A stretch of DNA of 36,392 nucleotides from Rhodospirillales bacterium (lineage in GTDB: Bacteria; Pseudomonadota; Alphaproteobacteria; ATCC43930; CGMCC-115725), in contig JAQGID010000427.1 of the NCBI GenBank assembly GCA_028291405.1, positions 1 to 36,392 of the forward strand, given 5' to 3'. The notes under the pieces are model-generated. The model did no database searches. It was not told the origin of the DNA and saw only the letters and a program-made list of their open reading frames with translations. The stretch's first letter is position 1. Every line of letters starts with the position of its first letter. Both the position numbers and the translations under genes were made by a program. This document shows positions 1-36,392 of this stretch, piece after piece.

Positions 1-2461
1 GGCTCATGTCGCGCGGCAGCGAGGCGATCAGCCCGGAATGGCTGACATAGGGGCCGTAGCGCCCCTTGAACAGCGCCACCGGCTCGCCGTCGTCCGGATG
101 GTTGCCGAGAGTGCGCAGCGGCGTCGGCGCGCCGCGGCGGCCCTTGCTTGGCTCGGCGAGCAGGACGATTGCACGGTTGAGGCCGATCGTCAGAATGTCG
201 TCCTCGGCGCTCAGCGACTTGAAGGCGCCGGCGTGTTTGAGATAGGGGCCGAAGCGGCCGATCCCCGCGACGATCGCCTCGCCGCCCTCTGGATGGCGGC
301 CGATCTCGCGCGGCAAGGCGAGCAGCCGAAGTGCAGTGTCGAGATCGATGTCGGCCGGCGTCAGGCCGCGTGGCAGCGAGACGCGTTTCGGCTTGACCTC
401 GCCGCCGCCCTCGCCGAGCTGGACGTAGATGCCGTAGGGGCCCTTGCGCAGCGTGACCGGCTGCTCGGTCTCGGGATCGATGCCGAGCTCCTTCGGACCG
501 GCATCCATCGGATCGCCGCCCTCGCCGTTGCCGTTCGACTCGATGCCGAGCGGCCGTGTGTACTTGCACGTGGGATAGTTGGCGCAGCCGATGAAGGCGC
601 CGAACTTGCCGAGCTTGAGCCCGAGCCGTCCCTCGTTGCACGACGGGCAGAGCCGCGGATCGCGCCCGCCGCCGGCCTCAGGGAAGAAATGTCGGCCGAG
701 CTCCTCGTCGAGCGTCGCGATCACCTGGGAGATCGTCAGATCCTTGGTGCCGTCGATCGCGGTCGAGAACTGCGCCCAGAACTGGCGCAGCACCTTCTTC
801 CAATCGATCCGGCCGCCGGAGACGTCGTCGAGCTGGTTCTCGAGATCGGCGGTGAAATTATACTCGACCAACCAGTCGAAGAAGCTGCCGAGGAAGGCGG
901 TGACGAGACGGCCGCGGTCCTCGGGGACGAAGCGCTTCTTGTCGATCTTGACGTAGGCGCGGTCCTGCAGGACCTGGATGATCGAGGCATAGGTCGAGGG
1001 CCGGCCGATGCCGAGCTCCTCGAGCTTCTTGACGAGGCTCGCCTCGGAATAGCGCGGCGGCGGCTGGGTGAAATGCTGGTCCGGCCGGACGGGGCCGCGA
1101 ACCATCGCCTCGCCCTCTTTCATCGCCGGCAGGCGCTTGCCTTCTTCCTCGTCCTCGCCGACGTCGTCGCGGTCCTCTTGATAGAGCTTGAGGAAACCGT
1201 CGAACTGGATGACCGAGCCGGTGGCGCGGAAGATCAGCTTGCGGTCGGGCGAGGCGATGTCGACGGCGACCTGGTCGAGGATCGCCGATTCCATCTGGCT
1301 CGCGACGGTGCGTTTCCAGATCAGTTCGTAGAGGCGGTGCTGGTCGGTCTCGAGCGAACGGCCGAGCGACGCGGGACGCCGGAAGAGGTCGGTCGGGCGG
1401 ATCGCCTCATGCGCTTCTTGTGCATTCTTCGCCTGGCTCTTGTAGATGCGCGGCTGCGCCGGGCGGTAGTCCTTGCCGTAATCCTGCTCGATCAGCTGCG
1501 CCGTCGCGGCGAGCGCGTCGTTCGACAGGGTGACGCCGTCGGTCCGCATATAGGTGATGAGTCCGACCGTGTCGCCGTCGATCTCGGCGCCCTCGTAGAG
1601 CCGCTGGGCCAGCGACATCGTCCGGCTGGCGCCGAAGCCGAGCTTGCGCGAGGCTTCCTGCTGCAGCGTCGAGGTCGTGAACGGGGGCTGCGGGTGACGC
1701 TTGACCTGGCGGCGCTCGATCTCGACGACCGAGAAGCCGGCGGCGGCCTGGATCGCCGCGGCGGCGGCGCGCGCATCGGCCTCCGTCGCCAGCGAGAATT
1801 TGTCGAGCCGCTTGCCGTCGAGATGGGTGAGGCGGGTCGTGACGGTCTGGCCGGACGACGTCTGGAAGTCGACCTCGATTGACCAGTATTCGCGCGGCTT
1901 GAAGGCCTCGATCTCGGCCTCGCGCTCGCAGACCAGGCGGAGCGCGACGGATTGGACGCGGCCGGCCGAGCGGCTGCCGGGCAGCTTGCGCCACAGCACC
2001 GGCGAGAGCGTGAAGCCGACGAGATAATCGAGGGCGCGGCGCGCCAGATAGGCCTCGACGAGCTCCTGATTCAGCTCGCGGGGATGGCGGAAGGCTTCGA
2101 GGACGGCGTTCTTGGTCACCTCGTTGAAGACGACGCGCTTGACGTCGATGCCCTTGAGGGCATGGCGGTTCTTCAGCACCTCCTGGACGTGCCAGGAAAT
2201 CGCCTCGCCTTCGCGATCGGGATCGGTCGCCAGGAACAGGTGATCGGCGCCCTTGAGGGCCGCGAGGATCTCCTTGAGCCGCTTCTCGCCCTTGCCCTCG
2301 ACCTCCCAGAGCATCGAAAAATCGTCATCCGGCCGCACCGAGCCGTCCTTTGCGGGCAGATCGCGGACGTGGCCGTAGCTCGCCAGGACGACGTAATCCT
2401 TGCCGAGATACTTGTTGATAGTCTTAGCTTTGGCCGGAGATTCGACGACGACGACGTTCAT
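1..2461 (-). CDS. topA: DNA topoisomerase I (type IA), C-terminus cut by window edge
   Basis: Relaxes negatively supercoiled DNA by a transient 5'-phosphotyrosine break. The protein starts MNVVVVESPAKAKTI, the usual TOPRIM opening, and the acidic TOPRIM motif DPDREGEAISW is near residues 80-90. The catalytic Tyr is about residue 304 in LITYMRTDG. A single zinc ribbon (CPSC with a later C-x5-C) follows near residue 620, then several GPY/GRYGPY-type C-terminal DNA-binding repeats. About 820 codons lie inside the window and no stop is reached, so the last part is missing. It is the final gene of the pyrB-to-topA minus-strand run, 46 bp after dprA. No clear Shine-Dalgarno precedes the ATG; instead a short hairpin with a U run does (separate entry). 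The long plus-strand open frame across this gene is an antisense shadow. Confidence 0.97.
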   Translation of the reverse strand, partial: MNVVVVESPAKAKTINKYLGKDYVVLASYGHVRDLPAKDGSVRPDDDFSMLWEVEGKGEKRLKEILAALKGADHLFLATDPDREGEAISWHVQEVLKNRHALKGIDVKRVVFNEVTKNAVLEAFRHPRELNQELVEAYLARRALDYLVGFTLSPVLWRKLPGSRSAGRVQSVALRLVCEREAEIEAFKPREYWSIEVDFQTSSGQTVTTRLTHLDGKRLDKFSLATEADARAAAAAIQAAAGFSVVEIERRQVKRHPQPPFTTSTLQQEASRKLGFGASRTMSLAQRLYEGAEIDGDTVGLITYMRTDGVTLSNDALAATAQLIEQDYGKDYRPAQPRIYKSQAKNAQEAHEAIRPTDLFRRPASLGRSLETDQHRLYELIWKRTVASQMESAILDQVAVDIASPDRKLIFRATGSVIQFDGFLKLYQEDRDDVGEDEEEGKRLPAMKEGEAMVRGPVRPDQHFTQPPPRYSEASLVKKLEELGIGRPSTYASIIQVLQDRAYVKIDKKRFVPEDRGRLVTAFLGSFFDWLVEYNFTADLENQLDDVSGGRIDWKKVLRQFWAQFSTAIDGTKDLTISQVIATLDEELGRHFFPEAGGGRDPRLCPSCNEGRLGLKLGKFGAFIGCANYPTCKYTRPLGIESNGNGEGGDPMDAGPKELGIDPETEQPVTLRKGPYGIYVQLGEGGGEVKPKRVSLPRGLTPADIDLDTALRLLALPREIGRHPEGGEAIVAGIGRFGPYLKHAGAFKSLSAEDDILTIGLNRAIVLLAEPSKGRRGAPTPLRTLGNHPDDGEPVALFKGRYGPYVSHSGLIASLPRDMS

Positions 2462-2470
2462 GAGACCAGC

Positions 2471-2492
2471 AAAAAATTGTTGTGGGACAACA
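2471..2492 (-). terminator. Short hairpin plus U6 between dprA and topA
   Basis: Read on the minus strand, a 6-bp stem TGTTGT/ACAACA with a CCC loop is followed by ATTTTTT, which ends ten bases before the topA ATG. It looks like a weak intrinsic terminator or attenuator. The stem is AT-rich and probably leaky, which would let topA be read from the upstream genes at a reduced level. Confidence 0.45.
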
Positions 2493-2507
2493 GCGTAAGG
2501 TCAGGCC

Positions 2508-3659
2508 CTACAGCAGGGAGACCTGGTTGCCGGGGTGGCGGTCCAACCGGCCGGCGAGCTCCAGCTCGAGCAGTATCGTAACCACCGCCGCCGGTGACAA
2601 TTGGCACTGACGGACGAGTTCGTCAACCGCGACAGGTGTCGGACCCAACCGTTCGATGATGCGCGCCCGCTCCATTTCCACTGTTCCACCGCCCTCGACA
2701 TGGGCGTTTTCGGACCTCGTCCGGACCGGGCGCTCCGCCGGTCGAGCGGGCGGTGCCGCGAAAAACTCGGTCGCCGGGAGGAAAGGCGGTTGGCGCTCGG
2801 GGGGCGGTATCTGGTTCAGGATGTCATCGACCGTCTCGGTCAGCGTTGCGCCGTTGCGGATGAGGTCGTTGGTGCCGCGGCAGCGCGGGTCCAACGGGGA
2901 GCCGGGCACCGCGAAAACCTCGCGGCCCTGCTCGAGCGCGAGCCGCGCAGTAATAAGAGAACCCGAACGCGCCGCCGCCTCGACCACGAGAATGCCGAGC
3001 GACAGGCCGGAGATGATGCGGTTGCGGCGCGGAAAATGCCGCGGCTGCGGCACCGTGCCGATCGCCGGTTCGGCGACCAGCACGCCATGCTCGGCGATCG
3101 CCTCGTAGATTTCGCGGTTCTCCTCGGGATAGATATTGTCGACGCCGCCGCCGAGCACTGCCGCCGTGCCGCTCGCGATCGAGCCGAGATGGGCGGCGGC
3201 ATCGATACCGCGTGCCAAGCCGGAGACGACGAGGAAACCGTTTCTGCCGAGCTCGCCGGCGAGCTCGCGGGCGAAGCGCCGGCCGGTCGCGGAGGCGTTG
3301 CGGGCGCCGACGACGGCGATCGCGGGACGTCGCAGCAGCTCGGCGCGGCCGCGCAGCGTCAGCAGCGGCGGCGCGTCGTCGATCGCCGCGAGCGGCGCAG
3401 GGTACTCCGGCTCGCCCCAGGCGAGAAGAAGCGCGCCCGCCTTGTCGAGCGCCGCCAGCTCGCGCTCGGCCGCCGCCCGCGAGAACAGCACGAGCGGCGG
3501 GCCGCCGCGGTTCGCAAGCGAGGGCAGGGCTTCGAGCGCCGCCGCCGCCGAGCCGAAGCGGCGCAGCAGCTGGTAGAACGTCACCGGTCCGACATTCTCG
3601 GTGCGGATCAGCCGCAGCCAATCGATCCGCTCGGACGGGTTGAGGGGGCGAGATTGCAT
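2508..3659 (-). CDS. dprA: DNA processing protein DprA
   Basis: Loads RecA onto incoming single-stranded DNA during transformation; the family is also kept in species not known to be competent. The Rossmann-like core shows AIAVVGARNAS, then VVSGLARGIDAAAHLGS, GGVDNIYPEEN, FPRRNRIISGLS and SGSLITARLALEQGREVFAVPGS, which are the family hallmarks. An N-terminal helix-hairpin-helix-like segment (IRTENVGPVTFYQLLRRFGS) and a C-terminal winged helix (about the last 55 residues, ending NQVSLL) flank it. The size of 383 residues is normal. I chose the ATG at 3659; an in-frame TTG at 3677 adds six residues. Neither start has a strong ribosome site. plsY lies 49 bp upstream and topA is downstream, the usual alphaproteobacterial order. 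Confidence 0.96.
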   Translation of the reverse strand: MQSRPLNPSERIDWLRLIRTENVGPVTFYQLLRRFGSAAAALEALPSLANRGGPPLVLFSRAAAERELAALDKAGALLLAWGEPEYPAPLAAIDDAPPLLTLRGRAELLRRPAIAVVGARNASATGRRFARELAGELGRNGFLVVSGLARGIDAAAHLGSIASGTAAVLGGGVDNIYPEENREIYEAIAEHGVLVAEPAIGTVPQPRHFPRRNRIISGLSLGILVVEAAARSGSLITARLALEQGREVFAVPGSPLDPRCRGTNDLIRNGATLTETVDDILNQIPPPERQPPFLPATEFFAAPPARPAERPVRTRSENAHVEGGGTVEMERARIIERLGPTPVAVDELVRQCQLSPAAVVTILLELELAGRLDRHPGNQVSLL

Positions 3660-3708
3660 GGCGGGAAGACTAACCAACTCTCGCGTTGGCTGAAAGTCTT
3701 CTTGCCGC

Positions 3709-4308
3709 TCAACTCCTTTTTCGGAAACTCACCTTACTTTCCTCGCCGGCCAGCAGCCGCCGGATATTCTCGTGGTGTCGGAGGATCACGAGCAAGGCGA
3801 TGCCGGAGATCAGCCAAGCGTCGAGGGGAGCCGCGAGGAGCCAGGCCAGCACGGCCGCTGCGACGCAGGCGGTGAGCGCCGCGAGGGAGGAGTAGCGGAG
3901 AGCCGCGACCATGACGATCCAGACGGCGACGACCAGTACGCCGACCGGCCAGGAGGTCGCAAGGACGACTCCGCCCGAGGTCGCGACGCCTTTGCCGCCG
4001 TTGAAGCGCAGCCAGACCGGGAAGACGTGTCCCAGCACGACGCCGGCGCCGGCGACCACCGCGATGTCGGGGCCGTAAGCGGCGCCGATCAGGACGGCCA
4101 ACACGCCCTTCACGAAATCCAGCAGCAGCGTCGCCAAAGCGAGAAGCTTGTTGCCGGTGCGAAGGACGTTGGTCGCCCCGATGTTGCCCGAGCCGATCGC
4201 GCGGATGTCGCCGTAGCCGGCCACCCGGGTCAGGACGAGCCCGAAGGGAATCGAGCCGATCAGGTAGGCGACGATGAAGGTGGCGGCGGCCGGCCAGGGA
4301 TCGGACAA
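3709..4308 (-). CDS. plsY: Glycerol-3-phosphate acyltransferase PlsY
   Basis: Inner-membrane enzyme that moves an acyl group from acyl-phosphate to sn-1 of glycerol-3-phosphate, the first step of phospholipid synthesis. The three cytosolic PlsY motifs are all present: GSGNIGATNVLRTGNK near residue 38, GHVFPVWLRFNGGKGVAT near residue 93, and a third motif region with RHHENIRRLLAGEE at the C-terminus. Five hydrophobic segments fit the known topology, and 199 residues is typical. The start is TTG, preceded on the minus strand by GGAG about ten bases away. It sits immediately before dprA as in many alphaproteobacteria, but the upstream neighbour is a hydrolase rather than the usual pyrC. Confidence 0.96.
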   Translation of the reverse strand: MSDPWPAAATFIVAYLIGSIPFGLVLTRVAGYGDIRAIGSGNIGATNVLRTGNKLLALATLLLDFVKGVLAVLIGAAYGPDIAVVAGAGVVLGHVFPVWLRFNGGKGVATSGGVVLATSWPVGVLVVAVWIVMVAALRYSSLAALTACVAAAVLAWLLAAPLDAWLISGIALLVILRHHENIRRLLAGEESKVSFRKRS

Positions 4309-4396
4309 GTTGTGGTACTCCGTGCGACCGTCGACCAGCCGACGGAATCTCTCGGCGCGGTACTCTTACGCAATCCCAAGCGGATGCTCAATGACA

Positions 4397-4431
4397 GAGC
4401 CCCTCGCGCGCGTCGGCGGGCCGAGGGGCTC
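4397..4431 (-). terminator. GC-rich hairpin downstream of the alpha/beta hydrolase
   Basis: A perfect 10-bp inverted repeat, GAGCCCCTCG / CGAGGGGCTC, with a 15-base loop lies 47 bp after the hydrolase stop and before plsY. There is no U run on the minus-strand 3' side; the A6 lies on the wrong side for a canonical intrinsic terminator. It may be a Rho-independent terminator lacking a U tract, or an RNA-stabilising stem. Confidence 0.35.
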
Positions 4432-4477
4432 AAGCAAAAAAGCGGCTTGCCGGATCTGCGGGATGATGATTCCCAGC

Positions 4478-5485
4478 TCAATTCGCTAGCTTCGCGACCT
4501 TCGTCCTGCCGCTCGTCGTCGCGATGAAGTCGCGGATGTTGGAACCTAGCACGTCGTCCTCGGTGTTGAAGCTGAGCGCCGTCGAGAGATGGTTGTGCCC
4601 GTGCAGCTGCAGGGCGCGCGGGCAGCCGTTGTCGCGCTTACATAGCTTGGCATAGAGCTCGATCCCTGGGGTCTCGATCTCGCCGGGATCGAACTCGGCG
4701 GTGATGGTGAAGGTTGGTACCTTCTTGCCCTGATATGTATCGACGAGGTTGACCGGTGCGCGCTCGGCCCATTTAGATTTGTCGTCGCCGTAATAGGCGC
4801 GCGTCACCTTCTCGCGCGGCCCGCTGGCGTCGATGCCGTCTGCGGCCGACAGCAAAATCGCACCGGCGATCGACGGTCCGTCGGGCAGCTGGACGCTGGC
4901 GTTGTAGAGGTACGTCGCGAGATGCGTGCCGCCGGCGGAGTTGCCGATCATATAAATCGCGTTGGAATCGCCGCCGTAGGTGCCGGCGTTCCGGCGCAGC
5001 CAGGTGACGATCCCAGCGAGATCGGCGGCGCCGCCGGGATAGGTGACGCCGCCCGGCGTCAGCCGATAGTTGACGTTGACGCCGACCATGCCGTGCCGCG
5101 CGAAATACGTCGGGATGTTGCCGTAGATCTGGCCCTCAGTCCCTTCGGAGTTTTTGTCGCCGCCGCTCAGACCGCCGCCGTGGATGAAGACGACGATCGG
5201 GCGCGGCGGGGCCTTGCCGGTCGGCGTGTAGACGTCGAGCTTGTTCAGCGGATCGGGGCCGTATGCCAGGTCCTTGACGACGTTGACGCCCTTTTTCGAC
5301 GCCTTGGCGAGGATCGGCACGTAGAGCGGCTGGGTCCTCTCCAGCACGTCGCGGTTCCACTGCTTGCCGATCGCCTTCACCTTGGCGTGGACCTCGGCCA
5401 TCTCGCGGCTTTCGGCGCGGGCGTCGCCGGCGATCAGCGCAGCGGCGCCGAGACCGAGCATGGTCGCGATGACGAGCCTTTTCAT
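4478..5485 (-). CDS. Exported alpha/beta hydrolase (HSL/BD-FAE-like esterase)
   Basis: A 335-residue serine hydrolase of the carboxylesterase/HSL type. The start at 5485 is fixed by GGAGGGAAT just before the ATG and by a clear signal peptide, MKRLVIATMLGLGAAALIAG, with a likely cut after DARA. The oxyanion motif HGGG is at 102-105, the nucleophile is Ser183 in GNSAGG, the acid is probably Asp266 in AEFDPGE, and the base is a His in HGHNHL near 295-299. The longer open frame that runs upstream is read-through of another frame over the arginase gene and is not part of this protein. The substrate is unknown; an ester or acyl-peptide in the periplasm is plausible. It stands between arginase and plsY with a 107-bp gap upstream and its own ribosome site. 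Confidence 0.88.
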   Translation of the reverse strand: MKRLVIATMLGLGAAALIAGDARAESREMAEVHAKVKAIGKQWNRDVLERTQPLYVPILAKASKKGVNVVKDLAYGPDPLNKLDVYTPTGKAPPRPIVVFIHGGGLSGGDKNSEGTEGQIYGNIPTYFARHGMVGVNVNYRLTPGGVTYPGGAADLAGIVTWLRRNAGTYGGDSNAIYMIGNSAGGTHLATYLYNASVQLPDGPSIAGAILLSAADGIDASGPREKVTRAYYGDDKSKWAERAPVNLVDTYQGKKVPTFTITAEFDPGEIETPGIELYAKLCKRDNGCPRALQLHGHNHLSTALSFNTEDDVLGSNIRDFIATTSGRTKVAKLAN

Positions 5486-5547
5486 ATTCCCTCCCCGGTG
5501 GTCCTCTGCCGTGTTCTTGCGCGGCAACGGTTTGACCTCGGAGATTA

Positions 5548-5591
5548 ACCCTCGGCGTTGGCGACCGCAATCGACGCCGTCGAGCGAGGGT
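5548..5591 (-). terminator. Long imperfect hairpin after the arginase stop
   Basis: ACCCTCG...CGAGGGT outer arms and GGCGTTG/CGACGCC inner arms fold into a two-part stem that begins two bases after the arginase stop codon. The minus strand continues TTAATCT, only weakly U-rich. This is a likely terminator between arginase and the hydrolase. Confidence 0.4.
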
Positions 5592-5592
5592 C

Positions 5593-6540
5593 TTAGGCAT
5601 CGACGAGACGGCCGCGGTTGCGATGCGGCAGGACGCGATCGGGCGTCAGCAGCGCCAGCAGGAGATCGATGACGAGATGTGCGGTCCGCCAGTTCTCGTC
5701 GAACTCGGGGATGTACTCGACGATCTCGACCCCGACGAGATCCTGCCGCAGCCCCAGACCGGCCAGCGCCAACAGCATCTCGTCGCGCCGCAGCCCGTTG
5801 GCCGTTTTGAGTCCGATCCCCGGTGCGTCCTCGGGCTCGAATCCGTCGAGGTCGATCGTGACGCCGAAGCCGGCGGTGCCCTTCGTCGCGATCACGATCG
5901 CCTCCGTCATGACGTCGGCGACACCGCGCTGCCGCAGCTCGTCCATGAAGACGATGCGGACGCCGAGGCGTTTGAGCAGCGCCAGCTCGTCGGCCTCGTA
6001 GGAGCGCGTGCCGATGTAGCAGAGATTCTCCGGCCGGACGGCACGCCCGCCGATCGCCAGGAACTCGGGCTCGCCGTGGCCGAGCAGGACGGCGCCGCTC
6101 ATGCCGTGCGGGTTCATCGAAGGGGTCGTATCGGCGGTATGCGAATCGAGATGCGCGTCGAACCAGATGAGGCCGAGCGCGGCATCCGGGCCGCGCAGCT
6201 GGCGCAACGCGCCGGCGACGCCGCCCCAGGTCCCGATCGCCACCGAATGATCGCCGCCGAGGACGACCGGGAGGCGGCCCTTTCCGACCGCCGCTGCCGT
6301 CGCCGCGGCGAGCGCCGAATTGTGGCGTGCGACGAGGCGGAGAATCTCGCGATAGGGCTGCTCCGGCGCCTGGCGCCACCGCCGCTCCGGCTCGATCATC
6401 GCCTGCCAATCGGCTTCGATGCCCGCCTCGCGCAGCCGTTCGGCGAGACCGAGCTCGCGCAGGACCGGAGGGCCGCTCTCGGTTTCACGGAATCCGGCGC
6501 CCCATCCCGAAGCGGCCCCGATCAGCGAAACCGGGCGCAT
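5593..6540 (-). CDS. rocF: Arginase / ureohydrolase family enzyme
   Basis: Binuclear Mn hydrolase expected to split L-arginine into ornithine and urea, 315 residues. Metal ligands are visible: His98 in GGDHS, Asp128/His130/Asp132 in WFDAHLDSH, and Asp230/Asp232 in TIDLDGFEP. The sequence has His134 where most arginases have Asn (DAHADIN), and the later PxxxPG motif is DGFEPEDAPG. The end EIVEYIPEFDENWRTAHLVIDLL resembles the arginase-type C-terminus. Agmatinase or another ureohydrolase activity cannot be excluded because substrate loops vary. It starts three bases after the pyrC-like stop, so it is probably cotranscribed with the pyr genes, an unusual setting. A strong hairpin follows its stop. 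Confidence 0.87.
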   Translation of the reverse strand: MRPVSLIGAASGWGAGFRETESGPPVLRELGLAERLREAGIEADWQAMIEPERRWRQAPEQPYREILRLVARHNSALAAATAAAVGKGRLPVVLGGDHSVAIGTWGGVAGALRQLRGPDAALGLIWFDAHLDSHTADTTPSMNPHGMSGAVLLGHGEPEFLAIGGRAVRPENLCYIGTRSYEADELALLKRLGVRIVFMDELRQRGVADVMTEAIVIATKGTAGFGVTIDLDGFEPEDAPGIGLKTANGLRRDEMLLALAGLGLRQDLVGVEIVEYIPEFDENWRTAHLVIDLLLALLTPDRVLPHRNRGRLVDA

Positions 6541-6543
6541 TGC

Positions 6544-7833
6544 CTAACCCTCTCTTTCGAAGACGAGGCGCCCGCCGACCACCGTCATCATTGCGATCCC
6601 TTGGACCGGCCGCCCGTCGAAGGGGGAGTTCTTGGATTTCGAGCGGAAGGCTTTCTCGCTGATGCGCCAAGGTCGATCGAGGTCGAAGACGACGAGATCT
6701 GCGGCCGCACCGATGGCGAGAACGCCGGCCGGCAGGCGGAGAATCTCCGCAGGGGCGCGCGAGACTGCATTGAGACAATCTAGCAGCGAAAGATGACCGT
6801 TGTGGTACAGCTCCAGCGACAGCGGCAATAAAGTCTCGAGGCCGATGATGCCGCTCGCCGCCGAGGCGAAGGGCAGGCGCTTCGAATCCTGGTCGTGCGG
6901 CGAATGATCGCTGGCGATCGCGTCGATCGTGCCGTCGCGCAGCCCGGCGACGACGGCGCGGCGGTCGTCCTCGCTACGCAACGGCGGCGACAGCTTTGCG
7001 AAGGTGCGGTAGTCGCCGACCGCCGTCTCGTTGAGCGCGAAATAAGGCGGGGCGGTATCGCAGGTGACCGGCAGGCGCTGCGCCTTGGCGCGACGGATCG
7101 CCTCGATCGCCGCCGCCGTCGAGACATGCGCGACGTGGTAGCGTCCGCCGGTCAGCTCGACGAGGCGGAGATCGCGCTCGACCATGATGACCTCGGCAGC
7201 CGGCGGGATGCCCGGCAGGCCGAGCCGCGTCGCCATCTCGCCCTCGTTCATCGCGCCGCCGGCGGCGAGGCTCGGCTCCTCGGGATGCTGCATGACGAGC
7301 AGGTCGAAGGTGCGGGCGTAGGAGAGGGCGCGGCGCATCACCACCGCGTCGGCGACGGCGCACTCGGCATCGGTGAAGGCGAGCGCGCCGGCCTCGGCGA
7401 GCAGACCCATTTCGGCGAGTTCCTTGCCGGCGAGTCCCTTGGTGATCGCGGCATAGGTATGGACGTTGACGATGCCGATGTCGCGCGCCCGTCGCTTGAC
7501 GTAGTCGACCAGCGCGACCTCGTCGATCGGCGGCGTCGTATTGGGCAGCGCGACCATCGTCGTGACGCCACCGGACGCCGCCGCATGGCTCGCCGAAACC
7601 ATGTTCTCCATATGCGCGGCGCCGGGCTCGCGCAACTGGACGCGCATGTCGACGAGACCGGGGGCGAGGCAGGCGCCGCGGCAATCGACGATCGCGGCGT
7701 CGTGCGGGGCGTCGACGCGCCGGCCGAGCGCGGCGATGACGCCGTCGCGCACCAGAATCTCGCCGATCTCGTCCCGGCGGCTCGTCGGATCGAGCAGCCG
7801 CGCGTTGCGGAACAGCGTGGCGGACGCGCTCAT
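6544..7833 (-). CDS. pyrC: Dihydroorotase-like protein lacking the HxH metal motif (PyrC', probably non-catalytic)
   Basis: An amidohydrolase-fold protein of 429 residues, homologous to dihydroorotase, which closes carbamoyl-aspartate to dihydroorotate. The normal DxHxH signature is replaced: the sequence reads [14 protein letters not shown], so the two zinc-binding His are Arg64 and Gln66. Other hallmarks remain: LPNTTPPID, the His at 183, HVS at 236, and Asp309 in [10 protein letters not shown]. The His pair usual after VTxExxP is also absent (CDTAPPYF). Such degenerate PyrC proteins are known to partner aspartate transcarbamoylase in pseudomonads and alphaproteobacteria. The ATG overlaps the pyrB stop as ATGA, which suggests coupling. 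A second, catalytic dihydroorotase should be encoded elsewhere in the genome. Confidence 0.93.
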
Positions 7834-8801
7834 GGGAGTGCCGGTCCGTTGCCGCGCTCGGTGTCACGGCCGAGCAGCTCGAGACAGGCCATGCGGACCG
7901 CGACGCCCATCTCGACCTGCTGGCGGATGACGCTGCGGTCGATGTCGTCGGCGACCTCGCTGTCGATCTCGACGCCGCGGTTCATCGGACCCGGATGCAT
8001 GATGAGCGCGTCGGGCTTGGCGGCGGCGAGCTTTTCATAGTCGAGGCCGAAAAAGCGGTAGTACTCGCGCGTCGAGGGCACGAAGCTGCCCTGCATCCGC
8101 TCGGTCTGCAGCCGCAGCATCATGACGATGTCGACGTCGGCGAGGCCGCGGCGCATGTCGTGGAAGACCTCGACGCCGAGCCGCTCGATCTCCGCCGGCA
8201 GCAGTGTCCGCGGCGCGACGACTCGCACGCGCGCCCCCATGATGTTGAGCAGCTGGATGTTCGAGCGCGCGACGCGGCTGTGCAGCACGTCGCCGCAGAT
8301 CGCGACCGTGAGGCCGCCGAGCTTGCCCTTGCGGCGGCGGATGGTCAGCGCGTCGAGCAGCGCCTGCGTCGGGTGCTCGTGGCTGCCGTCGCCGGCGTTG
8401 ATCACGGCACAATTGACCTTCTCCGAAAGCAGCTGCACGGCGCCCGATTCGGCGTGGCGCACGACCAGCACATCGGGATGCATGGCGTTCAGCGTCACCG
8501 CCGTGTCGATCAGCGTCTCGCCTTTCTTGATCGAGCTGCCGCTCACCGACATGTTGATTACGTCGGCGCCGAGCCGCTTGCCGGCGAGCTCGAAGGAGGT
8601 GCGAGTGCGCGTCGAGTTCTCGAAGAAGAGGTTGATGACGGTGCGGCCGCGCATCAGGCTGCGCTTCTTGTCGGGTTGGCGATTCGGCTCGACGTGGCTC
8701 TCGGCAATGTCGAGGATGAGGGTGATCTCGTCCGGTGAAAATCCCTCGATTCCCAGCAAGTGCCGGTGGCGGAAGGAAGTCGTCGCGGAACCGTCACTCA
8801 T
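7830..8801 (-). CDS. pyrB: Aspartate carbamoyltransferase catalytic subunit
   Basis: Joins carbamoyl phosphate and aspartate, the committed step of pyrimidine synthesis. The 323-residue protein has the carbamoyl-phosphate loop [39 protein letters not shown], a [10 protein letters not shown] aspartate-side loop and [10 protein letters not shown] near the end, all intact. I chose the ATG at 8801 ([18 protein letters not shown]) because family members begin near here and because a promoter lies immediately upstream. A longer in-frame start at 8906 would span that promoter. The gene overlaps the pyrC-like start by four bases. I see no regulatory-subunit gene (pyrI), so the pseudo-dihydroorotase may be the structural partner. 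Confidence 0.96.
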
Positions 8802-8810
8802 CGCGAGCGA

Positions 8811-8839
8811 AATATAGGGATGGCGTGCCGGCGTCACAA
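8811..8839 (-). promoter_or_regulatory. Sigma70-type promoter of pyrB, probably leaderless
   Basis: On the minus strand TTGTGA, a 17-base spacer and TATATT form a good housekeeping promoter. The -10 ends nine bases before the pyrB ATG, so transcription should begin only about two or three bases before the start codon. No Shine-Dalgarno is present, which fits a leaderless message. Confidence 0.65.
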
Positions 8840-9085
8840 GGCTGACGCTGCGGCAGCTCCTGGCGAGCGCGGCAAGAGGGTTTAATATCAGGCGCTTGCT
8901 GGTCATCGCTTAGAGCCCGAGCGAGATTCCGCGCTCGACGGGAGCGGCTCGCAGGAACCCTTCGCGTCGCGACTCGGCAGCGCGATGCCGACAGAAGAAT
9001 GCCATAATCTTGCGTCACCGTGAGGCCGCTGACACCGTCAGCTCGATCGTTCACTGCGAGGGACGGGCGTGCGCCCGTTGAAGCC

Positions 9086-9850
9086 ATGACCCAGACAAGA
9101 ACGATGTCTCGACGTGCTAAACGCTGCGCAGTCGTTGCCGCTCTGCTGGCGGGGGCGCTGGCCGCCTCGGTCGCGGCGGCGCTGGCGGCCGAGCGGGACG
9201 ACGTCGATGCAGCCGGCGGCACCATTCTGCACCTTAGCGAGACCGCGGAGCGGCAGATGCCGCGCGACAGGCTGCGGATCCAGCTGCGGGTCGACGCGAC
9301 CGGCAGCAGCGCAAAGCTGGTCCAGGCCGACATCAACAAGCGCATGGCGAGCGCGCTGGAGCGGGCGCGGGCCGCCGCCGGGGTCAAGATCGAGACCGGC
9401 GGTTATGCGGTCTACGAGGATCGCCCACCGAATTCGCCTGTGAAATGGCGGGGCAGCCAGACTCTCTCGCTGACGGGCGGCGATTTCGCGCAGGTGCTGG
9501 CGCTCGCCGGCGATCTCCAGGGTGACGGGCTCGCGACCTCGGGGATGGCCTTCGAGCTCGCACCGGAGACAGCGCGCACGGCGCAGGACGACCTGACCAC
9601 CGAGGCGTTGCGGCGATTGCGCCAGCGCGCCGAGCGCGTCGCCGCCGATCTGCAGGCGACCGTGCTGCGTCTCCGCAGCGTCCACGTCGGCAATGCCGCC
9701 GGCGACCAGCCGCAATTCCCGCTCCAGATGCGGGCGATGGCCGCGGCCGGAAAGATGCCGGAACCGGTCGCCGAAGGCGGCGATGCCAGGGTGCAGATCA
9801 CGGTCGACGCCGATGTCGTCCTGATGCCGGGCGATAGCCACGCCCCCTGA
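9086..9850 (+). CDS. Exported SIMPL-domain (DUF541) protein
   Basis: A secreted or periplasmic protein of about 254 residues of the SIMPL/YggE family, whose biochemical role is poorly known; some members are linked to oxidative or envelope stress. After a basic start (MTQTRTMSRRAKR) comes a long hydrophobic signal segment, VVAALLAGALAASVAAALA. The mature part has the SIMPL pattern: ETAERQMPRDRLRIQLRVDA, a helix rich in Ala/Arg, then SQTLSLTGGDF and a final VQITVDADVVL strand. I chose the ATG at 9086; 9104 is possible and 9020 would give an unlikely N-terminus. No strong ribosome site marks any of them. It is transcribed away from pyrB; the 284 bp between them hold the pyrB promoter and little else that I can recognise. 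Confidence 0.8.
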   Translation: MTQTRTMSRRAKRCAVVAALLAGALAASVAAALAAERDDVDAAGGTILHLSETAERQMPRDRLRIQLRVDATGSSAKLVQADINKRMASALERARAAAGVKIETGGYAVYEDRPPNSPVKWRGSQTLSLTGGDFAQVLALAGDLQGDGLATSGMAFELAPETARTAQDDLTTEALRRLRQRAERVAADLQATVLRLRSVHVGNAAGDQPQFPLQMRAMAAAGKMPEPVAEGGDARVQITVDADVVLMPGDSHAP

Positions 9851-9884
9851 GATAGACGTTTGTGGCGTTGCTCAGCCGGTGATC

Positions 9885-9992
9885 GCGGACCGGCGGCATG
9901 TCGGCGAAGCCGGCGAAGGCCTGAGACAGCGCCGGAACGGTCAGCCCCTCGTCGACGCGGATGCGATGGCTGTGCCGGAGACCGGGCTGCAA
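9885..9992 (-). pseudogene. 5' remnant of a hotdog thioesterase (FlK-like)
   Basis: Read on the minus strand from a TTG, the first 36 codons give QPGLRHSHRIRVDEG then LTVPALSQAFAGFADMPPV, which closely resembles the N-terminus of thioesterase-superfamily proteins of the fluoroacetyl-CoA thioesterase type. Those continue with FATxxMVxxxEWACIE. Here the similarity stops after MPPV and the frame runs into RDHRLSNATNVY and the antisense of the SIMPL gene. The start codon is TTG with no ribosome site. The rest of the domain is not found nearby. I conclude that it is a truncated relic; recognition is from memory of the family. Confidence 0.5.
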
Positions 9993-10133
9993 ATCTGGAC
10001 TCGTGTGACGCGGCTCACCGTGCAGGCAGGTATGACAAGCCGCGACGCGATGATTTGTCTACTCACATCCGCGGATCACAGCGCGGAAGCTGCCCCGCGC
10101 GACGGCAGCGCATCAAGGATTCTGATTGGGCCA

Positions 10134-10172
10134 CGATCGCCGAGGCCGGCACCGTGCCGGCCTCGGTCGCGA
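10134..10172 (-). terminator. Strong GC hairpin downstream of aceA
   Basis: A perfect 12-bp inverted repeat CGAGGCCGGCAC/GTGCCGGCCTCG (10141-10165), extended outward by GATCGC/GCGATC with a small bulge, lies 11-18 bp after the aceA stop. There is no U run. The position and stability point to a transcription terminator or 3' stabilising stem of aceA. The rest of 9993-10133 shows no gene. Confidence 0.55.
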
Positions 10173-10182
10173 TCAGCGTTGC

Positions 10183-11478
10183 CTAAGCGGCGACGTCCTC
10201 CTCCGGATGGCGGCTTTCGTAGAACTGCGCGACCTCGGTCGAGCCGCCCATCGCCGTCGTCGACGAGCGGCCGCTCGAGATCGCCGTCGCCACCGCGTCG
10301 AAATAGCCGGTGCCGACTTCGCGTTGATGCTTGATCGCGGTGTAGCCGTGCCTTTCGGCGGCGAACTCGGCTTCCTGGAGGGCGGAATAAGCGGCCATGC
10401 CGCGGCTGGCGTAGTCGCGCGCCAGTTCGAACATGCCGTGGTTCAGCTGGTGGAAGCCGGCGAGGGTGACGAATTGGAACTTGTACCCCATGGCGCCGAT
10501 GCTCTTTTGAAACTCCGCCATCTCATGGAGCGAAAGTTTCTTCTTCCAATTGAAGGACGGCGAGCAGTTGTAGGCGAGGAGCTTGCCGGGAAAGTGATGA
10601 TGGATCGCCTCGGCGAAGCGGCGCGCGTCGTCGAGATCGGGGTTCGACGTTTCCCACCAGATCAAATCGGCGTATTCCGCATAGGCGAGGCCGCGGGCGA
10701 TGGCGTATTCGCGGCCGACCCCGGGCTTGATGCGGAAGAATCCTTCGGGTGTACGCTCGCCCGTGAGGAACGGCCGATCGCGCGGATCGATGTCGGCGGT
10801 CAGCAACTGCGCGGATTCGGCATCGGTTCGGGCCAGCAGCACTGTCGGTACGCCTTCGACGTCGGCGGCGAGCCGCGCCGCATTGAGCGTACGGACGAAT
10901 TGCTGCATCGGCACGAGCACCTTGCCGCCGAGGTGGCCGCATTTCTTCTCGGACGCCAGCTGGTCTTCGAAATGGACGCCCGCGGCGCCAGCCTCGATCA
11001 TTGCCTTCATCAGCTCGAAGGCATTCAGCGGCCCGCCGAAGCCGGCTTCGGCATCGGCAATGATCGGCGCGAAGTAATCCAGCTCTTGTCCTTCCTCCAT
11101 GCGCTGGATCTGGTCGGCCCGCTGCAGCGTCCGGTTGATGCGCTGCACGACCTCCGGCACCGAGCTCGACGGATAAAGGCTCTGGTCGGGATACATCTGC
11201 CCGGCGTTGTTGGCGTCCGCCGCCACCTGCCAGCCGGAGAGATAGATCGCCTTCAGCCCGGCCTTGACCTGCTGCAGCGCCTGATTGCCGGTCAGCGCGC
11301 CGAGCGTCGGCAGGTAAGGCTCGCTGTGGAGGAGCTTCCAGAGCGTCGTCGCGCCCCGCTCCGCGAAGGTGTGGGCGATCCGGATCGAGCCGGAGAGCCG
11401 CTGAACGTCGGCGTCGCTGTAGTCGCGCTTGATGCCGTGCCAGCGCTCGTTGGTGCGGTCCATCGGTGTGTCGAACAT
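10183..11478 (-). CDS. aceA: Isocitrate lyase
   Basis: Cleaves isocitrate to glyoxylate and succinate, the entry of the glyoxylate shunt needed on acetate or fatty acids. The catalytic KKCGH is at residues 178-182 (Cys180), followed by [10 protein letters not shown]. The Mg-site region [16 protein letters not shown] is at about 134-149, and SPSFNW and [10 protein letters not shown] are near the C-terminus. The length of 431 residues is normal. The start at 11478 is preceded by GAAGGAAACGACGAC; an upstream in-frame ATG at 11532 would include this ribosome site in coding sequence and is unlikely. The divergent gene is an ScfR-type regulator, which suggests direct control. No malate synthase gene is in the window. 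Confidence 0.97.
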
Positions 11479-11557
11479 GTCGTCGTTTCCTTCGCCGTTG
11501 GAGTAACGCTTGTGAAGAATGCGATATTGCAACCGCGAAAGAGAATGCTAAGTTCAC

Positions 11558-11619
11558 TTGTAAGTATGTAAAGTTGTTAAGTATTTTCATTCGTTGCCGG
11601 TGCGTTGTAATGTTGTAAA
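11558..11619. promoter_or_regulatory. Phased TTGTAA-like octamers in the aceA/regulator spacer
   Basis: The 160-bp divergent spacer is AT-rich. It holds TTGTAAGT (11558), ATGTAAAG (11566) and TTGTTAAG (11574) exactly 8 bp apart, and TTGTAATG (11605) and TTGTAAAT (11613) again 8 bp apart. These are candidate operators for the adjacent XRE regulator. The second pair lies just upstream of the regulator's ribosome site, which would suit autoregulation. Confidence 0.45.
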
Positions 11620-11638
11620 TCATTGAGAAGGAGGTGGA

Positions 11639-13060
11639 ATGAGAAGGACGTTGCTTGGAAGCAAGCTGCGCCGCCTCCGGCAGGAGCGGCGTCTGACGCA
11701 AAAACAGATGTCCGAGCGTCTCGGCATCAGCGCCAGTTATCTCAACCTCATCGAGCACGACGAGCGGCCGGTGACGGTGTCGCTGCTTCTCAAGCTCGGC
11801 CAGGTCTTCGACGTCGATCTGCACGAGCTCTCGGACGATCCCGAGCAGCGGCTCGCCGCCGCCTTGCGCGAGGTCTTCGCCGATAGCGAGATCAAGTCGG
11901 CCGATATCGGTACAGACGAGCTCCGTCGGTTGGTCGCTGCGGCGCCGGGCGCTGCGCGCGCCGTGGTCGATCTTTATCGCGCTTGGCGGGTCGCCCGCGA
12001 GGATGCCCAGGCCTTGCAGATCGACCTGCCGAGCGGGCGCAAGCGGCGCGTGGCGCTCCCGACCGAGGAGGCGCGCGACTTCTTCGAGGCTCATGCCAAT
12101 TATTTCCCCGCCATCGAGGCGGCGGCGGAGGCGCTCATCAAGGACGCGTCGCTGACGCGAGACGAGCTGGCGCGTGGCCTGGGGGAGCGGATGGCGCAGC
12201 GCCATAGCGTCACGGTCGCGATGCTTGCGCCGGAGGATATGGGCGGCGCCTTGCGACGGTTCGATCCGACTGTGCACACGCTGCATCTTTCCGAGACCCT
12301 GCCGCGTGCCAGCCGGCATTTCCATCTCGCCTATCAGCTCGGCCTGATCGAGGCGAAGGACGCGATCGACGAGACGATCCGTGCCGCCGCGCTCTCGTCG
12401 CCGGAGAGCGATATGCTGTGCCGCATCGGCCTTGCCAATTACTTCGCCGGCGCAGTGCTGATGCCCTATGCCGCATTTCTCGGCGCGGCGCGCGAGGCGC
12501 GCTACGACGTCGATCTGCTGATGCATCGCTTCGACGTCTCGTTCGAGCAGGCGGCCCACCGGCTCTCGACCCTGCGGAAGCCCGGCGATTCCGGCGTGCC
12601 GTTCTTCTTCGTGCGGACCGATATCGCGGGCAACATCAGCAAGCGCTTCTCGGCCGCCGGCTTTCATTTCTCGCGCTTCGGCGGTTCCTGCGCGCGCTTC
12701 ATCGTTCACGAGGCCTTCGCGACGCCCGGTCTCATCCGTCGTCAGATCGCGCGATTGCCGGACGGCGCGACGTTTTTTGCGATCGCCCGCACGCTCGACC
12801 GCAGCGCCAGCCGCTTTCACGCGCCGGTCTCGCATCTTGCAGTCGGGCTCGGCTGCGACATGGCGCGGGCGCCACAGCTCGTCTATGCCGACGGGCTCGA
12901 TCTCGCTTCGCCTGGCGCCGTTACCGAGATCGGTATCGGATGTCGCTTATGCGAGCGGTCGGACTGTCGGCAGCGTGCCTTCCCGCCGCTGCAGCATCGT
13001 CTGGTCGTCGATGCGACCGTCAAGGGCGCGTCGGCCTACGCTTTCGACCCGCGGCGGTGA
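11639..13060 (+). CDS. XRE-family short-chain acyl / glyoxylate regulator (ScfR/RamB type)
   Basis: A 473-residue transcription factor. The N-terminus (about 9-63) is a Cro/CI helix-turn-helix: LRRLRQERRLTQKQMSERLG then SASYLNLIEHDERPV. The middle (about 140-300) resembles the IrrE N-terminal domain, but the zinc-protease HEXXH is missing; the equivalent helix reads HFHLAYQLGLIE. The C-terminal part matches the short-chain fatty acyl regulator domain and contains a CRLCERSDCRQRAFPP cysteine cluster. Relatives such as RamB and MccR control isocitrate lyase or propionate genes, so aceA, divergently placed, is the probable target. The start is secure: GAGAAGGAGGTGGA precedes the ATG. The stop lies 13 bp from the convergent pssA stop. 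Confidence 0.9.
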   Translation: MRRTLLGSKLRRLRQERRLTQKQMSERLGISASYLNLIEHDERPVTVSLLLKLGQVFDVDLHELSDDPEQRLAAALREVFADSEIKSADIGTDELRRLVAAAPGAARAVVDLYRAWRVAREDAQALQIDLPSGRKRRVALPTEEARDFFEAHANYFPAIEAAAEALIKDASLTRDELARGLGERMAQRHSVTVAMLAPEDMGGALRRFDPTVHTLHLSETLPRASRHFHLAYQLGLIEAKDAIDETIRAAALSSPESDMLCRIGLANYFAGAVLMPYAAFLGAAREARYDVDLLMHRFDVSFEQAAHRLSTLRKPGDSGVPFFFVRTDIAGNISKRFSAAGFHFSRFGGSCARFIVHEAFATPGLIRRQIARLPDGATFFAIARTLDRSASRFHAPVSHLAVGLGCDMARAPQLVYADGLDLASPGAVTEIGIGCRLCERSDCRQRAFPPLQHRLVVDATVKGASAYAFDPRR

Positions 13061-13073
13061 GACGTGGCAGGCG

Positions 13074-13928
13074 TCAATGCGCGACGGGTGACCGCTCCTC
13101 CGCCGCTGGCGGCGCGTGCAGAAACAGGTCGGCATCGGCCGGCGGGGCGGCGCTCTCGGCGGCGGCTCGCATTCGGTTGAACTGGCGCAGCGTCCATGGA
13201 ATCGAGGCGATATAGGCGATCCCGACGGCCGAGAGGGTCGGCCAAGGTGCCGTCGTCAGGAAACCGGCGACGACCGCGACGGCGAGCATGATCGGCACGA
13301 CGTAATGGTGCGGCACGCGGAAGCGCTTCAGCGAGATCGTCGGGATCCGGCTGACCATCAGCAGCGCGACGCCGGCCATCAGCACCGCGTTGAGATAGGG
13401 CGAGCGGAAGACCGTGTCGCCGTATTCGAAGGCGAGGAACATCGGAATCATGACGAGCCCGGCGCCGCCTGGGGCCGGCACGCCGGTGAAGAAATTATAC
13501 GCGTAAGGTGGCAAATCGGCGTCGAGCTGGGTGTTGAACCGCGCCAGGCGAAGGCCGCAGCAGATCGCGTAGAACAGCGACACCGCCCAGCCGAAGCTGG
13601 CGAGATGCGTCATCGTCCAGAGGTAGAGCATGATCGCGGGCGCAATGCCGAAACAGACGAAATCCGAGAGCGAATCGAGCTGCGCGCCGAACGGCGAGGT
13701 GCTCTTCAAGAGCCGAGCGACGCGTCCGTCCAGCCCGTCGAAGACGCCGGCGACGAGAATGGCGACGACGGCGGCCTCGAAATTTTCGGCGAGCGCATAG
13801 CGGATCGCAGTCATTCCGGCGCACAGCGCAAGCAGCGTCAGGATATTCGGGATCATCCGGTTGATCGAGAGACCGGTAATCCGGCGCGCGCGTCTTTGAC
13901 GCAGGCGTGTACGGTGTGGGCGCAGCAT
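13074..13928 (-). CDS. pssA: CDP-diacylglycerol-serine O-phosphatidyltransferase
   Basis: Membrane enzyme that makes phosphatidylserine from CDP-diacylglycerol and serine. It carries the CDP-alcohol phosphotransferase signature DG-x2-AR-like: DGLDGRVARLLKSTS, continuing to FGAQLDSLSDFVCFG, with the three Asp in place. About seven or eight hydrophobic segments span the protein, which has 284 residues including a basic N-terminal tail (RTRLRQRRARR) and a soluble C-terminal tail rich in Ala/Pro. The ribosome site AGGGAGGTAGC before the ATG is excellent. It follows psd by 35 bp, the common alphaproteobacterial psd-pssA operon. Confidence 0.96.
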   Translation of the reverse strand: MLRPHRTRLRQRRARRITGLSINRMIPNILTLLALCAGMTAIRYALAENFEAAVVAILVAGVFDGLDGRVARLLKSTSPFGAQLDSLSDFVCFGIAPAIMLYLWTMTHLASFGWAVSLFYAICCGLRLARFNTQLDADLPPYAYNFFTGVPAPGGAGLVMIPMFLAFEYGDTVFRSPYLNAVLMAGVALLMVSRIPTISLKRFRVPHHYVVPIMLAVAVVAGFLTTAPWPTLSAVGIAYIASIPWTLRQFNRMRAAAESAAPPADADLFLHAPPAAEERSPVAH

Positions 13929-13963
13929 GCTACCTCCCTATACGCCGGGACGCGCGGCGCGGT

Positions 13964-14698
13964 TCAATGCGCGACGCCATGGCGCGGCGGCTCAAGCGAC
14001 AGTCTGTCGCCGATCACGGTCTCCCCGCCGATCGCGCGCTGCCCGACGACAACCATCGGAACGATGCCGGCTGGCAGGTAGATGTCGGTGCGGCTGCCGA
14101 AGCGGATGATGCCGAAACGTTGACCGGTGATGACGGTTTCGCCCTTGCGGAGATCGCAGCGAATGCGGCGGGCGACGAGCCCGGCGATCTGAACGACGGC
14201 GAGATCGCCGGTTTCCAGCTCGGCGTCGGCCGGGGCGATGCGAATCGCCATGCGTTCATTCTCGTCGCTCGCCTTGTCCAGGCTGGCGTTGAGGTATTTG
14301 CCCTTGTGGTACGCCAGCTTGACGATCTTGCCGCCGAGCGGGATGCGATTGACGTGGACGTCGAAGACATTGAGGAAGATGCCGATGCGCATCATCATCT
14401 CCGGTCCCATCCCGAGCTCCGCCGGCGGCACGGCGGGCGCGATCGAGACGATGCGGCCATCTGCCGGGCTGACGACGAGGCCGGGGCGCAGCGGCGTCAC
14501 CCGCCACGGATCGCGGAAGAAATAGACGCACCACGCCGTCGCCATCAACGCAATCCAGCCGAGCGGCTGAACGACGAGAAAGAGGACGAGCGTCACCGCC
14601 GCGAAAAGGGCGATGAACTTCCAGCCGTCGGGGTGGATGGGAACGAGGACCTCACGAATCAAGGCGGCTGGTTTCCTTGGCAGGGGTGCGGCGCGCAC
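13964..14698 (-). CDS. psd: Phosphatidylserine decarboxylase (short PSD-A type)
   Basis: Pyruvoyl enzyme that converts phosphatidylserine to phosphatidylethanolamine at the inner membrane. Two hydrophobic segments lie near the N-terminus (WKFIALFAAVTLVLFLVVQP and WIALMATAWCVYFF), followed by FRDPWRVTP, VVSPADGRI, the FLNVFDVHVNRIP motif and near the end FGSRTDIYLP, in which Gly-Ser is the self-cleavage point. The start is uncertain. I give GTG at 14698 (about 244 residues); a TTG 12 codons later, with AAGGAAA upstream, would fit the family length better. The ATG at 14818 is excluded because it lies in the hairpin region. It forms an operon with pssA. Confidence 0.93.
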   Translation of the reverse strand: MRAAPLPRKPAALIREVLVPIHPDGWKFIALFAAVTLVLFLVVQPLGWIALMATAWCVYFFRDPWRVTPLRPGLVVSPADGRIVSIAPAVPPAELGMGPEMMMRIGIFLNVFDVHVNRIPLGGKIVKLAYHKGKYLNASLDKASDENERMAIRIAPADAELETGDLAVVQIAGLVARRIRCDLRKGETVITGQRFGIIRFGSRTDIYLPAGIVPMVVVGQRAIGGETVIGDRLSLEPPRHGVAH

Positions 14699-14758
14699 CT
14701 TACCGCAAACGCGGTGTGAAATCAGGGTGGATTTGCCTTGGCAGAAGCGCCGATTGAA

Positions 14759-14860
14759 GGCCCCGGCCGCGCCCGCAAGCGCGGCATCGGGGCCGCGCGG
14801 GATAGCGATATCCCGCAAGGCGGGAGTCTCGGCCGGCGGCGCGTTCCGCTGCCGGCCGAA
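14759..14860 (-). terminator. Three consecutive hairpins between the actin-like gene and psd
   Basis: Arms are 14759-14794 (GGCCCC...GGGGCC with inner GCCGCGC/GCGCGGC), 14797-14816 (GCGGGATA/TATCCCGC with a GCGA loop) and 14829-14860 (TCGGCCGGC/GCCGGCCGA, about 13 bp). The last begins 7 bp after the actin-like stop and probably ends that transcript, though no U run follows. The other two may protect or regulate the psd message. Confidence 0.5.
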
Positions 14861-14866
14861 ACCCGT

Positions 14867-15853
14867 TCACATGTTCAGCATCGCCGCGACGAGCGCGCCC
14901 TTGGCGGTGGTGTTGAGGACGTCCTTGGCGAGATAGGCCTTCGAGAATTTGACGGGCAGATCGGCGTTGCGCAGCGCATTCTCGAGCTCGGGCAGGAAGC
15001 CGCGCGCCATCGCCGTGCCGCCGGCGCAGACCAGCGGGATCGGGCTGGTGAAGCGCGGCAGCTTCTTGGTTTCCGCCATCGCTTCCTGAAGCGCCTTGAC
15101 GGCCGTCTCGATCACGTCGGTGTAGTAGATGGAGATGGCATGGTCGAGCGCGTTGCCGACGTTGCTGTCGAGACGGAAGGACTGCTCCTTGTGCAGCCGG
15201 GCAGTGGTCGGCGTCTCGCCGGTGACCGAGGCCGCGCTCTGGTCGATGTAGTCGCCGCTGCGGGTCGTCGCCAGCGTGAAGACTGGAAGGCCGAGGTAGG
15301 CGAGGCAGATGTTGCACATGCCGCCGCCGAAGCTCATCCCGATCCCGGTGAAATTCGTGTCGCGCAGCTCGGAGTAGACGATCGCCAGCCCTTCGTTGAC
15401 CGACTGCGCGGTATAGCCGAGCTCCTGGAAGATGTTGAGGACCGAGCGCTCGTGGAAGACGAGGTCGCTCTTGCGGTCCGCCGGCGCTGTGGGAATGCTG
15501 AAGCAGACCTTCTCGCCTTCGCGCGCCTCGCCGCAGAGATGCGTGATCAGCAGCTCGATCATCTCGAGGTTCTTGGGCTCCGCCGGGTTGAGGAGGCCGC
15601 GGGCCATCGGACGGCGCTCGTCGCCGTCGAGGAACTTGGCGAACTCGTCGGCGCGGTTGCCGTAAACGTAGAGATGCCGTTCGTCGACCGTGTGGAGGAT
15701 GCCCTCGCTCGCCAGCATCGTCTCGGTCATCTTCACCAGCGGCAGCTCGACGAATGCGTTGCGCTGCGCGGTGAAATTGACTTTCTCGCCGCTCATCGTG
15801 GCCAGCACGATCCGGCTCGTTCCCAGGTCCAGCCCCTTCAATTCGCCCGCCAT
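14867..15853 (-). CDS. Actin-like (ASKHA fold) ATPase of unknown function
   Basis: A 328-residue protein with the actin/Hsp70 nucleotide-fold layout. The phosphate-1 loop is GLDLGTSRI at 7-15. The phosphate-2 loop is GMSFGGGMCN at about 172-181, in which Ser174 stands where MreB, MamK and FtsA have Asp. The adenosine motif is CAGGTAMARGF at 276-286. Connecting motifs CFSIPTAPAD (117-126) and NEGLAIVYSE (153-162) match the family pattern. The length is close to MreB or MamK but I do not recognise it as either; it lacks signal or membrane segments. TAAGGAGAAATCGAC gives a strong ribosome site. The upstream gene on the same strand encodes a coiled-coil protein, which suggests a filament and a partner. 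Polymerisation is an inference. Confidence 0.82.
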   Translation of the reverse strand: MAGELKGLDLGTSRIVLATMSGEKVNFTAQRNAFVELPLVKMTETMLASEGILHTVDERHLYVYGNRADEFAKFLDGDERRPMARGLLNPAEPKNLEMIELLITHLCGEAREGEKVCFSIPTAPADRKSDLVFHERSVLNIFQELGYTAQSVNEGLAIVYSELRDTNFTGIGMSFGGGMCNICLAYLGLPVFTLATTRSGDYIDQSAASVTGETPTTARLHKEQSFRLDSNVGNALDHAISIYYTDVIETAVKALQEAMAETKKLPRFTSPIPLVCAGGTAMARGFLPELENALRNADLPVKFSKAYLAKDVLNTTAKGALVAAMLNM

Positions 15854-15949
15854 GTCGATTTCTCCTTAGATCTCTTGGATTTAGCGTTAGCGCCCGCAAT
15901 CACGCAGATCGCCGATGGATCCGCCGTACCGGCGCGTGCACCGAGCGTG

Positions 15950-15983
15950 GCAGTTGGAATCATCGCGTCGCAGTTAGGATCAT
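15950..15983. repeat. 14-bp direct repeat, 20 bp apart
   Basis: GCAGTTGGAATCAT (15950-15963) and GCAGTTAGGATCAT (15970-15983) differ at two positions and start exactly 20 bp apart, close to two helical turns. They lie between the coiled-coil and actin-like genes, and the second overlaps the coiled-coil stop codon. A dimeric DNA-binding protein site is plausible. Confidence 0.5.
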
Positions 15984-16699
15984 AAAAGCCCGAGCTTGTC
16001 GAGAACTCGCGGGATGAGGCCGCGCTTGCTCTTTCGCGGACTCATCGGCTCGCCGTAAGGGCTTGCGCCCGGTTTTTCCAGCTCCGCGGAGCCGTCCGCC
16101 GGTTGCTCTGCGCGGCGGATCAGCTCGAGCAGCCAGCCCGAGACATCGGCGTCGGCGCCTTCCGCGAGCATCTCGCGCCGCATCCGCTCGTCGCGGGCCT
16201 GGCGAGCCGCGCTGACGCCGACCGACGCGTCGCTGCGGCCGGCCGCGGTGGCCGCAGCCGCAGCAGCGGCGCGAGTCGCCGCGCTGCCCTTGCGCTCCAA
16301 CAGCTTGAGGACGGCGGCAAGGACCGGTCGCAACTCGTCCTCGATCGTATTGCGAACGTCGTCGCGCATCGCCTTTTGCTGCTGCAGACGATGCGAGATC
16401 TTCTCCATATGGGCGCGGTCGTCCTCGCGCGCCTGCCGCTCCCGCTCGACCATGTTGAGCAGCTCGACGATCCGTTCGTTGAGGAGATGGTTCTCGTCGA
16501 GCAGGCGCTGGAACTCGGTCTCGCGCAGGGTACGGACGTCGACCGGGGGGCCGCGGTGGCGCAGGTTATCGTCGAAGCCGGCGGCCGGCCCGATAGAAGC
16601 CGGCGCACTCCGCGGGCGCGTCGCGCTACGCCCCTGGGTCTCGCGCAGCGCGACGACAATCTCTTGAACCGTGGGATCGCGTCGGGTCTCGTTGACCAT
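15980..16699 (-). CDS. Coiled-coil protein with amphipathic basic C-terminus, partner candidate of the actin-like protein
   Basis: I do not recognise this 239-residue protein. Residues about 54-138 are a predicted long coiled coil rich in Glu, Arg, Leu and Gln (for example FQRLLDENHLLNERIVELLN, then ERERQAREDDRAHMEKISHR). Next come an Ala-rich stretch (140-153), a charged helix ending in DVSGWLLELIRRAEQ, a Pro/Ser linker and the tail PRKSKRGLIPRVLDKLGLL. That tail has a basic cluster followed by alternating hydrophobics and could bind membrane or a partner protein. The N-terminal 50 residues look disordered. The gene lies 126 bp upstream of the actin-like gene on the same strand. The function is unknown; a filament adaptor is an inference from context. 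Confidence 0.75.
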   Translation of the reverse strand: MVNETRRDPTVQEIVVALRETQGRSATRPRSAPASIGPAAGFDDNLRHRGPPVDVRTLRETEFQRLLDENHLLNERIVELLNMVERERQAREDDRAHMEKISHRLQQQKAMRDDVRNTIEDELRPVLAAVLKLLERKGSAATRAAAAAAATAAGRSDASVGVSAARQARDERMRREMLAEGADADVSGWLLELIRRAEQPADGSAELEKPGASPYGEPMSPRKSKRGLIPRVLDKLGLL

Positions 16700-16900
16700 C
16701 TCATCCCCGCAACCGATGGCGAATGCGCATCGGCCCTCTTCCTATCGCCGGACAGGCGCAGCCACCGCCATGTCTCAACTATCTATTGTTACATGGAACC
16801 ACCATATGATCAACAGCTGCCCGCTGAGGAAACCGGACCGCGTGTCGAAGAATCGCCGTGGCCGCAATGGGATTCGCAGCGCGCCCTGGCCGGGCGGGAT

Positions 16901-18994
16901 TCAGCGACCCTCGCGGCGCCAGGCGATGAGAAGGGTACTAAGGACGAGGATCAGCGCGGCGATCGCCGGCAGCAGCGGCGTCTCGCTCAGGCCGGTGACG
17001 ATGTAATCGCCGTTGGCGCGCAGCCCCAGCCAGTTGCGACCGCTGGCGCTGCGCTCGGGTGCGATGCGGCGGATGTCGGGGATCGCGCCGGGCCCGACCC
17101 AAAAGAATCCGCCACCGGTCGCCTGGACGACCGGCGCCAGCTTTTCTTCCGTGGTGCGAACGTCGGAAAGCTCCAGCGGGTTGAGCGCGCCGGCCGCGGC
17201 GAGGGCGGTGCGGGTCCCGTCGGTGATGCGGTAAAGCCCGCTCTCCTTGATCTCGATGCTCGCCGTGCTGCGGCCGCCGCCGGCATCGTTCAGCTTGATC
17301 TCCTGCATCACCCCGTCGGGGCCGGTGACGCGGACCGCACGGTCGTCGGGCTGCAGCGAGCGGCGGGTGATGACGAGGCGATTGCCCTGGACGACGCCGC
17401 GCAGATCGTTCTCCTCGAGATCCGGTTCCTTCATCAGCCAATAGGCAAGGCGGCGCAACAGCTCGGCCTGCGGTCCGCCGCCTTCGAAGCCGCGCGACCA
17501 GAGCCACATCTGATCCGAGAGGATCTGCGCGACGCGGCCCTCGCCGACGCGGTCGAGCACCAGCAGAGGCTGCCCGTCGATACCGCTCATTACCGTTGAG
17601 CCGCGCCTCGCCTCGGCCTCGACGTTGCGGAACCAGCGGCCCCATTGCGGCTGTTGGCCGGGATCGGCCGCATCGCCGGGCAGCTCGGCGGTGACGGGAT
17701 GGCGCTCGCCGAGATCGGTGACGCGCGGCTTGAAGCCTTCGCTGAGAATGCGGCCGGTCGGCTCAGCCGGCAGCACGGCGCCGAGCGGCGTGCGGTAGAG
17801 GCTGAACGGTGTCCCGAAATCCGGGCCGGCCGCCTCGAGCAGCGCGCCGCCCTTCTCGACGTAGCGGGCGACATTCTCGAGATAGGCTTGCGGCAGCACG
17901 CCGCGGCGGCGGTAACGGTCGAAGATAACGAGGTCGAACTCGTCGAGCTTGACGTCGAACAGCTCGCGAATCGGGAAGGCGATCAGCGACAGCTCGCGGA
18001 TCGGCGTGCCGTCCTGCTTTTCCGGCGGGCGAAGGATGGTGAAATGGACGAGGTCGACCGATGGATCCGACTTGAGGATGTTGCGCCATGTCCGCTCGCC
18101 GGGATGCGGCTCGCCCGAGACGAGCAGCACGCGCAGCCGGTCGCGAACGCCGTTGACGACGAGGGCGGCGCGGTTGTTGTCGAGCGTCAGCTCCTGCGGG
18201 CCGGGCTCCGCCTCCAACTCGACGATGTTCGGCCCGCCATGGTCGATCGGCACGGTGATGCGCTGGTCGCTGCCGACCGGCAAGCTGAGCTGGCTCGGCT
18301 GCCCACCGTCCTTGCGCAGCGTCACGCGGGCGCGCGTCCCCGGCGCGACCGGTTGGCCGAGATCCTCGACGCGCACCGTCAGCTCGACCTGCTTGCCGAC
18401 GAGGCCGAAGCTCGGCGCCTGTGCGACGACGAGGCGTCGATCGCCTTCGTTGGGCTTGCCCGAGAGCAGCACATGCAGCGGTGCGTCGAAGCTGAGGCGG
18501 TCGGGCGCCGGCACGTCGTGCACCTGGCCGTCGGTGATCATGATCGCGCCCGCGAGACGCTGGCGCGGTACGTCGGCGAGGGCACGGTTCAACGCCCCGA
18601 ACAGCTGCGTTCCGGTATCGGCGAGGGCGGCGCCGGTCTCCGGCTTGCCGGCGTGCACGATGCGGATGTCGAGATCCTTGAAACGCGCCAGCCGCTCGTT
18701 GACCGACGCCAGCGCCGCCTCGGTGTATTTCGTCCGGTCGCCGATGCGCTGGCTCGTCGAATCGTCGACGACGACTACTGCGACGTCGCGCTGCGGCTCG
18801 CGGTTCTGGACGACGAGCGATGGGTTGACCAGAATCGCGAGCAGGAAGGCGATCACGAGGAAGCGCCAGGCGACGCCGCGCGCCCGCCGCCAGACGCCGA
18901 ACCCCAGGATGAGGAGTGCCGCGACGCCGAAGCCGGTGATCGCCCACCACGCCAGCAGCGGCGCGGCGGCGATCGTATAGGCGGTTCCCATCAT
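16901..18994 (-). CDS. Large membrane protein of the MoxR operon (glutamine-amidotransferase-like / BatA-like)
   Basis: About 697 residues. Two hydrophobic helices lie at the N-terminus (APLLAWWAITGFGVAALLIL and WRFLVIAFLLAILV), followed by a von Willebrand-like region beginning VAVVVVDDSTSQRIGDRTKY. Ig-like strands come next, then a class-I-amidotransferase-like fold (VLLVSGEPHPGERTWRNIL, FDLVIFDRYRRRGVLP, YVEKGGALLEAAG) without an obvious catalytic Cys, and a last helix (LLPAIAALILVLSTLLIAW). The central domain is probably periplasmic. I chose ATG at 18994; TTG at 19000 is also in frame. It is the last gene of the operon, 25 bp after the DUF4159 gene. The 201 bp on its downstream side hold no gene I can support. 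Confidence 0.82.
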   Translation of the reverse strand: MMGTAYTIAAAPLLAWWAITGFGVAALLILGFGVWRRARGVAWRFLVIAFLLAILVNPSLVVQNREPQRDVAVVVVDDSTSQRIGDRTKYTEAALASVNERLARFKDLDIRIVHAGKPETGAALADTGTQLFGALNRALADVPRQRLAGAIMITDGQVHDVPAPDRLSFDAPLHVLLSGKPNEGDRRLVVAQAPSFGLVGKQVELTVRVEDLGQPVAPGTRARVTLRKDGGQPSQLSLPVGSDQRITVPIDHGGPNIVELEAEPGPQELTLDNNRAALVVNGVRDRLRVLLVSGEPHPGERTWRNILKSDPSVDLVHFTILRPPEKQDGTPIRELSLIAFPIRELFDVKLDEFDLVIFDRYRRRGVLPQAYLENVARYVEKGGALLEAAGPDFGTPFSLYRTPLGAVLPAEPTGRILSEGFKPRVTDLGERHPVTAELPGDAADPGQQPQWGRWFRNVEAEARRGSTVMSGIDGQPLLVLDRVGEGRVAQILSDQMWLWSRGFEGGGPQAELLRRLAYWLMKEPDLEENDLRGVVQGNRLVITRRSLQPDDRAVRVTGPDGVMQEIKLNDAGGGRSTASIEIKESGLYRITDGTRTALAAAGALNPLELSDVRTTEEKLAPVVQATGGGFFWVGPGAIPDIRRIAPERSASGRNWLGLRANGDYIVTGLSETPLLPAIAALILVLSTLLIAWRREGR

Positions 18995-19018
18995 TGCCAA
19001 AGTCTCATCGGTAGCGTC

Positions 19019-21730
19019 TCATTGGCCGAGCCGCTCCAGGATCGCCGGCACGTGCACCTGATCGGATTTGTAATTTCCGGTCAGCGTGTACATCACGAGA
19101 TTGACGCCGAAGCGATAGGCCATCTCGCGCTGCGGCTCGCCGCCGGGTACCACCGCATAGGCCGGGCGCCCCTGCGCATCGATCGCCCAGGCGCCGGCGT
19201 AGTCGTTGGAGCCGATGATGATCGTCGACACGCCGTCGTTGACGCGGTCCTCGGTCGGCTGCACCCATATCTGGCCGCCCGCCCAGCGGCCGGGAAACTC
19301 CTGCAGCAGGTAGAAGGATTTCGTCAGCACGTGATCGGGCGGCACCGGCTGGAGCGGCGGGATGTTGAGCCCGGCGGCTATCTGCCGCAGGCGCTGCGTG
19401 GCGCTGCCGGCGACCCGGCCGGTGCCGCCTTCGCCTTGGTCGCGGGTGTCGAAGAAGATCGTGCCGCCGGTGGCGAGATACCGGTTGAGCCGTTCGGTCG
19501 CGCGCGGCGACAGTGTCGGCTGGTCCGGCGTCACCGGCCAGTAGATGAGCGGAAAGAAGATCAGCTCGTCCTTTTCGGGATCCACCGCCATCGGCTCTCC
19601 GCTTTCGACCGCCGTGCGCCGGCCGAGCACGGCGGTCAGCCCGCGGAGCCCGGCAAGGCTCACCTGATCGACCTGCGGATCGCCCGTCTGGATATAGGCG
19701 AGCCGCAACTCCGAGCTCGCTTGCAGCGCAAAATCGTCGTCGTCGGCCCGTACCGCGGGGCTGGCAAGCGCGATCGCCGCGACCAACGCCGCCGTCGCGC
19801 CGCGTCGCGCCAGGCCGGGCAGCAGGCCGCGCAACGCATAGGCAATCAACAGATCGAGGAGAACCAGCGTCATGGCGGCGGCGAGAAGTCCCGGCCGCAG
19901 ATCGACTTCCGAGCCCCGGGTAAAGCTGTCGCGGGTGACTCCGGCCGGCAGCCGTCCGAGCGGTTTCAGGGTCGGGACGGCGCTCGCGAGGTTGAGGGCG
20001 TGGCGGGCGTCGAGTGTGCCGTAAAATCCGGGCGGCTGGCTCGCCGAGGCGACGGCGCTCGCGAAATCCTTGCCAGCGATCGACCGCGCGCTGGCCGGCG
20101 CCTGCTGCAGCCTGCCATAGCCGTCGAGCGTCTCGACCGGCGCCAGCGGCGCGTCGCCGGCGCCGGCAACGCCCTGGCTCAATCCGACGACACGGCGCAG
20201 CATGTCGACGAAGAGGCCGGACAACGCCAGGTTCGACCACGCCGGGCTGCCGGTCGTATGGACCAGGACTAGCCAGCCCTTGCCGCGCCGCTCGCCGGTC
20301 ACAAGCGGCGTTCCGTCGCTGAGCCGCGCCCAGGTCTTGTCGGCGAGATCGAGCGACGGCTCGGCGAGGACCTGTCGCAGCACCGTGACGTCGTCCGGGA
20401 TCGCGAGCCCGGCGAAGGGGCTATTCGGCGGGAAACTCGCCAGACGCGCCGGCTGCTCCCAGGAGAGCGCGCCGCCGATCGTGCGGCCGCCGCGCCGCAG
20501 CGTCACCGGCAGCAGATCGTCGCTGCTTTCGGCGAGGTCGGGGCCGGCAAAGCGCAGCAGCACGCCGCCGTCGTCGAGCCATTTGACCAGCGCGTCGTGC
20601 TCCTCGCGTCCCGAAGGGGCGGCATCGGCCAGCACCAGCATCGCCGTCTCGCGCTTCAGGAGGTCGCCGACCGTGCCACGCCGCACCTCGCTGAACGGGT
20701 TGAGCGCACGCTCGAGGTAGAAGGTGCCGGTGAGCAGCGGCTGGGGCGCCTCGCCGGGTTGCGTCGAGACGATGCCGACCGGCCGCCGGCGCCAGCGCTC
20801 GTCGAGCAGCAGCACCGCGCCGGCGGAGGCTTCGCCTTCGATCTCGGCGCGCGCCGCCTGGTTGCGCAGTTCGCCGGGCATCGGCAGCTTGATCTCTGCG
20901 TCACGTTGGCCGGCGGCGAGCGTCGTGCTCTGCCGCGTCAGCAGCCTGCCGTCGTCGCCGCTGACGCGGACCGCGATCTCGGCGGGTGCCTCGGCGCTCG
21001 GCCGATGTACCGCGACGGCGAGATCGGCGCCGTCCTGCTGCGCCGGGGCAATCAGCGTCGCGAGCCGGTCGGCCGGATCGCTGACGACGCGCAGCGTGCC
21101 GAGTCGATTCAGCCGCTCGGCGAAGCCGAAGGCGTCCTCGCTCTCCAGCCCGTCGCTGATCCAGACGACATTGGCGTTCGCCATCGTCAGCGCATCGAGC
21201 CGTGACAGCGCAGCGCTGCGGTTGGTCGGCCACGGCAATGGCGTCAACGCCTCGGCGGCGGCCCGCGCATCGCTGGCGCGCTGGATCGAGATCGCCGGCG
21301 CCGCCTCCCCGCCCGGCCGCGGGGCGGTGTCGAGCAGGACGACACGGCGGTTCTCGCGCTCGGCCTGGTCGATCAGCTCGCGCATCAGCCGCTGCCGCGC
21401 CGGCCAGTCGTGCGCCGCCGCCCAGCCGTCGTCGACGACGAGCAGCAGCGGCCCGTCGATCGCCAGCCGCGCGCTGGGGTTGAGCAGAGGATGCGCCAGC
21501 CCGATGATGGCGAGCGCGACGAGCAGCATGCGCAGCAGAATGAGCCACAGCGGCGTCCGCGCCGGCGTCTCCTCGCGGGGGACCAGCCCGAGCAGCAGGC
21601 GGATTGCCGGAAAGCGCAGCCGGCGCGGCGCCGGCGGCGTGACGCGCAGCAGCCACCACAGGACCGGCAGGATCGCGAGACCGGCGAGCAGCCAGGGCGA
21701 GGCGAAGGCGAGGGCGCCGAGCGACAGCAT
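19019..21730 (-). CDS. BatA-type N-terminus fused to DUF4159, membrane protein
   Basis: A 903-residue protein. It begins MLSLGALAFASPWLLAGLAI, the aerotolerance-regulator (BatA) opening, and has a second helix near 60-80 (LWLILLRMLLVALAIIGLAH). A von Willebrand-like domain follows (LLLVVDDGWAAAHDWPARQR) with Ser and the full metal site missing. Later there is a second membrane region around 640-690, then the DUF4159 domain over roughly the last 200 residues (FALQASSELRLAYIQTGD, FFDTRDQGEGG, GVNLVMYTLTGNYKSDQVHV). This fusion next to MoxR and DUF58 is seen in many alphaproteobacteria. I chose the ATG at 21730, four bases after the DUF58 stop; the upstream in-frame extension is not coding. Its precise role is unknown. 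Confidence 0.86.
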   Translation of the reverse strand: MLSLGALAFASPWLLAGLAILPVLWWLLRVTPPAPRRLRFPAIRLLLGLVPREETPARTPLWLILLRMLLVALAIIGLAHPLLNPSARLAIDGPLLLVVDDGWAAAHDWPARQRLMRELIDQAERENRRVVLLDTAPRPGGEAAPAISIQRASDARAAAEALTPLPWPTNRSAALSRLDALTMANANVVWISDGLESEDAFGFAERLNRLGTLRVVSDPADRLATLIAPAQQDGADLAVAVHRPSAEAPAEIAVRVSGDDGRLLTRQSTTLAAGQRDAEIKLPMPGELRNQAARAEIEGEASAGAVLLLDERWRRRPVGIVSTQPGEAPQPLLTGTFYLERALNPFSEVRRGTVGDLLKRETAMLVLADAAPSGREEHDALVKWLDDGGVLLRFAGPDLAESSDDLLPVTLRRGGRTIGGALSWEQPARLASFPPNSPFAGLAIPDDVTVLRQVLAEPSLDLADKTWARLSDGTPLVTGERRGKGWLVLVHTTGSPAWSNLALSGLFVDMLRRVVGLSQGVAGAGDAPLAPVETLDGYGRLQQAPASARSIAGKDFASAVASASQPPGFYGTLDARHALNLASAVPTLKPLGRLPAGVTRDSFTRGSEVDLRPGLLAAAMTLVLLDLLIAYALRGLLPGLARRGATAALVAAIALASPAVRADDDDFALQASSELRLAYIQTGDPQVDQVSLAGLRGLTAVLGRRTAVESGEPMAVDPEKDELIFFPLIYWPVTPDQPTLSPRATERLNRYLATGGTIFFDTRDQGEGGTGRVAGSATQRLRQIAAGLNIPPLQPVPPDHVLTKSFYLLQEFPGRWAGGQIWVQPTEDRVNDGVSTIIIGSNDYAGAWAIDAQGRPAYAVVPGGEPQREMAYRFGVNLVMYTLTGNYKSDQVHVPAILERLGQ

Positions 21731-21734
21731 TGGA

Positions 21735-22613
21735 TCAGCTCCCTGGCTGGCGCGACAGCGCCATGTAGAGCGCCAGCAGCGCGGCATGCGGCGGCCGATC
21801 GGTGCGATGCGTCGCGAAGCTCCAGCCGGCCGGCCGGGCGATCGCGACGAGACCTTCGCGATGCGCGGCAAGGCGCTCGACGTATTCGTCGCGCACCGTC
21901 TCGACGCGGCTGATCAACACGGAATCATCGCTCTCGATGCCCTCGAAGCGGACGCGGCCGTCGAACGGCAGCGTCTCCTCCGCGGGGTCGAGGATCTGCA
22001 GCATGTGACCCCGCAGGCCGGAGGCGGAATAGCGCCCGATCGCGGCGTGGATCTCGTCGAGCGGCGAGAGGAAGTCGCCGATGAGGACAAGCTGCGCATA
22101 GCGCGGCAGCGGCTCGAACCCGGGCAGGCTGGCGGCGGCGGTGTCCGCCGGCCGGTCGATCAGCGCGGCGATGCGGTTGAGCGCGACGCGGCCGCTGAGC
22201 GGCGGCAGGCCGGAGCCGATCAGGCTGGCGCGCTCGCCGCCGCGGACCAGCAGCGCGGCGAGCGCGACGAGCAGCAGATCGGCGCGTGCTCGCTTGGTCG
22301 GCAGCTGAGGGTCCGAATGGTAGTCCATCGACGGCGAGGCGTCGCGCCACAGCCAGATGCTCTGGGCCGCTTCCCATTCGGTCTCGCGGACGTAAAGCCG
22401 CTGCGATTTTGCGCTCTCCCGCCAGTCGATCCGCTGTGCCGCATCGCCGGGCTCGTATTGCCGGAATTGCCAGAACGAGTCGCCCTGGCCGACGCGACGT
22501 CTGCCGTGCACGCCCTGCGCCACCGTCGTCGCGACCCGGTCGGCGGCGACGAGCAGCGCCGGCAGTCTCGACGCGAGCTGCTCCGCCCGATGCTGGACGC
22601 TCGCCTGTGCCAC
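21735..22613 (-). CDS. DUF58 domain protein
   Basis: A 292-residue cytoplasmic protein of the DUF58 family, which has a von Willebrand-like fold and is almost always paired with MoxR ATPases. The family core is clear: FRQYEPGDAAQRIDWRESAK then SQRLYVRETEWE, followed by WLWRDASPSMDYH, a MIDAS-like DxSxS element. The protein lacks membrane helices. The start is GTG at 22613, 23 bp after the moxR stop. The stop is four bases before the next ATG, so the operon is tight. It probably bridges the AAA+ protein and the membrane-bound von Willebrand-like partners. Confidence 0.93.
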   Translation of the reverse strand: MAQASVQHRAEQLASRLPALLVAADRVATTVAQGVHGRRRVGQGDSFWQFRQYEPGDAAQRIDWRESAKSQRLYVRETEWEAAQSIWLWRDASPSMDYHSDPQLPTKRARADLLLVALAALLVRGGERASLIGSGLPPLSGRVALNRIAALIDRPADTAAASLPGFEPLPRYAQLVLIGDFLSPLDEIHAAIGRYSASGLRGHMLQILDPAEETLPFDGRVRFEGIESDDSVLISRVETVRDEYVERLAAHREGLVAIARPAGWSFATHRTDRPPHAALLALYMALSRQPGS

Positions 22614-22636
22614 GCGTCAGGTCCTGCCCGCGACGA

Positions 22637-23656
22637 TCAACGCAGCGGATCCGTCAGCCGGTCGATGACCTGCGTCAATGTGACGCCGTCGGCGCGCGCC
22701 GCGAAGTTGAGCGCCATGCGATGACGCAGCACCGGGGCGGCAAGGGCGAGCACGTCATCGACTGATGGCGAGAGCCGGTTGTCGAGCAGGGCGCGGGCGC
22801 GGCAGGCGAGCATCAGCGCCTGGCTGGCGCGCGGTCCGGGTCCCCAGGCGATGTGGCGCTGCGCCTCGGGGATGGTGCTCTCCTCGGGGCGGCCGGAGCG
22901 CACGAGCGAGAGGATCGCCTCGACGACACTCTCGCCGACCGGCACGCGGCGAACGAGGCGCTGCGCCTGCGCCAGTTCGCCGGCGGTCATCACCGGCGCC
23001 GCCTTCTCCGCCGCGGCGCCGGTCGTCGCGATCAGCATGCGCCGCTCGGAATCGAGATCGGGGTAGCCGACGTCGATCTGCAACAGAAACCGGTCGAGTT
23101 GCGCCTCGGGCAACGGATAGGTGCCTTCCTGCTCCAGCGGGTTCTGCGTCGCCAGCACGTGGAACGGCTTCGGCAGTTGATGGTACTGGCCGGCGACCGA
23201 GACGCGGCCCTCCTGCATCGCCTGCAGCAGCGCCGATTGGGTGCGCGGGCTGGCACGGTTGATCTCGTCGGCCATCAGCAGTTGGCAGAAGACCGGGCCG
23301 GGGATGAAGCGGAACGACCGCCGTCCGCTCTCGGCCTCCTCCAGCACCTCCGAGCCGACGATGTCCGCCGGCATCAGGTCCGGTGTGCATTGGATGCGCT
23401 TGTCCTCGAGGCCGAGAATCGTGCCCAGCGTCTCGACCAGCCGGGTCTTGGCCAGGCCGGGGACGCCGATCAGCAGACCGTGGCCGCCGGCGAGCAAGGT
23501 GATCAACGCTTGATCGACGACCTCGCGCTGACCGAAGATGATGCGGCCGATGCGCTCACGGACGAGGGCGAGGCGGGCGCCGAGGGCGTCGACCTCGGCG
23601 AGGAGTTGGCCGGAATCGTCCGGCGATGCAGCGAGATTCTCGGTATTCGCAGTCAC
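22637..23656 (-). CDS. moxR: MoxR-family AAA+ ATPase
   Basis: A 339-residue AAA+ ATPase that is thought to act as a chaperone in maturation of metal-binding or von Willebrand-domain complexes. Walker A GVPGLAKT is at 64-71 and Walker B LLMADEINR at about 127-135. They are followed by SPRTQSALLQAMQEG, the sensor-1 Asn in ATQNPLEQEGTYPLPEAQLDR, and the sensor-2 arginine region GPGPRASQAL. The start is GTG at 23656 with GAAGGGA about ten bases upstream. It is the first gene of a four-gene operon (moxR, DUF58, DUF4159 protein, membrane protein) and lies only 30 bp from the divergent DUF1285 gene, so the two share their promoter region. Confidence 0.96.
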   Translation of the reverse strand: MTANTENLAASPDDSGQLLAEVDALGARLALVRERIGRIIFGQREVVDQALITLLAGGHGLLIGVPGLAKTRLVETLGTILGLEDKRIQCTPDLMPADIVGSEVLEEAESGRRSFRFIPGPVFCQLLMADEINRASPRTQSALLQAMQEGRVSVAGQYHQLPKPFHVLATQNPLEQEGTYPLPEAQLDRFLLQIDVGYPDLDSERRMLIATTGAAAEKAAPVMTAGELAQAQRLVRRVPVGESVVEAILSLVRSGRPEESTIPEAQRHIAWGPGPRASQALMLACRARALLDNRLSPSVDDVLALAAPVLRHRMALNFAARADGVTLTQVIDRLTDPLR

Positions 23657-23686
23657 GAGATTGGGTCCCTTCGGTAAGGCGGGCGC

Positions 23687-24256
23687 GTGGAAAACCGGAA
23701 GAGTTCAGCGATCACACCCGGCCCGGCGACGCCCGGTGATCCGTCAGCGTCGCGCCATACCCGACCAACGGATTGTGGCGAATTTGGTATCCATATCGCC
23801 CGCGACGGAGTCTGGTGGCACGACGGCTCGCCGATTACCCGCATGCCGCTCGTCAAGCTCTTCGCCTCGGTGCTGCGACGCGATGCCGCAGGCACGTATT
23901 GGCTGGTGACGCCGGCTGAACGCGGCCGCGTCACCGTCGAGGATGCGCCCTTCACAGCCGTCGAGCTGAGTGTCGCCGGCGAGGGGCGGGAGCAGGTGCT
24001 GACCTTTCGCACGAATCTGGATGATAGACTTTCGCCGGGGGATGACCACCCTCTTCGTGTCGTGACGGATGATGTGACGGGAGCGCCCAGCCCCTATATC
24101 CTGGTGCGCGAGGGGCTGGAGGCCCGTCTCACCCGGGCGGTGTTTTACGAGCTCGTCGAGATCGGCAGGGAGGAGAGGGTCGGGCAATCGACCGTGTTCG
24201 GGGTATGGAGCCAAGGAAAATTCTTCCCGCTAGGGACGCTGGACGAGAGCTCCTGA
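23687..24256 (+). CDS. DUF1285 domain protein
   Basis: A 189-residue protein of the DUF1285 family, of unknown biochemical role. The family features visible are GEFGIHIARDGVWWHDGSPI near residue 31, RMPLVKLFASVLRRDAAGTYWLVTPAERG and later FRTNLDDRLSPGDDHPL. The GTG at 23687 is the only suitable upstream start; the divergent moxR start is 30 bp away. The end overlaps the following Nudix gene by 52 bases. DUF1285 next to a Nudix hydrolase is a recurring alphaproteobacterial pair, so a link to CoA or nucleotide turnover is possible but unproven. Confidence 0.9.
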   Translation: MENRKSSAITPGPATPGDPSASRHTRPTDCGEFGIHIARDGVWWHDGSPITRMPLVKLFASVLRRDAAGTYWLVTPAERGRVTVEDAPFTAVELSVAGEGREQVLTFRTNLDDRLSPGDDHPLRVVTDDVTGAPSPYILVREGLEARLTRAVFYELVEIGREERVGQSTVFGVWSQGKFFPLGTLDESS

Positions 24257-24897
24257 CGCGCGACCTCATCCTGCGGCGGTTCGCGGATTACGCGGAGAGC
24301 GGCCAGTCGCGGCTGCGCGGCTCTGGCGCGGCGGCGCTGGTAGGCGGCCTGCGCGGCGACCATTTCCTGACCCCCGGCGCGCTCGCGCCGGCAAAGCCGC
24401 TGACGCGCGCCGCCGTGCTGGTGCCGCTGGTGGAGCACGCCTCGGGCATGACGGTGCTGCTGACGCAGCGCACCTCGCATCTCAGCTCGCATGCCGGCCA
24501 GATCGCTTTCCCGGGCGGCCGCATCGAGCCTACCGATGAAAGCCCCGTCGCCGGCGCGCTGCGCGAGGCCGAGGAGGAGGTCGGGCTGCCGCCCAGTCAC
24601 GTCGAAGTGATCGGCCGGCTCGACACCTGGATCACCGGCACGGGCTATGAGATCATTCCGGTCGTCGGCCTGGTCCGCGTCCCCTACCCGATGACCCCAG
24701 ACCCTTCCGAGGTCGCCGACGTGTTCGAGGTGCCGCTCCATTTCATCGTCGATCCGCTCAACCATCAGAGCGCCAGCCGCGAGTCGAACGGCGTCACCCG
24801 GACCTTCTTCGTGCTGCCCTACGAGAACCGCTATATCTGGGGTGCCACCGCCGGCATGCTGATCAACCTCGCCGAGGTGCTCGCGGGGCCGGCCTGA
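24205..24897 (+). CDS. CoA pyrophosphatase-type Nudix hydrolase
   Basis: A Nudix enzyme of 230 residues expected to split CoA or acyl-CoA to phosphopantetheine and ADP. The CoA-type signature LLTQRTSHLSSHAGQIAFPG lies at about 85-104 and runs straight into the Nudix box, of which REAEEEVGLP (about 120-129) carries the metal-binding Glu residues. The rest (EVPLHFIVDPLNH, then VLPYENRYIWGATAGMLI) fits the NudL/YeaB family. The ATG at 24205 lies inside the DUF1285 gene; a later start cannot be excluded. The stop overlaps the convergent pdeM 3' end by 35 bases. There is no second promoter visible, so it is probably cotranscribed with DUF1285. Confidence 0.92.
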   Translation: MEPRKILPARDAGRELLTRDLILRRFADYAESGQSRLRGSGAAALVGGLRGDHFLTPGALAPAKPLTRAAVLVPLVEHASGMTVLLTQRTSHLSSHAGQIAFPGGRIEPTDESPVAGALREAEEEVGLPPSHVEVIGRLDTWITGTGYEIIPVVGLVRVPYPMTPDPSEVADVFEVPLHFIVDPLNHQSASRESNGVTRTFFVLPYENRYIWGATAGMLINLAEVLAGPA

Positions 24898-25654
24898 TCT
24901 GACCGAGCCTGATGGGACGGTCCGCCGTGCGGGACGTTCCGCGCGTCGACGTCGGCACGACCCTTTCCGGCGGCATGCTGACGACGCGGCCGCGCCCGAG
25001 AACATGAATGCGAAACCCGTTAGGGAAGAGGCGCGCGATCGCCGGTTCGAACACGTCGAGCCCGCCGGTGAAGGTGCCGAAGGCCGGCAGGATGATCCGC
25101 CGCGCATCGGCGACAAAGCAGCGCGCGACGAGACGGCCTGCGCGGAGCGCAACCGTCGCAGTCGGATGGAAATGGCCGCTGAGCTCGCCCGCGGCGGCGC
25201 CGTCGACGGCGACGTGGCGAAAGAGGAGCGGGCCGAGCGTCAGCGCGTCCGTGACCATGCCGCCGAGACCGACAGGCGGCGCTGGGTCGTGATTGCCGGC
25301 GATCCAGATCCAATCATGCGCCGCGACGAGGCTGGCGAGCAACGTCGTCTCGGCGGAGCCGAGCCGCTCGTGCGCCGAGGCGTCGTGAAAACTGTCGCCG
25401 AGGCAGATGATCCGCTGGGCGCCGTGCCTTCGCAGCGCGTCGGCGAGCATCGCCAAGCTGGCGGCGGTGTCGTAGGGAGGAAGCAGCGCGCCGTGACGGG
25501 CGAAGCTCGAGCCCTTCTCGAGATGGAGATCAGCGACGATCAGCGTGCGCTGCTCCGGCCAGAACAGCGCGCCGCTTGGATCGGCGACGAGCGCAGCACC
25601 GTTGAGGCGCAGGGCGACTGTCGTCGCTGCCATGATGGTGGGGTCGTCCGGCAT
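24863..25654 (-). CDS. pdeM: Ligase-associated metallophosphoesterase PdeM
   Basis: A binuclear metallophosphoesterase of 263 residues, the phosphoesterase component of the bacterial Lhr-Core/ligase repair cluster. Metal ligands are visible: Asp42 and His44 in VADLHLEKG, Asp87 in CLGDSFHD, Asn121/His122 in AGNHDP, and the His pair in GHFHP at 161-163. The last 25 or so residues are Arg/Pro-rich and antisense to the Nudix gene end; they may be dispensable. The start is MPDDPTIM at 25654, or MAATTVALRL at 25633; neither has a clear ribosome site. It is separated from the helicase gene by about 1.3 kb, whereas these genes are adjacent in many relatives. Confidence 0.93.
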   Translation of the reverse strand: MPDDPTIMAATTVALRLNGAALVADPSGALFWPEQRTLIVADLHLEKGSSFARHGALLPPYDTAASLAMLADALRRHGAQRIICLGDSFHDASAHERLGSAETTLLASLVAAHDWIWIAGNHDPAPPVGLGGMVTDALTLGPLLFRHVAVDGAAAGELSGHFHPTATVALRAGRLVARCFVADARRIILPAFGTFTGGLDVFEPAIARLFPNGFRIHVLGRGRVVSMPPERVVPTSTRGTSRTADRPIRLGQIRPAPRAPRRG

Positions 25655-25760
25655 GAAGTTTTTGATAGGACAAGGCGGCGGTCCGCGCCATCGCAAAAAA
25701 AGTGGTACGGGGCACATATCGAGAGCATATCAGCGATGTTGACGAGATGACTGCGAGACG

Positions 25761-26234
25761 ATGCGCCGCGACATGAACACATCCCAACCTGACCCTGACC
25801 CCGGACCGCGTCGGGTCGGACCCGTCGAGCCGGATCTGCTCGGTTCGGCGATCTTCCTCTATTCGGAATACCTCCGCGCCCTCGAGGAGGATGCCGCGCT
25901 GGAGGACGACCAGGAAGACGCGCCCGAGCCTCCCGAGGTCGATATGCGCGCCGTCCTCGATCTCATCGCCGAGGAGCTCGGCACGGAGGTCACGACGACG
26001 CTCAACCTCTACATGCGGTTGACCGCGCTGCATCGCCTCCTCGAGGCGCACCCCGCGCTGGGACGGATCGCGATCGACGAGGACGGGCCGGGCGGCTTCC
26101 TTACCGAGGACGCGCTGATCGCGGCGGCGCGGCTCGAACTGATCGTCCGCGGCGTCGGCGACGAGCGCCGCGCTGAATTCGACGCCCGCGAATTTCGTAC
26201 CGCGCTCGACGGTATGAGCGACGAGTGCGGCTAG
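25761..26234 (+). CDS. Small acidic hypothetical protein
   Basis: I do not recognise this 157-residue, strongly acidic protein. It opens MRRDMNTSQPDPDPGPRRVG, then has a likely helix (LLGSAIFLYSEYLRALEEDA), a run of Asp/Glu/Pro, and a central pair of helices (VDMRAVLDLIAEELGTEV, TTLNLYMRLTALHRLLEAHP). A third section, EDALIAAARLELIVRG, precedes a charged end. There are no Cys, membrane segments or metal motifs. Third-position GC is high, which supports coding. It is divergent from pdeM by 106 bp and ends just before the phasin terminator. ATG 25773 is an alternative start. Confidence 0.65.
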   Translation: MRRDMNTSQPDPDPGPRRVGPVEPDLLGSAIFLYSEYLRALEEDAALEDDQEDAPEPPEVDMRAVLDLIAEELGTEVTTTLNLYMRLTALHRLLEAHPALGRIAIDEDGPGGFLTEDALIAAARLELIVRGVGDERRAEFDAREFRTALDGMSDECG

Positions 26235-26262
26235 CGATCGAAGCTGCGGCGGCACGGCTGGC

Positions 26263-26294
26263 AAAAAAAGCCCGATGCGGGGGAGGCATCGGGC
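26263..26294 (-). terminator. Intrinsic terminator of the phasin gene
   Basis: On the minus strand a 9-bp perfect stem GCCCGATGC/GCATCGGGC with a 7-base loop is followed by TTTTTTT. It lies 22 bp after the phasin stop codon. This is the clearest Rho-independent terminator in the window. Confidence 0.92.
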
Positions 26295-26315
26295 CAAGGC
26301 TCGGGGAAGGCCGCG

Positions 26316-26708
26316 TTAGTCGGCCGCCTCGACGTGTTTTGCCGCTTGCTCGGCGGCGGGCCGCAGCTGCGACATGCTATCGAGCAGGCTGCGCGTCCCG
26401 AGATCGGCGATCTTGTTCGCTTCGGCGACGTAGTCCTGAACGGCCATCCTGGCATATTGCGATTGCAGGTCGATTGCCTCGTTGAGGCTGGCCGTCTGCG
26501 CCAACGCCTTGCTGATCTGCAGGCCGTGGTCGAGCCGCGTCCTGCCGAACTCGAGGAGTTCGCTGCTGAGCGCCACCCATCCTTCGAGCAAGCGGTTGCC
26601 GGCCTGCAGGAACGGGTCGATCGGCGCCGCGCCTGCAAGATTGACCAAATTTGAAGGAGTGTCGTGCCCCTCGGGGGATCGCCGCGTCTTGCTGTGAGCT
26701 TCAGCCAT
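26316..26708 (-). CDS. Phasin family protein (polyhydroxyalkanoate granule)
   Basis: A 130-residue, helical, low-hydrophobicity protein of the phasin family that coats polyhydroxyalkanoate granules. The core PFLQAGNRLLEGWVALSSEL is followed by LEFGRTRLDHGLQISKALAQ and then LQSQYARMAVQDYVAEANKI, the usual phasin pattern of FxRxRLxxDxxLxxxLAxCxxxxE-like helices and a YxxE/YARM segment. The N-terminal 20 residues are charged and likely disordered. The ribosome site AGGGAGGTATGGC is excellent. It has its own sigma70-like promoter about 75 bp upstream and a strong intrinsic terminator, so it is an independent unit between two repair genes. Confidence 0.9.
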   Translation of the reverse strand: MAEAHSKTRRSPEGHDTPSNLVNLAGAAPIDPFLQAGNRLLEGWVALSSELLEFGRTRLDHGLQISKALAQTASLNEAIDLQSQYARMAVQDYVAEANKIADLGTRSLLDSMSQLRPAAEQAAKHVEAAD

Positions 26709-26783
26709 GCCATACCTCCCTGGTTAACCGGATTCAATGGCCGAAATCGGCACGGCAGTAGTTGCCGCGTCCGGCATGTTGAA

Positions 26784-26812
26784 ATCTTAGGACAACCACT
26801 CGAATCTCGCAA
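26784..26812 (-). promoter_or_regulatory. Sigma70-type promoter of the phasin gene
   Basis: Minus-strand TTGCGA, a 17-base spacer, then TAAGAT. The predicted start of transcription is near 26777, giving a leader of about 70 bases that ends in a strong ribosome site. The surrounding 26709-26932 is AT-rich and otherwise empty of genes; I see no certain PhaR site. Confidence 0.6.
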
Positions 26813-26932
26813 TGAATTCCTTAAGAAATTTTGATGAATGTCAGTAAAATGGTCAATATGACTTACCCATCTCTTGCAGAGCGTACCCATTAAGGGGCGG
26901 TCTATTTGCTATCAAGTGGTAAAAACGCGTAT

Positions 26933-29401
26933 TCAAAGCGGGAGGTGCGACTGGGGCGGCACGCCCGTCGCTTCCTCGATGAGCGCGGCGGCAGCCTCGT
27001 CGATCATCGTATCGATGGCGCTGCCGCTGACTTGCTCGCGGCCGATCTCGAGCAGGATTGGAACGGCGAGCGGCGAGACGCGGTCGAGCGCCCGCAGCGT
27101 GATCCGGCCGCGCACCCGCGCCAGCATGTCGCCGAGGCGGCGGACGCCCGTGAGGCCTGTCGCCGCATCGGCGCGCGTCGCACGCAACAGGATGTGGTCG
27201 GGCTCGTGGCGGCGCAGCACGTCGTAGATGAGGTCCGAGCTGAAGGTGACCTGCTTGCCGGTCTTGTGCGCGCCCGGGTGCTTGCGCTCGATCAACCCGG
27301 CGATCACCGCGACGTTGCGAAACGTGCGCTTCAGCATCGACGATTCCGCCATCCAGGATTCGAGGTCGTCGCCGAGCATGTCCTCGTCGAGCAGCGCGTC
27401 GACGTCCTCCGCCGGCTTGAGGCTCCAGACGGCGAGGACGTAGTCGGTCGCGACGAAGCCGAGCGGATCGAGCCCGGCGCGCTCCATCCGCCTCGTCAGC
27501 AGCATGCCCAGCGTCTGGTGCGCGTTGCGTCCCTCGAAGCAATAGGCGATGAGGTAATGCAGCTTGCCGCGTGGGAAGGTTTCGACCAGCAGATCATCGC
27601 GTGCGGGCAGGACCGAGCGCCAGCGCTGCAGGCGCAGCCATTCGCTGACCGCCGCCGGCAGATCGCCCCAGCCCGACGGGTCGGCGAAGATGGCGCGGAC
27701 GCCATCGGCGAGGTACGTCGTGAGCGGCAGCCTTCCGCCGGCATAGGCCGGCACCTTCGGCGCCTCGGCACCGCCGACGCGGCTGACCATGACCTCCATG
27801 TCATGGATCCCCTCGAAGCGCAGCAGCTGGCCCGCGAAGACGAAGGTGTCGCCGGCCCGGAGGCCCTGCGCGAAATACTCCTCGACCTCGCCGAGCGCGG
27901 CGCCGCGGCGGACCCGGACGCGCAGCATCGCCGCCTCGACGATGGTGCCGATGTTCATGCGATAGCGCTGCGCCGCCTTGTCCGAGACGATTTGATAGCG
28001 GCCGAGACTGTCGCGGAAGAGCCGGTGCCAGCGCTCATAGGAGCCGAGCGCGTAACCGCCGGTCGCGACGAAGCGGAGGACCTCGTCGAAGTCGGCACGC
28101 GTCAGGTCGTGATAGGGCGCCGCGCTCGTCACCTCGGCATAGAGCGCATCGGCGGCGAAGGGTTCGGCGCAGGCCATGCCGGTGATGTGCTGCGCCAACA
28201 CGTCGAGACCGCCTGGCCGCGGCCTCTCGCCGTCGAGCGCCCCTGACTTGATCGCCGCGACGGCGGCGCGGCACTCCAGCACCTCGAAGCGATTGCTGGG
28301 GACCAGCAGCGCGCGGCTCGGCTCGTCGAGCCGGTGGTTGGCGCGGCCGATGCGCTGGACGAGGCGCGAGACGCCCTTGGGCGCCCCGAGCTGGATGACG
28401 AGATCGACCGCCGCCCAGTCGACGCCGAGATCGAGCGACGAGGTCGCGACGACGGCGCGCAGCCGTCCCGCCGCCATCGCGCCCTCGACCTTGCGGCGCT
28501 GCTCGACGGCGAGGCTGCCGTGGTGCAGCGCGATCGGCAGATTGTCGTCGTTCAGCCGCCACAGCTCGTGGAAGGCGAGCTCGGCCTGGGCGCGGGTATT
28601 GACGAAGACCAGCGTCGTCTTGTGCGCCTTGATCGCCTGGTAGATCTCGTCGACGGCATGCAGCGCCATATGCCCTGCCCACGGCAGATGCGCGTCCGTC
28701 GCGAGGATCGCGACCTCCGGCGGCGGCCCGGCGGCGCCGATGATCCGCGAGACGCCCTTGCCGCCGGGTGCGAGAAATGGCGCCAGCTCGTCCGGCCAGG
28801 CGACAGTGGCCGAAAGCCCGACGCGCCTCGCCTGCGGCGCCAGCGCCGAGAGCCGCGCCATGCCGAGCGCCAGCAGGTCGCCGCGCTTGCTGCCGGCGAG
28901 GGCGTGCAACTCGTCGATGACGACGCGGCGCAGGCTGCCGAAGACTGAAGAAGCGTCCTTGTAGGACAGCATCAGCGCCAGCGATTCCGGTGTCGTCAGC
29001 TGCATCTGCGGCGGCGATTCCCGCTGCCGCTGGCGTTTCGACGCCGGCGTGTCGCCGGTGCGCGTCTCGGCGCGGATCGGCAGGCCGAGCTCGGCGATCG
29101 GCGCCTCGAGGTTGCGGTGGATGTCGACGGCCAGCGCCTTCAGGGGCGAGATGTAGAGCGTGTGCAACCCCTCGTACGGCGCCGCCGCCAGCTCGACGAG
29201 GCTCGGCAGAAAGCCGGACAGCGTCTTGCCGCCGCCGGTCGGCGCGATGAGCAGCGCCGATCGCCCGTCGCGCGCCGCCGCGAGCATCGCCAGCTGGTGC
29301 GCATGCGGCCGCCAGCCGCGCTCGGCGAACCAGGCGGCGAAGCGCGACGGCAGGAGGGCGGGGAGCTGGTCGTCGGGCATCGCGAAAATATGAGAAGTCA
29401 T
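26933..29401 (-). CDS. Ligase-associated DExH helicase (Lhr-Core)
   Basis: An 822-residue superfamily-2 DNA helicase of the Lhr-Core type. Walker A APTGGGKT is at 53-60, motif Ia at LYISPLKALAVD, motif II DELH at 163-166, motif III LSATV, and motif VI QRIGRANH. A winged helix and the Lhr-specific C-terminal domain follow. The family, with a ligase, an MBL-type exonuclease and a phosphoesterase, forms a characterised bacterial repair cluster; Lhr-Core from Pseudomonas putida was shown to be a 3'-to-5' helicase. The start at 29401 is my choice; MPDDQLPALL at 29380 is an equally good one. The divergent MFS gene begins 41 bp upstream. Downstream, no terminator is certain before the phasin promoter. 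Confidence 0.95.
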   Translation of the reverse strand: MTSHIFAMPDDQLPALLPSRFAAWFAERGWRPHAHQLAMLAAARDGRSALLIAPTGGGKTLSGFLPSLVELAAAPYEGLHTLYISPLKALAVDIHRNLEAPIAELGLPIRAETRTGDTPASKRQRQRESPPQMQLTTPESLALMLSYKDASSVFGSLRRVVIDELHALAGSKRGDLLALGMARLSALAPQARRVGLSATVAWPDELAPFLAPGGKGVSRIIGAAGPPPEVAILATDAHLPWAGHMALHAVDEIYQAIKAHKTTLVFVNTRAQAELAFHELWRLNDDNLPIALHHGSLAVEQRRKVEGAMAAGRLRAVVATSSLDLGVDWAAVDLVIQLGAPKGVSRLVQRIGRANHRLDEPSRALLVPSNRFEVLECRAAVAAIKSGALDGERPRPGGLDVLAQHITGMACAEPFAADALYAEVTSAAPYHDLTRADFDEVLRFVATGGYALGSYERWHRLFRDSLGRYQIVSDKAAQRYRMNIGTIVEAAMLRVRVRRGAALGEVEEYFAQGLRAGDTFVFAGQLLRFEGIHDMEVMVSRVGGAEAPKVPAYAGGRLPLTTYLADGVRAIFADPSGWGDLPAAVSEWLRLQRWRSVLPARDDLLVETFPRGKLHYLIAYCFEGRNAHQTLGMLLTRRMERAGLDPLGFVATDYVLAVWSLKPAEDVDALLDEDMLGDDLESWMAESSMLKRTFRNVAVIAGLIERKHPGAHKTGKQVTFSSDLIYDVLRRHEPDHILLRATRADAATGLTGVRRLGDMLARVRGRITLRALDRVSPLAVPILLEIGREQVSGSAIDTMIDEAAAALIEEATGVPPQSHLPL

Positions 29402-29442
29402 GTGCCGCCGCAGTAGTGGGGTGCGATGAACGGACTGAGCGA

Positions 29443-30942
29443 ATGTCGACGCGTCGGCGTTCACCGGCCGAATGGTTTGGGGAGGGGGCCTTGCCGGATT
29501 TCTCAGAGAAGGGCGCCAAGCCGATCGAAACCGACATCCCGGCGCGGCTTGACCGCCTGCCGTGGGCGCCGTTTCACTGGCTGGTCGTGACGGCGCTCGG
29601 CATTACGTGGATCCTCGACGGGCTGGAGGTGACGCTCGCCGGGTCCGTGGCGGCCTCACTGCAGGACAGTCCGGTGTTGCATCTGACGACCGCCGAGGTC
29701 GGGCTGGCGGCGAGCGTCTACCTTCTCGGCGGCATTTCGGGCGCGATCTTCTTCGGCTGGCTGACCGACCGCTGGGGCCGCAAGCGGCTGTTCTCGATCA
29801 CCCTCGGCCTCTATCTCGTGGCGACGGCGGCGACGGCGCTGTCGTGGGATTTCTGGAGCTTCGCGCTCTTCCGCTTCCTCACCGGCGCCGGCATCGGCGG
29901 CGAGGGAACGGCGATCAACTCGGCGATCCAGGAGTTGATCCCGGCGCGCTACCGCGGCTGGACGGACCTCACGATCAACGGCAGCTTCTGGATGGGCGCG
30001 GCGCTCGGCGCGGCAGGGACGCTGGTCCTGCTCCATCCCGGGCTGCTGCCTGAGGACTGGGGCTGGCGCGCCGCCTTCGGGATCGGCGCGGTGCTCGGCC
30101 TCGGCATCCTGTTCCTGCGCCGTTTCGTGCCGGAGAGTCCGCGTTGGCTGATGGTGCATGGCCGCGTTGCCGAGGCAGAGGCGATCGTCGGCGAGATCGA
30201 GGCGCGCGTCGCCGCGGCCACCGGCGCCCTGCCGCCGATCCCGCCGGAGCGGCTGCGGCTCAGCGGCAAAGGCCGCATCGGCTTCGCGACCGTGGCGCGG
30301 ACGCTGCTGACGACGCATCGGACCCGGACGACGCTGGGCTTGGTGCTGATCACCAGCCAAGCCTTCTTCTACAACGCGATCTTCTTCACCTATGCGCTGA
30401 TCCTGACGCGGTTCTACGGCATCCCGTCGGCGCATATCGGCTACTACATGCTGCCCTTCGCACTCGGCAATTTCTGCGGCCCGCTGCTGCTCGGGCGGCT
30501 CTTCGACACGATCGGGCGCATCACGATGATCGCCGCGACCTACGGCGCCGCCGGGCTGCTGCTCGCCGGCACCGCCTTCCTGTTCTCGCTGGGAATTCTC
30601 GACGCGACGACGCAGACGATCGCCTGGACGGTGATCTTCTTCTTCGCCTCGGCGGCGGCGAGCGCCGCCTATCTTACGGTCAGCGAATGCTTCCCGCTCG
30701 AGATCAGGGCGCTGGCGATCGCCCTGTTCTATGCCGTCGGGACGCTGCTTGGCGGCGTCGTCGCGCCGGCGGTCTTCGGCATCCTGATCGCCAGCGGCGA
30801 GCGGCGCTACATCGTCTGGGGCTATCTCTTCGGCGCCGCGCTGATGGTGATCGCGGCAGTGGTCGAGTTGGTTATTGGCGTTAAAGCCGAGCGTCGTTCG
30901 CTCGAGAGCGTCACCGCGCCGCTGTCGCAGGTCGCGGAGTGA
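29443..30942 (+). CDS. MFS transporter (sugar/aromatic-acid porter group)
   Basis: A 12-helix major facilitator of 499 residues, with a soluble N-terminal tail. The MFS signature GWLTDRWGRKRLFS lies between helices 2 and 3, and FRFLTGAGIGGEGTA in helix 4, with RRFVPESPRWL in the central loop. These are features shared by the sugar porter and aromatic-acid:H+ symporter groups; the substrate cannot be inferred. I chose ATG at 29443; GTG at 29416 adds nine residues. It is divergent from the Lhr-Core helicase and followed by a REP-like repeat. It interrupts the repair gene group, so its link to repair is probably accidental. Confidence 0.9.
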   Translation: MSTRRRSPAEWFGEGALPDFSEKGAKPIETDIPARLDRLPWAPFHWLVVTALGITWILDGLEVTLAGSVAASLQDSPVLHLTTAEVGLAASVYLLGGISGAIFFGWLTDRWGRKRLFSITLGLYLVATAATALSWDFWSFALFRFLTGAGIGGEGTAINSAIQELIPARYRGWTDLTINGSFWMGAALGAAGTLVLLHPGLLPEDWGWRAAFGIGAVLGLGILFLRRFVPESPRWLMVHGRVAEAEAIVGEIEARVAAATGALPPIPPERLRLSGKGRIGFATVARTLLTTHRTRTTLGLVLITSQAFFYNAIFFTYALILTRFYGIPSAHIGYYMLPFALGNFCGPLLLGRLFDTIGRITMIAATYGAAGLLLAGTAFLFSLGILDATTQTIAWTVIFFFASAAASAAYLTVSECFPLEIRALAIALFYAVGTLLGGVVAPAVFGILIASGERRYIVWGYLFGAALMVIAAVVELVIGVKAERRSLESVTAPLSQVAE

Positions 30943-31020
30943 AGGCTAGATCTTGTGGGGAAAGCCTGAAAATGCAGGTGAATTGCAGGGAGGAGACACA
31001 ACATATTGATTTAAATCGTG

Positions 31021-31093
31021 GTCCCGGCGTAGGCCGGGACCCATGCTTCCGGCGTCGCGTTTTCTGACGGATGGACCCCGGCTTTCGCCGGGG
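31021..31093. repeat. REP-like pair of palindromes
   Basis: Two GC hairpins, GTCCCGGC-GTAG-GCCGGGAC (31021-31040) and CCCCGGC-TTTC-GCCGGGG (31076-31093), face each other across 35 bp. GGACCC, ATGCTTCC and GGATG-type flanks are shared. This is the familiar interspersed repeat of many alphaproteobacteria; its false translation gives GESRGP and MGPGLRRD strings. It probably also ends the MFS transcript. Confidence 0.75.
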
Positions 31094-31132
31094 AACGGAT
31101 GCTTACTTGTCAAAGAACGAACGAGGAACATA

Positions 31133-31189
31133 ATGGCGGAGGCCATGTCCTTCAAGGCTCTCATTCCTATATCCGTTCGATGCAGCTGA
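31133..31189 (+). CDS. 18-codon leader ORF before the exonuclease gene
   Basis: An ATG with GAGGA five bases upstream begins MAEAMSFKALIPISVRCS and stops at TGA (31187-31189), seven bases past the exonuclease ATG at 31180. The exonuclease start itself has no Shine-Dalgarno. The arrangement would allow translational coupling by re-initiation. It is short, so chance is possible; I give it as a candidate leader peptide. Confidence 0.4.
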   Translation: MAEAMSFKALIPISVRCS

Positions 31190-32199
31190 CCGCCCCGAAG
31201 CCCGAGAGCTGGCTCAAGATCGTGCCCGAGGGCATCTATTGCGTGCCCGGGGATTTCCACATCGATCCGTCCTCCAGCGCCAAGCGCGCGCTGGTGACGC
31301 ACGGTCACGGCGATCATGCGCGACCGGGCAATCGCCAGGTCCTCGCAACCGAGGGCACGCTCGCGATCATGCGGGCGCGGTTCGGCGAGGAAGCCGGCGG
31401 CACGCTGCAGCCGGCTTCCTATGGCGAGGTTATCCGGATCGGCGACGTCGACGTCACCTTCGTGCCGGCCGGCCATGTCCTCGGCAGCGCCCAGATCGTG
31501 ATGGACTACCGCGGCAGCCGCGTCGTCGTCTCCGGCGACTACAAGCGCCGCCCCGATGCGACCTGCCGGCCCTTCGAGCCGCAGCGCTGCGATGTCTTCG
31601 TCACCGAGGCGACCTTCGGCCTGCCGGTCTTTCGCCACCCGCCGGATGCGCATGAGATCGCCCGGCTGCTGCATTCGCTGCGGCTTTACCCCGATCGCTG
31701 CCAGGTCGTCGGAGTCTACGCGCTCGGCAAGTGCCAGCGGCTGTTGATGATGCTGCGCCGTGCGGGTTACGACGAGCCTGTCTATCTGCACGGCGCACTG
31801 ATCGCCCTTTGCGATCTCTATACGCAGCATGGCATCGATCTTGGCCCGCTGCTCTCCGCGACCGGCGTCGCCCGAGACGAGCTCAAGGGCCGTATCGTCC
31901 TGGCGCCGCCGGGCGCCACCGCCGACCGCTGGGCAAGGCGTCTGCCCGATCCAGTGGTCGGCATGGCCTCCGGCTGGATGCGGGTGCGGCAGCGCGCCAA
32001 GGCGCTCGGCGTCGAGCTGCCGCTCGTCATCTCGGACCACGCCGATTGGGACGAGCTGCTTCAGACGCTGACCGATACTGGTGCCCCCGAGATCTGGGTG
32101 ACGCACGGCCGCGAAGAGGCGCTGATCCATCAGGCGCAGGCAATGGGTCTGACGGCCCGCGCGCTATCGCTCGTCGGCTTCGAAGAGGAGGAGGATTGA
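31180..32199 (+). CDS. Ligase-associated exonuclease (metallo-beta-lactamase/beta-CASP)
   Basis: A 339-residue nuclease of the MBL fold, the Exo member of the Lhr-Core/ligase cluster. Metal motif HGHGDH is at 41-46, followed by PAGHVLGSAQ, SGDYKRR, SDHADW and a C-terminal THGREEA. The start MQLTAPKPESWLKIVPEGIY agrees with the family; the upstream in-frame ATG at 31099 overlaps the REP repeat. The stop overlaps the ligase start as TGATG, so the two genes are coupled. Members are Mn-dependent; specificity for ends or flaps is not deducible from sequence alone. Confidence 0.93.
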   Translation: MQLTAPKPESWLKIVPEGIYCVPGDFHIDPSSSAKRALVTHGHGDHARPGNRQVLATEGTLAIMRARFGEEAGGTLQPASYGEVIRIGDVDVTFVPAGHVLGSAQIVMDYRGSRVVVSGDYKRRPDATCRPFEPQRCDVFVTEATFGLPVFRHPPDAHEIARLLHSLRLYPDRCQVVGVYALGKCQRLLMMLRRAGYDEPVYLHGALIALCDLYTQHGIDLGPLLSATGVARDELKGRIVLAPPGATADRWARRLPDPVVGMASGWMRVRQRAKALGVELPLVISDHADWDELLQTLTDTGAPEIWVTHGREEALIHQAQAMGLTARALSLVGFEEEED

Positions 32200-33809
32200 T
32201 GGCGCCCAATGCCGTCCTTCCGCCGACGGCGGCGACCAGCTCGATGGAGCGATTTGCCGAGCTGCTCGACGCACTCATCTTCACGCCTTCGCGCAATGGC
32301 AAGCTGCGGCTGATGGTCGAGTTCTTCGCCGCGGTCGGCGATCCAGACCGCGGCTGGGCGCTGGCGGCGCTGACCGGCGAGCTCGCCTTCCGCGAGGCAA
32401 AGCCGCAGCAGATCCGCGCCCTCGCGGCGTCGCGCGTCGATCCCGAGCTGCTCGGCTGGTCCTATGATTTCGTCGGCGACCTCGCCGAAACCGTGTCGCT
32501 GGTCTGGCCGACCCGACCCGGCGCCAATCGCGTGCCGGAGCTCGGCGAGATCGTCGAGGGGCTGGCCTCGGCGAGCCGCGGCGACGTCGGCGCGCTGCTC
32601 GAGCGCTGGCTCGACACGCTCGACGCGACAGGGCGCTGGGCGCTTTTGAAGCTCGTCACCGGCGGCTTGCGGGTGGGCGTCTCGGCGCGGCTCGCCAAGG
32701 TTGCGCTCGCCGAACTCGGCAACGTCGAGCCCGCTGCGATCGAGGAAATCTGGCACGGCATCGATCCGCCTTATACGGCCCTCTTCGCCTGGCTGGCGGG
32801 TGAGGGAGCCCGGCCCGAGACCGGCGACCGCCCGTCCTTCCACCCGTTGATGCTGGCGAATCCTCTCGAGATCGAAGACCTGCCGAAGCTCGACCCGCGC
32901 GACTATCGCGCCGAGTGGAAATGGGACGGCATCCGCGTCCAGCTCGTCGGGCGCAAGGGCGAGCGCCGCATGTACTCGCGCACGGGCGACGACATCGGCA
33001 AAGGCTTCCCCGACGTCGTCGAGCAGATCGCCGAGGACGTCGTGCTCGACGGCGAGCTGCTCGTGCAGCGCGACGGCGAGGTCGCGCCTTTCAACGATCT
33101 CCAGCAGCGGCTCAATCGCAAGCTGGTGACGCCGGCGATGCTGCGCGACTATCCCGCCTGGGTGCGGCTCTACGACATCCTGTCGGAAGGCGGCGAGGAT
33201 CTCCGTGCCTTGCCCTTCGTCGAGCGCCGGCTGCGGCTCGAGGCCTGGTACGCGGCGGCGGTGCGGCCGCGTTTCGACCTCTCGCCACTGATCCCGTTCG
33301 ACGCCTGGAACGAGCTCGAGGCGCTGCGCGAGGGGGCCCGCGAGCGCAGCATCGAGGGGCTGATGCTGAAGCGCGCCGATTCCGTCTACGTCGCCGGGCG
33401 GCCGAAGGGGCCATGGTTCAAGTGGAAGCGCGGCGCGCTGACGCTCGACACCGTGCTGATGTACGCCCAGCGCGGCCACGGCAAACGCTCGTCCTTCTAT
33501 TCCGACTATACTTTCGGCGCGTGGCGCGGCGACGAGCTGGTGCCGGTCGGCAAGGCCTATTCCGGCTTCACCGACGAGGAGCTGCTGCGCCTCGACAAAT
33601 GGGTGCGCAACAATACCACGAACCGCTTCGGCCCCGTCCGCGAGGTGACGCCGAGCCTCGTCCTCGAGATCGCCTTCGACAGCGTCAGCCGCTCGACCCG
33701 GCATAAATCGGGGCTGGCGATGCGGTTTCCGCGCGTCCACCGCATTCGCTGGGACAAGCCGCACCGCGAGGCGGATACGGTCGAGACGCTGGAAAAGCTA
33801 TTGACGTGA
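32199..33809 (+). CDS. ATP-dependent DNA ligase of the Lhr-Core cluster
   Basis: A 536-residue ligase that seals nicks using ATP. The N-terminal domain (about 1-210) is the DNA-binding domain of the LigB/LigI type. The nucleotidyltransferase domain holds EWKWDGIRVQ with the adenylated Lys241, then SRTGDDI, LDGELLV, GLMLKRADS and motif V FKWKRG. An OB domain follows with RSTRHKSGLAMRFPRVHRIR. The start is fixed by AGAGGAGGAGG and the TGATG overlap with the exonuclease gene. It is not a non-homologous-end-joining LigD, as polymerase and phosphoesterase domains are absent. Its size and neighbours place it in the cluster ligase family. Confidence 0.95.
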   Translation: MAPNAVLPPTAATSSMERFAELLDALIFTPSRNGKLRLMVEFFAAVGDPDRGWALAALTGELAFREAKPQQIRALAASRVDPELLGWSYDFVGDLAETVSLVWPTRPGANRVPELGEIVEGLASASRGDVGALLERWLDTLDATGRWALLKLVTGGLRVGVSARLAKVALAELGNVEPAAIEEIWHGIDPPYTALFAWLAGEGARPETGDRPSFHPLMLANPLEIEDLPKLDPRDYRAEWKWDGIRVQLVGRKGERRMYSRTGDDIGKGFPDVVEQIAEDVVLDGELLVQRDGEVAPFNDLQQRLNRKLVTPAMLRDYPAWVRLYDILSEGGEDLRALPFVERRLRLEAWYAAAVRPRFDLSPLIPFDAWNELEALREGARERSIEGLMLKRADSVYVAGRPKGPWFKWKRGALTLDTVLMYAQRGHGKRSSFYSDYTFGAWRGDELVPVGKAYSGFTDEELLRLDKWVRNNTTNRFGPVREVTPSLVLEIAFDSVSRSTRHKSGLAMRFPRVHRIRWDKPHREADTVETLEKLLT

Positions 33810-33816
33810 CGCCGCG

Positions 33817-34818
33817 GTGGCGCCTCGCATCTGTCTCCGCTTCGGTGTAGCTTCGCGCGCCGTCCATTCCGGGCGGTCCCCGCCTTCGAGTGCCTTTTTG
33901 GGCAATTTCATCTTCCAGCTGATCGCCAGGCACTATCCGACCGAGCGCATCGCCGCCAGCCGGCACGTCGCGGCGCTGTGGCGCGTCCTTTTCTATCTCC
34001 TGCGCCCGACCCGGCCCTTCGTCATGCGGACGCCCTATTACCGGCTGCGGGTCCATCCCGAGCGCGGCACGCTGACGCGCGCGATCATCCGGCGCGGTAA
34101 TTGGGAGGCCGAGGAGACGCGGGCCTTCGCCGCGGCGATCGCGCCCGGCGATTTCGTCATCGATGTCGGTGCCAATTTCGGGCATTACGCGCTCGTCGCC
34201 GCCGGCGTCGTCGGCGCCGCCGGGCTGGTCGTCGCCTTCGAGCCGCATCCGGCGGTCTTTCCCTTGCTGGCGGATAACGTCGCCCTGCAGGACCATGCAA
34301 ATATCGTCGCCGAGAAGGCCGGGCTTGCCGAGCAGCCAGGCACGCTCGACATCACGACGGACCTCGACAATCCCGGCGGCCACAGCTTCGTCGACGGCAA
34401 CGTGCGGACGCGAGGTGCCGGGGTCGCGGTGGCGTTGCGCGGGCTCGACGAGTATCTCACGGAGAAGGGCTTCGCCGACCGCCGCCTCGCGCTGCTCAAG
34501 ATCGACGTGCAGGGGTTCGAGATGCGCGTGCTGCGCGGTGCCGCCGCGACGATCGCGCGGCACCGGCCGATCGTCTTCTGCGAGGTGACGCCGGACGCGC
34601 TCCGCGTTGCCGGCGATTCCCACCAGGCGCTGCTCGAGTTCTTCGCGTCGCGGAATTACGCGGCGCGGCCGATCGGCCATCATTACGGCCCGCCCAAGCC
34701 CTTCGCCGAGGTCGCCCGCTTGCTGGAGACGAGCGGGCGGGAATACTGGGACGTCCTGTTCGTGCCCGCCGAGCTGGGAGAATCGGCCGTCCAGCCGGGT
34801 GAGCCGTCGCCGCGGTGA
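33817..34818 (+). CDS. FkbM family methyltransferase
   Basis: A 333-residue class-I SAM-dependent methyltransferase of the FkbM family, which O-methylates sugars or polyketide-like hydroxyls. SAM-binding motif I is FVIDVGANFGHYALVA, followed by VAFEPHPAVFPLL and the family motif LLKIDVQGFEMRVLRGA, and later FCEVTPDAL. The N-terminal 60 residues are basic and hydrophobic (FIFQLIARHYP, WRVLFYLLRP) and may bind membrane. GTG at 33817 is the first start after the ligase stop; later starts are possible. It is seven bases after the ligase, so it may share its transcript, but functional connection is unlikely. The next gene encodes an exported beta-helix protein, so a role in cell-surface sugar is possible. 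Confidence 0.88.
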   Translation: MAPRICLRFGVASRAVHSGRSPPSSAFLGNFIFQLIARHYPTERIAASRHVAALWRVLFYLLRPTRPFVMRTPYYRLRVHPERGTLTRAIIRRGNWEAEETRAFAAAIAPGDFVIDVGANFGHYALVAAGVVGAAGLVVAFEPHPAVFPLLADNVALQDHANIVAEKAGLAEQPGTLDITTDLDNPGGHSFVDGNVRTRGAGVAVALRGLDEYLTEKGFADRRLALLKIDVQGFEMRVLRGAAATIARHRPIVFCEVTPDALRVAGDSHQALLEFFASRNYAARPIGHHYGPPKPFAEVARLLETSGREYWDVLFVPAELGESAVQPGEPSPR

Positions 34819-34928
34819 ATTGCCCTTGTCATGGAAGCGACGCTCAACTGTCCGCTGCGCGAGACAAATCCGAATTATACTGGAAAGGGAGTGAATGAGT
34901 TCGGTCGCGCGTCAGCAGGGGAACCGGA

Positions 34929-36392
34929 ATGTTTTTCCGAACTTCGGCCTCGGCCGTTGCGGTCTTCGGCGTCATGGCGCCTCTGGCGTGCAATGCGGCG
35001 CACTATGACATCGGCCTCGGCAGCGCCTATTCATATCACGCCCTGAACGAGTTGAACTGGAGCGGGATCAGGCCCGGTGACGAGATCGTCATTCACTCCG
35101 GGACCTACGCGACCGGGGCCTTCCAAAACATCTGGCTGCCGCACGGGAGCGCGACCAACCCGGTGAGGATCCACGGGGCGACGAACGAGCCGGTTCCGAC
35201 CATTCAAGATACGGTGTTCTTCAACGGCGCGGTCGGCGTGAGGCTCGAGCGCGTGAGGATCGCCCCGACGATCGTCCCGGCGAATGGCGCCAGCGATGCG
35301 ATCACGGTCGCCAACGGCTCCCATGGCGTCGTGATCTCCGGCTGCGAGATTTCCGGCCGCGATCAACCCCGTGTTCCATCCGGCAGCGGCGGCGGCCCGT
35401 CGGGCATCAACGTCTATCCCGGCAACGGCGCCACGATCGAACTCAACGACATCCATGACAGCCAGAATGACGGCGTCGGGGTAACCAAGCCGAATAAGCC
35501 GGATGTCACCACTTACCCCAGCGTGATCCGCAGCAACAGAATCCATCACAACAAGGTGCATGGAATCGAGCTGAACGCGGACAACAACTCCGTTCTGCAT
35601 AATACGGTCTGGTCGAACGGGAACGTACAAGGTACCTATGACGGGACGAGGAAAAGTGAACTCGGGACCTTCGGCACGTCCGGGATTCATATCCTCACCG
35701 GCCAGAACAACGAAATCGGCTACAACATAGTCTTCGACCAGCGCACGCAGGGGATCGACGGCAACGGGATCGAAGCCGATTACAATGCGAACAACAACCG
35801 CATCTATTTCAATGTCGTTTATCGGAACGACGGGGCGGGCATCTTAGTCTTCCACAGTAGTGGGAACCGGGTGATCAACAATACCCTCTACGGGAATGGC
35901 CGAAATTCGTTAAACTCGAGGCAAATCGACAAAGGCAATTTCATTCCGATCACCGGCGGTTCCGACCTCTCAATCTGGGGCGGCGGCGATTCCGGCCAGA
36001 CGGACAGCAACGTGATGGCAAACAATCTCGTTTACTCGGTGCCACCGACCATAGCGAACTACACCGTCTCGGGCTTGGCGAGCGACTTCCATGCCGCGAA
36101 CGGCAACAATCTCGTCGAGAACAACGTTTTCTGGTCGCTCAACGGGGCGATGCTCTACAACTGGACGGATAAGGGCAACATCGCCTTTACCGGCACCAGC
36201 GTCAGCACGTGGAACAACACCCTCAAGCCCACCGCGTGGTCGGGATCGAGCGACTTTTCGATGGACCCCCAACTCGCCAACCCCTCCGCCCTCGATGCTT
36301 CGTCGCCTCCCGGCACGGCCCTCACCCTTACCTCCGGATCGCCGGAAACCGTGCGATGCGGCGGAATCGATTTCGGCGCCACCTCAGACATC
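34929..36392 (+). CDS. Exported right-handed beta-helix protein, C-terminus cut by window edge
   Basis: 488 codons are open to the right edge with no stop. A signal peptide starts MFFRTSASAVAVFGVMAPLA (cleavage near CNAA), and the ribosome site AGGGGAACCGGA precedes the ATG. The mature part has the repeats of a parallel beta-helix: NDIHDSQNDGVGV, NRIHHNKVHGIEL, NTVWSNG, NIVFDQRTQGIDG, NRIYFNVVYRNDGAGILV and NNTLYGNG. This is the PbH1 pattern found in polysaccharide lyases and C5-epimerases. Catalytic residues cannot be assigned. It is Asn-rich and uses rarer codons (ATA, TTA, AGA, AGT) more than its neighbours, which suggests horizontal origin. Its 5' spacer contains TATACT at 34876-34881 as a possible -10. 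Confidence 0.82.
   Translation, partial: MFFRTSASAVAVFGVMAPLACNAAHYDIGLGSAYSYHALNELNWSGIRPGDEIVIHSGTYATGAFQNIWLPHGSATNPVRIHGATNEPVPTIQDTVFFNGAVGVRLERVRIAPTIVPANGASDAITVANGSHGVVISGCEISGRDQPRVPSGSGGGPSGINVYPGNGATIELNDIHDSQNDGVGVTKPNKPDVTTYPSVIRSNRIHHNKVHGIELNADNNSVLHNTVWSNGNVQGTYDGTRKSELGTFGTSGIHILTGQNNEIGYNIVFDQRTQGIDGNGIEADYNANNNRIYFNVVYRNDGAGILVFHSSGNRVINNTLYGNGRNSLNSRQIDKGNFIPITGGSDLSIWGGGDSGQTDSNVMANNLVYSVPPTIANYTVSGLASDFHAANGNNLVENNVFWSLNGAMLYNWTDKGNIAFTGTSVSTWNNTLKPTAWSGSSDFSMDPQLANPSALDASSPPGTALTLTSGSPETVRCGGIDFGATSDI

Follow-up and report, generated by a model that had tools for sequence, protein, structure and literature searches.

Does an actin-like gene that stands beside a gene for a coiled-coil protein belong to a filament system of its own, and what might such a system do? 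We address this question for a contig of 36,392 nucleotides from a Rhodospirillales bacterium (JAQGID010000427.1); the window, as we use the term, is this whole stretch of DNA. A preliminary description, made from the sequence alone, had proposed that two adjacent genes encode an actin-fold ATPase and a dedicated coiled-coil adaptor, together a candidate unnamed filament system. Both open reading frames are present on the minus strand at the coordinates listed here, the actin with the phosphate-1 and adenosine motifs that had been quoted. The observation is confirmed, and its interpretation is partly supported. The features are:

14867..15853, minus strand: actin-like ATPase, 328 aa, PF25216 (volactin/Mad28 family), by Pfam match, AlphaFold2 fold and structural matches
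15812..15835, minus strand: phosphate-1 motif GLDLGTSR, actin residues 7-14; D9, G11 and T12 in 167/167 aligned rows
15311..15340, minus strand: phosphate-2 hairpin GMSFGGGMCN, actin residues 172-181, aligned to IIVDIGAGTTD of MamK
15332-15334, minus strand: codon of S174, in place of the aspartate of other actins, by alignment to MamK
14996..15028, minus strand: adenosine motif CAGGTAMARGF, actin residues 276-286, from the sequence; G278 and G279 in 167/167 rows
15862..15867, minus strand: AAGGAG, likely ribosome-binding site of the actin gene, from the sequence before its ATG
15980..16699, minus strand: partner protein of 239 aa with a coiled coil, without a known family; in 7/7 loci a homologue is encoded upstream of the actin
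16628..16678, minus strand: conserved N-terminal helix of the partner, residues 8-24, DPTVQEIVVALRETQGR; conserved in seven partners, modelled as a helix at 11-24
16241..16537, minus strand: long helix or coiled coil of the partner, residues 55-153, by AlphaFold2; conserved blocks lie within 55-84 and 113-136
15983..16042, minus strand: basic amphipathic C-terminal tail of the partner, residues 220-239, lineage-specific; related tail in 3/7 partners

The partner gene precedes the actin gene, with 126 bases between the two open reading frames in the window. A GGAG stretch also precedes the actin gene in the five other loci that have an intergenic gap. A promoter scan of 14700-16950 gave no site, and terminator-like matches in it were not informative.

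By sequence, the window actin is a member of the Pfam family Volactin (PF25216), which holds haloarchaeal volactin and, to judge from one magnetosome cluster, Mad28. It matches positions 3-321 of the 321-position profile with 243.4 bits (cut-off 35, E 5.4e-72), and this was its sole Pfam match. The Haloferax volcanii genome served as a control in the PF25216 searches and matched. Relatives also occur on four plasmid records, all large haloarchaeal plasmids and the only plasmid records that matched, at 33.5-36.3% identity to the window actin. The sole NCBIfam match at E up to 1 was the MamK model NF040964, which with 31.3 bits stays far below its cut-off of 400 and does not assign the protein to MamK; the MamK of a magnetosome locus (L101), our positive control, scores 505.3 bits. 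At the same E limit neither MreB (PF06723, in Pfam) nor BeeR (NF053558, cut-off 530 bits) matched, and FtsA, ParM/StbA and salactin gave no family match in Pfam or NCBIfam. The earlier view that the protein is not MreB, FtsA, ParM or MamK thus holds, and no kinase family, the enzyme class that had been raised as an alternative, matched in either collection.

Structure prediction agrees with the proposed fold. AlphaFold2, run on a 45-row alignment, confidently models the window actin as an actin fold (mean pLDDT 92.9, pTM 0.91). MamK comes first in the structural ranking of this model (5ljv, Z 29.1, rmsd 2.9, 295 aligned residues, 21% identity), followed by BeeR (8r2n, Z 28.7, 17% identity) and then MreB (Z 27.1); families missing from this ranking are not thereby excluded. 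Since the host genome also encodes an ordinary MreB elsewhere (507.7 bits, contig C237), the window actin is a second actin. Its membership of PF25216 also means that the word "unnamed" does not fit it: the actin family already has two names, both belonging to published filament formers, volactin and Mad28. The word does apply to the partner, which has no name.

The hairpin at phosphate 2 carries a serine where MamK has its aspartate. Serine occupies position 174 in 82 of 83 genome rows (threonine in the other), in all 82 viral rows and in both haloarchaeal rows, making 166 serines and one threonine in 167 PF25216 rows, of which two (L037 and L038) are duplicates of L042 and L039 and were left out of all locus counts; in two further pairs (L100/L103 and L111/L113) the two actin rows are the same. 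The search for loci used patterns, one of which contains the serine itself; in the rows found outside that pattern the residue is serine in 57/58 genome rows, with threonine in the other, and in 79/79 viral rows, that is 136 serines and one threonine of 137. The glutamate equivalent to E143 of MamK is kept in all 167 rows.

The change from aspartate to serine is not new in itself, having been published for Mad28, which has a serine at the position of the MamK aspartate (PMC10653835, excerpt); the SxGxG feature reported for Mad28 is present in the window actin, at S174. Filaments of the MamK variant D161A lose their dynamics, and ATPase activity in actins is described as lost when D161 or E143 is mutated (PMC5059902, excerpt). 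Because the aspartate has become a serine, we would expect hydrolysis to be slow or different, and slow or altered hydrolysis is the likely consequence of S174. Slow turnover is uncertain, because haloarchaeal relatives of volactin share the serine, and volactin itself reportedly behaves dynamically in cells. These reported dynamics also speak against a simple "dead enzyme" view.

The partner protein matches no Pfam or NCBIfam family above cut-off and nothing in PHROGs. Its AlphaFold2 model, built from seven sequences, has helices at residues 11-24, 55-153, 160-198 and 228-235 (pLDDT 72.0, pTM 0.33), with a block above pLDDT 90 at about residues 61-130. The modelled layout is thus a short N-terminal helix, a loose linker and a helix of about 100 residues, with weaker helices beyond. 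The seven partners share 27-64% pairwise identity. Conservation is found at residues 8-24 (consensus E-P-S/T-V-x-E-I-V-V-A-L-R), at 58-76 (L-R-x-x-E-x-x-R-L-L-x-E-N-x-R-L-N-x-R) and at 122-135 (E-L-R-P-V-L-x-x-L-L-x-x-L-E). The basic C-terminal tail had been suggested as the part of the pair that touches the membrane. We reject it as a general membrane anchor: a related form occurs in three of the seven partners, and the other four stop before it, so that membrane contact by the tail could be at most a lineage trait.

The pairing of the two genes is not due to chance, as it recurs in all seven loci of one alphaproteobacterial clade. This clade, made up of the window actin and six of its 80 best named relatives, has support of 100/99 in a careful 60-row tree of a chosen subset, with the MamK of L101 as sole outgroup. 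The partner lies upstream of the actin gene on the same strand in 7/7 loci. For the start codons that we chose, the intervals are 126, 60, 85, 33, -4, 28 and 153 bases, the negative value being a four-base overlap (ATGA) of the two genes in L041. In one genome of the same genus (G001) the actin gene is present twice, both times with a homologous coiled-coil gene directly upstream. When the open reading frames around the pairs were compared by blastp, no neighbour except the partner turned up in more than two of the seven loci. The trees of actin and partner mirror each other with r 0.77, a value reached by 25 of 5040 permutations, although shared ancestry alone would also give a correlation.

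The same pairing can be followed across genomes. Among 61 relatives, 41 of them at least 90% complete, actin and partner occur in the same two genomes and neither was found in the other 59, the partner search having scored at most 43 candidates per genome; 31 further genomes in this search had PF25216 matches below cut-off and were not counted as family. A further nine genomes with volactin were searched in full. Four of these contain the partner, each with an actin inside the clade; the search did not find it in the remaining five, whose actins fall in a sister clade of Hyphomicrobiales type. In total, the partner is missing from 5 of 11 volactin-bearing alphaproteobacterial genomes searched whole, which indicates that the actin can exist without it. 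Either this clade acquired the partner or the sister clade lost it. A dedicated partner, as had been proposed, is therefore supported within the clade and does not extend to these other alphaproteobacterial actins.

In draws of 385 genomes from the class, volactin scored above cut-off in one. The partner profile matched three (six candidates scored per genome), one being the window's own partner and the other two weak and outside the clade (E 9.4e-5 and 2.3e-4); the weak ones have the coiled-coil core in common with the partner and, by eye, not the N-terminal helix, and other genes adjoin them. As only part of the first-look candidates was scored, a diverged copy of the partner could be missed.

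Genes for phospholipid synthesis had been noted after the actin gene, and Psd (PF02666) and PssA (PF01066) do follow it in the window. They were not found beside the other pairs when the 27 open reading frames of the window were compared by tblastn (E 1e-8) with 13 alphaproteobacterial loci, a comparison in which only actin and partner recurred. At this threshold tblastn missed the partner itself in three of the six other loci, so that diverged neighbours could be missed too; the blastp comparison is more sensitive. A link to phosphatidylserine synthesis is not supported. PssA and PssD are also named in an excerpt of the Haloferax shape paper (PMC10869688), which we take as a coincidence.

Two of the seven loci (L043 and L048) have their surroundings in common, with 35 matches between open reading frames, and so count as a single genomic location. 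Around the other pairs, the flanking regions compared show no relation to one another, and neither a cargo nor an enzyme recurs next to the pair. Two further candidates were set aside. In L041 the pair is followed by glucosaminidase, DotU and IcmF genes, and a link to type VI secretion was rejected as this occurs in one of the seven loci. L040 and L042 each have a family III CoA-transferase gene close to the pair, at different places and in different orientations, and we regard it as a member of a common gene family.

Across PF25216 as a whole the neighbours of the actin gene change with lineage, being amidase, gas-vesicle, magnetosome (one locus read) or phage protein genes in the loci that we read, which belong to the 80 best-matching of 349 relatives from genomes and the 80 best-matching of at least 569 from viruses. 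An Amidase_2 gene (peptidoglycan amidase) lies beside the actin gene in 39 of 41 loci from three clades. In Acidobacteria of Bryobacterales type it adjoins the actin gene in 18 of 20 loci (17 upstream, one downstream); in those of Blastocatellia type it is upstream in 7/7; and in Desulfobacterota a protein with an Amidase_2 domain is encoded downstream in 14/14. Three queries from different clades, all three Amidase_2 by Pfam, recover the identical 39 of 41 loci; query representatives for the neighbour counts were drawn from the loci that they count. The acidobacterial Amidase_2 protein has, by eye, a hydrophobic stretch. In Nitrospirota and deltaproteobacterial loci, one query finds a PBP1A-like enzyme (Transgly and Transpeptidase) downstream in 10 of 17, directly so in four of the ten and more than 3 kb away in six.

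Another clade, which includes Omnitrophota, Elusimicrobia, Scalindua and Patescibacteria, carries GvpL/GvpF genes in nine of ten loci, eight of the nine within about 2.3 kb of the actin gene, and one locus has a Gas_vesicle gene. In eight of these ten loci, a gene within 500 bases upstream encodes a protein that weakly resembles a winged-helix family (E 0.031, below cut-off). No publication connecting gas vesicles with an actin-like protein was found by title or start of abstract in one open-access literature collection. Among the viral loci, 45 of 80 encode a small protein within 100 bases upstream of the actin; clade clustering on 24 of the 80 places this small phage protein in 18, and the count from one query is 16 of the same 24. 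Two of these loci, examined further, have SSB, dUTPase, DnaB-type helicase, clamp-loader or rIIA genes. Two haloarchaeal loci (L033 and L034) have a DUF7139 membrane protein directly upstream. Finally, in Candidatus Magnetobacterium casense (L101) a PF25216 gene (272.8 bits) lies within a magnetosome cluster, divergent to mamK with one open reading frame between them; the MamK of this cluster and its MamP (328.6 bits) both score over their cut-offs. By place, family and motif, rather than by annotation, we take this PF25216 gene to be Mad28.

Taken with the sequence of the pair itself, these results incline us, with some reserve, towards a two-gene filament-plus-adaptor module with slow turnover, probably at the cell envelope. 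We infer that the actin would bind ATP in the usual cleft and polymerise, and that slow or different hydrolysis would give rather stable filaments, with other factors governing their turnover. The partner would dimerise via its coiled coil, grip the filament with its conserved N-terminal helix and thereby cross-link filaments or attach them to cargo or to the inner envelope. The likely job would be spatial organisation at the envelope (shape or curvature), alongside ordinary MreB. An envelope role is suggested because of what the family shows elsewhere, namely the amidase, the PBP1A-like enzyme, the effect on haloarchaeal shape and the curvature placement by Mad28. It draws on no gene beside the window pair and is the weakest step of the model.

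The main rival, which we regard as unlikely, is that the filament is a track for positioning an organelle or other cargo, with the partner as cargo adaptor, in the way that Mad28 and MamK serve magnetosomes and that the relatives in gas-vesicle clusters may serve those bodies. The magnetosome cluster of L101, with its MamK and MamP, points in this direction, as do the gas-vesicle loci, nine of ten with GvpL/GvpF and one with a Gas_vesicle gene. At the pairs themselves, however, no organelle gene was found among the neighbours searched in Pfam (a few genes per locus in seven loci), and no magnetosome family among the window neighbours that were tested. MamK was not found in the host or in 240 genomes of the class at E 1e-60, but the controls were equally silent, so this shows little. 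If the actin did not polymerise at all, it could be a regulatory or chaperone-like ATPase of actin fold with a coiled-coil binding protein. We think this improbable: loss of the phosphate-2 aspartate fits it, given the arrested dynamics of MamK D161A and the loss of ATPase activity described in the excerpt of PMC5059902, but Mad28, with the same serine, is reported to form filaments with ATP-gamma-S (PMC10653835, excerpt) and volactin forms filaments in cells (PMC10869688, excerpt).

The operon-like arrangement of an actin with a small adaptor also recalls ParM and ParR, where the upstream protein would bind a centromere and the actin would push DNA. Four haloarchaeal plasmids do carry relatives, though the two that we read have the DUF7139 membrane protein and no known DNA binder. 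No DNA-binding domain was found in the partner in Pfam (no family over cut-off) or NCBIfam, its low-pTM model is a single long helix with a short N-terminal one, and searches with the actin gave no match to ParM or StbA models. We consider DNA segregation very improbable, and continue with the filament-plus-adaptor module as the preferred reading.

A broader reading is more interesting, although it has been surveyed only partly, in the closest 160 loci. PF25216 could be one widespread prokaryotic and phage actin, with serine for the catalytic aspartate, that serves as an interchangeable filament core to which each lineage adds an adjacent adaptor or effector. These additions would be the window coiled-coil protein, the amidase, the PBP1A-like enzyme, the gas-vesicle genes with the winged-helix-like protein, the magnetosome genes, the DUF7139 protein and the small phage protein, and the window pair would be a free-standing minimal version. 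Whether this is so seems to us evenly balanced. If it is true, volactin, Mad28, the gas-vesicle-cluster actin and the phage actin are one family, and results in one predict the others. It also raises a question of enzymology, namely how a filament turns over with serine where MamK and other actins need aspartate. For tests, the window pair offers a convenient minimal system of two small proteins that can be co-expressed in laboratory E. coli.

How does the window pair compare with known systems? Volactin (VolA, HVO_2015) of Haloferax volcanii, after which PF25216 is named, belongs to the same Pfam family over its full length. It forms dynamic filaments in cells, and lowering it delays disk formation (PMC10869688, excerpt); a role in shape has been shown for volactin alone. 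The haloarchaeal plasmid relatives (two read, neither being the H. volcanii protein) resemble the window in having the same phosphate-2 serine and a conserved upstream protein. They differ in being archaeal and in that the window partner does not match the upstream DUF7139 family.

Mad28, from deep-branching magnetotactic bacteria, is similar in another respect, as it acts with coiled-coil Mad proteins, which are part of its system (PMC12748827 and PMC12713370, excerpts), and the window actin pairs with a coiled-coil protein of its own. Mad28 is reported to form filaments in cells as well as in vitro with ATP-gamma-S (PMC10653835, excerpt) and to be required for holding magnetosome chains to positive cell curvature (PMC12748827 and PMC12713370, excerpts). 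The putative Mad28 of L101 is 39% identical to the window actin; its N-terminal extension of 90 residues has no counterpart there. No publication naming volactin and Mad28 together was found in one open-access literature collection, so their union in one family appears to be unpublished there.

BeeR, the actin of Verrucomicrobiota that forms a three-stranded tube, is, like the window actin, an actin outside magnetosomes; its binding and hydrolysis residues are conserved and it has an N-terminal extension of 30-50 aa (PMC11929497, excerpt). MamK is the closest solved fold, and with MamJ, McaA and McaB it resembles the window pair as an actin with dedicated adaptors. However, MamK keeps the phosphate-2 aspartate, whereas the window actin has a serine in its place.

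Proteins similar to the core of the window partner, a coiled-coil protein encoded directly upstream of its PF25216 (Volactin/Mad28 family) actin, are found at two further alphaproteobacterial loci whose neighbouring genes, as far as read, are unrelated:

L202:1480-1851, small coiled-coil protein
L203:1372-1935, small coiled-coil protein

By eye, both appear to be without the N-terminal helix of the partner. At two haloarchaeal loci, the volactin gene is preceded by that of a DUF7139 membrane protein:

L033:6974-7897, DUF7139 membrane protein upstream of volactin
L034:6872-7825, DUF7139 membrane protein upstream of volactin

These two proteins end in short basic tails that, by eye, resemble the tail of the window partner.

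Upstream of the partner-actin pair in the window and on the same strand lies a gene cluster (16901-23656), in which an ORF without a Pfam match is followed by BatA/DUF4159, DUF58 and MoxR-type AAA genes. At one of the seven partner-actin loci (L041:11165-16877), the pair is followed by genes for a glucosaminidase and for the type VI secretion proteins DotU and IcmF.

In 39 of the 41 acidobacterial and desulfobacterial loci (among L049-L105), the actin gene has that of an Amidase_2 protein next to it, lying upstream in Acidobacteria (downstream in one) and downstream in Desulfobacterota. Another cell-wall enzyme neighbours the actin at locus L089:

L089:5764-7983, PBP1A-like protein encoded immediately after the actin

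Ahead of its transglycosylase domain, this protein has an extra N-terminal stretch that looks receiver-domain-like by eye. The actins themselves carry fused N-terminal extensions of about 85-102 residues at L091, L096, L099, L117 (which has two tandem paralogues) and the magnetosome cluster L101:

L101:9731-10975, actin with N-terminal extension

These extensions appear coiled-coil-like and proline-rich by eye.

Volactin-family actins are common among viral contigs, with at least 569 relatives:

L119-L198, viral and phage loci with the actin
L035 (595 kb) and L036 (485 kb), phage records with the actin

Among the best 80 of these relatives, 45 loci encode a small protein no more than 100 bases upstream of the actin; its start looks membrane-type by eye. 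Replication genes or rIIA lie near the phage actin (two loci tested), and a PHROGs search with four phage actins matched no family.

In one clade, GvpL/GvpF gas-vesicle genes share the locus with the PF25216 actin in nine of ten cases, at a distance of 8.3 kb in one of the nine:

L081, L092, L097, L098, L100, L103, L106, L107 and L113, loci with GvpL/GvpF and the actin

A weakly winged-helix-like protein is encoded upstream of the actin in 8 of the 10 loci. We regard the actin of this clade as a candidate gas-vesicle actin.
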